The notes under the pieces: model-generated
Database searches by the model: none
Told to the model about the DNA's origin: nothing
The model's input: only the letters and a program-made list of their open reading frames with translations
Translations under genes and position numbers: made by a program
Virus record (IMG/VR): IMGVR_UViG_3300037153_000516
Coordinates: 1 to 48,169 of that record
DNA from: a virus
Strand: one strand, 5' to 3'
Length of the DNA stretch: 48,169 bases
In this document: positions 1 to 48,169 of the stretch, piece after piece
How the letters are laid out: each line of letters starts with the position of its first letter
Numbering within the stretch: position 1 is the first letter of the stretch

Positions 1-127
1 TCCCGAGCGTATCCATTCGGGTATGCACCGGCCCCTCGAAGCCCTCGAGCCGGATCACGGTGCCCAAGGCCGCCTTCGCCTTGCGGGAGAGCTCCTCCTG
101 GGTCCATCCGAGCAGCGCGCGCGCCGC
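1..127. repeat. Terminal direct repeat, left copy
   Basis: The first 127 bases recur exactly as the last 127 bases (48043-48169). An overlap of this odd length is what short-read assemblers leave when a circular or concatemeric molecule is closed. I infer a 48,042-bp circular unit rather than a biological terminal repeat, because a repressor gene reads through the joint. Confidence 0.95.
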
Positions 128-157
128 CCGAAAATGCCTGCCGGTGAGGACGATCAA
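1..157 (-). CDS. XRE-family HTH regulator, N-terminal part (gene spans the circle joint)
   Basis: This is the 5' part of an 83-residue protein that continues at 48042 and ends at 47948 when the circle is closed. A TTG at 157-155 is the only reasonable start after an in-frame stop at 169-167. The N-terminal half has the compact helix-turn-helix signature AARALLGWTQEELSRKA (residues 11-27), followed by a recognition-helix segment TVIRLEG, and a C-terminal GIEFLDD motif. This arrangement is typical of short alphaproteobacterial XRE repressors. It is read leftward, away from the long rightward early operon, and its stop overlaps the start of a second XRE gene. It is probably one component of the lysogeny switch. 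Start choice is uncertain because no good ribosome site precedes it. Confidence 0.75.
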   Translation of the reverse strand, partial: MIVLTGRHFRAARALLGWTQEELSRKAKAALGTVIRLEGFEGPVHTRMDTLG

Positions 158-410
158 GCGATGAAGCTAGCATGGCATAAACCCTAACTCCAACAAGTTG
201 CTTAAAATATACAGCGAATTGAAGTTTTTACATGACATACGGGACGAATGGACCGCAGGCTTCAACGCGCCCTCGCCGCCACGGGGAGACGCCGAAGATG
301 CGGATCACAGCTGCGCCCAAAAGGAACAGCCGCGCGTATTTTGAGCCGTCAAGGACAATCGCGATGCGCCGCGCCATGCCCCCGAAAAATAAATTTTGAC
401 TGTATTTCCC

Positions 411-428
411 ATAGCCCCATTTGGCTAT
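411..428. repeat. Inverted repeat ATAGCC-N6-GGCTAT (operator candidate)
   Basis: Perfect 6-bp arms at 411-416 and 423-428 flank a 6-bp centre. It lies about 90 bp upstream of the early promoter and next to two further inverted repeats. XRE repressors bind dyads of about this size, so this is a plausible operator, by inference only. Confidence 0.4.
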
Positions 429-430
429 CT

Positions 431-463
431 TACGGATGGCTCACAATTTACCGTCCATCCGTA
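431..463. repeat. Inverted repeat TACGGATGG-N15-CCATCCGTA (operator candidate)
   Basis: Perfect 9-bp arms at 431-439 and 455-463 are separated by 15 bp. The dyad interleaves with a second one at 442-484. It may be a regulator-binding site or, less likely, part of the phage attachment site, since serine integrases use short dyads. Confidence 0.5.
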
Positions 464-484
464 GCTTTTGTGATATAAATTGTG
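442..484. repeat. Inverted repeat CACAATTTA / TAAATTGTG (operator candidate)
   Basis: Perfect 9-bp arms at 442-450 and 476-484 are interleaved with the dyad at 431-463. The two dyads cannot form as hairpins together, which would suit alternative binding by two regulators. Confidence 0.45.
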
Positions 485-519
485 CAACAAATCGCGTATG
501 TATTGGCATTATCATGGGG

Positions 520-548
520 TTGACAGGAATCCTTATTCGGTCGATACT
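520..548 (+). promoter_or_regulatory. Rightward early promoter
   Basis: A perfect -35 box TTGACA (520-525), a 17-bp spacer and a -10 box GATACT (543-548, 4 of 6 consensus) give a predicted start near 555. It lies just downstream of the inverted-repeat cluster and about 75 bp before the first early gene at 631. It would drive the tightly packed operon that ends at the terminator 16462-16492. Confidence 0.6.
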
Positions 549-630
549 AGCTTTTCTGCGACGGACCAAAGGCCATTTTTCACGCTAAATGGCAATTTGA
601 TATAGCAGATTATTCGCCCGTGGAGGTCCA

Positions 631-897
631 ATGATGGCCCAGAATAAGTTCATCCAAGCTCCCCCGAATCCTCCCTCTAGGAAGAATCTCGCGTTCGAGC
701 CGTTTCGCGCAGACCGCGAATATTTTAATGGCTTAGGAGCCAGCTTCACCGAAGAGCGCGGGCTAAAAGCGCACGCCACGCAGCGGGAGATATTTCATCG
801 ACTTGTGGAATTAGCGAGGGCCGGCGAAGCAGTCATGAAATCGGAAGCTGGGCCCTCGTCCCAACCTTCTACGAAGATCCGCTCCAAAGTCGCATAG
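631..897 (+). CDS. Hypothetical protein, first gene of early operon
   Basis: An 88-residue protein of unknown function. The start has a good ribosome site (GGAGG at 621-625, 5-bp spacing). The N-terminus is proline-rich and basic. Residues about 50-70 form a predicted amphipathic helix ending in LVELARAGEAV, and the tail is Ser/Lys-rich. No cysteine cluster or membrane segment is visible. Being the first gene after the early promoter, it could be an early regulator or host-takeover protein, but nothing in the sequence shows this. Confidence 0.6.
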   Translation: MMAQNKFIQAPPNPPSRKNLAFEPFRADREYFNGLGASFTEERGLKAHATQREIFHRLVELARAGEAVMKSEAGPSSQPSTKIRSKVA

Positions 898-951
898 CCC
901 TTTCGGGCCAGGTCTTCTAAGCTCCATAACCGCTAGGGGAGAAGTGTGTCT

Positions 952-1209
952 ATGAACCCAGATGCAATACGTGTGCCTCGACGAGCGCCGGATCCTTACC
1001 CGCGGCCCCGGGACGACCAACGGCATGGAATCGTCGGGCAACCGACCGGACCTGGGGTCCCGGGCAAGGACCTGGCCACCATCGGCTTCGCCTGCGATCG
1101 CTGCTCGGCGGCCGGCGTCGATTTCCTGGGCGGGGAGTGGCTCTGCCAGGCCTGCCGCCGGAGCGCGCTAATCGAGCTCCAGAGAGAGGTTTACTGCTAT
1201 GCCCGCTGA
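952..1209 (+). CDS. Small zinc-ribbon protein
   Basis: An 85-residue protein. Its first 40 residues are Arg/Pro-rich and low complexity. Residues about 47-70 carry two CxxC knuckles, CDRC and CQAC, spaced 16 residues apart, the usual pattern for binding one zinc ion. A GGGGAGA site precedes it, and the ATG at 952 has better spacing than the GTG at 946. It overlaps the next start by 11 bp, so the two are probably translationally coupled. The function is unknown; phage proteins of this kind often bind nucleic acid. Confidence 0.55.
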   Translation: MNPDAIRVPRRAPDPYPRPRDDQRHGIVGQPTGPGVPGKDLATIGFACDRCSAAGVDFLGGEWLCQACRRSALIELQREVYCYAR

Positions 1210-1450
1210 GGCCGCCGAACCGAAATCACTGCCGACCCTGCTCGCAGAGCTCGAGGCCGCCGTCGAGCAGCGCAACGAGGCGCTGCTGGCGCTGCTCCAG
1301 AAGATCGGCGACCCGCGCGAGTGCAAATGCGGCGTCCGGATTTACTTCGTGCGCCACAAAAACGGCAGGGTGACGCCCTACAACATGGACGGCTCAAATC
1401 ACTCAATTACTTGCAAGAACACAGAGGAATTCAGGCGCAAAGGCAAATGA
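1199..1450 (+). CDS. Conserved small phage protein with CxC motif
   Basis: An 83-residue protein. The first 40 residues form a Leu/Ala/Glu-rich helix. The second half has CKCGVRIYFVRHKNGR, then a DGSNHSITC segment. This resembles a family of small phage proteins in which a CxC/CxxC pair and a later His/Cys pair bracket a short beta hairpin, probably holding zinc. It sits directly upstream of the ERF recombination gene and overlaps its start by 4 bp (ATGA), which implies coupling. A role next to recombination is inference from position. Confidence 0.65.
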   Translation: MPAEAAEPKSLPTLLAELEAAVEQRNEALLALLQKIGDPRECKCGVRIYFVRHKNGRVTPYNMDGSNHSITCKNTEEFRRKGK

Positions 1451-2196
1451 GCGACGACCTGATTCCCGCGCGACCCATGGATATCCTGCCGGCGCAGGCC
1501 TCGCTCCAGCAGTTGCTGGTGGCGGCGCTGATCGACGACCGGATCAACCCCGACAAGCTCGAAAAGCTTCTGGCCTTGCAGATCGCGGCCGAGGCGCGGG
1601 ACGCCGAGCGGCAATTCAACGAGGCGCTCTCGCGGGCCCAGCAGAAGTTCCCGCCGGTCGAGCGGACGCGCAAGATCGTCGTCAAGGGCCGGCTGCGATC
1701 GAAATACGCCGCCTATGAAGACATCGCCGCGAAGATCAAGCCGATCCTGGCGGCCGAAGGCCTGTTTGTCTCCTATGGCGCCCACTCCGAAAACAAAAGC
1801 GCCATCAAGGTCATGATCGAAATCAGGCACAAGGCCGGCCACAAGATCGAGCGCGAAGTGGCGCTGCCGCTCGACGAGTCGGAATACCGCAACATCGTCC
1901 AGAATGTCGGCTCGACGCTCACCTACTGCCGGCGCTATGCCCTGACGATGGCGCTCGACCTGGTGACCGAGGGCGTGGACGACGACGCCGAATCGATGAG
2001 CCCGCTGACCGAGGAGGAGGCCGGCGAGTTGCGGACGCTGATGGAGGAATGCACCTTGAGCCAGGCCGCCACGAGCACCTTTCTGCGGGTGATGGACGTG
2101 AAGGCCTTCTCCGACCTCACCCGCGGCCACATGCGCTTCGCGCGCAGCTATTTGACGGTGCTCAGGGAAAAGCTTTCCAAAGAGGCCTCGAAATGA
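1447..2196 (+). CDS. erf: ERF-family single-strand DNA annealing protein
   Basis: A 249-residue protein of the ERF superfamily, which anneals complementary single strands in phage recombination and helps circularise or concatenate phage DNA. Family hallmarks seen here are the early helical region, YAAYEDI (residues 87-93), and QNVGSTLTYCRRYAL (152-166) followed by an acidic DDDA turn at about 178-181. The C-terminal 60 residues are variable, as usual. The gene overlaps the upstream small protein by 4 bp and the downstream YqaJ exonuclease by 4 bp. Annealing protein plus exonuclease is the two-component recombinase arrangement of lambda Bet/Exo. Confidence 0.9.
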   Translation: MSDDLIPARPMDILPAQASLQQLLVAALIDDRINPDKLEKLLALQIAAEARDAERQFNEALSRAQQKFPPVERTRKIVVKGRLRSKYAAYEDIAAKIKPILAAEGLFVSYGAHSENKSAIKVMIEIRHKAGHKIEREVALPLDESEYRNIVQNVGSTLTYCRRYALTMALDLVTEGVDDDAESMSPLTEEEAGELRTLMEECTLSQAATSTFLRVMDVKAFSDLTRGHMRFARSYLTVLREKLSKEASK

Positions 2197-2924
2197 TCTT
2201 CCACGACGTCGAGCAGAACACCCTCGAGTGGCAGCGTTTGCGCCTGGGCATCGCGACCGCGAGCGACTTTCACCGCATCATGACGCCAAAAAAACGGCAG
2301 CTCTCCGCGCAGGCCAACGACTATATGCATCTCCTACTGGCCGAATGGTGGTCGGGCGAGCCCATGGAATACGAGTATCAGTCGCCCTGGATGGAGCGCG
2401 GCCAGGCGCTCGAGGACCAGGCCGTCGCCGCCTATGAGGGTCTGACGGGCCTCCTGACGACGCGCGGCGGCTTCTGGACGACCGATGACGGGCTGATCGG
2501 CTGCTCGCCCGACCGCATGGTGGGCGTCGACGGTGACCTGGAAATAAAGTGCCCGCTGTTGCCGCGCCAGATCGCCAACGCGCTCAGCGAGGAAGCGAAG
2601 GACGATTATCTGTGCCAGCTCCAGGGCCGGATGATGATCCACGGCCGCCAGTGGATCGATGTCTTCAGCTTCCATCCGCTGCTGGTAATGGATCCGGTGC
2701 GGGTATTTAGGGACGAGGCCTTCATCGCCGATCTGCGGCGCACGCTGAGCGCGTTTGTGGACGTGCTGCTTAAGACCCGCGTGCTTTTGAGCGAGCGCCA
2801 TCCCGCCGCGTTTGCGGCCGTGCGCAAACGGCTCGAGCCCAGACCGCAAACCGATGAGCGCGACTTCGTAAACGAGGAGGATGTCGAAGCCATCCTCGAA
2901 GCGCAGCGAAAGGAGAAGCCATGA
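2193..2924 (+). CDS. YqaJ/lambda-Exo family 5'-3' exonuclease
   Basis: A 243-residue protein of the PD-(D/E)xK YqaJ recombinase family, which chews 5' ends of duplex DNA to supply single strands to the annealing protein. The start-family signature is W13-x3-R17-LG-x3-ASD. The catalytic elements are E74 in QALEDQA, D107 in CSPDRMV, E117-x-K119 in LEIKC, and the trailing CQLQGRM (141-147). Spacing of the PD and ExK motifs matches the family. It overlaps erf by 4 bp and the following small frame by 4 bp. It acts in the cytoplasm on replicating phage DNA. Confidence 0.92.
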   Translation: MIFHDVEQNTLEWQRLRLGIATASDFHRIMTPKKRQLSAQANDYMHLLLAEWWSGEPMEYEYQSPWMERGQALEDQAVAAYEGLTGLLTTRGGFWTTDDGLIGCSPDRMVGVDGDLEIKCPLLPRQIANALSEEAKDDYLCQLQGRMMIHGRQWIDVFSFHPLLVMDPVRVFRDEAFIADLRRTLSAFVDVLLKTRVLLSERHPAAFAAVRKRLEPRPQTDERDFVNEEDVEAILEAQRKEKP

Positions 2925-3071
2925 CCCTGAAAACAACTGAGCCTCTTCCAGCTCGAATGCGAGGCCGACGGTTGGGCATTTTTCGATGCGATTTCAAAAC
3001 CCGTGGATCACAGGAGAAATAGGCATGTCAACAGAAACGCAGCTCAGACCGGATCTAACGCCCTTGCCTGA
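2921..3071 (+). pseudogene. Small frame with probable single-base frameshift
   Basis: An ATG at 2921 with a strong site (AAAGGAG, 2910-2916) opens a 33-codon frame ending at 3022. Its second half looks random and basic. Shifting frame after about 2949 gives a much more protein-like run, LFQLECEADGWAFFDAISK, open to a stop at 3069-3071. Dropping one C in the GAGCCTC at about 2939-2945 would join the strong start to that run. I read this as a small gene of about 49 codons with a one-base insertion or an assembly error. The function is unknown. Confidence 0.4.
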
Positions 3072-3681
3072 TCGTATTGCGGCTCTTCCCGTCGACAGCG
3101 ACAGGCGGGTGCCGATCCCCTACTTTGTCGCGTGGAAGGACGGCAAGCCCGAGTTTCGCGCGATGGACCTCGACAAGTTCGGCCGCGCCATCAAGGAGCG
3201 CCGCTGCTGGGTGTGCGGCGAACGGCTGGGCGTCAATTTATGCTTCGTCGCCGGTCCCATGTGCGGCATCAGCCGCACCACGTCTGAACCGCCGTGCCAT
3301 CTGGAGTGCGGCCGCTGGTCCGCGCGCAACTGCCCGTTTCTGGCGAACCCGCGCATGGTGCGGCGCGAGGATGAGCAGCCGCTTAACGCCGCGGCGGGAT
3401 TCGCGATCCGCCGGAATCCAGGCGTCGCCATGCTCTGGATCACGCGCGAATTCGAGCTCTTCCGGCCGCCCGCCGGCAACGAAGGTTTGCTGATTCAGAT
3501 GGGCACGCCCGATTCGGTCGAATGGTGGGCCGAAGGCAAGCCGGCGACGCGGGAACAAGTGCTGCATTCCATCGACGAGGGTCTGTCGAACCTGGAAGCG
3601 ATCGCGCGGCAGGAGAAGGGCGGCCTGGAAGCTCTGGCGAACGCCCGCTCTCGGTTCGAGAAATGGATTCCGCAAAACTAA
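3025..3681 (+). CDS. Conserved Cys-rich phage protein
   Basis: A 218-residue soluble protein with a Cys-rich core: CWVCG (61-65), Cys73, Cys80, then CHLEC (91-95) and Cys103 in RNCPFL. The order RRCWVCG...GPMC...EPPCHLEC...ACPFL-like is recognisable from conserved hypotheticals in temperate phages of proteobacteria. It probably binds one or two zinc ions. The C-terminal 70 residues form a helical tail rich in Glu/Arg. CAGGAGA precedes the ATG. It follows the exonuclease, so a recombination or replication accessory role is possible but not shown. Confidence 0.75.
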   Translation: MSTETQLRPDLTPLPDRIAALPVDSDRRVPIPYFVAWKDGKPEFRAMDLDKFGRAIKERRCWVCGERLGVNLCFVAGPMCGISRTTSEPPCHLECGRWSARNCPFLANPRMVRREDEQPLNAAAGFAIRRNPGVAMLWITREFELFRPPAGNEGLLIQMGTPDSVEWWAEGKPATREQVLHSIDEGLSNLEAIARQEKGGLEALANARSRFEKWIPQN

Positions 3682-3736
3682 CAAGCCGTCCACGGGACGG
3701 CGCCGATCCACAACCCGAAACAAAGGAGACACACAA

Positions 3737-4144
3737 GTGACTGAATATCCATCCGGCGTCTTGCAGAATGTCGCCGCTCCCGGCAAGCCGGCCGACTTAC
3801 AGCCCGTCAACCAGGCCAACTGGAAGTGGTTCAGCACCCAGGCCGACGCCGATACGACGCTCGGCTGGGTGAAAGCTCTCTCGCCCGGCGCGCAGATGGG
3901 CGACGCGACTAAAGGCCAATATTCGCAGTACGTGTATTTCGACCAGACCGACCCCGACGTGTGCGTGCGCGTCATCTGCGGGATGGAGGACGGCCTGTTC
4001 TTCGTCGAATACGCCGGCGAACTTTTCGACGCGCATGAAAATCCGCGGCCGTTTATCGACGACTATCCCGACGGCGAGACGCCGACGCAGTTGAAAATCA
4101 TGCAGATCACGCCGCAGCTCGGGCAGCTGTATTGGGCGGCTTAG
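3737..4144 (+). CDS. Hypothetical protein (GTG start)
   Basis: A 135-residue acidic protein with no recognised domain. It starts at GTG with AAGGAG 9-10 bases upstream. Residues 25-45 are Trp/Gln-rich, and the middle (YVYFDQTDPDVCVRVICG, about 69-86) looks like paired beta strands. No signal peptide or membrane segment is seen. It is part of the run of small genes between the recombination pair and parB. The function is unknown. Confidence 0.65.
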   Translation: MTEYPSGVLQNVAAPGKPADLQPVNQANWKWFSTQADADTTLGWVKALSPGAQMGDATKGQYSQYVYFDQTDPDVCVRVICGMEDGLFFVEYAGELFDAHENPRPFIDDYPDGETPTQLKIMQITPQLGQLYWAA

Positions 4145-4148
4145 AAGT

Positions 4149-4385
4149 GTGCGGATTTACCAAGTGGGCGAGCGAGTGCTGTTTTACGGAAGACCGTCGA
4201 CGGTGGTCTACGCGAGCCCACCGCACCGTTACTGGCCGCGATGGACCTATGACGTCGTCATCGACGGCGATGGCTTGCATGGACCGACGGAGCTGGCGCG
4301 CACGGCCATCGGCGTGCGCGGCGAGGAACTCGAACCGCTGGAAGAAAGGAGAGAGGCAGATGCCCAGAGAAAAACGGACCTTTGA
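4149..4385 (+). CDS. Hypothetical protein, possible SH3-like fold
   Basis: A 78-residue protein with a GTG start four bases after the previous stop. The N-terminal half (VGERVLFYGRPSTVVYASPP, then YDVVIDGDG) has the alternating beta pattern of small SH3/KOW-like barrels, as in other phage proteins with a GxxVxxxGxxxxV opening. The C-terminus is charged and overlaps the next gene by 26 bp. The fold is inferred from pattern only and the role is unknown. Confidence 0.55.
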   Translation: MRIYQVGERVLFYGRPSTVVYASPPHRYWPRWTYDVVIDGDGLHGPTELARTAIGVRGEELEPLEERREADAQRKTDL

Positions 4386-4722
4386 GGATGTCCGGTATGA
4401 CTTTGATGAGACCGAGCTGCTCGCGCTCGGCCAGGAGCTCGCGCGGGTCAACCAGGCGCAAGCTGACCTGGAGCGGGAAAAGAAGGATGCCTCGGCCGAC
4501 TTCGGGGCCCGTATCAAGGCGGTTGATGCCCGCCGCAGCAGGCTCGCGCGCAAGATCAACGAAGGTTTTGAGCTTCGTCCGGTCGAATGCGTGGAGTTGC
4601 TCGACGCGCCGCGGCCTGGCGTCAAGAGCATCGCGCGCTCGGACACCGGCCAGGTGATCCGCACCGAAGCGATGACCGAGGAAGAGCAGCAGCGGTCGCT
4701 GCCATTCGAGGTAGAGCGATGA
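4360..4722 (+). CDS. Coiled-coil hypothetical protein
   Basis: A 120-residue highly charged protein. Residues about 20-70 (ELARVNQAQADLEREKKD and on) have heptad spacing consistent with a dimeric coiled coil. Then come a short beta stretch, VECVELLDAPRPGVKSI, and an acidic tail. AAAGGAGAG precedes the ATG. It overlaps the gene before by 26 bp and the next start by 4 bp. The function is unknown; similar helical-hairpin proteins occur in early regions of proteobacterial phages. Confidence 0.65.
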   Translation: MPREKRTFEDVRYDFDETELLALGQELARVNQAQADLEREKKDASADFGARIKAVDARRSRLARKINEGFELRPVECVELLDAPRPGVKSIARSDTGQVIRTEAMTEEEQQRSLPFEVER

Positions 4723-4976
4723 ATCCCTCCGTAAATCCGCCGCGCGGCAAGCGGTATTACGAGAAAGGCATTCAGGCGGCCAAGCTCGCGTTTTCGATCG
4801 CGGCCGACATCTATCCGCGCAAGCCGGGTACGAACATCATCAGCCAGCTCGGCGTCGATGCTGCGCTTTTCGACGAGGCGCACGCCATGCTCGAGCGGTT
4901 CCTCGAGGACAAGCGCCGGCCGCGGCGCTCGGCGGCCGCGCCCAACGGCGCGGCGGAGTCGCGCGATGCCTCTTGA
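4719..4976 (+). CDS. Hypothetical protein
   Basis: An 85-residue basic protein. The N-terminal GKRYYEKGIQAAKLAFSIA and the middle DAALFDEAHAMLERFLED form two predicted helices. The tail is Arg/Ala-rich. No motif is recognised. It overlaps the previous gene by 4 bp and the next by 11 bp, which supports real coupled translation. Confidence 0.55.
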   Translation: MNPSVNPPRGKRYYEKGIQAAKLAFSIAADIYPRKPGTNIISQLGVDAALFDEAHAMLERFLEDKRRPRRSAAAPNGAAESRDAS

Positions 4977-5163
4977 AGCGGACTCGCGTCACTGGGAATG
5001 TTCGGGAGGCCTCGGCTATTCCGCCGGCTACGTCTATTCCCGGCACGTCTGCCTCATCGCGATCGCGGCCGAGCTGCGCCAGGCGCGCGGGCCGAGTTGG
5101 GTGCGGGTTTGCTTCGAGCGAGTTCGAAAGTGGCTTCCGAGGATCGCGAAAGCCAATGGATGA
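4966..5163 (+). CDS. Hypothetical protein
   Basis: A 65-residue protein with aromatic and basic content (SRHWECSGGLGYSAGYVY at about 6-23, then a basic helix). No recognised domain. Overlaps on both sides (11 bp with the gene before, 8 bp with parB) and a codon-sized fit into the operon are the main evidence. Alternative frames across this segment are open too, so confidence is moderate. Confidence 0.45.
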   Translation: MPLEADSRHWECSGGLGYSAGYVYSRHVCLIAIAAELRQARGPSWVRVCFERVRKWLPRIAKANG

Positions 5164-5992
5164 AACAGCAGTCATGGTCGTAGACATCACGCGGCGGGGC
5201 GAATTCGCGCTTCCCCTCACTGATGCGCGGCGGCTTTCGCTTCACCCCTACTGCCTCTGGTTTCCAGCGTTAGACGCTACCGACTATGAAAGCTTGGGAG
5301 ACAGCATTCAATCGCAAGGATTGCTCGATCCAATCGTCCTTCTGGACGGCCAGGTCTTCGACGGGCGCCACCGTCTCAAGGCTTGTCTGGAGCGCGACGT
5401 CGAGCCGCGCTTTTCAAACTTCGAGCAGCTTCCCTGTCAAGTCGATCCCGTCGAGTGGGTGCTGGCCAAAAATCAATATCGCAGACACCTGACGAGCGAC
5501 CAGTTTCTGGCCATTGGAATCAAGGTTCGGGCGGAACAAGCGCGGCTGGAGGGATTGAAGCGGAAGCAGGAAGCAGGGAAGCAGGGCGCGCAGGGCGGAC
5601 GCGGGCGCAAGAAAACCCTGAACCCGAAATCAGGTTCAGGGTTTAAGCGGGATTTGACAGAGATGCACGCCAACAGCAGCGCGGGCCAGATCGCGGCGAA
5701 GACCGGGACCAGCCGCTACAAGGTGGAACAGGCCCTAAAAGTTCTAGAACGAGCTCCCGAGTTGCTCGACCGAATCGCGGCGGGCGATCTGTCTTTCGCT
5801 CAGGCGGAACGCACTCTTCCCAAGCCCAAGCGCAGGAAGAAGCCAGAGGCCGCCTGGGAGCTGGCCAGCAAACTAGCCGGCTGCTGCGCCTATCTCAAGC
5901 GAGCGTTCATGCAAGCGCCTTCCGCCCGGCAGAGCGCCAAGCTGCGTGAGCAACTGATCCAATGGCTAACCCAGGAGTCGCCCGATGCATGA
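5156..5992 (+). CDS. ParB-like DNA-binding protein
   Basis: A 278-residue protein with a ParB/Srx nuclease-like N-terminal domain. Residues about 40-80 hold the family pattern DSIQSQGLLDPIVLLDG followed by the phosphate-binding box GRHRLKA (70-76), and AKNQYRRHLT (104-113) ends the domain. A basic linker follows, then a helix-turn-helix at about 170-196 (SSAGQIAAKTGTSRYKVEQA). Such proteins bind DNA site-specifically in partition, transcription control or nicking. No ParA gene is nearby. Instead it overlaps a GHKL ATPase by 8 bp, so the two are probably made together. Its own coding sequence contains a perfect 12-bp-arm palindrome (5613-5644) in the linker region, a possible binding site. Confidence 0.8.
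   Translation: MDETAVMVVDITRRGEFALPLTDARRLSLHPYCLWFPALDATDYESLGDSIQSQGLLDPIVLLDGQVFDGRHRLKACLERDVEPRFSNFEQLPCQVDPVEWVLAKNQYRRHLTSDQFLAIGIKVRAEQARLEGLKRKQEAGKQGAQGGRGRKKTLNPKSGSGFKRDLTEMHANSSAGQIAAKTGTSRYKVEQALKVLERAPELLDRIAAGDLSFAQAERTLPKPKRRKKPEAAWELASKLAGCCAYLKRAFMQAPSARQSAKLREQLIQWLTQESPDA
5613..5644. repeat. Perfect inverted repeat inside parB-like gene
   Basis: Arms AAACCCTGAACC (5613-5624) and GGTTCAGGGTTT (5633-5644) match perfectly around an 8-base centre. They encode part of the disordered linker (residues 153-163), where coding constraint is weak. The site could be a parS-like binding site for the ParB protein, an operator, or an mRNA hairpin that attenuates the operon. Confidence 0.65.
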
Positions 5993-7397
5993 CGAAAACC
6001 AAGACGAATACATGGACTGCGTTCCGGAGCCGCGGATTCTCGAAGGATTGAGAAGCCTCGACATGCCGAACATATACATTTTGGGCGAATTCATGGACAA
6101 CTCGTGGGACTGGGGAAGCACCAAAATCGTCGTATCGTTTGAAGCCAACGCGCTCACCATCGAGGACGACGGAGCGGGGTGCATCGACATGCAGAGGCTG
6201 CTGACGCTTGGCAAGTATCTGGGCGCGGGCCGGACGGGCCGGTTCGGATTGGGCCTCAAACAGGCCAGTTATACGCTTGGGCCGGAACTCCACATTGAAT
6301 CCGCGAGCGGCGATAAGCGCGTCGTCTATGACGTGAACTGGCCAGATTTCACTTGGAGGATGCCGAAGCCCAAACTGGTCGACTGCGCCGGCCCGTCGTT
6401 TATGCGTTTAAGAGTGGGCAACGCAGATGTCAAACGCTTGGCTAAGATGCAAACCACAGACCTACGCGACCGGCTGCGCTTGACGTACTATCCGGCGCTC
6501 AAAGCGGGCCGGTCGATTATTTACGGCGGGCATGCCCTTTCGCCCGTCGATTTCCCCGAGCTTTCGCTGAAATTGAGGCGAACGGACAGTTTCCAAGGAG
6601 GACGTTACAACCTCACCGCCGGATTGTTTCGGTCGCCTCAGAAGACTTGGCCTCACGGATTCAACATAGCTTTTCGGGACCGACTGATGGTCGCCGGAAT
6701 GAAGGACGTCTACGGCGACTACGATCCTCACGGCTTCTTCGCTTACTTGGAGCTGATCGAAGACTCCGATTCCCATTGGAATCTGAACCTCAACAAAAAC
6801 GGAATCGAGAACCAGGTCGATTTAGCGGAGTCGCTTTTCCCCGTAATCGAGCCGCTTCTAAAGCGTGCCCAACAGCGACACGAGGACGTTCATGATCGCG
6901 AATTGATTTCCAAGATCGAGGCGCAATTGAACGCGGCCCTAGGAGGGAGGCCCCGAAAGGCGAAGAGGCAAAGCCCAACAACGAAGGGCAGCGAAAGAAA
7001 GAAGCCAGAGAGGCGAGGCGGCCAGCATCAGCACGCTGCACGAGTGCAATCCGGCAACGGAAACATCTCCACTGATTGCGATGCCGGCACAGGCGGGAAC
7101 TGTACGGGATATCGGATCTCTTTCAATCACGAAGGTCCAGAAATCGCGTCCGTCGATCTAGGTGCTAAGCAAACCTTCGTGCGCTTTTTTGTCCGCCATC
7201 CGGCTGTCTCCCAATGGAGGCGCGGACAAGAGCATCGCGAACTATTCGTCCACGCGTATGGCTTGATACTCGCCAAGCAGCGGATGCATCGACCGGGCCA
7301 GCAGATGGCGCTGGACTATTCCGGCGAAGATCCGTTTCAGGACTACGTCGAAAAGCTCAGCGTCTCGGCCGCCCGGGCTTACGAAAAGGTAGCGTGA
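5985..7397 (+). CDS. GHKL-fold ATPase (Hsp90/MORC/MutL-like)
   Basis: A 470-residue protein with a Bergerat ATP-binding fold. The N box is E35-x2-D38-N39-S40, the G1 box D61-x-G63-x-G65, and the G2 box GRTGRFGLGLK (82-92). After a helical/beta transducer region, N270-K271-N272 could supply the gamma-phosphate-sensing lysine of the S5-like domain. A basic disordered linker (about 320-370) leads to an unrelated C-terminal domain of about 100 residues. ATP probably closes an N-terminal dimer clamp, as in MORC and MutL. It has no His-kinase dimerisation box. It overlaps the ParB-like gene by 8 bp. I infer a two-part DNA-bound complex; the function is unknown. Confidence 0.8.
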   Translation: MHDENQDEYMDCVPEPRILEGLRSLDMPNIYILGEFMDNSWDWGSTKIVVSFEANALTIEDDGAGCIDMQRLLTLGKYLGAGRTGRFGLGLKQASYTLGPELHIESASGDKRVVYDVNWPDFTWRMPKPKLVDCAGPSFMRLRVGNADVKRLAKMQTTDLRDRLRLTYYPALKAGRSIIYGGHALSPVDFPELSLKLRRTDSFQGGRYNLTAGLFRSPQKTWPHGFNIAFRDRLMVAGMKDVYGDYDPHGFFAYLELIEDSDSHWNLNLNKNGIENQVDLAESLFPVIEPLLKRAQQRHEDVHDRELISKIEAQLNAALGGRPRKAKRQSPTTKGSERKKPERRGGQHQHAARVQSGNGNISTDCDAGTGGNCTGYRISFNHEGPEIASVDLGAKQTFVRFFVRHPAVSQWRRGQEHRELFVHAYGLILAKQRMHRPGQQMALDYSGEDPFQDYVEKLSVSAARAYEKVA

Positions 7398-7434
7398 TCG
7401 CAAATGGTTGTTTTTGACGTGATAACATTAAGAC

Positions 7435-7761
7435 ATGACGAAAAAACAATTCGAGGCGGCGATGACTCTGACCTGCAATCGCTGCTTCCACACCTGGCTC
7501 AGGCGGTCTTTCGCGATCCCGCGATATTGCCCGGGCTGCAAGAGCCCCTTCTGGAATCGGGAGCGCGTGCGGGCGCCGGGCGGCGGAAGGCCTAGAAGCG
7601 ATGGGCGAACTGACGCTGCCGGAAGCCGAGGCGATCATCAAGCTCGCGGAGCGGCGAGCGGCGCTCGTCAGGCAAATGCGGGAGGCGCTCGAGCGCAAGG
7701 ACGAGCCCGAAGCGCTCAGGCTGGCGCGGCTGGTCGCGGGAATCGAGGAACAACCCGATGA
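7435..7761 (+). CDS. Zinc-ribbon protein
   Basis: A 108-residue frame whose first 45 residues are convincing: CNRC and CPGC knuckles 15 residues apart (about 14-34) around RRSFAIPRY. After about residue 50 the sequence becomes a Gly/Ala/Arg-rich run typical of a shadow frame, because a second, more protein-like gene (7601-7771) is encoded there in another frame. Either the zinc protein has a disordered tail overprinted by the next gene, or a frameshift removed a nearby stop. It precedes the integrase and its role is unknown. Confidence 0.5.
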   Translation: MTKKQFEAAMTLTCNRCFHTWLRRSFAIPRYCPGCKSPFWNRERVRAPGGGRPRSDGRTDAAGSRGDHQARGAASGARQANAGGARAQGRARSAQAGAAGRGNRGTTR

Positions 7762-7771
7762 AGGCCATTAA
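7601..7771 (+). CDS. Small helical protein overlapping integrase start
   Basis: A 56-residue protein, MGELTLPEAEAIIKLAERRA onwards, with regular amphipathic helical spacing and a charged end. It overlaps the upstream zinc-ribbon frame by 161 bp and the integrase start by 14 bp. Composition favours this frame over the zinc-ribbon frame in this stretch. Position suggests an accessory or directionality protein for the serine integrase, but no excisionase motif can be seen. Confidence 0.5.
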   Translation: MGELTLPEAEAIIKLAERRAALVRQMREALERKDEPEALRLARLVAGIEEQPDEGH

Positions 7772-9425
7772 ACTTATTCGCGTTTCGACTCCCGGCCAGG
7801 CCGCCGACGACCGCTGGGGCATCGCGCGCCAGGAAGATCAATGCGCGGCCGGCCAGAGATCCCACAAGCTCGAAATCGTGCGGACGGCGAAGGTGCAGGA
7901 GAGCGGAAAATTCATCCTGGAGGACGCCGACTTCCAGGCCATCGTGCGCGACCTGGAGGCTGGCGTCGCCGACGGCGTGCTGGTCGCCGAGCAATCGCGG
8001 CTGGTGCGTCCGGAGTCATTCGACCTCTTCCCGGTCTTCGGGCTGTTCCAGAAACTGCGCAAAATGATCTGGACGCCTACGGCCGCCATCGACGCCACCA
8101 CTCCCGAAGGCGCCATGCTCCTGGGCATCACCGGACTGATGGACGGTCTCGAACTGGGCAAGATGAAAGCCCGCATGCTCGGCGCGCGAGAGAGCCTGCG
8201 AAAGGCCGGCTTTGCTGGAAGCGGCGGCCGCTCGCTATCGCGCGGCGTCCTCTACGCCAAGCTGAAGGGCCAACGCGGAGGCGTGTGGAGCTACGACCCC
8301 GACTACGCCCCGCGCGTCAGAGAGGCGTTTCGGATGCTGCTCGAAGAAGATGCAACCTACGAGCGCCTCGCGGTGACGCTCGACTCCTCCGTGGCGGGCG
8401 CTCAGCTATGCCTGCGGAACCCCATCTGGATCGGCTACCGCCGCCGCAAAGTCGAGCGGCTTACCGCTCCGGTCCGCGTCGTCGAGAAAAGGCGCGCGCC
8501 GCTCAAGGAGGGCCAGAAGGTGCGCCGCTACCGTCCGCCGCGGCCGCTCGCGGAGCCGGAAGACGTCGCCACCAATCTGGTTTCGGAACCGCTCGTTTCG
8601 CGCGAACTGTTCGAGCAAGCGCAGCGCATCATGGATCTCCGCATGACGCGCTACAAACGAAACAAACGCTCGGCGAACACCCTGATCCCCGGCCCGATGA
8701 TCCGCTGCGCCTGCGGCGACGGCCACTATTACAAGAGGGACAAGAAGCGCGGCTACGACCGGATCTACTGCGCGAGCCGCCACCCGGCCACCAAGCGCCG
8801 CCGCACGAAGGCCGCCCGCAGCCAACCGGCGCCCAAAGCCTGCACCGCGTCGTCCTTCCGCAGCGACCACTTCTACCGAGCGATCGAAGAGATGTTCGCT
8901 CGCGGACTCACCGCGGAGTTGCTGCTCGAGATCCTGCGGCGCGGCCAGTGCGCCAACAAGAAGGCGCCGGCCAAGGCGCGCGCGATCGACGCCGAGCTGG
9001 CCGCGCTCGATAAGGCGCTCGCCAAAGGCCTGCGGCAGTATGCGCTCGACAAGATCCCCGAGGAGATGTGGAACGACCTTCGCGAGGAACTCGAGGGCAA
9101 GCGCCAGGCTCTGCTGGCCGACCGTCCCGCCGCCGTCGTCGTGATGTATGATGCGGCAGTGCTCGCGAAAAAAATCGCCGCGACATTCGCCGAGTACGGT
9201 AGCCTGGCGCGCGCCGACAAATGCGAACTGCTGCGCAACACGGTGAAGGAAATTCACGTCGGCCGCGACGCCGAGATCCTCTCGGTCCGCGTCTCGGGAG
9301 GCTTTCTAAAAGGCCTGGAAGGGTGGACTAACTCTGAAAGACGCCTTCAAACGTCTTCCCAATTTAGCCCACAAGACCTAACAATTCAATTCCCCGTTCC
9401 GATCAAAGTCAGGGCCGCCGCATGA
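7758..9425 (+). CDS. int: Large serine recombinase (integrase)
   Basis: A 555-residue site-specific recombinase that would integrate the phage circle through a covalent phosphoserine intermediate. The catalytic domain opens with LIRVSTPGQ (nucleophile Ser10). A resolvase-type core follows, with AEQSRLVRPE and the long helix GLMDGLELGKMKARMLGARE. The recombinase domain spans about 165-310, a zinc ribbon with CACG and later Cys residues about 315-375, and a coiled-coil region about 390-460, which is the order of large serine integrases. Length fits the family. It sits within the early operon, not next to an obvious attachment site. It shows the phage is temperate or descends from one. Confidence 0.9.
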   Translation: MKAIKLIRVSTPGQAADDRWGIARQEDQCAAGQRSHKLEIVRTAKVQESGKFILEDADFQAIVRDLEAGVADGVLVAEQSRLVRPESFDLFPVFGLFQKLRKMIWTPTAAIDATTPEGAMLLGITGLMDGLELGKMKARMLGARESLRKAGFAGSGGRSLSRGVLYAKLKGQRGGVWSYDPDYAPRVREAFRMLLEEDATYERLAVTLDSSVAGAQLCLRNPIWIGYRRRKVERLTAPVRVVEKRRAPLKEGQKVRRYRPPRPLAEPEDVATNLVSEPLVSRELFEQAQRIMDLRMTRYKRNKRSANTLIPGPMIRCACGDGHYYKRDKKRGYDRIYCASRHPATKRRRTKAARSQPAPKACTASSFRSDHFYRAIEEMFARGLTAELLLEILRRGQCANKKAPAKARAIDAELAALDKALAKGLRQYALDKIPEEMWNDLREELEGKRQALLADRPAAVVVMYDAAVLAKKIAATFAEYGSLARADKCELLRNTVKEIHVGRDAEILSVRVSGGFLKGLEGWTNSERRLQTSSQFSPQDLTIQFPVPIKVRAAA

Positions 9426-9507
9426 GCGGCCCTCTTCCGCCTTTCCAAATCGCCTGTGGCCTTCTCTTTCGCCGCAGCGCTGCGCTGCCGGAAATGGAGC
9501 GCAAACC

Positions 9508-10200
9508 ATGAGCGCCGCGCTCGTTCCTCATCCCCATATCGATACGGCGCACGCGGAGCTCCCCGCCAAGTACCAAGCCGCGAAAAGCGCTATCGCCATT
9601 TGCGAGCGGATCGATGAATGCCAGGACTGGGCTGACAAAGCGGCCGCGCTCGCCAGCTATGCCAAACAAGCGAAGGACGACGAGCTGGTGCGGATGGCGA
9701 CGCGCATCCAACTGCGAGCGGTGCGGCGCTGCGGGGAGCTCCTGAAGGCGATCGCGCCAGGGAAACCAGGACCGAAGGAAATCTGTACCGGCAGCGGTAT
9801 AGATTTATCCCGTACTCAAGCTGCCGCCGACGCTGGCCTCTCGAAGCGCCAGAAGGACACCGCGCTGCGGGTGGCCGCGATCCCCGAAGAGGAGTTTGAG
9901 TTGACGGTCGAATCGGCCAGTCCGACCGTCACCGAGATGGCCGAGCGCGGCACGCGCAAAGCGCCGATCATCGATCTACTCGAACATCGAGATCCCAAAG
10001 AATTCCAAGCCGCGACGTATTTCCAGGGCTCGATGAGCGATCTCGCTCAATGGCTCCGCAGCGTCGATCCCGCGGCGGTGATGCGCGGATCGCGCCCTAA
10101 CGAACTTCCACGCTTAATGCTCGAAATTGCAGTGATCGAAGGCTGGCTTTCCCAATTCAAGGAGGCGGTGAATGCTTTCTCAGAAAGAACTGCTCGATGA
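9508..10200 (+). CDS. Conserved phage hypothetical protein (helical)
   Basis: A 230-residue, mainly helical protein. Residues about 40-90 (ADKAAALASYAKQAKDDEL, then RIQLRAVRRCGELLKAI) match a family of conserved hypotheticals in proteobacterial prophages and integrative elements, often near replication or ParB genes. Residues about 110-150 (SRTQAAADAGLSKRQKDTAL) resemble a helix-turn-helix, so DNA binding is likely. The start lies 83 bp after the integrase. It overlaps the next gene by 29 bp, which has its own AAGGAGG site. Confidence 0.7.
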   Translation: MSAALVPHPHIDTAHAELPAKYQAAKSAIAICERIDECQDWADKAAALASYAKQAKDDELVRMATRIQLRAVRRCGELLKAIAPGKPGPKEICTGSGIDLSRTQAAADAGLSKRQKDTALRVAAIPEEEFELTVESASPTVTEMAERGTRKAPIIDLLEHRDPKEFQAATYFQGSMSDLAQWLRSVDPAAVMRGSRPNELPRLMLEIAVIEGWLSQFKEAVNAFSERTAR

Positions 10201-10606
10201 AATATCCGACATCGTAATCAAGCGCATCGATGAAGGCCTGACCACGGAATCGATCCATCTCGCAGAACAGATCATCGGCCTTCACCCGATCCCCGGGGGT
10301 CCTGGAGATGGCGATTTCTATGAGCTCTGCGCCTATCAACACGTTCGGCTTTCCATTCGGATGGTCCTGCGGGATTACAAGCTGGTCAGCGAGAAACCGG
10401 ATCCTCAGTTAGTTTTACCGGGCTTTTCTTATGTCCAGAAGGCCTATGCGGTTGAACGCGACGAGGAGCCCTGCATTATCCCGATTTCCAAAATGTCACG
10501 CGAGCAATTGCTCGCCAAGGAAAGCGAACTCAAACAAATGGCCGACGGCTGTCGTAAACACGCGGCCGAGCTGAAGCGGTTTCGTCTTGACAAATTCGGC
10601 TTTTGA
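10172..10606 (+). CDS. Conserved phage hypothetical protein
   Basis: A 144-residue protein with the conserved layout LVLPGFSYVQKAYAVERD...PISKMSREQLLAKESELKQM ending in a C-terminal helix with AELKRFR. This pattern recurs in temperate phages of Rhizobiales-type hosts. The role is unknown. A strong AAGGAGG site at 10159-10165 lies inside the preceding gene and sets the ATG at 10172. No catalytic motif or membrane segment is visible. Confidence 0.65.
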   Translation: MLSQKELLDEISDIVIKRIDEGLTTESIHLAEQIIGLHPIPGGPGDGDFYELCAYQHVRLSIRMVLRDYKLVSEKPDPQLVLPGFSYVQKAYAVERDEEPCIIPISKMSREQLLAKESELKQMADGCRKHAAELKRFRLDKFGF

Positions 10607-10616
10607 AAAGGAGCGC

Positions 10617-11132
10617 ATGAGTCGCAACTTGACCATCAGCTTCGCCACGCCGCTCACCGTGATTCACGAGCAGGCGCGGCCCTCTTACCGGGCGGTGTTC
10701 GCGATCGAAATAAATAATCTGCAATTCAAAGGAGAAAACATGGACGGCACAATGCAAGCAGGCACCCTGGCTACTCTCTCGGTGGCCTGGACGGACAAAG
10801 GCGGCAATCCCGCGAAAGTGGATGGGCCGACGACGTGGCAATCGAGCGACGACACCATCGTGACGGTCACGCCTTCGACCGGAAACCCGCTGATCGCCAA
10901 TCTCAATGCGCCGGGCCCCATCGGCACGGTGCAGATTCACGCCACGGCGGACGCCGATATGGGCTCGGGCGTCCAGACTGTAACCGCGACGTCGAACATC
11001 ACCGTGATCAGCGGCCAGGCCGTGGCCGGCGAGATCACCTTCACGCAGTCGCCGCAGCAGAAGCCGCCCATCGGTCCCGGGCCCAACCCGCCGGCCAAGG
11101 GCGGCCAGGCGACGCCGCCGGCGAAGAAGTAG
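10617..11132 (+). CDS. Ig-like (BIG2-type) domain protein, two possible starts
   Basis: A 171-residue protein if started at 10617, or 130 residues if started at 10740. Both ATGs are in frame and each has a strong site (AAAAGGAG at 10607-10612 region and AAAGGAGAAAA before 10740). Residues about 45-140 look like one bacterial Ig-like beta sandwich: LATLSVAWTDKGGNPAK, then a TWQSSDDTIVTVTP segment. The tail is Pro/Gly-rich. No signal peptide is seen. Such domains usually decorate virions or bind surfaces, yet it lies in the early region, next to a small two-helix membrane protein. Confidence 0.7.
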   Translation: MSRNLTISFATPLTVIHEQARPSYRAVFAIEINNLQFKGENMDGTMQAGTLATLSVAWTDKGGNPAKVDGPTTWQSSDDTIVTVTPSTGNPLIANLNAPGPIGTVQIHATADADMGSGVQTVTATSNITVISGQAVAGEITFTQSPQQKPPIGPGPNPPAKGGQATPPAKK

Positions 11133-11134
11133 CC

Positions 11135-11284
11135 ATGCCGGGCATTTCCATGGTCCTGATCGCGCTCGGCGCGCTGTGCTTCGGCTTTGCGACCTTCGGC
11201 GTCAACGGCTCGCCGCGCCTCAATATCCTGGCGCTCGGTCTGTTCTTCCTGGCTGTCGCAGGCCTCGTCTCGCGCGTCCCATGA
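11135..11284 (+). CDS. Small two-helix membrane protein
   Basis: A 49-residue hydrophobic protein with two membrane segments (about residues 4-22 and 29-46) joined by a short polar turn, NGSPRLN. It starts two bases after the Ig-like gene and overlaps the next start by 4 bp. Size and hairpin topology fit a small holin or pinholin, but it lies in the early operon, far from the late genes, and no lysin is adjacent. Membrane location is clear; the role is not. Confidence 0.6.
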   Translation: MPGISMVLIALGALCFGFATFGVNGSPRLNILALGLFFLAVAGLVSRVP

Positions 11285-11622
11285 CCTGCGGCAGGTGCGG
11301 CGCGCAGTTTGACGGCCTCGCCTGCCCGGGCTGCACTTGGAGAGCGAGCGCCGCGGCCATGCTCGAGCGCCAGCGGGCGTTCCTGCCGGAAGTGTTGACC
11401 AACGCGCGGCCGCTCAAGCTGGCCAAGCGCCGGCGCTGCCAGCTCTATCACATCCAGCTTTTCGGGGATCCCGTCCGCGCCTGGTGCGGCGGCGAGCTCC
11501 AGCACGTCGTCCAGAAATCCGACTGGACCTACGCGCAGCTGAACCCGCAACACGTCTGCGGCGGCTGCCTGAAGGCTCTCGCGGCGCTGGTGTCGATCGC
11601 GGCCCATCAGAGCGCGTTATGA
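11281..11622 (+). CDS. Zinc-ribbon phage protein
   Basis: A 113-residue protein with an N-terminal CGRC...CPGC ribbon (about residues 3-18), a basic middle (KLAKRRRCQLYHI) and a second Cys pair near the end, CGGCLK (about 98-103), with Cys72 in AWCGGEL. Four to six ligands could hold two zinc ions. It overlaps its neighbours by 4 bp on both sides. It precedes a nuclease gene and probably acts on nucleic acid, an inference from composition. Confidence 0.6.
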   Translation: MTCGRCGAQFDGLACPGCTWRASAAAMLERQRAFLPEVLTNARPLKLAKRRRCQLYHIQLFGDPVRAWCGGELQHVVQKSDWTYAQLNPQHVCGGCLKALAALVSIAAHQSAL

Positions 11623-12008
11623 CCGGCTTCCGCCTGCGGTCTGAGAAACCCTATCGCCCGAAAGAGAACGAGCTCGCCGAGGACGTGTGCGCATTCCTGC
11701 TGCGCCGCGGCTGGTATCCGCTGCGCCAGCCGGCGGGCGTCTATAGAACCCTCGACGGCCGGCGGTGCGTCACCGTCGGCTTCAAAGGCCTGCCCGACTA
11801 CGTGGTGATGCATTCGTTTTATCCGGCGTTTTTCATCGAGACCAAGCGGCCTGGCGAATCTCCGACCGACGTCCAGCAGCGTCGCGCCTGGGAGTTGCGC
11901 GTGGCCTACAAGCTCGCGGTGACGACGGCCGATTCCGTCGAAGGCCTGCGCCTCTGGCTCGAGGAACATGAACGCCACGCGCGGGTGAGGTGGAGAGAAA
12001 GACTCTGA
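11619..12008 (+). CDS. VRR-NUC / PD-(D/E)xK nuclease
   Basis: A 129-residue stand-alone nuclease of the VRR-NUC type. E18 lies in the first helix (ENELAEDV), D60 in the GLPDYV turn, and E74-x-K76 in FIETKRPG, followed by Q86-Q87 and a C-terminal helix, the order of PD-(D/E)xK folds. Stand-alone phage members cut branched DNA such as Holliday junctions or flaps. Together with ERF and YqaJ it completes a recombination set, and may resolve branches before packaging. It overlaps the zinc protein by 4 bp. Confidence 0.85.
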   Translation: MTGFRLRSEKPYRPKENELAEDVCAFLLRRGWYPLRQPAGVYRTLDGRRCVTVGFKGLPDYVVMHSFYPAFFIETKRPGESPTDVQQRRAWELRVAYKLAVTTADSVEGLRLWLEEHERHARVRWRERL

Positions 12009-12014
12009 AAAACG

Positions 12015-12050
12015 GGGCGGGTTACGGGCATCTCCGGCCAAAACCCGCCC
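12015..12050 (+). promoter_or_regulatory. Hairpin in leader of replication gene
   Basis: Perfect 9-bp arms GGGCGGGTT (12015-12023) and AACCCGCCC (12042-12050) enclose 18 bases in the 61-bp gap before the initiator gene. No T-tract follows, so it is not a standard terminator. It may control initiator translation or transcript stability. Confidence 0.45.
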
Positions 12051-12069
12051 GATTCCCAAGAAGGTACTT

Positions 12070-12942
12070 ATGTCACTTTCATCTTACGCGAAATTTTATG
12101 ACGTGCTGATGAGTTCCCGCGCGCTGCCGGCGAGCGCAAAGCTGGTTTTGACCGCCCTCGTTAATTTCAGCCGACTCGGAAACCGCAATCCCAAAGTAGA
12201 AACGCTCGCTCTGAAGACCGGACAGACGCTTCGCACCACCGAGCGCGCTCTCCAAGCGCTTCGCGAACTGAAACTCATCACGACGACTTGGGGCCAGCGC
12301 CAGAGTAGTTACGAAATTACCCCGCTCGAGAGCTGGCCCTATCTCCTGAACCGCCAAAGTGGCGGAACAGGATCTGGTTTCTGTTCCGCCAATATGGCGG
12401 ATCTGAACCGCCAAAGTGGCGGAACAGAACCTTCCGCATCCTTATTACTTAAAAGAACTATTAAAAGAAGGGGTTTTCAAGAGAGATTTAGAGATAACTA
12501 TTCGCGCGCGCGCGAGGCCGCCCAGAAAAGCACTCTCTCGCCTCCCTTGCCTGCGCCCGCTCCCGATCCGCCGCCGACCATCCCCTGGCTCGATCCGCTG
12601 ATGGCCCAGATGGGGGATATCTACCGCCGCGCAGGCCTGCCGATCGCCGCCAAGCAGGACCAACTTATCCGTCAGCTCATCATCGGCCTCGAGGAGCACA
12701 CGCGCTCACGCGTTCCCGAACGCCTGCCTCGTTACTGCATGTGGGCTCTCGCCGTCGGGCGCTGGCCTTCCGCCGCCAAAACCAAAGCTCTCGTCAACGT
12801 GCTCCGCGACGGTGACTGGGATGTTGAACTCGCCGTACGGAGTTTACCTCCCGCCTCGGCGGACTCTCCCCGCGCGGCCGTCGTGGCGGCGGCCGAACAC
12901 CGATTCATGGAAAGGCAAAAAAGCAAATATGGAGCCTTCTAA
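12070..12942 (+). CDS. Replication initiator-like protein with N-terminal winged HTH
   Basis: A 290-residue protein. Residues 1-85 form a winged helix-turn-helix as in phage replication O-type and Gram-negative plasmid initiators: ASAKLVLTALVNFSR, then TLALKTGQTLRTTERALQAL and a wing at about 72-82. Residues about 93-120 repeat the peptide NRQSGGT twice. This is the protein face of iteron-like DNA repeats, followed by Lys/Arg-rich and Pro-rich linkers, and a helical C-terminal domain from about 175. In lambda, gene O carries the origin iterons inside the same kind of linker. AAGAAGG precedes the ATG. It probably loads the host helicase. Confidence 0.75.
   Translation: MSLSSYAKFYDVLMSSRALPASAKLVLTALVNFSRLGNRNPKVETLALKTGQTLRTTERALQALRELKLITTTWGQRQSSYEITPLESWPYLLNRQSGGTGSGFCSANMADLNRQSGGTEPSASLLLKRTIKRRGFQERFRDNYSRAREAAQKSTLSPPLPAPAPDPPPTIPWLDPLMAQMGDIYRRAGLPIAAKQDQLIRQLIIGLEEHTRSRVPERLPRYCMWALAVGRWPSAAKTKALVNVLRDGDWDVELAVRSLPPASADSPRAAVVAAAEHRFMERQKSKYGAF
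12346..12505. other. Probable replication origin inside initiator gene
   Basis: Two identical 25-bp units (12346-12370 and 12403-12427) and one inverted variant (about 12381-12405) each centre on the dyad CCGCC-N5-GGCGG at 12351-12365, 12386-12400 and 12408-12422. Directly downstream lies an AT-rich stretch, about 12428-12505 (TTATTACTTAAAAG, ATTAAAAGAAG, TTTAGAGATAACTATT), unusual for this GC-rich genome. Iterons followed by an AT-rich unwinding tract within the initiator coding sequence is the arrangement of the lambda origin. Confidence 0.75.
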
Positions 12943-13420
12943 AGTCCGCGAGCTGTGCCGGCAGCTTCTCACCATCCCCCACTATCCGCGCGATGAGCAT
13001 GACCTGGTCATGGAATCAATCCTCGAATTCGCCGACCGGGAAGACGGCCTCGCCTGGCTCGTCAAAGCCGCAAAAATCGCCATGACGAAAGCCAACGGCG
13101 GCTGGGCCGGCGAGGGCGAGCTGCGCGGCCTGTGGTGCACCCGCTTCAAGCCAGCTGACCGCGTCGAAGCCGATTGCACCCTGCCCGGTCATACGCCTAA
13201 CGAAATCGAAAGCGCAAACGTCCGCGCCCACAACGCACTGCTTCAATCCGAACGCAAAGCTCCACGCCTCAGTCCCGCTCAGCCTAGAAAGGCTTTGGCA
13301 GCGCCACAACCTTCCCCAGCCGGACCGCTTGGCGATCTTATCACCGGCACTGCCGGCGCGAAAAAACTCGAAGCTGAAGACAATTACGAACCGCCTGACT
13401 GGCTGAAGGACCTCGCATGA
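12929..13420 (+). CDS. Conserved hypothetical protein after initiator
   Basis: A 163-residue protein. The N-terminal 75 residues are helical, followed by the conserved turn GELRGLWCTRFKPADRVEAD and a Pro/Ala-rich linker with an acidic end (PPDWLKDL). The same layout is known from hypothetical proteins downstream of phage initiators. The position is that of a helicase loader (lambda P), but no Walker A motif is present. The start at 12929 overlaps the initiator by 14 bp. The true role is unknown. Confidence 0.65.
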   Translation: MEPSKVRELCRQLLTIPHYPRDEHDLVMESILEFADREDGLAWLVKAAKIAMTKANGGWAGEGELRGLWCTRFKPADRVEADCTLPGHTPNEIESANVRAHNALLQSERKAPRLSPAQPRKALAAPQPSPAGPLGDLITGTAGAKKLEAEDNYEPPDWLKDLA

Positions 13421-13614
13421 ACGAACGACGCGATGACGTTCCGCCGGCCAACCCGAACGCGACCGGCGTGTGGCGCCGCGGCCTATATCCCAAGCTCGAC
13501 CGGCATCTCGACTTGATGCAGCTCTACGCCAAGATGAAAGGCAAACTACCCGAAATTCTCATGAAGGAACTCCTGCAGCTGCAAGCCGAATTGCATGAAG
13601 AAAATACGCGATAA
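13417..13614 (+). CDS. Small helical hypothetical protein
   Basis: A 65-residue protein with a disordered start and a long helix from about residue 25 (LDRHLDLMQLYAKMKGKLPE and on, to the C-terminus). It overlaps the previous gene by 4 bp and the next by 20 bp. No motif is recognised. Confidence 0.55.
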   Translation: MNERRDDVPPANPNATGVWRRGLYPKLDRHLDLMQLYAKMKGKLPEILMKELLQLQAELHEENTR

Positions 13615-13900
13615 ACCGTTGCAAGATTACTTAACGAAAAGCGTAACGCGATGTGGTATACATACCGTGATGCCCGAGATGTGCGCCTGCGGCCGGCCTC
13701 TGCACTATTCCGACGCGCGGATCCGCGAAACCGTCGAGCAGATGATCGCCCAGCTGGGCGAGCGGGTGAAGGTGAGCTGCGGCGGCCGCGCCTGGATGGT
13801 CCCGCGGCATTTCATCGCGCTGCACGGGCTGCGCGCCGAGGAGCTCGGCACGCCGAAGCTGCCGGGGCGCCGCATCCGGCGCGAACGGGGCCGGCGATGA
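13595..13900 (+). CDS. Small Cys-containing protein; LRAEELGTPKLP tail
   Basis: A 101-residue protein from the ATG at 13595; an internal ATG at 13670 giving 76 residues is also possible, because the first 25 codons are less convincing. CACGRPLHYSD (about 31-41) and a later Cys65 suggest a small metal site. The C-terminal LRAEELGTPKLP is encoded by DNA repeated exactly at 15371-15409. A near-consensus extended -10 (TGGTATACA) lies at about 13653-13661, just before the internal ATG. The function is unknown. Confidence 0.5.
   Translation: MKKIRDKPLQDYLTKSVTRCGIHTVMPEMCACGRPLHYSDARIRETVEQMIAQLGERVKVSCGGRAWMVPRHFIALHGLRAEELGTPKLPGRRIRRERGRR
13827..13865. repeat. 39-bp direct repeat, copy 1 (copy 2 at 15371-15409)
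   Basis: Identical over 39 bp to 15371-15409, in the same reading frame in both places (LRAEELGTPKLP). The offset, 1544 bp, is close to that of the second repeat pair (1567 bp), which suggests one old tandem duplication. Confidence 0.9.
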
Positions 13901-14517
13901 GCCAGACGCCGCTGCTCGACAAGCTTCGCACTGTTTATCCCGATCCGCCGTGGTGGATTCCGGCGCCGCAGCGTCAGAGTTGGCGCAAGCACCGCGAGAT
14001 TCTCATGGACTGGCTGCGCGACCCGCAACTACCGGCGTTCAACATCGACGCCATCGCGCACTACTACTACGAAGTTTCGGATCGGGAGAATTGGGATATC
14101 GGCGGGTTTCCGGGTTTGAATCCGCCCTATGGCTGCTGCTGGATGGAGCACGCGCTGCCGCGGCGGATCCACTCCGAAACTGGCGACTCTGAGATTGGGC
14201 CTATGGGCGAAGGCCACGCGGGCTGGTTGCTGATGTCGGCCAAGCGCGAGGACGTCATCGGCGAGGGCATCCCCGACAATACGCGGCGTGTGTTGTGCTG
14301 CGAGCTTTTCGTTCACTACGCGATCAAGCGCTCGACGCAGGGGCCACACGGGACCTGGTCGATCGCCGTGGATGAAAAGGGCTCAGCGATTGATGCGCCG
14401 TGGCTGCAAACCTGGTGCGAGGAAAAGCACGCCGATCATTTGCGCGTCTTCCAGGGCGGCTTCCTCAACGTGGCGCTGATGGCGATCTCGGATCTGGCGA
14501 CGACGATCTGCCCATGA
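13897..14517 (+). CDS. Hypothetical protein, Trp/Cys-rich
   Basis: A 206-residue soluble protein with no recognised domain. It is rich in Trp and Cys: PDPPWWIPAPQRQSW (about 16-30), YGCCWMEHALP (about 78-88), and RRVLCCELFVHYAIK (about 130-144). The last part has alternating hydrophobic strands. Spacing of the Cys-Cys pairs does not match a known zinc motif. It overlaps the previous gene by 4 bp. It is the largest unassigned soluble protein of the early region. I considered a lysin, but none of the catalytic signatures appear. Confidence 0.65.
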   Translation: MSQTPLLDKLRTVYPDPPWWIPAPQRQSWRKHREILMDWLRDPQLPAFNIDAIAHYYYEVSDRENWDIGGFPGLNPPYGCCWMEHALPRRIHSETGDSEIGPMGEGHAGWLLMSAKREDVIGEGIPDNTRRVLCCELFVHYAIKRSTQGPHGTWSIAVDEKGSAIDAPWLQTWCEEKHADHLRVFQGGFLNVALMAISDLATTICP

Positions 14518-14571
14518 AGATCTACGAATATCTGGGGGAGCCATGACCTGCGCTCGCGAGGAGAATTTAAG

Positions 14572-14763
14572 TTGACCGACGATCCAAGAATTCAGGAGCT
14601 TCCGCTCGTGTGCGCCGCATGTGGCGCCGAATGGCGGGGTAAGGTACTTGCAAATGTGGATCCGAAAGTTTGGATCGCATATGTCAAATCGCTTCGGTGT
14701 CCGAGTTGTCACGCCGGGTATAAACGTCTATCGATTCGCCTTCAGGCAGGTGCGCGCGAATGA
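14572..14763 (+). CDS. Zinc-ribbon protein, first copy of a duplicated pair
   Basis: A 63-residue protein starting at TTG with GAGGAG 8-9 bases upstream. CAAC (14-17 region) and CPSC (about 43-46) form a zinc ribbon, and the end is YKRLSIRLQAGARE. The last 50 bases and the start of the next gene recur at 16279-16375 in a second, related gene. It overlaps the next gene by 4 bp. The function is unknown. Confidence 0.6.
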   Translation: MTDDPRIQELPLVCAACGAEWRGKVLANVDPKVWIAYVKSLRCPSCHAGYKRLSIRLQAGARE

Positions 14764-14808
14764 CGGCAGGCGACAAAGTGACGGTGTTCCCCCTTGCCGC
14801 GCCAGAAC
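14712..14808. repeat. 97-bp imperfect direct repeat, copy 1 (copy 2 at 16279-16375)
   Basis: An ungapped match of about 85 of 97 positions to 16279-16375. It spans the stop of one gene and the start of the next in both copies. Confidence 0.85.
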
Positions 14809-15056
14809 GTCGGGCCGTGGGCGAGGTGGTGATCGCGGCTGCGAATAGCAACTCGCTGGCGCTAGCGTTCCCAGACAAACCTCCGTTCGCGCCGGGGCGG
14901 CCGCCAGCGGGTTTCGCCATCCATCCCGACTATGGCGCGATGCTGCTGCTGCTGCGGGACGAAAAAAGCTGGCCGTTCTGGAGAGATCTATTCGAGGATC
15001 GCTCCCACACGTATTACCATGTGCAGCTTTCGATTAAGCCACCTGATGAGGAATGA
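14760..15056 (+). CDS. Hypothetical protein, intact copy of 16327 fragment
   Basis: A 98-residue protein. Its first 16 residues (MTAGDKVTVFPLAAPE) reappear almost unchanged in the truncated frame at 16327. The early strands DKVTVFPLAAPE and AVGEVVIAAANSNSLALAF suggest a small beta barrel. The second half is Trp/Asp-rich. Its stop abuts the next start. The function is unknown. Confidence 0.6.
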   Translation: MTAGDKVTVFPLAAPERRAVGEVVIAAANSNSLALAFPDKPPFAPGRPPAGFAIHPDYGAMLLLLRDEKSWPFWRDLFEDRSHTYYHVQLSIKPPDEE

Positions 15057-15326
15057 ATGGCGACAATTGACGATACGAAGGCCATCGCGGACCTGCTGAA
15101 GAACGACGGCCACTTCATGGAAGACCCGCAGCCGGCAATGATCATCAAGTATTTCAACCCGAATAGCACTAAGCCGCTGGCCGCGGTTCTCTACGCATCC
15201 GAAGCCTTGGGCGCGGAAGTTATCGAACTGCTAAAAAGTCCGTTCGTGGAAGATCCGAATGTTCTATGGACGATAGACAAAGGGCTTACGCCGGTCGGCC
15301 GGCAGTGGATTGATAACTACGAATGA
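15057..15326 (+). CDS. Hypothetical protein
   Basis: An 89-residue acidic protein that starts at the base after the previous stop. Helical and beta segments alternate (AMIIKYFNPNSTKPLAAVLY at about 28-47, then ALGAEVIELLKSPF). No motif is recognised. Codon use matches neighbours and the tight junction supports a real gene. Confidence 0.55.
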   Translation: MATIDDTKAIADLLKNDGHFMEDPQPAMIIKYFNPNSTKPLAAVLYASEALGAEVIELLKSPFVEDPNVLWTIDKGLTPVGRQWIDNYE

Positions 15327-15432
15327 ATCTCCGCGTGTACGCCGACTCCGCGCTCAAGACCGCGCGGCGCGGCTGCGCGCCGAGGAGCTCGGCACGCCGA
15401 AGCTGCCGGAATTCGAGGAGTGCAAGGCATGA
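15310..15432 (+). CDS. Small basic protein, possible remnant of the 13595 gene
   Basis: A 40-residue frame from TTG 15310. It contains RLRAEELGTPKLPEFEECKA, matching the tail of the 13595-13900 protein through a 39-bp exact DNA repeat. It overlaps both neighbours (17 bp and 4 bp). It is either a short functional gene or the leftover 3' end of a duplicated copy. No ribosome site is clear. Confidence 0.4.
   Translation: MITTNESPRVRRLRAQDRAARLRAEELGTPKLPEFEECKA
15371..15409. repeat. 39-bp direct repeat, copy 2 (copy 1 at 13827-13865)
   Basis: Second copy of the exact 39-bp repeat, inside the small frame at 15310-15432. Sequence on either side does not match, so only a scar of the proposed duplication remains here. 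Confidence 0.9.
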
Positions 15433-15587
15433 AGATCCCGCTTGGACACGGCGCTTATCCGGAGCCTGACGAGGGACCGCGCGACTCGCCGTTTCACAAA
15501 CGCATGGTGCGGTGGAAGCCGATTCCCAACACGCGCACGGGCCGCATGGTGGAGCTCGAATGCGGCCAGGAGGCGCTTCCCGTATGA
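15429..15587 (+). CDS. Small hypothetical protein
   Basis: A 52-residue protein (MKIPLGHGAYPEPDEGPRDS and on), rich in Pro, Arg and Gly, probably partly unstructured. Overlaps of 4 bp at each end (ATGA) fit the operon. No known family is recognised. Confidence 0.5.
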   Translation: MKIPLGHGAYPEPDEGPRDSPFHKRMVRWKPIPNTRTGRMVELECGQEALPV

Positions 15588-15877
15588 TTCCCGCCGACGA
15601 TCCCCGCGCGCCGAAGTACTGGGTGAACGAATCGAGCGGCGTGCTCGTGCCGGTGGTCGAAAAGTATCTGCGCGGCGAGCCGCTCGACGCCAACCAGCTC
15701 GGGATCATGCGCGCCTATTTGCGGCAGTGGGTCCAGTCACCGGCCTGGGATCAAAACCCGCACGGCGGCCGCGACGAGTTGAACCGGCTCCGCGGCCGCG
15801 TCTCGGCGATCGACAACATGCGGCGGCTCGACGAGTGGATCGACGACGCCGTGAAATTCGGGATGGATCCGCTATGA
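15584..15877 (+). CDS. Small helical hypothetical protein
   Basis: A 97-residue protein. The middle has YLRGEPLDANQLGIMRAYLR (about 28-47) and the end RLRGRVSAIDNMRRLDEWID (about 68-87), two predicted helical units. Similar short proteins with an LDxxQLxxMRxYLRQW pattern are common unassigned early genes in soil phages. It overlaps its neighbours by 4 bp. Confidence 0.6.
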   Translation: MIPADDPRAPKYWVNESSGVLVPVVEKYLRGEPLDANQLGIMRAYLRQWVQSPAWDQNPHGGRDELNRLRGRVSAIDNMRRLDEWIDDAVKFGMDPL

Positions 15878-15939
15878 CGGCGCTGGAATTATTCGAGCGC
15901 TTGGGGCCGCTGGCGCCACGGCCGCGTCGGACGCAATAA
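15874..15939 (+). CDS. Possible 21-residue peptide
   Basis: A 22-codon frame (MTALELFERLGPLAPRPRRT and one more) starting on the stop of the previous gene. The 226 bp that follow, up to 16165, hold no convincing gene, although a 61-codon frame is open across them. Only the ATGA overlap supports this peptide. Confidence 0.25.
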   Translation: MTALELFERLGPLAPRPRRTQ

Positions 15940-16165
15940 TACGCGCCGCCACTACTTGCCGGAGCCGAGCTTAGGGGAGTCCGCCTGATGCCTCGAAGCG
16001 GTTTTTCAGAGGGTCGTTTCCAGGCCGGTTTCATGCTCCGGTTTAAAAACTGCAACCTGTTGATAATACGGCCACTTCTTGCCGGTTTTTCGGAAACGGT
16101 CCCCCTATATAGGTACGAAAAACCGAAAAACTGGCCTGCTACGGCCTCAAAAATGGAGGACGGCG

Positions 16166-16330
16166 ATGATTGAAATCCGCTACCGGGACGGCTTGTTTTG
16201 CCCCATCGTGCTGTGCGATGGTTGCGGCGCTGAAATCACCGACTACCGGAAAGCCAATGCGAGTGGCAACGAATGGCGCGCCGGGTATAAAAGCCTGTCG
16301 ATTCGCCTTCAGGGAGGTATGCGCGAATGA
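16166..16330 (+). CDS. Zinc-ribbon-like protein, second copy of the duplicated pair
   Basis: A 54-residue protein with a good GGAGG site (16155-16159 region). It keeps one knuckle, CDGC (about 17-20), plus Cys12, and ends YKSLSIRLQGGMRE, matching the 14572-14763 protein. The second CPSC knuckle of the first copy is missing here, so zinc binding is doubtful. It overlaps the downstream truncated copy by 4 bp, as in the first pair. Confidence 0.55.
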   Translation: MIEIRYRDGLFCPIVLCDGCGAEITDYRKANASGNEWRAGYKSLSIRLQGGMRE

Positions 16331-16375
16331 CGGCGGGCGACAAAGTGACGGTGTTCCCAGTGGCGGCGCCAGAGC
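16279..16375. repeat. 97-bp imperfect direct repeat, copy 2 (copy 1 at 14712-14808)
   Basis: Partner of 14712-14808. The downstream gene loses similarity right after the repeat, which marks the duplication end point. Confidence 0.85.
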
Positions 16376-16494
16376 GCAAATGTTCGGCGATCTGCGCGAA
16401 GAGAATTTGCGCTAAGCTGGCTCTGGTTCAACGCATAACGATTAAGACTGATTTTTCATACCGCTCGCGGGCCTTCCCGCGAGCGTTTTTTTGA
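16327..16494 (+). pseudogene. Truncated copy of the 14760 gene running into a terminator
   Basis: A 55-codon frame whose first 16 residues (MTAGDKVTVFPVAAPE) match the 14760-15056 protein and then diverge completely. Its stop lies in the T-tract end of the terminator at 16462-16492. It looks like a duplicated gene cut off when the terminator region was joined to it. Confidence 0.6.
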
Positions 16495-16600
16495 GCACGT
16501 ATAGAAGCCCGGTCAGCACGCACGCGATCGCCGCGCAGCACGCCGGGGACGCCGCAATCACCGCCGCCAGCAAGAATGCGGTCTCGATCCTGATCCACAC
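16442..16600 (-). CDS. Possible small membrane protein on the minus strand
   Basis: A 52-residue leftward frame with a GTG start and GGGAG five bases upstream. Residues 7-38 are strongly hydrophobic (ETAFLLAAVIAASPACCAAI and on), either one long membrane helix or a hairpin, followed by a basic tail, which would place the C-terminus inside. Its coding sequence contains the terminator stem, which weakens the case. Confidence 0.3.
   Translation of the reverse strand: MWIRIETAFLLAAVIAASPACCAAIACVLTGLLYVLKKTLAGRPASGMKNQS
16462..16492 (+). terminator. Intrinsic terminator ending the early operon
   Basis: A perfect 10-bp GC-rich stem CGCTCGCGGG (16462-16471) and CCCGCGAGCG (16476-16485), with a 4-base loop, is followed by seven Ts (16486-16492). 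It is the only textbook rightward terminator I see, placed after about 16 kb of nearly gapless rightward genes. Confidence 0.9.
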
Positions 16601-16659
16601 TCCCGAAAATAAATTATCCTGGTTCTGATTTCGTTCTTTCTGTTGGAGGAAAAAACCAA

Positions 16660-16974
16660 ATGCACAAGCTCCTGTTGTTGGTAACCGCGATGGTCGCCCT
16701 GAACCTGGCCGCCCTCGCGAAAGCGGACGTGGCGGTCGCCTCGAGCCAGACCGCCTGCGTCATCGGGGTGCGCGGCGCGGCTCACGACGTCATCCGCGTC
16801 GCTTGCACGGCCGCCCCGAATCTCAATTTCGTCCGCGAGTGCAAAGCGCCGGTCGGTACCGACGGCTGTTTTGCCCAGTTCGAGGACGTCGCCTTCCGCC
16901 TGTTCCGCACGATTCACGGGCAGCCGGTCGCCATCGTGAACATCGCCGGCACTATCCAGCGGTTCAATCTTTGA
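16660..16974 (+). CDS. Secreted/periplasmic small protein
   Basis: A 104-residue protein with a clear Sec signal peptide: basic MHK, hydrophobic LLLLVTAMVALNLAAL, and an ALAKA cleavage site near residue 22. The mature part of about 82 residues has four cysteines (about 33, 49, 61 and 70), enough for two disulphides, and beta-rich ends. TTGGAGGA precedes the ATG. It is the first gene after the early terminator, so it is probably transcribed on its own and could be a lysogeny-expressed cargo gene. A role at the host envelope, such as superinfection exclusion, is inference. Confidence 0.7.
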   Translation: MHKLLLLVTAMVALNLAALAKADVAVASSQTACVIGVRGAAHDVIRVACTAAPNLNFVRECKAPVGTDGCFAQFEDVAFRLFRTIHGQPVAIVNIAGTIQRFNL

Positions 16975-16995
16975 CGGCTTCTTCTTCCCGCCTGG

Positions 16996-17025
16996 TCACC
17001 ACCGGCCCTTCGGGGCTGGTGGTGA
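16996..17025 (+). ncRNA. 13-bp hairpin with UUCG tetraloop
   Basis: Stem arms 16996-17008 and 17013-17025 pair over 13 bp with one G-U pair and close on the very stable cUUCGg loop. It lies 22 bases after the stop of the secreted protein gene. No T-tract follows, so it may protect the 3' end of that transcript or be part of a structured RNA. Confidence 0.5.
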
Positions 17026-17036
17026 ACCTGCCAGCA

Positions 17037-17213
17037 TTATCCCCGCCCACCCCGCCCGTTACCGCCGCCGCCAAAGCCACCGCCCCCACCACCCCCGCCG
17101 CCGAAGAAGTACGGGCTCCAGGAACCCCCGTCCTGGCGCACAAACGCGCCAGGACGCGTCGCTCGCGTTTCCGGCCTGTCGGCATCGCCGCCGCCGTTCC
17201 AACCAAACAGCAA
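17037..17213 (-). CDS. Possible Gly-rich small protein (minus strand)
   Basis: A 58-residue leftward frame from TTG 17213. The sequence is protein-like up to SWSPYFF (about 31-37), then nearly all glycine. It contains the 17129-17156 hairpin. No ribosome site is evident and the start is weak, so this may be chance in a C-rich region. Confidence 0.25.
   Translation of the reverse strand: MLFGWNGGGDADRPETRATRPGAFVRQDGGSWSPYFFGGGGGGGGGFGGGGNGRGGRG
17129..17156. repeat. Perfect 11-bp inverted repeat
   Basis: Arms CGTCCTGGCGC (17129-17139) and GCGCCAGGACG (17146-17156) flank a 6-base loop. No T-tract follows on either strand. It may be an RNA hairpin or a protein-binding dyad. Confidence 0.6.
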
Positions 17214-17407
17214 GCGCCCTGTCGCTAGCTAGCCGGTGCGGGTTGGACACCCGCGGCTGCGCGGAATGGCGGCGTAGTACCTATGAAAACGGAGGGCGCC
17301 CATCCCACGCGACGGAGCCGCCGTGTTTTGTGGCGCGGCGTCAAAGACATAGGGTGTAGCCCCTGGCGTGTGCCGGGACGGGGCCGTCCACGCGTCCATG
17401 TGGTTTT

Positions 17408-17827
17408 ATGGCAAACCGACCGACGACGAGACGTGAACGGATCGATGAGTGGGCAGTGCGATTTATAGCGTGGTCTTTCGTGGTGTTGCTTCCGCTGGCA
17501 ATCATAGGCTGGCTCATGCCGGAAAACGCCAAGGACAAAGCTGCGCGTTTGGCCGCCGAAGAGACGCAGCGAAAAGAGGAAACGATCTACCGCAATGAGT
17601 TTGGCGCTCAGGCCATCTGTGAGCAGCACATCAAGGACGAGCTCAAAGCGCCGGCCACCGCGCGTTTCGGCGACGAAATAACGCGGGTCAATCTAGGCGG
17701 CGGCCGATATCGCATCCAGTCCTACGTGGACGCGCAGAATTCCTTCGGCGCGCTCATCCGCACCAAGTACGTTTGCGATGCGAGCACCGCTGACGGCGAG
17801 CACTGGACTGTAGACGCACAGTTCTAA
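17408..17827 (+). CDS. Membrane-anchored protein with periplasmic C-terminal domain
   Basis: A 139-residue protein. After a basic cytoplasmic start (about 20 residues) comes one membrane helix (FIAWSFVVLLPLAIIGWLM, about 19-37), a charged helical stalk, and a C-terminal domain with two Cys (about 71 and 125). The domain pattern ICEQHIKDELKAPATARFGD...YRIQSYVDAQNSFGALIR is familiar from many small bacterial membrane proteins where it follows a helix or zinc ribbon; its function is unknown. The two Cys could form a disulphide in the periplasm. It is probably an envelope cargo gene. Confidence 0.7.
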   Translation: MANRPTTRRERIDEWAVRFIAWSFVVLLPLAIIGWLMPENAKDKAARLAAEETQRKEETIYRNEFGAQAICEQHIKDELKAPATARFGDEITRVNLGGGRYRIQSYVDAQNSFGALIRTKYVCDASTADGEHWTVDAQF

Positions 17828-17836
17828 ACCCCCCGT

Positions 17837-17877
17837 TTCTTCCCACCCAAATACCCAATTCTTCCCATTTCTTCCCA
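17837..17877. repeat. Three copies of TTCTTCCCA before the ParB-methyltransferase gene
   Basis: Exact 9-mers at 17837-17845, 17859-17867 and 17869-17877, all in one orientation, in the 77-bp gap before the ParB-methyltransferase start. Iteron-like repeats here could bind the ParB domain of the product for autoregulation. Confidence 0.55.
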
Positions 17878-17904
17878 GTTGCGCTGGCGTGATAGCGTAA
17901 GGCG

Positions 17905-19332
17905 ATGGCGCAACCGACGCTCGCCATGGCGCGGCATATTGAGATCTGGCCGCTGGAGCGGTTCGTGCCGTTCGCGCGCAACCCGCGCACGCATTCCGAC
18001 GCGCAAGTGCGGCAGATCGCGGCGAGCATTCGCGAGTTCGGATTCGTGAACCCGGTGTTGGTGGATTCGACCGACGGGATCATCGCCGGCCACGGACGTT
18101 TGCTGGCGGCGCGATCGCTCGGGCTCAAGGAAGCGCCGGTGGTGGTGCTCGATCATCTGACCGACGCGCAGCGCCGCGCCTACATCATCGCCGACAACAA
18201 GTTAGCGGAAAACGCCGGGTGGGACGAGGGGCTGCTGCGCGATCTGATGATCGAGCTGCGCGACGAGGATTTCGATCTGGATCTGCTCGGCTTTCGAGAG
18301 ACTGAGCTGGATCTGCTGTTGACCGATGAGTCAGAACAAGCCGAAGAGTCCGCGCCGGCGCCGCTGGAGCAAGCGGTCACCGAGCGCGGCGATTTGTGGA
18401 TCCTGGGCTCGCACCGTTTACTATGCGGCGATTCGGCCGAGCGCGAGGACGTCGCGCGATTGATCGGCGCAGCCGAGAGCGTGGATCTGGTGAATACCGA
18501 TCCGCCCTACAACGTGCGCGTGGAGCCGCGATCTAACAACGCGATCGCCGCGGGCCTTTCCTCGTTCGCTGGTCTTAAGCACCATCAGGGATTTGACTTG
18601 GCGCGCGGGAATGCCAAAGCGAAAGCCACCACGAAGAAGATGCGCCCGAAGGATCGCGCCCTGGAAAACGACTTCATGAAGGAAGCCGACTACGCTCACA
18701 TGCTGGCGGCGTGGTTCGGCAATTTGGCCTGGGCGCTCAAGCCGGGCGCATCGTTTTACCTGTGGGGCGGATACGCCAATTGCGCTAACTATCCGCCGGC
18801 GCTCGCCGCCTCCGGGCTCTACTTTTCCCAGGCGATTATCTGGGTGAAAGAGCATCCGGTGTTGACGCGCAAGGATTTCATGGGCAATCACGAATGGTGC
18901 TTCTACGGATGGCGCGAAGGCGCGGGCCACTGGTTTAATCCCGAGGTCACCAATGCCACCGATGTTTGGACGGTCAAGAAGGTCAGTCACACTGCGATGG
19001 TGCACCTCACCGAAAAGCCGGTGGAATTGGCCGCCCGCGCGATGCTCTACTCGTCGCGCAAAGGGTCGGCGGTGCTGGATCTCTTCGGCGGCTCGGGCAG
19101 CACGCTGATCGCGGCTGAAAAGCTCGAGCGCCAAGCGCGCCTGATGGAGATCGATCCCTCCTATTGCGACGTGATCTGCATGCGCTATCAGAATTTCAGC
19201 GGCGCGGCGGCGAAGATGGAAGCGACCGGCCAGACATTTGACGAAGTGCGCGCCGTGCGGACCGCACAAAGCAAAACCGCCGCCGGGGAGAATCCGGCGG
19301 CGGCGTTAAAGGCGGGGCTGGCGGCGGGCTAG
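17905..19332 (+). CDS. ParB-domain / N6-adenine (or N4-cytosine) DNA methyltransferase fusion
   Basis: A 475-residue fusion. Residues 1-135 form a ParB/Srx domain with FVNPVLVDSTDGIIAGHGR (GHGR at 62-65) and RRAYIIADNKLAENAG. Residues 160-440 form an amino-methyltransferase. The catalytic motif IV is DPPYN (199-203). The SAM-binding motif I, LDLFGGSGST, comes late (about 391-400), which is the beta-type motif order. No restriction partner is adjacent, so it is an orphan modifier. Such fusions are widespread in temperate phages and may protect phage DNA from host restriction or mark it for regulation. The stop overlaps the stop of the convergent DUF3489 gene by 4 bp. Confidence 0.92.
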   Translation: MAQPTLAMARHIEIWPLERFVPFARNPRTHSDAQVRQIAASIREFGFVNPVLVDSTDGIIAGHGRLLAARSLGLKEAPVVVLDHLTDAQRRAYIIADNKLAENAGWDEGLLRDLMIELRDEDFDLDLLGFRETELDLLLTDESEQAEESAPAPLEQAVTERGDLWILGSHRLLCGDSAEREDVARLIGAAESVDLVNTDPPYNVRVEPRSNNAIAAGLSSFAGLKHHQGFDLARGNAKAKATTKKMRPKDRALENDFMKEADYAHMLAAWFGNLAWALKPGASFYLWGGYANCANYPPALAASGLYFSQAIIWVKEHPVLTRKDFMGNHEWCFYGWREGAGHWFNPEVTNATDVWTVKKVSHTAMVHLTEKPVELAARAMLYSSRKGSAVLDLFGGSGSTLIAAEKLERQARLMEIDPSYCDVICMRYQNFSGAAAKMEATGQTFDEVRAVRTAQSKTAAGENPAAALKAGLAAG

Positions 19333-19778
19333 CCCTTTATGCGGTAGCAGCGCTCGCCGGCGGCGTTCTTTTCCGAAAGGATATCCACGTTATGCTTGGC
19401 GGCCGCGGTGGAGATCCAGCCGCGCACGCTGTGCGCCTGCCAGTCGGTAGCCTTCATGATCTCGGCGAGCGTGGCGCCTTTGGCTCGGCCGATCATCGCC
19501 AGGATCGCGGCGCTCTTGCTGCCCGTCTGCGGCGTCTTGGACTTGGGCGCGGCGGCCTGTTTCCCTTTGGCTTCCTTGGCCGTTTTGGCGGCCTTGGCGG
19601 CGTTCTTCTTGGCCGCCTTGGCCTTGGGCGCGGGCGTCATCGCCTTCGCGCTGGCTTTCGCCCGGGCGCGCTTGCCGGCGGCGCTTTCATCCTTGGCTTT
19701 CTTGGCCTTGGCGGGCGCTTCCTGCGCGGGCGTTTGCGCGGCGTCGGCGGTCTCTTCGGTTGTGGTCGGTACGTTCAT
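19329..19778 (-). CDS. DUF3489 protein with histone H1-like tail
   Basis: A 149-residue protein, the only confident leftward gene outside the repressors. Residues 1-85 are Lys/Ala/Pro-rich (KAKAAKKNAAKAAKTAKEAK), like bacterial histone H1 tails. Residues about 86-149 form a DUF3489 winged-helix-like domain: SAAILAMIGRAKGATLAEIM, TDWQAHSVRGWIS, and a short beta wing. The tail would bind DNA without sequence preference, the domain perhaps specifically. An AAAAGGA site lies upstream of the ATG at 19778. Convergent orientation to the methyltransferase suggests separate control, perhaps expression in the lysogen. The role in chromatin-like packing or silencing is inference. Confidence 0.85.
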   Translation of the reverse strand: MNVPTTTEETADAAQTPAQEAPAKAKKAKDESAAGKRARAKASAKAMTPAPKAKAAKKNAAKAAKTAKEAKGKQAAAPKSKTPQTGSKSAAILAMIGRAKGATLAEIMKATDWQAHSVRGWISTAAAKHNVDILSEKNAAGERCYRIKG

Positions 19779-19950
19779 ACTGATTCTGTTTTCCTTTTCT
19801 GCTCCCTTCGGAAGCATCACCATCCAGGCCATTGAAACCGCCGAAAGGCAAGCAAAATAAGCTTTTTTTGAAGGGGCGAAGCCGTGGCGATGATGCGGGC
19901 GGCTCGCGCACGCTGTTGTGAAAACGCCGGATTTGTATTATTCTGCGGCC

Positions 19951-20025
19951 ATGCTTGATCTACGCGCGGGGCCGCCGGACGACGAAGACGACGACGGCGA
20001 CGAAAACGACGACGAGATCATTTGA
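19951..20025 (+). CDS. Possible 24-residue acidic peptide
   Basis: A 25-codon frame, MLDLRAGPPDDEDDDGDEND and on, extremely acidic. A TATTAT -10-like box at 19936-19941 lies only 10 bases before the ATG, so a transcript from it would be almost leaderless. Acidic mini-proteins can act as DNA mimics, but this one may be chance. Confidence 0.3.
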   Translation: MLDLRAGPPDDEDDDGDENDDEII

Positions 20026-20048
20026 GACTCGGGCCGCCAAAAGAAAAC

Positions 20049-20076
20049 AGCCCCGCTCGGTTGAAGGAGCGAGGCT
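20049..20076 (+). promoter_or_regulatory. Hairpin upstream of terminase genes
   Basis: Arms AGCCCCGCTC (20049-20058) and GAGCGAGGCT (20067-20076) pair over 10 bp with one mismatch. They lie in the 105-bp gap before the small terminase gene, where lambda-like phages keep their cos region. It could be part of the packaging signal or a late leader structure. Confidence 0.35.
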
Positions 20077-20130
20077 GATGGCAGATCAAATCCTGGAATT
20101 CCGTTGAGCCTGTGAAAAACGATATCACAG

Positions 20131-20637
20131 ATGCTCATGACCATCACCGAATACGCCCGGCACCGGGGCTGCGAGCTCAACGCCGTGCAGTATGCGGTGT
20201 CGAGCGGCCGCATCGAGCGCCAGGCCGACGGTAAGATCGATTCCGAGAAAGCCGACCGGGACTGGGAAGCCAACACCCACCATGCCAAGGCGCGCAACGG
20301 GCACCGCCGGCGCCAGGATCCGGAAGAGCTTGCCGAGGGCGTCCATCAGCCGGCGGCCGCCAACAGCTTCGCCCAGGCCCGCGCGGCCCGAGAGCTGTTT
20401 GCCGCGCGCCTGGCGCGGCTCGAGTTCGAGCGCCGGCAGGGCAACCTGCTGCTCAAGCGCAGCGTGGAGATCGCCGCCCACAACCGCGGCCGCATCCTGC
20501 GCGACGCGCTGTTTAACCTGCCCAACCGCATCGCCGCCCAGCTCGCCGCCGAGAGCGATCCCGCGGCGGTCCACGGTCTGCTCGAAAATGAGATCCGCGT
20601 ATTGCTCGATCAGTTCGCGGGAGGAGAGCTCGGATGA
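20131..20637 (+). CDS. terS: Terminase small subunit (Nu1-like)
   Basis: A 168-residue protein that recognises phage DNA for packaging. The N-terminal 50 residues form a winged HTH of the Nu1/MerR kind: TITEYARHRGCELNAVQYAV, SSGRIERQADGKIDSEKADR, where a DNA-binding subunit reads the packaging site. The middle is a charged helix (RAARELFAARLARLEFERRQ, about 88-107) for oligomerisation. It overlaps the large subunit by 4 bp (ATGA), so the two are made together. Confidence 0.88.
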   Translation: MLMTITEYARHRGCELNAVQYAVSSGRIERQADGKIDSEKADRDWEANTHHAKARNGHRRRQDPEELAEGVHQPAAANSFAQARAARELFAARLARLEFERRQGNLLLKRSVEIAAHNRGRILRDALFNLPNRIAAQLAAESDPAAVHGLLENEIRVLLDQFAGGELG

Positions 20638-22556
20638 GCACGGCCCCGTCGGTGCTCGAGGCCGATCTCGCGGAAGCCGTCTACACGCAGGCCTTCGCCA
20701 ACGGCATGCGTCCGGATCCGGCGCTGACGGTGAGCGAGTGGGCCGACCGCAACCGCGTGCTGACGGTGACCAGCTCGCCCGAGCCGGGGCCGTGGCGCAC
20801 CTCGCGCACGCCGTATCTGAAAGGCGTCATGGACGCGCTCTCGCCCTCTGATCGCGCCGAGATTGTGGTCTTCATGAAGGGAGCACAGATCGGTGCTACG
20901 GAATGTGGGAATAACTGGATCGGATATGTGATCCACATGGCGCCGGGGCCGTTTCTAGCCGTGCAGCCGACGACCGAGATGGCAAAACGCAACTCGAAAC
21001 AGCGCATCGCGCCCTTGATCGCCGACTGTCCCGCCTTGAGCGAGCTGGTGCGCGAGCCGCGTTCGCGCGACTCGGGCAACACCGTTTTGAGCAAGGAATT
21101 CCCCGGCGGCATTTTAGTTCTCACCGGCGCGAATTCGGCCAAAGGCCTGCGCTCGATGCCGACGCGCTATCTGTTCCTGGACGAGGTGGACGGCTATCCC
21201 GGCGACGTCGAAGGCGAAGGCGAGCCGTGCCAGCTGGCGATCGCCAGGACGGCGAATTATCCCCGCCGCAAGGTCCTGATCGCCTCGACGCCGGTCGTCG
21301 CCGGCCGCAGCCGCATCGAGAGCTATTACGAGCGAAGCGACAAGTGCCAGTATTACGTGCCGTGCCCGCACTGCATCCACATGCAGACGCTGCGCTTCGA
21401 GCAGCTGCGCTGGCCCAAGGGCAACCCGCGCGCCGCGCACTACGTCTGCGAGGAATGCGGCCAGGCGATCTCCAATCACGCCAAGGAATTCATGCTGCGG
21501 CGCGGGGAGTGGCGGCCGAGCTCGGCGGGCGACGGGCGGATCCGCGGCTTCTATCTGTCGAGCCTCTATTCGCCGGTGGGGTGGCTCAGCTGGGGCCAGA
21601 TCGCCGAGATGTACGAAGACGCCGTCGCCGAGAAAAACCGCGAGAAGCTGCAGGTGTTTTGGAACACGGTGCTCGGCTTGCCCTGGGCCGACGAAGGCGA
21701 AGTGCCCGACGCCGACCGCCTCTATGAGCGGCGCGAGCTCTATCCCATCGGCGTGGTTCCCGCCGGCGGCCTGGCGTTGACGGCCGGTGTGGACGTCCAG
21801 GTCAAGCGCATCGAAGTCGAGATCGTCGCCTGGGGCCGCGCCAAGCAGTCCTGGTCGGTCGACTATCGCGTGCTCGAAGGCGACACGCAGCAGCCGGAAG
21901 TCTGGATCAAGCTGGCGGGCTTGCTCGACGAGGAGTTCCCGAGCGCCTATGGCGGCTCGCTCGCGATCCAGCGCATGGCCGTCGATACCGGCTTCAATGC
22001 GCCCGAGGTCTACGATTTCGTCCGCGCCGCGGGCCCCGCGCGCGTGATGGGCGTCAAGGGCGACTCTCACACGAGCGCCTTGATCGGCATGCCTTCGTTC
22101 ATCGAGGTCGGGCCGCAAGGGCGGCGCATGAAGCACGGCGTGCGCTTGTGGCCGGTCAACGTTTCGCTCGGCAAAGAGCAGCTTTACAGGTGGCTCAAGT
22201 CGTCGGTCCCGGACCTGGCGAAGGGCGAGGCGTGGCCGGCGGGATTCTGTCATTTCCCGCAATACGGAAAGGAATATTTCGAGCAGCTCTGCGCCGAGCA
22301 GCTGGTGACGCGCACGCTGCCCAACGGGCTCAGGCAGACGCGCTGGGAAAAGCGCCGCGATCGGAACGAAGCCCTTGATTGCAGAATTTATTCCATGGCG
22401 GCCGCCGCGTCTTTGCGGCTCGATATGTATCCGCCCGAGAAATGGGACGAGATCGAGCGGGCGCTTTCCGCCGGCGCGAGCCGGGGCGCAAAGACCCAGA
22501 AATCGCCCGCGCCGGCCTTCCGGCCCCTGCGCACAAACGAATCGTTTTTGGAATGA
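20634..22556 (+). CDS. terL: Terminase large subunit (lambda gpA type)
   Basis: A 640-residue packaging motor ATPase and nuclease of the lambda GpA family. The N-terminal KGAQIGATECGNNW (about 82-95) is the adenine/Walker A-type region, FLDEVDGYPGDVEGEG (about 181-196) the Walker B, and IASTP (about 222-226) the coupling segment. A CPHC...CEEC zinc pair (about 245-280) is typical of GpA. The nuclease half contains GVDVQVKRIEVEI (about 384-396) with the first catalytic Asp, and MAVDTGFNAPEVY. A GpA-type terminase points to cos packaging and fits the circular assembly. Confidence 0.95.
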   Translation: MSTAPSVLEADLAEAVYTQAFANGMRPDPALTVSEWADRNRVLTVTSSPEPGPWRTSRTPYLKGVMDALSPSDRAEIVVFMKGAQIGATECGNNWIGYVIHMAPGPFLAVQPTTEMAKRNSKQRIAPLIADCPALSELVREPRSRDSGNTVLSKEFPGGILVLTGANSAKGLRSMPTRYLFLDEVDGYPGDVEGEGEPCQLAIARTANYPRRKVLIASTPVVAGRSRIESYYERSDKCQYYVPCPHCIHMQTLRFEQLRWPKGNPRAAHYVCEECGQAISNHAKEFMLRRGEWRPSSAGDGRIRGFYLSSLYSPVGWLSWGQIAEMYEDAVAEKNREKLQVFWNTVLGLPWADEGEVPDADRLYERRELYPIGVVPAGGLALTAGVDVQVKRIEVEIVAWGRAKQSWSVDYRVLEGDTQQPEVWIKLAGLLDEEFPSAYGGSLAIQRMAVDTGFNAPEVYDFVRAAGPARVMGVKGDSHTSALIGMPSFIEVGPQGRRMKHGVRLWPVNVSLGKEQLYRWLKSSVPDLAKGEAWPAGFCHFPQYGKEYFEQLCAEQLVTRTLPNGLRQTRWEKRRDRNEALDCRIYSMAAAASLRLDMYPPEKWDEIERALSAGASRGAKTQKSPAPAFRPLRTNESFLE

Positions 22557-22867
22557 TCATGAATCCCCCCGGCGTCTCTCCCCAATACAGCCCGCCCGCG
22601 CAGCCGCCCTCGTGGTATCTCGCCCAGGCCCAGCAGCAGATGTTTCTGCTACTCACGGGTCAATTGCCCGCGGCCGTCGAGACGCCGCAGCTCGGCCGCG
22701 TGCAATTCAACCCCACCAGTTCGGCGGATATGCAGCGCATGATCGATTACCTCTCCGGACTAGTCGCCAATGGCGACGTCTGGCCCGATCCGTCCAACCC
22801 GATGGGCTCGATGACGAGCGGATACACGCGCGGCCGCAAGCCGTTCAGCTTCTTCCTATGGCCTTGA
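22553..22867 (+). CDS. gpW-like head-tail joining protein
   Basis: A 104-residue protein with the gene order A-W-B-C of lambda. The first 45 residues are Pro/Gln-rich. Then comes the gpW-type core: GRVQFNPTSSADMQRMIDYL (about 49-68) with a beta hairpin and helix. The end is basic and aromatic. gpW closes the portal so the tail can join. It is longer than gpW (68 residues) because of the N-terminal extension. It overlaps terL by 4 bp and the portal gene by 10 bp. Confidence 0.7.
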   Translation: MIMNPPGVSPQYSPPAQPPSWYLAQAQQQMFLLLTGQLPAAVETPQLGRVQFNPTSSADMQRMIDYLSGLVANGDVWPDPSNPMGSMTSGYTRGRKPFSFFLWP

Positions 22868-24513
22868 CGCCCAACCCGCAGCCGAGGCCGTCCAAACCGG
22901 GCCTGCTCGCGCGCCTGTTCGGCCGCGGCCAGCCGGATGTGCGGGCGCAAGGCGGCCCCGACGGCGGCTGGACGTACGGATCCGGCTACGGATACGGACG
23001 GTACGGCTACCGGGACACGCCGTATACGGGCGCGAGCTGGATCCGCAAGCAATTGTCGAACTGGCTGCCGATCCGCGCGGCCGCCGACGCCGAGCTGTTG
23101 AGCGACGTGGGCACGCTGGTCGCGCGATCGCGGGATCTCGACCGCAACAACGGCGTCGCCGCCGGCGCATTTCAGTCCGTTTCGGACAACACGGTCGGCG
23201 CAGGCCTGCGCCTGAGCTGCTGGCCCGACTACCGTGCGCTCAGCAAGGATCCCGATTGGGCGGAAAGCTGGGGGCAGAACGTCGAGAGCCTGTGGAAGGC
23301 CTGGGCCGACAGCACGGCCTGCGATGCGGCCAATAAGCTGGCGTTCGCGGGCCTCACGCAGCTCACCTTTCGCTCGCTGCTTCAAAACGGCGAGGCGCTC
23401 GCGCTTCCGCTGTGGCTCGACCGTCCCGAGCTTTCCACGTTCCGCACCTGCTTCCAGCTGGTGGACACCGACCGCTTGTCCAACCCCGGCAACATGACGC
23501 CGACGCTGTGCCTGCGCGGCGGCGTCGAGATGGACAACTACGGACGGCCGCTCGCCTATCACGTCCGCAAGATCTCGACCTGGCCGGCCATGTTTTTCCC
23601 GGCCATCGGCGGCATCGCCGGCGAATGGGAGCGCATTCCCGCCGCGACGAGTTGGGGCCGCCGGCGGGTGATTCATATCTACCCTTCCGACCGCGTCGAC
23701 CAGACGCGCGGCAAGCCGATCCTCGCGCCGGTGATCGAGCAGTTCCGCATGATCGATTCCTATCAGCGCGCGGAGCTGCAAAGCGCGATCGTCAATGCCC
23801 TGGTCGCCGGCGTCATTGAGACGCCGCTCGATCCCGCGAGTCTGTCCGAAATGGTCGGCGGCGATCCCAACGCCTATCTGGCCGCGAAAAACGAATATCG
23901 CGTCCAGCTCGAGGGCGGCACCTTCATCCCGCTGTTCCCGGGCGACAAGATGACGCCGTTCGCGCCCGACCGGCCCGCGCCGCAGTTTTCCGCGTTCAGC
24001 GAATACGTGCTGCGCCAGATCGGCGTGTCGATGGGGCTGCCCTACGAGCAGCTGATGAAGGACTTCAGCAAAACGAATTACTCGTCGGCCCGCGCGGCGC
24101 TGCTTGAGTCCTGGCGCTACTTCGTCACCCGGCGCGCCTTCCTGACTCAATACTGGGCCCAGCCGGTGTACGAGCTCTGGCTCGAGGAGGCGGTCTCCAA
24201 GGGGCTGGTCGAAGCGCCGGACTTCGACCGGATGAAGGCCTTCTATGCGCGCGCCAAGTGGATCGGGCCGGGGCGCGGGTGGATCGACCCGGTGAAGGAG
24301 GCCGAGGCCGCGCAGGTGCGCATGGCCACGGGCATTTCGACCCTCGAGGCCGAGTGCGCCGAGCAAGGCCTCGATTACAACGACGTCATCGACCAGCGAT
24401 GGATCGAGAAGAAGCGTCTCCAGGCGGCCGGCCTGTGGGTAGAGCCCGCGCCGCCCAAACCGCTCGGATTCCCGGCGCAGCCCGAAGAAGCGCCGGTGAG
24501 GGAACCGACCTAA
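22858..24513 (+). CDS. Portal protein (lambda gpB type)
   Basis: A 551-residue member of the lambda-type portal family. A disordered Gly/Tyr-rich start (about 1-60) is followed by the conserved SRDLDRNNGVAAGAFQSVSD (about 97-116) and, in the clip-wing region, IHIYPSDRVDQTRGKPILAP. In the C-terminal third, YVLRQIGVSMGLPYEQLMKD and TNYSSARAALLESWRYF form the family's signature helix. Twelve copies would form the DNA gate at one head vertex. The start at 22858 overlaps the gpW-like gene. Confidence 0.93.
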   Translation: MALTPNPQPRPSKPGLLARLFGRGQPDVRAQGGPDGGWTYGSGYGYGRYGYRDTPYTGASWIRKQLSNWLPIRAAADAELLSDVGTLVARSRDLDRNNGVAAGAFQSVSDNTVGAGLRLSCWPDYRALSKDPDWAESWGQNVESLWKAWADSTACDAANKLAFAGLTQLTFRSLLQNGEALALPLWLDRPELSTFRTCFQLVDTDRLSNPGNMTPTLCLRGGVEMDNYGRPLAYHVRKISTWPAMFFPAIGGIAGEWERIPAATSWGRRRVIHIYPSDRVDQTRGKPILAPVIEQFRMIDSYQRAELQSAIVNALVAGVIETPLDPASLSEMVGGDPNAYLAAKNEYRVQLEGGTFIPLFPGDKMTPFAPDRPAPQFSAFSEYVLRQIGVSMGLPYEQLMKDFSKTNYSSARAALLESWRYFVTRRAFLTQYWAQPVYELWLEEAVSKGLVEAPDFDRMKAFYARAKWIGPGRGWIDPVKEAEAAQVRMATGISTLEAECAEQGLDYNDVIDQRWIEKKRLQAAGLWVEPAPPKPLGFPAQPEEAPVREPT

Positions 24514-24514
24514 A

Positions 24515-25933
24515 ATGCCAAATCCGCAAACGGCCGACGACGATCTCGCGCCCCAGCTCGCGGCGCTTCGCCTGGCGCTCTATCAGCGACCCTGGGTGAT
24601 CACGCCCGAGGCGCTCTCTGCGTTGATGGACAACCCGCCGCAGGATGTAAATCTCGAAGGCCTGGCCGCGCGCCTGGGCGCTCCGGTCGGAAACGGCGAC
24701 GGCGACGTCGAGAACCACAACGGGACCGCGGTGCTCAACGTGCGCGGGCCGCTGCTGCGCTACCGCTCGATCTTCACCTGGCTGTTGGGCGGCACTTCCA
24801 TCGAGCAGCTCTCGCTCGATTTTCACGCCGCGCTCGACGATCCCGCCGTCAAAAACATCGTCCTGGCCATCAATTCGCCGGGCGGCCAGGTCGACGGCGT
24901 CAACGAGATGGCCAATATGATCCGCGCCGGCGCGCAGCAAAAGCCGGTTACGGCCTATGTCGACAGCCTGGCCGGATCGGGCGCCTACTGGCTCGCCTCG
25001 GCCGCCAACCGGATCGTGGCCGACGAGACCAGCCAGCTCGGATCCATCGGGGTGCTCGCCACGGTGTACGACGACCGCGCCGCGGCCGAGCGCAGCGGCG
25101 TGAAGCGTTACGAGATCGTCTCGACGCAGTCGCCGCTCAAGCGCACCGATCCCGCGACCGACCAGGGACGCCGGCAGCTCCAGCAGATGGTGGACGGCCT
25201 GGCGCAGCTGTTTATCGACAAAGTCGCCGGTTTTCGCGGACAGGCCTCGGCCACGGTCGCCCGCGATTTCGGACGCGGCAGCCTCATGAGCGCGCGGGAC
25301 GCCATCGCCGTCGGCATGGCGGATTCCATCGGCTCGCTTGAGGACTTATTGGGCGAGGGAGCCAGGACGGTTGCTTCGCCTTTTTCGGCCTCGATTGAGG
25401 GTGGAAAACCGGAAGTGGAGGCCTCGGCGGCCGCGGCAACCGCGCTCGACGAAAACGAGCTCGAGGAAGACAACCAGGACATCAACGACGACGCGAATTG
25501 TCCCGACCCTCCCGGCGAACAGGACGGCGAGGAGGAGGACGAAAGCGACGGGACCGAGCAGGAGCCCGACGACAGTTCAATCCCACGAGGAGGTGGAGAC
25601 TTGGTACAGCCAAACGCGGATCGGCAGCGCATCGCCGACATTCTGACTTGCGAGGAGGCGCGCGGCCGGGAAGATCTGGCTCGCATGCTGGCACTCGAAA
25701 CCGATCACACCCCGGAAGCCGCGCGCAAGCTGCTCCAGGCGAGCCCCGCCGGCCCCAAGCCCGGCGCCGGCGCGCTCGAGCAGCGCATGGCGCAGGTGCC
25801 GAACCCGCAGATAGGGGTCGGCCTCGAGGGCATCGCCGACGATTCGCCTTCGGCGGAAGTCGCCCGCATCCTGGCGCACGTTCCCGACGCGCGCAAATAT
25901 CCGCAATTCCGCAGCGCGCCGGCGAAGAACTAA
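24515..25933 (+). CDS. S49-family head maturation protease with fused scaffold (gpC/Nu3-like)
   Basis: A 472-residue protein. Residues about 70-280 form an SppA/S49 protease. The nucleophile is Ser155 in SLAGSGAYWLAS, and Lys209 in STQSPLK (or K197) is the likely general base, as in lambda gpC. Then come a Glu/Asp-rich linker (about 310-360) and a helical 110-residue tail. The tail has its own in-frame start signal (see 25601), so the gene encodes both protease-scaffold and free scaffold, like lambda C and Nu3. The protease trims portal and scaffold inside the prohead. It lies one base after the portal stop. Confidence 0.9.
   Translation: MPNPQTADDDLAPQLAALRLALYQRPWVITPEALSALMDNPPQDVNLEGLAARLGAPVGNGDGDVENHNGTAVLNVRGPLLRYRSIFTWLLGGTSIEQLSLDFHAALDDPAVKNIVLAINSPGGQVDGVNEMANMIRAGAQQKPVTAYVDSLAGSGAYWLASAANRIVADETSQLGSIGVLATVYDDRAAAERSGVKRYEIVSTQSPLKRTDPATDQGRRQLQQMVDGLAQLFIDKVAGFRGQASATVARDFGRGSLMSARDAIAVGMADSIGSLEDLLGEGARTVASPFSASIEGGKPEVEASAAAATALDENELEEDNQDINDDANCPDPPGEQDGEEEDESDGTEQEPDDSSIPRGGGDLVQPNADRQRIADILTCEEARGREDLARMLALETDHTPEAARKLLQASPAGPKPGAGALEQRMAQVPNPQIGVGLEGIADDSPSAEVARILAHVPDARKYPQFRSAPAKN
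25601..25933 (+). CDS. Nested scaffold protein (Nu3-like), internal start in protease gene
   Basis: An in-frame TTG at 25601 (codon 363 of the protease gene) is preceded by a perfect AGGAGGT (25588-25594) with a 6-base spacer. The resulting 110-residue protein is helical and charged (RQRIADILTCEEARGREDLA and on). Lambda makes its scaffold Nu3 in the same way from inside gene C. The start codon is unusual, but the ribosome site is the best in the region. Confidence 0.7.
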   Translation: MVQPNADRQRIADILTCEEARGREDLARMLALETDHTPEAARKLLQASPAGPKPGAGALEQRMAQVPNPQIGVGLEGIADDSPSAEVARILAHVPDARKYPQFRSAPAKN

Positions 25934-25965
25934 ACGCCGGCGAGAAAAAGGAGCAAATAACAGCC

Positions 25966-26871
25966 ATGGGTTCTCCCGTACAACCAGCCAGTCCCGGCGT
26001 CATTTCGACCGCTTCGTTCTGGAGCAACACCTTCAACTACGATCCGCTCTTCGCGAGCGAGACGATTTCGCAGAGCGCCCCCATTGCGCCCTCTCTGGGC
26101 GTGCTCAAGCGCGGCCAGGTGCTATCCGGCTGGGCCGCCGGCGGCGCGCGCACCGGCAATCTGTCGCTCACTGGCGCGGCCTGCGCCATCCTCGCCCAGG
26201 ACATCGACACCGGCGCCGGCGGCGCCGTCACCGGCCTGGTGTACACGCAGGGCAAGTTCCTCGATACCTCGCTCATCTGGGGCACGGGCGGCCCCGCGGC
26301 GCAATATCCGCAGCTCTGGCAAAACGGGATCTACACGCTCACCGTCGAGCAGCGGTCGGGCATCCTGGTGCCGATGACCGGCCTGCCCGCAGGGTCCGGA
26401 CCGATGCCGCAGGCGCTCGGGCCCAAGGAAGCCAAAGCGCAAACGCAGAAGGAAGTCGACGCCATCAAGGCCGCGCTCGAGGCCTGGAAGCCGGGATCGG
26501 CGGGCGTGCCCATCGCCGGCTCAAGCGCCGCGTCCAAGGATCCGGCGTGGGCGACCGCGGCCTTCGGCGAACGTCCGGAAACCAAGACCGGGCAGGCCCA
26601 GGACCAGGCCGCCGAGAAAAGCGAGGAGCTCCAGGCCAAGCAGCAGCAGGAACTCGACGAGCTGCTCCAAAAACAGCGCGAGGAGCTGTCCGAGCTGGGC
26701 AAAAAACAAATGCAGGAGACGCAGAAAGCGCAGCAGGACGCGCAGAAGCAGCTCCAGCAGGCGCAGCAGGCCGACGAGAAGGCCGCGCAGCAGCAGCCGG
26801 CTCAGCAGCATCAGGCCGACAATCCCGGCCAGCACGAGCACCGGCCGCCGCCGCCCAAGTCGTCACGATAG
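25966..26871 (+). CDS. Head decoration protein (lambda gpD type) with Gln-rich C-terminal extension
   Basis: A 301-residue protein. Residues about 30-150 match the lambda gpD/HDPD fold: SAPIAPSLGVLKRGQVLSGW, GTGGPAAQYPQLWQNGIYTL, and so on. This protein normally trims to about 110 residues and clamps capsid trimers at threefold sites. Here an extra 150 residues follow: an Ala/Lys linker and a Gln/Glu-rich coiled coil (about 205-290, QAKQQQELDELLQKQREELS). It may form external head fibres. AAAAAGGAG precedes the ATG. It precedes the capsid gene, as D precedes E in lambda. Confidence 0.88.
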   Translation: MGSPVQPASPGVISTASFWSNTFNYDPLFASETISQSAPIAPSLGVLKRGQVLSGWAAGGARTGNLSLTGAACAILAQDIDTGAGGAVTGLVYTQGKFLDTSLIWGTGGPAAQYPQLWQNGIYTLTVEQRSGILVPMTGLPAGSGPMPQALGPKEAKAQTQKEVDAIKAALEAWKPGSAGVPIAGSSAASKDPAWATAAFGERPETKTGQAQDQAAEKSEELQAKQQQELDELLQKQREELSELGKKQMQETQKAQQDAQKQLQQAQQADEKAAQQQPAQQHQADNPGQHEHRPPPPKSSR

Positions 26872-26885
26872 GTTTGCAAAATTCC

Positions 26886-26922
26886 TGCGGGCCGCCGCCC
26901 CTGGTACAGGCGGCGGCCTGCA
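26886..26922 (+). promoter_or_regulatory. 14-bp hairpin between decoration and capsid genes
   Basis: Arms 26886-26899 and 26909-26922 pair over 14 bp with one G-U pair, closed by a 9-base loop. There is no T-tract. It sits 38 bases before the capsid start and probably stabilises or separates mRNA segments to boost capsid expression. Confidence 0.6.
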
Positions 26923-26959
26923 TCGATTCCAACCCGCCCAGTATTAACGGAGAGAAAAC

Positions 26960-27982
26960 ATGGCTGATGTCTTTTCAACCGATGTTCTGACCGCCGTGCT
27001 GCAAAGCTTGCTGGGCAATCCGCAATTTCTGCTGGACCGGTTCTTCCCCATCACGCAGGCCGAGGCGAGCGAGCAGATTCATTTCGACGTGATCCAGGGC
27101 AAGAGGCGCGTCGCGCCGTTCGTCTCGCCCCTGGTCGAAGGCCAGGTCGTCGCGACCCAGGGTTATGTGACCAACACGTTCACGCCGGCCTACATCAAAG
27201 ACAAGCGGGTGTTCGACATGAACCGCCCGCTGAAGCGAGCCCCGGGCGAGCAGATCGGCGGCGTGATGAGCCCCGCCGACCGGCTGCGCGCGCTCATCGC
27301 CTTCGACATGCAGGACCAGCTCAACATGCTGCGCCGGCGTCTCGAGGTCATGTGCGGCGAGGTGCTCGCGACCGGCAAGAGCACCATCACCGGCGACAAA
27401 TACCCGACGCAGGTCGTCGATTTCCAGCGTTCGGCCACGCACACCATCGTGGCCAGCCCGCTCTGGAGCGCGGCCACGCCGCCCATCCTGAACAACCTTC
27501 AGGACTGGGCGCAGGTCTGCCTCGAGGACACCGGCGTATTTCCCAACGACGTGGTGATGACCGTGGACGTGTGGAAGGTTTTCCGCGCCGACGCCGGCAT
27601 TCAGCAGGTCTTGAACCTGTTCCGCGCCATCGGAGCCCCGCCGACCATGAAGCTCGACGCCCAGGTGACCGAGGGCGGCGTGTTCATGGGCACCGTCGAG
27701 GGTTTCAATATCTGGGTCTATTCGGGCTGGTACGTGGATCCGGCCGACGGCGTCGAGAAGCAGATCCTGCCTGCCGGCACCGTGCTCATGTGCTCGCCCG
27801 CGCTTGAGGGCGTCCAGGCCTTCGGCGCGATCCGCGACGAGGAGATCGGCCTGCAGCCGGTTCCCTACTACGTCAAGAGCTGGGTGCAATACGATCCCAG
27901 CGTGCGTTACGTCATGCTCCAGTCGGCGCCGATCATGGTGCCCTACCGGCCCAACGCGAGCTTCGCGGCCAAGGTTCTGTAG
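26960..27982 (+). CDS. Major capsid protein (lambda gpE type)
   Basis: A 340-residue HK97-fold capsid protein of the lambda gpE family, the same length as lambda gpE (341). Family features are the N-terminal LLDRFFPITQAEASEQIHFD (24-43), the extended-loop region with RVAPFVSPLVEGQ (50-62), and the C-terminal SWVQYDPSVRYVMLQSAPIM with VPYRPN at the end. Hundreds of copies form the head. GGAGAG precedes the ATG. The 48-kb genome and gpE-size subunit fit a lambda-like T=7 head. Confidence 0.95.
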   Translation: MADVFSTDVLTAVLQSLLGNPQFLLDRFFPITQAEASEQIHFDVIQGKRRVAPFVSPLVEGQVVATQGYVTNTFTPAYIKDKRVFDMNRPLKRAPGEQIGGVMSPADRLRALIAFDMQDQLNMLRRRLEVMCGEVLATGKSTITGDKYPTQVVDFQRSATHTIVASPLWSAATPPILNNLQDWAQVCLEDTGVFPNDVVMTVDVWKVFRADAGIQQVLNLFRAIGAPPTMKLDAQVTEGGVFMGTVEGFNIWVYSGWYVDPADGVEKQILPAGTVLMCSPALEGVQAFGAIRDEEIGLQPVPYYVKSWVQYDPSVRYVMLQSAPIMVPYRPNASFAAKVL

Positions 27983-28066
27983 AAAGGCGTTTCTCCCCGT
28001 TTAAACGCGCCGGAGGGCCGGGTCCGGTGGTTGGGGCCGGGAAAGGGTCAAGGAGAGCTAAATACG

Positions 28067-28342
28067 GTGACGGACAAGGCAGGAAACGGCAATCTACGAA
28101 GAGGCGGCATCACCGACGAGGGGCGCAAGACCCGCTATCTGCGCCGGATCATCCGGGATGACCTCGAATATGAGATCCCGCGATCCATGGCGCTCTATCT
28201 GTTGGACGGAGACGACAAAGCTCAACGTCTAGCCGAATCCTCGCGCGCGGGTCCATGCCTGAGCTATACCGGGCAATCGCAGATCTGGCGCGAGACGGCG
28301 GTTTCGGAATCCGGAAAAGCCATGGCTACGGATTCCCCATAG
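28067..28342 (+). CDS. Hypothetical protein at head-completion position
   Basis: A 91-residue protein starting at GTG with AAGGAG 10 bases upstream. It is basic and helical at the start (RKTRYLRRIIRDDLEYEIP, about 21-39), then polar. It occupies the place of lambda FI, between capsid and connector genes, but no FI similarity is visible. It may be a head-completion or packaging-accessory factor, inferred from place only. Confidence 0.5.
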   Translation: MTDKAGNGNLRRGGITDEGRKTRYLRRIIRDDLEYEIPRSMALYLLDGDDKAQRLAESSRAGPCLSYTGQSQIWRETAVSESGKAMATDSP

Positions 28343-28424
28343 AGTCCCGGCGTACCGCGGGAAGCGACCACGCTCCTGGGCAGACTGGGCTGACTCGGGA
28401 GCGTGGAAGCAGAAGAAAGGAAAA

Positions 28425-28757
28425 ATGGCGTCTTCGCCCCTCACCAATTTCGTCGCGATGTACATGCCCACGCTATGGGCGGCCGAATTCGCCGTCTTCG
28501 GCTGCCAGGTGAGTTACGCGCCAGACGCGGGCGCTTCCATGATGCTGGACGTCCTCTGGAAAGAGGGCGCCGAGGCCGAGGAAGTTTCGCCGGGCCGCTA
28601 TTCCAACATCACCGTGCGGCAGTCGGACTTCACCGACCTGGGATTGAGTCCGGACCTGGGCGATGTCGTGACCAACAACGGCGTCATCTACGACGTGGTG
28701 CGCGTCGACGCGACCAAGGTGGGCGTCTTCCGCCTGGTCCTTCAGGAGCGTCCCTGA
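28425..28757 (+). CDS. Head-tail connector protein (FII-like)
   Basis: A 110-residue protein with the beta-rich layout of lambda FII-type joiners: FAVFGCQVSYAPDAGAS, NITVRQSDFTDLG, then GDVVTNNGVIYDVVRV and VGVFRLVLQER. This matches the small phage joiner family in which a beta barrel with a long loop binds the portal ring below gpW. AAGGAAAA precedes the ATG. It abuts the minor tail gene (TGATGG junction). Confidence 0.75.
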   Translation: MASSPLTNFVAMYMPTLWAAEFAVFGCQVSYAPDAGASMMLDVLWKEGAEAEEVSPGRYSNITVRQSDFTDLGLSPDLGDVVTNNGVIYDVVRVDATKVGVFRLVLQERP

Positions 28758-29203
28758 TGGCCGGCGGACTCCAGGTGCAGGTCAAGCAAAGCGGCCGCGT
28801 GCGCCCCGCCAGGCTCGACAACGGCGTGCTCACGGCCATCGGCAACGAGATGGTGAAGCGGCAGCTCGAGCGGTGGTCCAAGGGCATCAACGCCGACGGC
28901 AACCAGGCCAAGCCGCTCGGCAAGAAATACTTCTTCGTCAAGAAGGCGTATCTGCGCCAGGAGCATCCGATCCGCGACAACCGCTTCACGGGCGCCCTGG
29001 CCGCCAACTTTCAGCTCCGCAAAGCCATCGACGGCGTGATCCGCGCCGAGCCGACCCAGCGCGCCACGCGCGCCGCGGCCGCCAAGGCCGACCAGTACGA
29101 GCAGATGATCGGGTTTTCGGGCCCCGAGATCAACGAGATTTTGAAAGAGTCGGTCGGCGCCTATGGCGACTGGGTCGAGAAAGCGTGGATCCCCATCAAG
29201 TGA
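28757..29203 (+). CDS. Minor tail protein (gpZ-like)
   Basis: A 148-residue protein in the place of lambda Z, between the connector and gpU-type gene. The middle is helical and basic, with Gly/Lys turns (GKKYFFVKKAYLRQE, about 56-70). The C-terminus has the conserved FSGPEINEILKESVGAYGDW stretch. Such proteins seat on the tail end that contacts the head. The 1-bp stop/start overlap on the left and 4-bp overlap on the right suggest coupling. Confidence 0.65.
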   Translation: MAGGLQVQVKQSGRVRPARLDNGVLTAIGNEMVKRQLERWSKGINADGNQAKPLGKKYFFVKKAYLRQEHPIRDNRFTGALAANFQLRKAIDGVIRAEPTQRATRAAAAKADQYEQMIGFSGPEINEILKESVGAYGDWVEKAWIPIK

Positions 29204-29679
29204 TCGACCTGGCCCAATTGACGATCGCCCTGGCGGACACGCTCCAGCAGATCCCCGAGCTGGTCGCCCAGCTCGCCAACCAGGACCCCGGCATGATCGT
29301 GCCGTTCGTGGACGAGAACCCGAAGAAAAACTCGCTCACCAAGGCGATCTATGAAATGCCGCCGGGATCCGTGCTCGTGGCCTTCCAGGAAACCCAGGCG
29401 AACGCCAACCGCGAGATGGAGGCCTGGATCCACCGCTACAACATGTATGCCCGCGCCGCCCCCGGCGCGAAGCCCATGGACATCGTGAAGTACCTGGTCG
29501 ACGGCGTGCCGGTCCCGGGCGACGGCATGCGCTGGCGGCGCTGCTCGATCATGGACGGCGTGCTGCCGGCCGAGGTCGCCGAGATCACGCGGGTCGTCGA
29601 TGCCGAAGGAGTCGATTATTTCGCCGTCATGGCGGAATTCAAAGAAACCGGAGACTATTCAGAAACGGGAGCACCCTAA
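29200..29679 (+). CDS. Tail terminator (gpU-like) protein
   Basis: A 159-residue protein with a GTG start overlapping the previous gene by 4 bp. The fold looks mixed alpha/beta: N-terminal helix, then GSVLVAFQETQANANREMEA and, later, RVVDAEGVDYFAVMAEFKET. Its position before the tail-tube gene is that of lambda gpU, which caps the growing tail. The identification is mainly by gene order. Confidence 0.6.
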   Translation: MIDLAQLTIALADTLQQIPELVAQLANQDPGMIVPFVDENPKKNSLTKAIYEMPPGSVLVAFQETQANANREMEAWIHRYNMYARAAPGAKPMDIVKYLVDGVPVPGDGMRWRRCSIMDGVLPAEVAEITRVVDAEGVDYFAVMAEFKETGDYSETGAP

Positions 29680-30762
29680 ATGGCTACACCAAACCCAACC
29701 GCAACGCTGTCCTGTCCGGCGAACATACGCGAAACCAAGATCGCCTTCGGCTTCGTGCCGCAGGCCGATCTCACCACCGAGAACACTCCGGCCGAGATCT
29801 GGAGCCTGCTCAAAACCAACACGGACCTGATGACGCTGGCGCTCGCGACCGAGACCGACGCGCTCGATATCGGCAAGGGCGACGAGTTTCCTACTCAGGT
29901 TTTTCCCACGAGCGCCTCGACCACGGTGCCGCTGCAGAAATACTGCACCTCGGAATTCATGGCCTGGCTGTTCTGCTTCGGCCTGGGCAAGGCGACCGGC
30001 GCGGCCGCCGGCACGGGCTTCCACTATGACGCCACGCCGCAGGATCCGGCAAGCGGAAGCTGCATCAACCTGCCGGCGTTCACCTGGGCCGAGCAGATCC
30101 GCCCCTCGCCCAATTCGGTGGTGGACCGCGCGGCGATCGGCATGGTCGTCAACGACTTCACGATCACGATGGAGTCGGGCCCGGGCCGCAACAACTGCCG
30201 CGTGGCCGCGAATTTCATCGGCACCGGCCAGGTCGACGCGCCTTCGGGGCTGACCTTTCCCGCCAACACGCCCGAGCACCTGTTGAACGCCAACGGCGTC
30301 ACGGTGCTGACGGTCAACGGGATCGACTACATGCTCGGCGGCAACTTCGTCTCGCTCGAGTTCGCCTGGAACAACAACGTCAACACGACGTCGGGCTACT
30401 ATCCCGGCTCGGGCGCCCAGAACGGCTTCGGGATCCGCGGCCGCATGGAGTTCGGCACGCGCAGCTGCACGTTCCGCTTCGTGGCGCGCGCGCAGAAAGG
30501 CTCGCAGGAATTTCAGAACCTGATCAGCCTGACCGAAGGGCCGACGACGGTGACCGTGAAAGGCGCGGCCATCGACGCCTCCAACTTCAACGACATGACC
30601 ATCAGCGCTCCGCGCACCATGATCTCGGCGGACGTCACCGGCGAGCAGGACGGCGTAGTGACCGTCAATTGCGAAGTCGCGATCCTGAAGCCGACCGACG
30701 GCGTGACGCCCTACATCACGCTGAGCGCGACCACCACCAAAACCGGCATCTTCGGAGTTTAA
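29680..30762 (+). CDS. Major tail tube protein (gpV-like)
   Basis: A 360-residue protein that begins right after the previous stop. It is beta-rich, with two similar lobes: residues about 90-200 (VVDRAAIGMVVNDFTITMES) and 220-350 (VTVNCEVAILKPT at the end). It starts TATLSCPANIRETKIAFGFV. This is longer than lambda gpV (246) and of the size typical for soil siphoviruses, with a two-lobed tube subunit. The next two genes are the tail-assembly chaperones, which confirms the assignment. Confidence 0.85.
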   Translation: MATPNPTATLSCPANIRETKIAFGFVPQADLTTENTPAEIWSLLKTNTDLMTLALATETDALDIGKGDEFPTQVFPTSASTTVPLQKYCTSEFMAWLFCFGLGKATGAAAGTGFHYDATPQDPASGSCINLPAFTWAEQIRPSPNSVVDRAAIGMVVNDFTITMESGPGRNNCRVAANFIGTGQVDAPSGLTFPANTPEHLLNANGVTVLTVNGIDYMLGGNFVSLEFAWNNNVNTTSGYYPGSGAQNGFGIRGRMEFGTRSCTFRFVARAQKGSQEFQNLISLTEGPTTVTVKGAAIDASNFNDMTISAPRTMISADVTGEQDGVVTVNCEVAILKPTDGVTPYITLSATTTKTGIFGV

Positions 30763-30775
30763 AAAGGAGCACGTA

Positions 30776-31393
30776 ATGTTTGATCCCAGTAAAGACCTCG
30801 AGTTCGACGTTCGCACTCCGGAAGGCAATCCCGCCAAGGTTCTGATCCGCTGGCCGAGCGACGAGGAGTGGATCGAGCGCCGGCGCATGAAGCGCATGAT
30901 TGTCCAGCAGCTCGGCCGCGGCCAGCATCAGATGGAAACCATCCACGACACCAAAACCGACCACCGCATCTACGAATCCATCAAGCTGAACGGGGCGCCC
31001 TCAATTTCCGGCGGCGAGGCCTCGCGCATTTTGGACGCGCTCGAGCAGTTCGACATCCGCGACGTGCAAATGCCCGCGAACCAGGCGACGGTCGTCATGA
31101 AGGTCTATCACGGCCTGGTACGGCACACGCTTCAGATCCCAAGCGCCGACGACATCATCAAGTACAAGGACGGCGTCGGCTCGCGCATCAAGAACCTGCC
31201 GTTCAACAAACAGGAGATGCGGCCGCGTATCGAGCACGGCGCGGAATTCTGGGACAAATGCAAGGGCTCGAGCGAGGACTACGCCGGCCATCCGGTTCCG
31301 GCCATCCACAAGTTCGCCGCCTGGGAAGCAGTGGTCAAGCAGCTGGACGAGGAGATCAACAGCCGCGCCGACGAGGATTCCGACGATTTTTAG
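30776..31393 (+). CDS. Tail assembly chaperone (gpG-like)
   Basis: A 205-residue protein, acidic at the C-terminus (NSRADEDSDDF). The start FDPSKDLEFDVRTPEGNPAK and the helical middle fit the G-type chaperone that coats the tape measure. AAAAGGAG precedes the ATG. At its end GAT TTT TAG permits a -1 shift into the next frame, giving a longer G-T fusion, as in lambda. Confidence 0.8.
   Translation: MFDPSKDLEFDVRTPEGNPAKVLIRWPSDEEWIERRRMKRMIVQQLGRGQHQMETIHDTKTDHRIYESIKLNGAPSISGGEASRILDALEQFDIRDVQMPANQATVVMKVYHGLVRHTLQIPSADDIIKYKDGVGSRIKNLPFNKQEMRPRIEHGAEFWDKCKGSSEDYAGHPVPAIHKFAAWEAVVKQLDEEINSRADEDSDDF
31385..31393 (+). promoter_or_regulatory. Slippery site for programmed -1 frameshift
   Basis: GAT TTT TAG at the end of G lets the TTT tRNA slip back one base, since the base before is also T (31387-31390). 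The next codon then becomes TTA (31390-31392) instead of the TAG stop. Place and purpose match the lambda G/T shift. Confidence 0.7.
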
Positions 31394-31827
31394 CCGGCGG
31401 CGCCTGGCCGGAAGACCCTACGCCGCGATTCATCGTTCACCGGCTCTTCCGCAGGAAACATCTCTGTCCCGGCGTCACGGACTGTCCCGACGTGAATATG
31501 GCGGATCCCGAAGCGGACGACTTTTCCCCGGCATGCAATGAGTGCCCGCTCGCTCGGCTCGAGGACGTTATGAGGTTCACGCCGATGGGCGGCGCGATCA
31601 CGGCGGCGATCGATCTCGATTTCGCGGTGAACCACGGCATTACAATCCCACTATCTGATCTAACCTACATGCAGTTTCGCCTGCTCAGAATCATTTCCGA
31701 GGAGCGCGGCCGCTTCGAGGAGGAGGAAATGAAGCGACGCAGCGAGGAGGCCCAACTCCGCGGCCAAAACCGCCCCGTGATGCAGATCGACCAAACCAGG
31801 CCGAGGCATAGACACCATGGCTGGTAA
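31390..31827 (+). CDS. Chaperone T part, made by -1 frameshift from G
   Basis: This stretch has no good start of its own. In the frame -1 to G it reads LAGGAWPEDPTPRFIVHRLF and on for 145 residues. It contains Cys pairs (CPGVTDC, CNEC), and ends in a charged helix (EEEEMKRRSEEAQLRGQNR). The fusion G-T is about 350 residues. T-type domains recruit the tail tube subunit. It overlaps the tape-measure start by 11 bp. Confidence 0.75.
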   Translation, partial: LAGGAWPEDPTPRFIVHRLFRRKHLCPGVTDCPDVNMADPEADDFSPACNECPLARLEDVMRFTPMGGAITAAIDLDFAVNHGITIPLSDLTYMQFRLLRIISEERGRFEEEEMKRRSEEAQLRGQNRPVMQIDQTRPRHRHHGW

Positions 31828-34800
31828 CCGGATCTACATTCAGGTCGATTTCCAGTCGCAGAGCGCCAACAGCGCCATCAACACGCTTAACCAGAACATC
31901 AAGAGCATCGGCACGAGTTCGCAGCAGGCCTCGCAGGTCGCGGCCAACGGGATGAACCGCTTTACGCTGTCCATCATCCAGTCGAGCCGCGCGCTCGAGC
32001 AGTTCTCGGCGGCGTTCGCCGGCATCGGATTCACCAAGCTCGCCGACGATCTTCTGCGCGCGGGCGACGCCATCACCCGCACGCGCCTGGCGCTGGGCGA
32101 CATGTTCCAGTCGGCCTCGCAAGCGGCCGCCGTGATGGCGCAACTCGAGGACATCTCCCAGCACGGGCTTTTCGACCGTGATTCGATTCTCGCCGCCGGG
32201 GCCGCGCTCGCCCGGCTGGGCGTAGCGGCCGGGGATATCCCGCGCGAGGTGAAAATCATCGCGGACTCTATCGCCGCCGCCGGGGGCAGCGCAGAGGACT
32301 TCGTGCGCGTCACGACGCAGCTTGGCACCATCCAGGCCTCGAACTTAGTGAGCTACAGGCAACTGCTGTCGATCATGCAGGCGGGCGTCCCGGTCATTCA
32401 GACCATCCAAAAACTAAGCAAAGACCAGAAGGGCGTAACGCTCAGCGTCAAAGATATCCGCGATACCCAGGATTACGGCGAACTGCAGGGCTTCGCGTTC
32501 GTGCAAGGGCTCCTGAAAGGGATGGAGCGCGGCGCGCAAGGCAAAGGCGCCGACATCGGGCAGCAGCTTTACACCAACCAGGTCGACAAAGTAAAGGATG
32601 CATGGAAGGGCCTCGGCGACACAGTCAAGAACGATGCGCTTCCTGCAGTTAGCACGGGGGCAGACATAATTTCCGGCCTGATCCAGGATTTCAACGACCT
32701 CCCAAAGCCTATACGCCAGACGACCGAGGCGACGCTCGCGTTGGCGGCGGCGATTGGGGCCGTAGGACTGGCAGTCCGTGGCGTCATGGCGCTGCTCGCG
32801 CCTTGGAAGGCGCTTCTCATGCCGCTCATCGGTGTGCTCAAAGATCTGGGCGCGGCTATCTCACTTGCATTTGAAGCCGGATCGATCTCGACTTTTTTCA
32901 GCCTTGCCTTACAAGGTTTCACGGGTTTGACGACGCTCATCGGCGGCGCGACGATTGCGCTTTCCGCGTTCGTCGGCTATGGAGTCGGGAGACTGCTCCG
33001 CGATATGTTCACGCAGACTTCCCAGGAGGTCCAGGATTGGCTGACGGAGTTTATCACCCGGCACCCCTGGCTGGTCAAGACCGGTCAGTTTTTCGACATG
33101 AGCATCGGCGGCGTCCCGGTGGAGCAACTCGCCGCGCAGGGGGGCCACGCGCCGGGAGCCCCTCGCGTCGGTGGCTCGCAATACGGGCCGCAGCTGCCGG
33201 GGAGACCTCTTCCGGCGCGGGACGTGGCAGGCGCACCCCAGGGCACGCCAGGATACGGAAGCGTCTTCGGCGAGCAGCAGGCGGCCTTCGCCGCGAGCGC
33301 CCAACAGATCGGCGAGGCGATCAAGGCATCCGAGGCCGAACTTGCGCGAGCGCGCGAAAAGGAGCTCGGCGGCATCGCCGCCATCACCGCCAAATGGGCC
33401 GAGTATTACGAAAAAGGCAAGGTGAGCTCGAAGGCCCTCGCGAATTATCACCTCGCCATCTGGACCGAGGTCCAGCACGAATTAGAGGAACTCCGCAAAA
33501 AAGATTACGAGGCCCAGCTCGATGAGTTGGAGAAGCGGCTTCAGGCTGAAGCCGAGATGGTCAAAGCGGCGACCGCGCGGCAGGCCCAGTTCGCGGCCGT
33601 AGCGATCGCGGACACGGCCGATAAGCGCGCCGCTCTCGAAGCCAAGCAGATCGCCCTCGAGGTCGAAGGCGCGGAGAAGGTGCGGCAGATCCACGAGCAA
33701 GACGCCCAGGTCGCTTATCAGAAAGCCCTCATTCCGATCCAGGAATTGCAGCGGCAGCTCAACGCCGCCAAAGCCACTGGACTGCTCAAACCGGACCAGG
33801 CGATTCAGCAGCAGATTCTCATCAACAACGAAATAAAGCGGGCCTTCGAGGACCTGCAGCGGGCGCGGGAAAAGGCCGCCGACGACACCACCGACTCCAT
33901 CGCCAAATACGAGCTCGACGTGATGCAGCGCACCGCCCAGGAGGCGTCGCAGTATCTGGAACAGGCGCGCGAGACCAGCCGGCAGGAGGCCATTGACGCC
34001 GTCGGCCGGCGTGCCGAGATCGCGAAAGCCGGCATCGACACCAGCCAGGATCAAAGCTTGCAGCAGCGGGTCGCGGGCATTTACCAGGAGCGCGATATCG
34101 CCATTCAAGCGCTTCAGGAAGTCGCCGCGCTGCGGCAGAAGAACCTTCAGGAGGACAGCGACCGGCAGGTTCAGGCTTACCGCAATCAGATCGCGCTGTT
34201 TGACGACATGGCAGCAAAATACAAGGACGTCAACGACGAGATCTACAACTACGCCGTCGCCGGCGCGCAGAACGCGCGGGACGCCATCGACGCGCTCACC
34301 GAGAAGGGCGCGCAAGACGCCGCGGCGATCGCTAAGAAGAGCATCGACGATCAGACGCTCGCCTATATCGAGGCGTACAAGAAGGCGAACGACACCGTCG
34401 CCGAGGACCAGAGAAAAGTTTTCGACGATCTGAAGAGCGCCTTTGGCCGCATCTTCGATGCGCTTTTCCAGAAGGCATCGAACGTGTGGTCGGCCATCGG
34501 CAACGCGCTCAAGACCGCCGTGCTCGGGGCCTTCAAGGATATCGTCACCACCCGCCTGGCCGGCCAGATGATGTCTCTATTCACCGGGCAGCCGGTCACT
34601 TTCGAGTCGCGCGGCGGCTTCGGTTCGGGCCCGTTCGCGCAGAGCGGGATCGGCCGCCTGGCGGCCGCGCTCTCAGCGAAGCCGGTGTTCGGGTCAGGGC
34701 CGCAGCAGATGTCCGATTTCGTCCAAGAGAGTAAGATCCTGAGCCACGCGGACGTGACCAACGGAGCGGTCCACACCACCTGGGACCAGCAAGGGCCGCC

Positions 34801-36304
34801 GCCTCAGATTAAGGTCGATTCGCATCAACGAATCGACATCGTTGGAAGCGGCCTTGGGGGAGGTCCCACCGCGCCTTACATAGCGGGGGCGGCGCTTGCG
34901 GCCGCCACTTCCGTCGGCGGCGGCGGATACAGCGGTGGCGGCGGAAGACCTTCAGCGTCGACCACGACGACGTTCCCCGACATTTCCGACGCGGTTTATA
35001 CAACCGACGGCGGCTATGGCGGGGGCGGAATTACACCGTTCACCGGCGGCCCATTGCTATCAGGATTGCTTCCGGGCATCGGATTCGGCGGCAGCGCGCC
35101 TAGTAGTTCCTTCAGCAGCGCCGGCCTCTCAGGAGGCAGCGCCTATGGAGGCGGCGGCTATGGCGGGGGCGGCGGGCTGCTGAATCTCTTAGGCCTCGCG
35201 CCCATGCTGAGCGCCAACGCTCCAGGGACGCTGCCGGGCGCCGCGCCGGGAGCGCCGCCAGGCGGATTTGGGATCCCCTCGCTCCTCGGCCAAATTCAGA
35301 AAGCCGGCGGCATTGGTTCGTTTTTCCGACAAGCTCAGCAATACTACACCGTCGGGGGAGGCGTTACGTACGGCGCAGTCGGTCCCGACGGGCTTCCATT
35401 AGTGTTCGGCAACCCGATTACGACGCTTCCGGCCCAGAACCTGTTCAATCCGGCGGCTAGCGCGATCGCTCCGCTGACTCTAATGGGATCCGTGCTCGGG
35501 ATGCAGGGCGCATTCTCTCTCGGTCGCGCGGGACAGAACGGGAGAATCCCGGCGCCGCTCGCCGGCGTCGGCGCGGGCGCCCTAGGAGCATTTTCGGGAT
35601 TGCTTGCGGCCGGCTCGCTGGCCGCGCTGTTTCCTTCCGTCTTCGCCCCGCTCATCGCGGCGGGCCCCTTCGGCTGGATCGCGGCCGCCGGTATCGGCGC
35701 GGCCATTGGCCTCACTGGTCTGTTTAAGCAGGACGATCAGCAGCATGTTCGACAGCTTATCCGGCAGATGTATGGCGTCGACATCTCGAACATGAATATC
35801 CTGAACCAGATCGTCTCGCTCGCCAAGCAACAGTTCGGCGGGAACTATTCGCTCGCCGTCGCCTCGCCCCAGGTTCAGCAGATCGTGCAGCTCTACGCCG
35901 CCGAGACCGGGATCATGGCGGCCAACATGCCGCGGCCCATGTATCCGGCGACCTTCGCGCAGTCTTCGACGGCGCTCGGCGGCGCGGCCGCAGGCCTGCA
36001 GCTCCAGCCGACCTACATGAACGGCCAGCTCGTCGCCAGCCCTTACACCGGCTACACCACGCAGCAGATGGCGACGGCCGCGAGCCTGTTCTATGGCGGA
36101 AGCGCGAACCAAAATGCCCGTAATGCGCTCTATGTGCAGCTCGATCCCGCGGCGGCGCAATCGCTCTTCTCGGGCAACGTGGTCAACGTGCTCAATTCGA
36201 ATCCAACCGTGGTCGGCAACGTCAATTCCGCGGCGATCGCCGCCGGCGCAAGCCGCAGCACCCAGCTCGGAGGCCTGCTCGAGCCTTCGACCGTCCTCGC
36301 CTGA
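31817..36304 (+). CDS. Tail tape measure protein
   Basis: A 1495-residue protein, the largest gene. The N-terminal 300 residues are helical (YIQVDFQSQSANSAINTLNQ, and a tape-measure domain around 80-250). Hydrophobic segments lie at about 300-360 and 370-390, and long coiled coils at about 490-880 (LARAREKELGGIAAITAKWA and many Gln/Glu/Ala repeats). A Gly/Ser-rich stretch spans about 1020-1130, and a second hydrophobic segment (PLIAAGPFGWIAAAGIGAAI, about 1275-1294) precedes a tip-binding end. At roughly 0.15 nm per residue this predicts a tail near 220 nm. Membrane segments may help form the channel for DNA entry. Confidence 0.93.
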   Translation: MAGNRIYIQVDFQSQSANSAINTLNQNIKSIGTSSQQASQVAANGMNRFTLSIIQSSRALEQFSAAFAGIGFTKLADDLLRAGDAITRTRLALGDMFQSASQAAAVMAQLEDISQHGLFDRDSILAAGAALARLGVAAGDIPREVKIIADSIAAAGGSAEDFVRVTTQLGTIQASNLVSYRQLLSIMQAGVPVIQTIQKLSKDQKGVTLSVKDIRDTQDYGELQGFAFVQGLLKGMERGAQGKGADIGQQLYTNQVDKVKDAWKGLGDTVKNDALPAVSTGADIISGLIQDFNDLPKPIRQTTEATLALAAAIGAVGLAVRGVMALLAPWKALLMPLIGVLKDLGAAISLAFEAGSISTFFSLALQGFTGLTTLIGGATIALSAFVGYGVGRLLRDMFTQTSQEVQDWLTEFITRHPWLVKTGQFFDMSIGGVPVEQLAAQGGHAPGAPRVGGSQYGPQLPGRPLPARDVAGAPQGTPGYGSVFGEQQAAFAASAQQIGEAIKASEAELARAREKELGGIAAITAKWAEYYEKGKVSSKALANYHLAIWTEVQHELEELRKKDYEAQLDELEKRLQAEAEMVKAATARQAQFAAVAIADTADKRAALEAKQIALEVEGAEKVRQIHEQDAQVAYQKALIPIQELQRQLNAAKATGLLKPDQAIQQQILINNEIKRAFEDLQRAREKAADDTTDSIAKYELDVMQRTAQEASQYLEQARETSRQEAIDAVGRRAEIAKAGIDTSQDQSLQQRVAGIYQERDIAIQALQEVAALRQKNLQEDSDRQVQAYRNQIALFDDMAAKYKDVNDEIYNYAVAGAQNARDAIDALTEKGAQDAAAIAKKSIDDQTLAYIEAYKKANDTVAEDQRKVFDDLKSAFGRIFDALFQKASNVWSAIGNALKTAVLGAFKDIVTTRLAGQMMSLFTGQPVTFESRGGFGSGPFAQSGIGRLAAALSAKPVFGSGPQQMSDFVQESKILSHADVTNGAVHTTWDQQGPPPQIKVDSHQRIDIVGSGLGGGPTAPYIAGAALAAATSVGGGGYSGGGGRPSASTTTTFPDISDAVYTTDGGYGGGGITPFTGGPLLSGLLPGIGFGGSAPSSSFSSAGLSGGSAYGGGGYGGGGGLLNLLGLAPMLSANAPGTLPGAAPGAPPGGFGIPSLLGQIQKAGGIGSFFRQAQQYYTVGGGVTYGAVGPDGLPLVFGNPITTLPAQNLFNPAASAIAPLTLMGSVLGMQGAFSLGRAGQNGRIPAPLAGVGAGALGAFSGLLAAGSLAALFPSVFAPLIAAGPFGWIAAAGIGAAIGLTGLFKQDDQQHVRQLIRQMYGVDISNMNILNQIVSLAKQQFGGNYSLAVASPQVQQIVQLYAAETGIMAANMPRPMYPATFAQSSTALGGAAAGLQLQPTYMNGQLVASPYTGYTTQQMATAASLFYGGSANQNARNALYVQLDPAAAQSLFSGNVVNVLNSNPTVVGNVNSAAIAAGASRSTQLGGLLEPSTVLA

Positions 36305-36729
36305 TGCCGCAGAACATCACGCCCGCGGCTCCGACCGACGTCATGCCGAAGCTGATCTCGATGGCCTTCAACGAGCAGATGCGCTACGAGTCCCTGATCA
36401 ACCAGGACTATCCGGACGGCTCGAGCGATCGCGCGCCGCTGGTCGAATTCCCGCGCAGCTTCTTCCGCATCGCCGGCAAGCTGATGCCCTCGCAGTGGCT
36501 CGCTCTCCGCAATTTCTTTCTGTCGCATAAAGGGATCCCTTTTTACTTCTATTTCGGCCGCGAGACCGAGCCGCCCTACACCGTCGACATGACCGGCGGA
36601 AGCACCGACGGCCGCTACACCGTGGTCTTCGACGGCCAGTATTCCGAGAACTACAGTCCCGGCCGCGCCAAGGGCGACACGTACTTCGGGCAATCGCAGT
36701 CGACGTTTCAGCTGCGGGAGATCGAATAG
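36304..36729 (+). CDS. Minor tail tip protein (gpM/DUF2460-like)
   Basis: A 141-residue protein with the pattern SFFRIAGKLMPSQWLALRNF (about 52-71) and FYFGRETEPPYTVDMTG. This is typical of small tail-tip proteins of the M family that link the tape measure end to the tip. Its start is one base from the tape measure stop (ATG overlaps TGA). The next gene begins with a related module, suggesting a duplication of this fold. Confidence 0.7.
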   Translation: MPQNITPAAPTDVMPKLISMAFNEQMRYESLINQDYPDGSSDRAPLVEFPRSFFRIAGKLMPSQWLALRNFFLSHKGIPFYFYFGRETEPPYTVDMTGGSTDGRYTVVFDGQYSENYSPGRAKGDTYFGQSQSTFQLREIE

Positions 36730-39700
36730 GTGCCCGACAACCTCGGTCCCATCGTCATTCCGGATCCGCCCGTGATCTCGGCTTTTCCGATTCCCGTCGA
36801 CTGGGGCGGCGGCCTCGATTACAACGTGCCCATCGCGATACACGTTTTCGATCAACCTGGGTTGAAGACCGAGCAGCGGTTTGTCCTGGGCCCGGGCGCG
36901 CCGCGGCTCCGCGTCCGCCGCGACCACCTGAATTTCAAAGAGTACGAAGCGGTCAAAGCGCACTGGGAGCAGGCGCAGGCGCAGTATGCGTCGTTTCCCA
37001 TCGCCGTGGCGGGCCCGCAGGGACTTGAGACCTGGAACGTCCGGTATGAGAATCCGGACATCTCCTTCGACCACTTGGCCGGCATGCTCACCAGCGAATT
37101 CGGCATCACCTTCCTGGTGATGCCCGAGCCCACGCCGGTCTGGAATTCGACCAACCAGGTCACCCGGTTCCCCGACAGCGTTTTTGAAGCCGCGCTCGCG
37201 CAGGAAACGCAGCACGTTTACCCGCTCATCCTGATCCAGCCGCAGGCGCGCAATCCGGACGGCTCGCTGCAAAACGGGCCCGTCTACATCTCCAATCAAC
37301 GGATCCAGGTCGACGGCAACGTGTATCTGCCGCGGCTTTTGACCTGGAGCGGCATCAGCCAGACGCTAGGCGAGACGTCGGACAGCGCGCAGTTCACCTT
37401 CGGCAACGCCGACGACGTATTCACCCAGTGGGCCAACCAGGTCAACCTCTATCGCGCCGTGGTTCAGTTCTCGCTCTTCCACCTGGACTCGGGTTACCTC
37501 TGCTACCTCTGGGGCGGCTATGCGCTGCAGTGGGCGCTCGACACCAGCGGCCGCTTCGTGCTGCCGTGCTCGAGCGGGACTTTCGAGCTGACGCTGGGCT
37601 ACCCCATGCGGACGATTACGCGCACCTGCTGGAAAGTGTACAAGGGCCGCTACTGCCCGTCCACATCGAGCTTCCCCACCTGTGACAAGTCCTACCAGGC
37701 GTGCATCGACCGCGGCGTCCAGACTTCCTTCGGCGGCGTCGTCGTTCCGCAGCAGGCCGTGCGCGTCAAGGACTCGACCACCGGCGTGCTCGGCTGGGGC
37801 CGCTCCTGGATGACGAGCGTCACGGTCTCGAACGACACGATCTACCAGAATCCGCTCCAGGAGGTCTGGACGGACGAGGCGATGCCCGTCGTCGCCCCGG
37901 TCGCCGCCGGCCGCGATGAAAACGACTACTACGCCGCGCTCGGCATCGTAAGCGACGGGCCCATCGGCAAATACAATCCCGACCTGGTGCTCCAGGAGCT
38001 CGACAACCAGCCGCCCCACGACGCCTTCCACAACGGGGGCTGGCGCGGCATCCTGGGCAACGATCCGGCCGATCCCAATTCGGACTTCGTGGGCATCGAC
38101 CAGGCGCCGTGGAACACGGTCCCTCCCGGATCGACCTATTCGGGCGGCCTGGCCTTCGTCGAGATCCGCAGAACGGACGCCGCGGGGCTTCAGGTCGCCC
38201 CGATCACCGATCACTCGATCACCGCCAACGTGCTCCTGGGCGTCGGCGGCTGGGTCTGGAGCGCGCCAGGCGCGCGCGTCTGGCAGCCGGGGCTCTCCAA
38301 CTGCGTCTGGGTCGCCGTCAACGTCTACCTGCGCGCCATGGGCCTCAGACTCGATCCCTCGCGCGCGAGCGCCATCCCGCCCAGCGTCATGGAGCAGTAT
38401 TTCAACGTCAACCAGGCGATCGCCATGGCCGCGGTCTGCGATCTGCTGGTCGATAAGATCCTGCCGGTCACCACCCCGCCGACCCAGGAGAACCAGTTTC
38501 CCTTCCGCGGCGTGCTCAAGGAGCGCAAGCCGGTCAAGGACTGGCTGACCGAAATTCTCAACTGCTGCCTGGGCTATTGGACCTTCGTCAACGGCCAACT
38601 CTGGATCGGCATCCGCTATCACGCCGTGCCGACCGACGCCTTCACCCAAGCGCACTTGAAGTGGAAGTCTTTGAAGATCGCGCCGGTGAAGCCGGCGTTC
38701 AACTGGCTTCAGGTGCAATTCGGCGACGAGGAATACGATTTCCAGCTCAACAACGTGACCCTTTACGATATCGATCACGCCTCGTTGATCGGGACGCCGG
38801 AATCGCCGACCTACCTGCAAAGCACGATGAACCTGATAGGGGTGAGCAACCTGAGCCAGGCCTCGCGGATCATCATCACCCGGCTGCGCGAAGAAACGGG
38901 CGGCCTGGTCTTGCGCGACTCTTCCGGCAACGTGACCACGGACGAGCAGCTGGTCGCGCGCAACTTCAGCTTCACCACCACGATCCTGGCGCTCAAGAAC
39001 ATGGTGGGCGACGTCATCTCGCTCACGCACCCCAAAATGCCCGGCGGATCCGGCAAGGGGCGGATCATCAGCTGGAATCTCAATCCGGACTTCTCCATCG
39101 ACATCCAGGCCGAGTGCGTGACCGACAGCATGTATCAGTACGACACGGGGCCGCTGCCGCAGAGCGTGAACCCGCCGCCCGTCCCGCCCGAGCGCACCGG
39201 CTCGCCCATCGGCCTGGTCTGGATGCCGGATTATCTTGCGGCTTTCGAGGGGGATCCGCTCTATCCGGATCCCGCCGAGCGAACCTTCGCACTGTGGCAG
39301 GATTACAACATCGCGAAGGACGGATCCTGGGCGCCGGCGCTTTACATCGCGGGTTACCTGAACGTCAACACCTTCGTTTCGATAGACAAGCCCGCGATCG
39401 CCAGCATCTCGCCGGCAGGCGGCGGGAACCTCGCGGGCGGCCAGACGGTCTATGCGGCCGTCACCGTCCGCGACGCGTCGGGCCGACCCGCTACGCCTTC
39501 GAAGGTCAGCGCGGTCTTCTTGCAAACGGGAACGTCGAGCCAGAGCGTGGCTCTCACGATCTTGCCGCCGCCGGCGGGAACCACCTGGGCCGGCTGGGAC
39601 ATATGGGCCGGCACGGATCGCCGCGCGATCGCCTGGCAGGACGGAGGAACCGGTGCTATCCCGGCCAGTTATACCCTTACCGGGCCGCTCCACCGCTACA

Positions 39701-40788
39701 CCGAGGCGCTTCCCGATGGCGCGGCGAAGTGGGTTCAGATTGGCGTCAAGCACGTCATCCATTCGGGGATCGCGGGCTTGCTGGTCACCACGGTTCCGGA
39801 CAACAACCAGATCCAGTGCAACGAGTTCATCGGATCGTCTGACAATTGGGTCGGCCGCATCGTGAGCGCCATCGGAGACGCAACCGACGGCGTCGCTCCG
39901 CTCTGGAATTTCACGGTGACGGGTTTCGACTCGACCACCGGCACGCTCACGGTTTCGCCGGATTGCGTCCATCCCGGCGACTCCACCAATACCGTCAAAG
40001 CGAACGACGTCCTGATCGTCCGCAGCATCGTCGACAGCATTTCATCGGACGGGCTGACGGTCACCGACTCCATGTGGAACAACAGCGTCGGCAAAAGCCA
40101 GTTCGGAGGAGACGATCCGAGCTGGGCCGGTCTCGCGCCTGGCGCGGAGATCGGTAACGTGTACCGGATCATCCGCGGCGCGGGCATGGGCCAGTTCGCG
40201 ACGATCCTCGCCAACGACTATCTGAGCGTCACGCTCGCCACGCCGTTGGTGGGCGTCGATGCGACGAGCATCGGCATCGTCGAGGAGCATGCCTGGGCCG
40301 ACACCGGGCAGAGCTCGCCGGTGCTGGTCCCGGCCGCCGGCCAGAGCGTCCAGGTGCGGATCCCGGTCGATAACCTGGCGAACGTAGTGGGCCTGGTCGG
40401 CGGATTTCTGAACGACGGCAACGGCCACATTACCGACGAATCGCTCGCCGTCTATCGGGAGATCTTCATCTTCGGCCAGCCGCCCAGCGTCCGCACCGCC
40501 GGTCCCGATCCCGGTCCCTGGCAGGTGGAAGCGACGGATCAAACGGTAAACGTCGATACCGGCGCGAACGACGTGACGCTCGATCTGCCGGATCTGGCCT
40601 CTTACGAGGGACGCACGCTTTTGATTTTCAACCTGGGCGCGAACCGGGTGCTCATCGACGCGCTCGTGGGCCAAACCTTCTTCGACGGAAACACGGAGAT
40701 CATCCTCGAAAACCAGGGCGATAGTGTGAGAATTACTTCAGCCGGAAACTACACCACGCCGGCGATGAAACGAGCGATACGGCGATGA
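36730..40788 (+). CDS. Tail tip protein, M-L-J-like fusion
   Basis: A 1352-residue protein starting at GTG next to the previous stop. Residues 1-140 form a second M-like module (RVRRDHLNFKEYEAVKAHWE). Residues 150-330 are gpL-like and carry Cys300, Cys309, Cys318 and Cys325 (TCWKVYKGRYC...TCDKSYQAC), the Fe-S cluster motif of lambda gpL. Residues about 330-900 form the J-like hub, whose ring holds the tip. From about 870 on, fibronectin-like and beta domains follow. It combines three lambda proteins in one chain. No lambda K or I genes are seen. Confidence 0.85.
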   Translation: MPDNLGPIVIPDPPVISAFPIPVDWGGGLDYNVPIAIHVFDQPGLKTEQRFVLGPGAPRLRVRRDHLNFKEYEAVKAHWEQAQAQYASFPIAVAGPQGLETWNVRYENPDISFDHLAGMLTSEFGITFLVMPEPTPVWNSTNQVTRFPDSVFEAALAQETQHVYPLILIQPQARNPDGSLQNGPVYISNQRIQVDGNVYLPRLLTWSGISQTLGETSDSAQFTFGNADDVFTQWANQVNLYRAVVQFSLFHLDSGYLCYLWGGYALQWALDTSGRFVLPCSSGTFELTLGYPMRTITRTCWKVYKGRYCPSTSSFPTCDKSYQACIDRGVQTSFGGVVVPQQAVRVKDSTTGVLGWGRSWMTSVTVSNDTIYQNPLQEVWTDEAMPVVAPVAAGRDENDYYAALGIVSDGPIGKYNPDLVLQELDNQPPHDAFHNGGWRGILGNDPADPNSDFVGIDQAPWNTVPPGSTYSGGLAFVEIRRTDAAGLQVAPITDHSITANVLLGVGGWVWSAPGARVWQPGLSNCVWVAVNVYLRAMGLRLDPSRASAIPPSVMEQYFNVNQAIAMAAVCDLLVDKILPVTTPPTQENQFPFRGVLKERKPVKDWLTEILNCCLGYWTFVNGQLWIGIRYHAVPTDAFTQAHLKWKSLKIAPVKPAFNWLQVQFGDEEYDFQLNNVTLYDIDHASLIGTPESPTYLQSTMNLIGVSNLSQASRIIITRLREETGGLVLRDSSGNVTTDEQLVARNFSFTTTILALKNMVGDVISLTHPKMPGGSGKGRIISWNLNPDFSIDIQAECVTDSMYQYDTGPLPQSVNPPPVPPERTGSPIGLVWMPDYLAAFEGDPLYPDPAERTFALWQDYNIAKDGSWAPALYIAGYLNVNTFVSIDKPAIASISPAGGGNLAGGQTVYAAVTVRDASGRPATPSKVSAVFLQTGTSSQSVALTILPPPAGTTWAGWDIWAGTDRRAIAWQDGGTGAIPASYTLTGPLHRYTEALPDGAAKWVQIGVKHVIHSGIAGLLVTTVPDNNQIQCNEFIGSSDNWVGRIVSAIGDATDGVAPLWNFTVTGFDSTTGTLTVSPDCVHPGDSTNTVKANDVLIVRSIVDSISSDGLTVTDSMWNNSVGKSQFGGDDPSWAGLAPGAEIGNVYRIIRGAGMGQFATILANDYLSVTLATPLVGVDATSIGIVEEHAWADTGQSSPVLVPAAGQSVQVRIPVDNLANVVGLVGGFLNDGNGHITDESLAVYREIFIFGQPPSVRTAGPDPGPWQVEATDQTVNVDTGANDVTLDLPDLASYEGRTLLIFNLGANRVLIDALVGQTFFDGNTEIILENQGDSVRITSAGNYTTPAMKRAIRR

Positions 40789-43700
40789 AGCTTCCACGGG
40801 TTCGCGCCACTCCGCCCCCCACGCGCAACTGGCTCTACGACAAAGGCAGCGCCACGGGCGGCGGGGGGAGCACGGGCACGGCCCCGCCCGTCACGATCAT
40901 CACCGACCCGGCGGATCCCAACGGGCCGCGCATCATCGAGCGGCAAGACCGCACCGTCGAGGTGGATCTGTCTTACACCACCGACCCGACCGCCACGAGC
41001 GCGAATTTTACGGGCGTCGCGATCTATGTCGAAGACCCCGACATCAGCACCCAGCCCAAGGCTCCGCTCGACGGCACCCGCCAGTTGGGAAGCGTTTCCG
41101 CGCCGACGGCCCAGGTGAGCGGCCGCCAGGTCCCGATCTTCTACAACGACCAGGCCATCGCGGCGCCGGTGAGCGGCGGCGAGATCGGCTCGGTGACGCT
41201 CTTGGTCGAGGATGAGCCCAGCGACCGCAACATCCGCGTGTATCTCCCCTCCTACGGACCCAATTCCAACGCGGTCCTCGTACCGGCGAATCTACATGGG
41301 GAGACCATCAGCCCGAATATCGTGCTTGCGATCCCGGCCGCGACCGAGCAGTATGTCAGCGGCCAGGAGTTCGCCTGGCTCATCCAGAATCCGCGCGTGG
41401 TCGTCATCCCCGACTACAACAACCCGACGCCGACCTATTCGCTCCAGTTCTTCTACGATCCGCCGGCCGAGATGGAGACGGATCCGCCCGCGCCGCTTCC
41501 CGCCGGGATGAACCCCTTCGGGGGCGTGCGGATTTACTACGCCTATCTGAATGCGAGCGGCGTGCCGCAATTTCCCGCGACCGATTCCGGCATCAACGTG
41601 CCGATCGCGCAGGCGCAGGGCGGCATCAAGAGCCCCGCCTACGACGTGGGCGGCGGCGGCAAGTTCTGGGTGTACTTCGATTCGGAAGACAACGCGACGC
41701 CGCTCGGCTTGCACGTCAACACGATCATCCTGGGCCTCACGCCCTACGTCGAGGTCGATATCGTCTGGCCTCCCGGCGGCGGCGATTCGGGCCTCGACGT
41801 CCTGGGTTTGACGCTGTCTAACCCGCGCCTGGCGTGGCAACCGGACGGCTCGCTCTGGGCCGAGGCGGATCTCGCCTGGACGAATCCGGCTTCCAGCCGC
41901 TACGGCGGCGTCGCGTTTTACAAGACCGCCGTGAACGGGGCGCTCACCGCGCCGCCGGTCGGATACGGCGGCCAGCAGGGGAGCTCGGTCACGCACTTGA
42001 CGCTCCAGGTGACGGACTTTCCGAAGGCTCCCGAGGACTGGACGATCACCGCGATCAGCGTCGATTCGACGGGGCAGCAGAACGACGATCCCAATAACCC
42101 GCAGCATTCTCCGCATGTGACCTGGCACATCGGTCCTCCGAGTTCATTTCCGACAGGCAAAGAATATGCACCGCTGGTGAACATCGCGGGCGTGACGATC
42201 ACCACCGATCAGCAGGTATCGAGCGACGGCGTGCAGATGATGCGGTTTGAGATCAAGGGCTGGTCCGACCCTCCGGACAACCAGTTCGGCGGCGTCAAGA
42301 TCGCGATGCAGGATAACGTCGGGATCACTTACTGGGACGCGGGAAAACAGACCAGTCTTACGACTCCCTGGCAGCCGGCGGTGAGCGCGCAGAATTTGAC
42401 GTTTGACTGGCTAAGCTACGATCCGCAAAACAACATCAACAGCATCCTTCCCGGCGTGACTCCATCCAAAACGGTCGCTTTCTCTCCGAATCCAGGGCAG
42501 GTCCAAGCGACCTTGCTTCCCGATAAGTTTTTCAACCAGAACGAATTTCAATGGGTCGGGCCGAACCCTCCCGTGGCTCTTACGGACGGTTTAAACGCCA
42601 AGCTCATCTCAGCCGGAAAGATCCAGGTGGGATCGACGCTTCGCGTGGGCGGCGCGCCGGCCTCGAGCGGCCTGGGACCTAGCTTCGCCGGCCAGAACGG
42701 CCAGGTCGCGGTGTATTCGAGCGGCGTCGATCCCGGCGACAGCGGAACGCCGACGCTGCGCGCCTGGATGGGCCAGCAGACCAATCAGGCGCTGCCCGAC
42801 GGCTCGACAGCCACGGTCTACGGCGGGTGGTTCAGCGCGTTGTACGTCGGAGGGCGCGATCCCCGAACCGCGCCGTTTTTCGTGAATAACGGCGGCATCG
42901 TGCAGGTCGGCGGCTGGGACGTCCAGACCCAGCTCGGGACGACGTATTACCCCTACATCAGCATCCGCACCAAGACCAACCTCGAGGTCGGGCGCATCGG
43001 CGCGCGCATTGCGGTAGGTCCGAGCGGCGCGCTCGTGCCTACGGGCGATCTCGCCGATATCGGCGGCGCCTGGTTTACCCAGTTCGCGCTCGGCGGCCAA
43101 AATCTCGCGGACTGGCGGCTGCTCTGTCCCGGCGACAACAGCATCCGGGTCCGCAACATCAACCGTTTTGAAATCGATTACTACGTCAACACCCCGCCCA
43201 ACCCGCCCTACAACCAGGCCTATCAACTGCTCCTCGGCACCGACACCGCTTATGTCGTGAGCATGAGCGCATACAAATTCCCCGGAATCTCGCTCATGCG
43301 CGCGACCCAGAATCCGGATCTGAGCCTCACGCCGACCACGCACGGGATCCGGATCATCAACCGCGGCGTGGTTTTAGGCTCCGACACGGTCCCGAATTTG
43401 GGAGCGTTCGTGACCTTCAACGGCGATCAGACCGGCGGCGACGCCGATCCGTTTTATTGCTCGCTCACGATGAGAAGCCCCGCCAGCGGCAACCTCAACG
43501 TGCAACTGAACAGCGGCGCGACGGGACTTTCGGCCGCGCAAAACGCCGCCTCTTCCTTCTATCTCTTCGACGGCTCCAACGTTCAGAATTTCGGAGTCGA
43601 TCAATCGGGCAACGTCTTGTTCCGCAGCTCGCTTTACTTCTCACCGCGAAATCTACAATTGACCGATCCCAATACCGGCGCCTGGATCGGCCCGATGAGT

Positions 43701-44132
43701 CCCGCGAGCCTCGCGCCTCAGTCGCTCGTCATCAAAGACAACGGCGCGATCTCCGCCGGCGACGGCAGCGTTTCGCCGCCCGCGTTCGGCGCTGTCATCA
43801 ACTGGCAAGGATTCGCTTCCTTTCGAGGAATTGCGGTCGGGCCGTCTAGTCCTGGTAAGACGGTGATCGACGCCAACGGCAGACTTACAGCGTTTGGAGG
43901 CGCGGTGATAACCACTCCGGCGGGAGGATACTTCATTGTTCAGAATCCGTCGGGAGGGACCTTATTTGCGGTGGATAGTCTGGGGAATGCATCCGCGACG
44001 GGAAACATCACCGCGTCGGGCTTTCAGACGGCGGGACAGACGGGACAAAGCGCGATATTCCTATTGCTCGGCACGGATGGCCACACGTATTATCAATGCA
44101 CCTTCACCAACGGAATCTTGACTGCGGTTTAA
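40785..44132 (+). CDS. Tail fibre / host-recognition protein
   Basis: A 1115-residue beta-rich protein that overlaps the tip gene by 4 bp. Residues 1-600 contain about four Ig/fibronectin-like repeats, each with a FGGVRI- or YGGVAFY-type strand and a SSVTHLTLQVTDFPKAP-type turn. The C-terminal half is a beta-prism-like fibre with VQVGGWDVQTQLGTTYYPYI and Gly/Asn-rich turns and an end like IFLLLGTDGHTYYQCTF. It is probably the central or side fibre that touches the receptor. Confidence 0.8.
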   Translation: MKLPRVRATPPPTRNWLYDKGSATGGGGSTGTAPPVTIITDPADPNGPRIIERQDRTVEVDLSYTTDPTATSANFTGVAIYVEDPDISTQPKAPLDGTRQLGSVSAPTAQVSGRQVPIFYNDQAIAAPVSGGEIGSVTLLVEDEPSDRNIRVYLPSYGPNSNAVLVPANLHGETISPNIVLAIPAATEQYVSGQEFAWLIQNPRVVVIPDYNNPTPTYSLQFFYDPPAEMETDPPAPLPAGMNPFGGVRIYYAYLNASGVPQFPATDSGINVPIAQAQGGIKSPAYDVGGGGKFWVYFDSEDNATPLGLHVNTIILGLTPYVEVDIVWPPGGGDSGLDVLGLTLSNPRLAWQPDGSLWAEADLAWTNPASSRYGGVAFYKTAVNGALTAPPVGYGGQQGSSVTHLTLQVTDFPKAPEDWTITAISVDSTGQQNDDPNNPQHSPHVTWHIGPPSSFPTGKEYAPLVNIAGVTITTDQQVSSDGVQMMRFEIKGWSDPPDNQFGGVKIAMQDNVGITYWDAGKQTSLTTPWQPAVSAQNLTFDWLSYDPQNNINSILPGVTPSKTVAFSPNPGQVQATLLPDKFFNQNEFQWVGPNPPVALTDGLNAKLISAGKIQVGSTLRVGGAPASSGLGPSFAGQNGQVAVYSSGVDPGDSGTPTLRAWMGQQTNQALPDGSTATVYGGWFSALYVGGRDPRTAPFFVNNGGIVQVGGWDVQTQLGTTYYPYISIRTKTNLEVGRIGARIAVGPSGALVPTGDLADIGGAWFTQFALGGQNLADWRLLCPGDNSIRVRNINRFEIDYYVNTPPNPPYNQAYQLLLGTDTAYVVSMSAYKFPGISLMRATQNPDLSLTPTTHGIRIINRGVVLGSDTVPNLGAFVTFNGDQTGGDADPFYCSLTMRSPASGNLNVQLNSGATGLSAAQNAASSFYLFDGSNVQNFGVDQSGNVLFRSSLYFSPRNLQLTDPNTGAWIGPMSPASLAPQSLVIKDNGAISAGDGSVSPPAFGAVINWQGFASFRGIAVGPSSPGKTVIDANGRLTAFGGAVITTPAGGYFIVQNPSGGTLFAVDSLGNASATGNITASGFQTAGQTGQSAIFLLLGTDGHTYYQCTFTNGILTAV

Positions 44133-44145
44133 AAAAAGGAGACAC

Positions 44146-44469
44146 ATGCAAAGGACAATCAGCCTGGATCAACAAGAGCGGCAATCGCTCGCGCCGCTCG
44201 AAATGGAGAACCTGCAGCTCCACGCGCGGTCCGACATTCTCAAACGGGAGATGGAAGGACTCAATGCGCGGCTCGCCGTGAACGAGGAGCAGCAACGGAA
44301 GTTTATTCGGGACGCAGTCGCCGGCCGCGGGATAAGTCGGTTCGATAATGCGCAATTCAGCGAAGGCGGCAACATCATGGTGACCTTGCCCGACGAGCCG
44401 GCGGCAGTTCCCGCAGTAATCATTCCGCCGGCGCGTCCCAACGGCGCGGCGTCGGAAATGACCGAATAA
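44146..44469 (+). CDS. Small coiled-coil protein between fibre genes
   Basis: A 107-residue protein. Residues about 5-70 form a Gln/Glu/Leu helix with heptad character (EMENLQLHARSDILKREMEG), and the tail is Pro/Ala-rich. AAAGGAG precedes the ATG. It could be a fibre chaperone or a linker that trimerises with the next fibre. It is not a recognised family. Confidence 0.6.
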   Translation: MQRTISLDQQERQSLAPLEMENLQLHARSDILKREMEGLNARLAVNEEQQRKFIRDAVAGRGISRFDNAQFSEGGNIMVTLPDEPAAVPAVIIPPARPNGAASEMTE

Positions 44470-44516
44470 GAGGAATTTCACTGCGGGATGCTCCGCGAAA
44501 AAGAAAGGAGCATGAC

Positions 44517-47372
44517 ATGGCGTGGCTCAGTCGAAATAATTTTTCTCCGTCGGATTATTTGGACGCGAATGATCTTAATAATCTGGCGAACGACGATAGG
44601 AACTGGTCCGGCGATGTGAATGGCGGTGGCCACACGCTGAGCAACGTCATCATCGCGGGCTCGGTCACAGCCGGCATGCCGGATCCGACGACGACGCTCG
44701 GCGATTTGATTGTCCGAGGCCCAGGCGCGCCTCCGACCAGGCTGGGCGTGGGATCAAACGGCCAGGTGCTGACCGCCGATAGCACGCAGACGCTTGGCGT
44801 AGCCTGGAAGACTCCCGTCGCGGCGAGTCCGGTGGCGAGCGTGTTCGGCCGAACCGGCGCGATTGTCGCGACCAAGGATGACTACAGCGTAAGCCAGATT
44901 ACCGGTGCGCTCGCGGATCCGACCAGCACCAAAGGCGACCTGCTGGCGCGCGGCGCTTCCCAGATCAATCGTCTGGGCGTGGGCGCGGACGGACTGGTGC
45001 TCACCGCCGATAGCGCCAACGCGCTGGGCGTGAGCTGGAAACCCGCGGCGGGAGGTGTCGCGACCGTGTTCGGCAGATCGGGCGCCGTCATCGCGAAGAC
45101 GGACGACTACACCGCCGCGCAGGTTACCGGCGCGGTGCCGAATACTGTCCAGGTGGTCGCGGGCGCGGGTATGAGCGGCGGGGGCCCGCTGAGCGCCAAC
45201 GTGACGCTGAACGCGCTGGTCACCAGCGTCTTCGGAAGGACAGGCGCGGTGGCGCTTACCGCTGCCGATATCAGCACCGGCGGCGGCGTGCCGGCGACGC
45301 GGCAAGTGCTTCCCGGCGCGGGCATGACGGGCGGCGGAAATTTGGGCGCCGACATTACGCTGAGCGCCGCGGTCACGTCGGTATTCGGCCGCACCGGGCC
45401 CGTGGCTCTGACGGCCGCGGACCTTACCGGCGCGGGCGGGGTATTGTCTTCGCGGCAGATCATCGCCGGGACCGGGTTGACGGGAGGCGGCGATCTGAGC
45501 GCGGACAGGACGCTGTCGGTCGTTCCCGGCTCGGTTAATCAACTGGTCGCTGTCGCCTACGCGGGAACCGTAAAGGGAACGCGGCCCACCGTGAATTTCA
45601 TATCCGGCGGCGGCGTGAGCATCACAGTCGCCGATGATCCTGCTACCAGCTCCGTAGACGTGACGCTCGGGGTTACAAGCTCGGCCGTGGGCGTGGCGGT
45701 CGGCGGAGTCGCCAAAGGCACCCGTCCGACCATCAACTTCATTCCCGGCTCGAATGTTCTGATCAGCGGAGCGGATAACTCCACCGGGAACAGCGTCGAT
45801 GTCACCATCAGTGCGTCCATCTCGGGAAGCGCCGGCGCTCAGACGCCATGGGTGACGAATATCGATGCCGCGAGTTTCCAACTTGCGAATGTGAGTTATA
45901 TCGGCGTCAACCGGCCAGCCGATAGCCCCAACGCCCACATTTCGATCAACAGTACGAGCACCGACGGCCTGAAAATCTCCAACAGTTCGGCGAGCGGCCT
46001 GGCGCAAGCCACGCTTCAGAACAGCGATTCGAGCGCGAAGCTGATTCTGATCGCTTCGGGACCGACTGCCGCGGCCAACCCGAGCACTGCGCAAATCAAC
46101 ACTGCCGGCCCGCTCCTGCTTGTGACCAACGGCGTCGAAGCGATGCGGATCTCCGCCGCGCAGCGGGTCCTCGTCGGGACCAAGACCGACGACGGGACGA
46201 ATTTGCTCCAGGTGAACGGCAAGATCAAGTCGCTTTCGGGAGGGATCGTTTTTCCGGACTCGACGATCCAGACGACCGCCGCGGTGAGCGGTTTTGCCGA
46301 TCCGACGACCACCAAGGGCGACTTGATCGCCCATGGGACCACCACCACGCGGCTTCCGGTGGGCGCGGACGGACTGGTGCTCACCGCTGACAGCACCCAG
46401 ACGCTGGGCGTCGGGTGGAAGGCGGCGGTGGGGGGCGTATCGAGCTTCAACACGCGCACTGGCGCGGTTGTTCCCGCTAAGGACGATTACACGGTGGCGC
46501 AGGTCAGCGGAGCCGTGCCCAACACCACGCAGGTGATCGCGGGAACGGGCCTGACCGGAGGCGGGTCACTCTCCGGCAACGTGACGCTCAACGCGAATGT
46601 CTCCGGTATTCAGACGCCCTGGCTGGGCGACATCGATGCGTCAAGTCACTTCCTGAACAACGTGTTCGCCATTGGAATCGGGACCGCCGCCAGCTCCAGT
46701 TATCCGCTGTATATTTTGCGCAACGTTGCGGGCGCCGCCTATTGTCCCTATGCGCAAAACACCAATTCCGCAGGCTGGTCCGGCGCCCTTTACGCCAACA
46801 ATCTGGCGAATGCCCTCGCCATAGGCTGCTTCAGCACCGACTACTCCTTCGGCTTTGTCGCGAACACCGCGTTCATCCAGGCTTATGGCGGGATTGACCT
46901 GGCTTTCATCACCGGCGCGGAGCAAGCCGAGCGCATGCGCATCGCCAGCGCGGGAAACGTGGGGATTGGAACGCCGACGCCGGGATACATGCTCGATGTG
47001 TACGGGCCCACTGCCAGCGCCGCCGCCGCGATCCATCTTTCGAGCGACGGATCCGACAATGGAGCTTATTTTCAGACCTACACCGGCGGCCGGGCGCTGG
47101 TGGTGGCCGGCGCAACCTTGACGAGCGCGGCGCAGTGGATTCCCAAGCAATCGAGCGCCATGGGGATGCACATGATCCCTGGAAACGCGGTCAATTTTTT
47201 TGCCAGCGCGGCATTGACGGCGGGAGTGGCCTTCACGCCCACGGTGGTGTTTCAGATTCTGGCGGCGGGCGGCCTGGGCGCTCCGCTGTTGCCCGGCAGC
47301 AATCCCGGCGCGGGATCCAAGCAATTCTGGTACGACCCATCCGACGGAAACCGGGTTAAATTCGCGGCATAA
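44517..47372 (+). CDS. Second tail fibre protein with repeated beta modules
   Basis: A 951-residue protein with AAAGGAG before the ATG. At residues about 60-400 it carries repeated modules of two kinds: GVGxxGxVLTADSxxxLGVxWK (three copies: near 44750, 44980 and 46360) and VFGRTGAVxxLTAAD or SFNTRTGAVVPAKDDYT (six copies). They are separated by GAGMTGGGNLGADITLSA units. These read like trimeric beta-roll stalks of soil-phage fibres. The C-terminal 280 residues form a more varied knob, ending NPGAGSKQFWYDPSDGNRVK. It is likely the main receptor-binding fibre. Confidence 0.85.
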   Translation: MAWLSRNNFSPSDYLDANDLNNLANDDRNWSGDVNGGGHTLSNVIIAGSVTAGMPDPTTTLGDLIVRGPGAPPTRLGVGSNGQVLTADSTQTLGVAWKTPVAASPVASVFGRTGAIVATKDDYSVSQITGALADPTSTKGDLLARGASQINRLGVGADGLVLTADSANALGVSWKPAAGGVATVFGRSGAVIAKTDDYTAAQVTGAVPNTVQVVAGAGMSGGGPLSANVTLNALVTSVFGRTGAVALTAADISTGGGVPATRQVLPGAGMTGGGNLGADITLSAAVTSVFGRTGPVALTAADLTGAGGVLSSRQIIAGTGLTGGGDLSADRTLSVVPGSVNQLVAVAYAGTVKGTRPTVNFISGGGVSITVADDPATSSVDVTLGVTSSAVGVAVGGVAKGTRPTINFIPGSNVLISGADNSTGNSVDVTISASISGSAGAQTPWVTNIDAASFQLANVSYIGVNRPADSPNAHISINSTSTDGLKISNSSASGLAQATLQNSDSSAKLILIASGPTAAANPSTAQINTAGPLLLVTNGVEAMRISAAQRVLVGTKTDDGTNLLQVNGKIKSLSGGIVFPDSTIQTTAAVSGFADPTTTKGDLIAHGTTTTRLPVGADGLVLTADSTQTLGVGWKAAVGGVSSFNTRTGAVVPAKDDYTVAQVSGAVPNTTQVIAGTGLTGGGSLSGNVTLNANVSGIQTPWLGDIDASSHFLNNVFAIGIGTAASSSYPLYILRNVAGAAYCPYAQNTNSAGWSGALYANNLANALAIGCFSTDYSFGFVANTAFIQAYGGIDLAFITGAEQAERMRIASAGNVGIGTPTPGYMLDVYGPTASAAAAIHLSSDGSDNGAYFQTYTGGRALVVAGATLTSAAQWIPKQSSAMGMHMIPGNAVNFFASAALTAGVAFTPTVVFQILAAGGLGAPLLPGSNPGAGSKQFWYDPSDGNRVKFAA

Positions 47373-47388
47373 AAAGGAGACTTCGACG

Positions 47389-47673
47389 ATGGCTCTCACT
47401 TACGACGACAGCGCTCAGTTGATGAACGATGCCCAATTTCGCGGCCGCGTCAAAGTCGCGGCGCTTACTTACGCCCAATACATCGCGCTCCAGCCGGCGA
47501 CTTCGGGCGCGCGCATCCGATGGGCGCAACAGGTTATGCAGCAGCCGGACGCGATGGCCACGGTGCTGACTCCGCCGACCGTGATGAATCCGAACGTGCA
47601 GGCGGCGGGCGCGGCGATCACCGATCCCGACTTGCAATCGGCGGTGCAAGCCGTGGCCGACGTAATGATGTAG
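47389..47673 (+). CDS. Small tail-associated hypothetical protein
   Basis: A 94-residue protein, last of the late operon, AAAAAGGAG upstream. Residues about 10-60 are helical (FRGRVKVAALTYAQYIALQP), then a Pro/Val turn, then another helix. Similar small proteins follow fibre genes in soil phages. It could be a fibre-assembly or lysis-related factor, but nothing in the sequence shows it. Its stop touches the stop of the convergent repressor. Confidence 0.6.
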   Translation: MALTYDDSAQLMNDAQFRGRVKVAALTYAQYIALQPATSGARIRWAQQVMQQPDAMATVLTPPTVMNPNVQAAGAAITDPDLQSAVQAVADVMM

Positions 47674-47967
47674 TTACTTCGGCTTTTTGCGGCGGATCCG
47701 CCGCAGAGTCGCTTCATATTCCCGCGCGAAGGCGCGGAGGCTCACGTTGAGCGTCCGCAACAGCTTCAGGATCGTTTCGAGCGACGGGTTGTGCAGGCCG
47801 CGCTCGAGTCCGCTCATGTAACGGCGATCGACCCTGCTGTCGAACGCGAGCCGCTCCTGGGAAACGCCGGCGGCGTGGCGCAGCTTCCGTATGGTTTCCG
47901 AGAAGGCCTGCCGGACTTCGCCCCGATTCGACGCCGATCGCACGTTTTCACCCACGTCTGCTTCCAC
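47674..47967 (-). CDS. XRE-family HTH regulator
   Basis: A 97-residue XRE regulator with a GTG start. Residues about 22-77 form the five-helix domain: FSETIRKLRHAAGVSQERLA, DRRYMSGLERGLHNPSLETI and LKLLRTLNVS. This family represses phage promoters as a dimer. The C-terminus is strongly basic (RRIRRKKPK). It overlaps the upstream, joint-spanning XRE gene by 20 bp, so the two are transcribed together. It converges with the late operon, where stops meet at 47673/47674. It is a lysogeny repressor candidate. Confidence 0.85.
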   Translation of the reverse strand: MEADVGENVRSASNRGEVRQAFSETIRKLRHAAGVSQERLAFDSRVDRRYMSGLERGLHNPSLETILKLLRTLNVSLRAFAREYEATLRRIRRKKPK

Positions 47968-48169
47968 GCGCTCTCAGACGAACTCCCGGCTGGCCGTCGT
48001 CGAGAAACTCGATGCCGGCGCGCTCGAGGACCGCGACGATTCTCCCGAGCGTATCCATTCGGGTATGCACCGGCCCCTCGAAGCCCTCGAGCCGGATCAC
48101 GGTGCCCAAGGCCGCCTTCGCCTTGCGGGAGAGCTCCTCCTGGGTCCATCCGAGCAGCGCGCGCGCCGC
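47948..48169 (-). CDS. XRE-family HTH regulator, C-terminal part (continues at 157-1)
   Basis: This is the 3' part of the joint-spanning XRE gene; bases 48043-48169 repeat 1-127. Read with 1-157 it gives an 83-residue protein ending VRLRARGSRRG at the stop 47950-47948. Its tail overlaps the start of the downstream XRE gene. The window cuts the gene only because the circle was opened here. Confidence 0.75.
   Translation of the reverse strand, partial: AARALLGWTQEELSRKAKAALGTVIRLEGFEGPVHTRMDTLGRIVAVLERAGIEFLDDGQPGVRLRARGSRRG
48043..48169. repeat. Terminal direct repeat, right copy
   Basis: Exact copy of bases 1-127. Removing one copy leaves a 48,042-bp circular unit. Confidence 0.95.

Follow-up and report, generated by a model that had tools for sequence, protein, structure and literature searches.

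The ParB-like protein and the GHKL ATPase that are encoded by two overlapping genes of this viral genome form a real module, which recurs in unrelated phages. The window, i.e. the whole stretch of 48,169 nucleotides that was analysed (IMG/VR record IMGVR_UViG_3300037153_000516, positions 1 to 48,169), carries the pair, which had been put forward in a first-pass annotation as a candidate undescribed system to be looked for in other phages. It does co-occur elsewhere, being directly adjacent in at least six phage lineages, in two gene orders and in both search directions. The individual parts are of familiar kinds, and the pair is apparently undescribed as had been supposed: no description was found in the literature searched (subscription literature lying outside it), and a 2025 survey of the ParB-CTPase fold does not mention GHKL, MORC or HATPase (PMC12704722). 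GHKL ATPases are an added partner class for ParB-fold proteins, of which we found no earlier report.

In the window, the gene of the ParB-like partner or adaptor (278 aa; 5156..5992, plus strand) extends from an ATG at 5156 to a TGA at 5992. The GHKL ATPase gene (470 aa; 5985..7397, same strand) starts with an ATG at 5985 and is supported by its PF13589 match and its homologues. Both ORFs and the exact 8 bp overlap (5985–5992) given in the first-pass annotation were confirmed, and an AGGAG lies around 7 nt 5′ of the GHKL ATG, within the ParB-like gene. The pair has a GC content of 57.9 %, versus 62–63 % in the adjoining stretches, with ERF and YqaJ recombination genes just 5′ and a serine integrase 361 bp 3′; a GpA-type terminase is also encoded by this phage. 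No ORF of the window contains a ParA-type Walker motif, in agreement with the earlier statement that no ParA is near.

From the GHKL side, relatives were sought by tblastn against 50,697 phage records and by motif-based DNA patterns in IMG/VR. The tblastn search matched one phage, mycobacteriophage Bobby, in which gene 96 encodes the GHKL homologue and gene 95, directly 5′, a ParB/Srx plus HTH protein. Among the IMG/VR records, the ParB-like gene lies directly 5′ of the GHKL gene in the L092/L097/L098/L106-L108/L113 group, the order is reversed in L073 (GHKL then ParB, with a 4 bp overlap), and the overlapping 5′ gene of L080 and L094 encodes a different, unannotated protein of 212–239 aa. A DUF3102-like identity of the latter was rejected, as it gave no Pfam match. 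The GHKL homologues found align over most of their length, and in each of the six lineages a partner gene abuts that of the ATPase, with a ParB-like partner in four of them (the window, Bobby gp95–gp96, L073 and the L092 group). While several branches are weak in the GHKL tree, L080 and L094 group with Bobby (support 96/97), which implies a replacement of the partner inside the Bobby/L080/L094 clade.

For the search from the ParB side, the N-x-x-R-R-H-L-T box served as pattern and returned at least 120 stretches, with at least 111 ORFs confirmed by a ParB profile. Among the matches listed, the surroundings of the 111 ParB genes, around 1.0 Mb in total, contain this GHKL gene three times, and in all three cases the two genes abut (3–7 bp), the other 108 ParB genes having other neighbours. 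L073 reappeared among the three, the new lineages being L135 (GHKL then ParB) and L206 (ParB then GHKL). Since the L135 ATPase carries ELVDNG/DNG instead of EFxDNS/DDG, the GHKL motif pattern could not have found it. As a control, 933 ORFs around related terminases included no GHKL-family and five ParB-like members (0.5 %); considering that this set is biased to late regions and that the ParB figures come from the matches listed, the comparison shows enrichment rather than exact rates.

No GHKL gene was found in 30 terminase-related records, many of them fragments and searched without a positive control, and two of the 30 harbour a related ParB gene whose partners differ. Peptide patterns taken directly from the window proteins retrieved no relatives from viral and genome contigs, whereas motif-based DNA patterns succeeded. 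Two-sequence alignment also retrieved none, and a three-box pattern gave no match in bacterial genome contigs, which has no bearing on occurrence in bacterial chromosomes.

The GHKL protein matches HATPase_c_3 (PF13589, E=7e-9) above the curated cut-off. Its N box EFMDNS (aa 35–40; 6087..6104), G1 box DDGAG (aa 61–65; 6165..6179) and G2 box GLGLK (aa 88–92; 6246..6260), all on the plus strand, are intact as initially described. E35, D38, N39, D61, G63, G65, G88, G90, R233 and K271 are identical in 11 of 11 aligned phage homologues, while the final Lys of the G2 box is lost in the L092 group. By analogy, E35 would be the catalytic base and N39 the Mg ligand. The Lys said to occupy an S5-like place is K271 (codon 6795–6797), which together with R233 falls into a predicted S5-type (transducer) domain (aa ~195–275; 6567..6809, plus strand); an S5-type fold is present in the model of the L073 homologue (pLDDT 73), which consists of a GHKL domain, an S5-type domain, a long helix, a disordered linker and a C-terminal domain. 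The model of the window protein (pLDDT 59) is poor beyond the ATPase domain, the S5 region being of low confidence. Strands followed by two helices make up the predicted C-terminal domain (aa ~375–434; 7107..7286, plus strand; pLDDT ~70–84 in the models).

PDB matches of the L073 model include MORC3, MORC2, SMCHD1, Hsp90 and GyrB, and MORC2 is also the best PDB sequence match. In a library of predicted viral structures the best match was A0A481VXV4 (494 aa, the same length as Bobby gp96) with E=1.7e-30, the next best reaching 1.7e-14.

Judged by profile comparison, the GHKL protein sits in the MORC/paraMORC/MzaB branch and not in that of T4 rIIA. The family profile matched five paraMORC-type proteins with E-values of 1e-22 to 1e-12 (hhalign 99.4 %), the paraMORC/MzaB-type set being small, assembled for this analysis and compared over the ATPase domain, versus 4e-7 for MutL and no better than 9e-4 for rIIA. 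An rIIA HMM built from seven phages, in turn, matched the Hsp90 protein HtpG (E 6e-10), and the phage GHKL family only with E of at least 1.8. The closest NCBIfam models were MzaB and BbrUII, both far under their cut-offs (window protein against MzaB: 15.7 bits, cut-off 850; PADLOC E=0.044), and a PHROG search with the window protein gave no match. The original label ‘Hsp90/MORC-like’ is refined by the profile matches to the MORC/paraMORC/MzaB branch.

MORC/paraMORC proteins, as covered by the available part of Iyer 2008 (PMC2292703), are the closest by profile and share the GHKL plus S5 module, in which the motifs are intact, as well as a distinct domain at the C-terminus. The MORC S5 motif GhXhhpXXRhl given there is fitted by GFNIAFRDRLM of the window protein except for an F at the polar position, and its leading Gly is absent in L073, L080 and L094. 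The paraMORC neighbours named in the same part of that source are helicase, methylase and nuclease, with a ParB-like partner not described in it (PMC2292703). In contrast to paraMORC restriction-modification operons with their SFII helicase, nuclease or methylase neighbour, none of these abuts the window pair; among the phage pairs, no nuclease or methylase abuts and a helicase gene lies directly 3′ only in L073. In one IMG/VR contig (L111, 5330–9476), a large methyltransferase-like gene is directly followed by that of a paraMORC-type GHKL protein, an arrangement known from paraMORC restriction systems.

Among named NCBIfam families, several members come closest to MzaB of the MZA anti-phage system (L073 to E 4e-9), but the phage GHKL proteins stay far under its cut-off (35 versus 850 bits). 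Moreover, the MzaB-like protein of L114 adjoins a large Z1-type-helicase-like gene, whereas the phage cassettes have no such gene. The L114 protein (3286–7205 of MT835895.1) matches MzaB with E 3e-83; the record was deposited as a human faecal phage, and the locus may be a bacterial defence locus.

The nearest known analogue of the pair is T4 rIIA–rIIB, with relatives in many phages, again a phage GHKL ATPase gene beside the gene of an HTH protein, accessory and with divergent C-termini. However, rIIA is the larger protein, with 725 aa in T4, and of another GHKL branch, while the HTH of rIIB is N-terminal and the protein does not match ParB families. A divergent rIIA–rIIB pair sharing the same branch was rejected, since the profiles do not match each other's family. 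The rII system counters RexAB immunity in diverse and divergent phages (PMC11879866). With an established GHKL plus HTH-partner pair of this kind, the initial claim that such a pair has no established role in phages was too strong, yet rIIA represents a different GHKL branch.

The ParB-like protein comprises a ParB/Srx N-terminal domain with DGRHR and N-x-x-R-R-H-L-T boxes (aa ~38–118; 5267..5509), delimited by an alignment of seven relatives, a ParB-type HTH domain (aa 174–229; 5675..5842) and a C-terminal tail (5843..5989) placed by position after the equivalent tail in the L092 group, all on the plus strand. Its match to the ParB HTH model of Pfam (PF17762, E=0.0023) is under the cut-off and its TIGR00180 score is 16.9 versus a cut-off of 58.5; PHROG ParB-like families are matched to E=4e-10, and the closest solved relatives are ParB proteins (PDB chains, E ~0.001). 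ENxxR is the canonical ParB CTPase motif; in the alignment of seven relatives, its Glu is missing from the ParB-like protein and N and R are retained.

With canonical ParB of ParABS systems the protein shares the ParB/Srx domain and the ParB-type HTH (below the Pfam cut-off), but ParABS has ParA as partner, whereas the window pair has a GHKL ATPase instead. In ParB-methyltransferase phage fusions the methyltransferase is fused, whereas the partner here is a separate ATPase. One such fusion occurs in the terminase-related phage L071 (1348–2610), where a similar ParB/HTH gene has a fused MT-A70-like methyltransferase region; another terminase-related phage, L070 (1480–3179), carries a similar ParB/HTH gene beside a DGQHR-containing neighbour. 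In a second ParB-fold gene of the window phage itself (17905–19332), a ParB-N domain is joined to an N6/N4 DNA methyltransferase. A target site of the ParB-like protein was not found. The palindrome CCGCCANNNTGGCGG occurs three times at 12351–12422 (0.4 expected; three reached in 0 of 100 shuffles), inside an O-like replication initiator gene (12070–12942), and the three copies are probably iterons of the phage replication origin; as ParB sites they were set aside, replication iterons being likelier.

There are several indications that the pair behaves as a mobile accessory cassette, which is the interpretation we favour. Bobby genes 93–97, pair included, form an insert of around 3.49 kb that is absent from the sibling phage Dove, the flanks being 96.7 % and 96.9 % identical to Dove, for which alone a clean empty site was aligned. 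The wider Bobby region is matched by 52 mycobacteriophage records, while the GHKL protein was matched only in Bobby in the protein search. The pair of Bobby lies in an early operon beside the immunity repressor and that of L135 between terminase and portal. Together with these locations, the reversible gene order, the replaceable partner and the lower GC content of the window pair argue for such a cassette. One related pair is under purifying selection, as the dN/dS values between L092 and L098 are 0.064 for the GHKL gene and 0.24 for the ParB gene.

The ParB–GHKL modules of L092/L098/L106-L108/L113 are mosaic, with recurrent junctions at the ParB linker/tail boundary. Between L098 and L108, the ParB N-domain is 97 % identical, the linker 100 % and the tail 43 %, while GHKL aa 1–190 are 51 % and the remainder 90–92 % identical; between L110 and L098, the tails are identical and the ATPase domains 99 % identical, with the linker at 65 %. 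Therefore, the ParB tail travels with the GHKL ATPase domain in the L092 group. This co-exchange suggests a contact between tail and ATPase domain, but one tract over adjacent DNA yields it equally well.

Considering that the GHKL clamp always comes with an adjacent partner, mostly of a DNA-binding fold, it is best read as being loaded or targeted by that partner. The reading to which we lean, although tentatively, is a two-gene accessory cassette in which the ParB-like protein would act as the loader of a MORC-type clamp on DNA in phage–host or phage–phage conflict. The ParB-like protein would bind DNA through its ParB/Srx and HTH domains, its sites lying probably in the DNA of the phage or of an invader, and its C-terminal tail would dock on the ATPase domain at the N-terminus of the GHKL protein. 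On binding ATP, the GHKL dimer would then close round the DNA as a MORC/MutL-type clamp, and the closed clamp might bridge, compact or block DNA, as MORC2 compacts it (PMC12216690), or recruit further factors, until ATP hydrolysis (E35, K271) resets it. We infer DNA loading, tail–ATPase contact and clamp closure, as well as conflict as the likeliest use, in which the pair would either protect against host or prophage immunity or impose it, much as T4 rIIA–rIIB does in counter-defence or MZA in bacteria. A conflict role is favoured by the analogy with rIIA–rIIB countering RexAB and by the accessory nature of the pair.

A bolder and more doubtful version is a two-clamp machine, in which a nucleotide-switched ParB-fold protein would load a MORC-type ATP clamp at specific sites, the whole being a device dedicated to phage immunity or counter-immunity. 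If so, two unrelated DNA-clamping ATP/CTP folds would work in series, in a phage parallel to rII and possibly a simple relative of eukaryotic MORC silencers. Little is understood of the MORC-like ATPases of bacteria and phages, and decades of work have not made clear what T4 rII does; with Bobby gp95–gp96 in the tractable host Mycobacterium smegmatis, both MORC-clamp loading and an immunity role become testable.

Somewhat unlikely, in our estimate, is an auxiliary of recombination or replication, with the GHKL protein acting like MutL and coupling a DNA-binding matchmaker to an exonuclease, annealing protein or helicase of the phage. One of the nearer GHKL relatives is indeed MutL, and besides ERF and YqaJ of the window, Sak4, SSB and helicase genes accompany the pair in L073, a Gp2.5-like annealing protein is found in the L092 group and L113, and a RecE-like exonuclease in L094. 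With several lineages near annealing genes, a DNA-processing role stays compatible with the data. However, genes of this sort generally abound in the early regions of phages, and the L135 location between terminase and portal does not fit, nor does an accessory insert which Dove lacks and which no other phage of the collection matched in the protein search. The terminase-related records without a relative, with the reservation that many are fragments searched without a positive control, also point away from this role.

In eukaryotes, MORC proteins compact or loop DNA in silencing. Silencing or transcription control by the phage pair, with a ParB/HTH repressor and a MORC-like ATPase compacting or looping DNA round its sites, is in our view unlikely. 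It would agree with the structure comparison, where MORC2 and MORC3 rank among the best matches, with MORC2 as the top match by sequence, with the position of the pair beside the immunity repressor in Bobby and beside the integrase in the window, and with rIIB orthologues being regarded as transcription factors (PMC7824862). Against this, no operator-like repeat was seen in the vicinity of the pair, clear iterons (12351–12422) being present only inside the O-like replication gene, and the terminase–portal location in L135 speaks against it as well.

Plasmid-like partition with the GHKL protein replacing ParA, a role envisaged in the first-pass annotation, was not borne out and is highly improbable: a ParB-type protein with an HTH in a window lacking ParA would suit it, but the phage encodes a serine integrase, there is no parS-like array, relatives occupy accessory slots, members of the GHKL family also occur with partners other than ParB (L080, L094), and ParA motors belong to another class of ATPases than GHKL. 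That two unrelated accessory genes lie side by side by coincidence is hardly credible, for although phage early regions are mosaic and 108 of 111 ParB genes among the matches listed have other neighbours, adjacency in at least six lineages, two orders and both search directions stands against control rates of 0.5 % or lower.

In the window, the gene at 9508–10200, around 80 bp 3′ of the integrase, matches phrog_33995 (E 4e-50), a family of unknown function, and shows a weak match to an AbiEi antitoxin C-terminal domain (E 3e-4), just under the cut-off.
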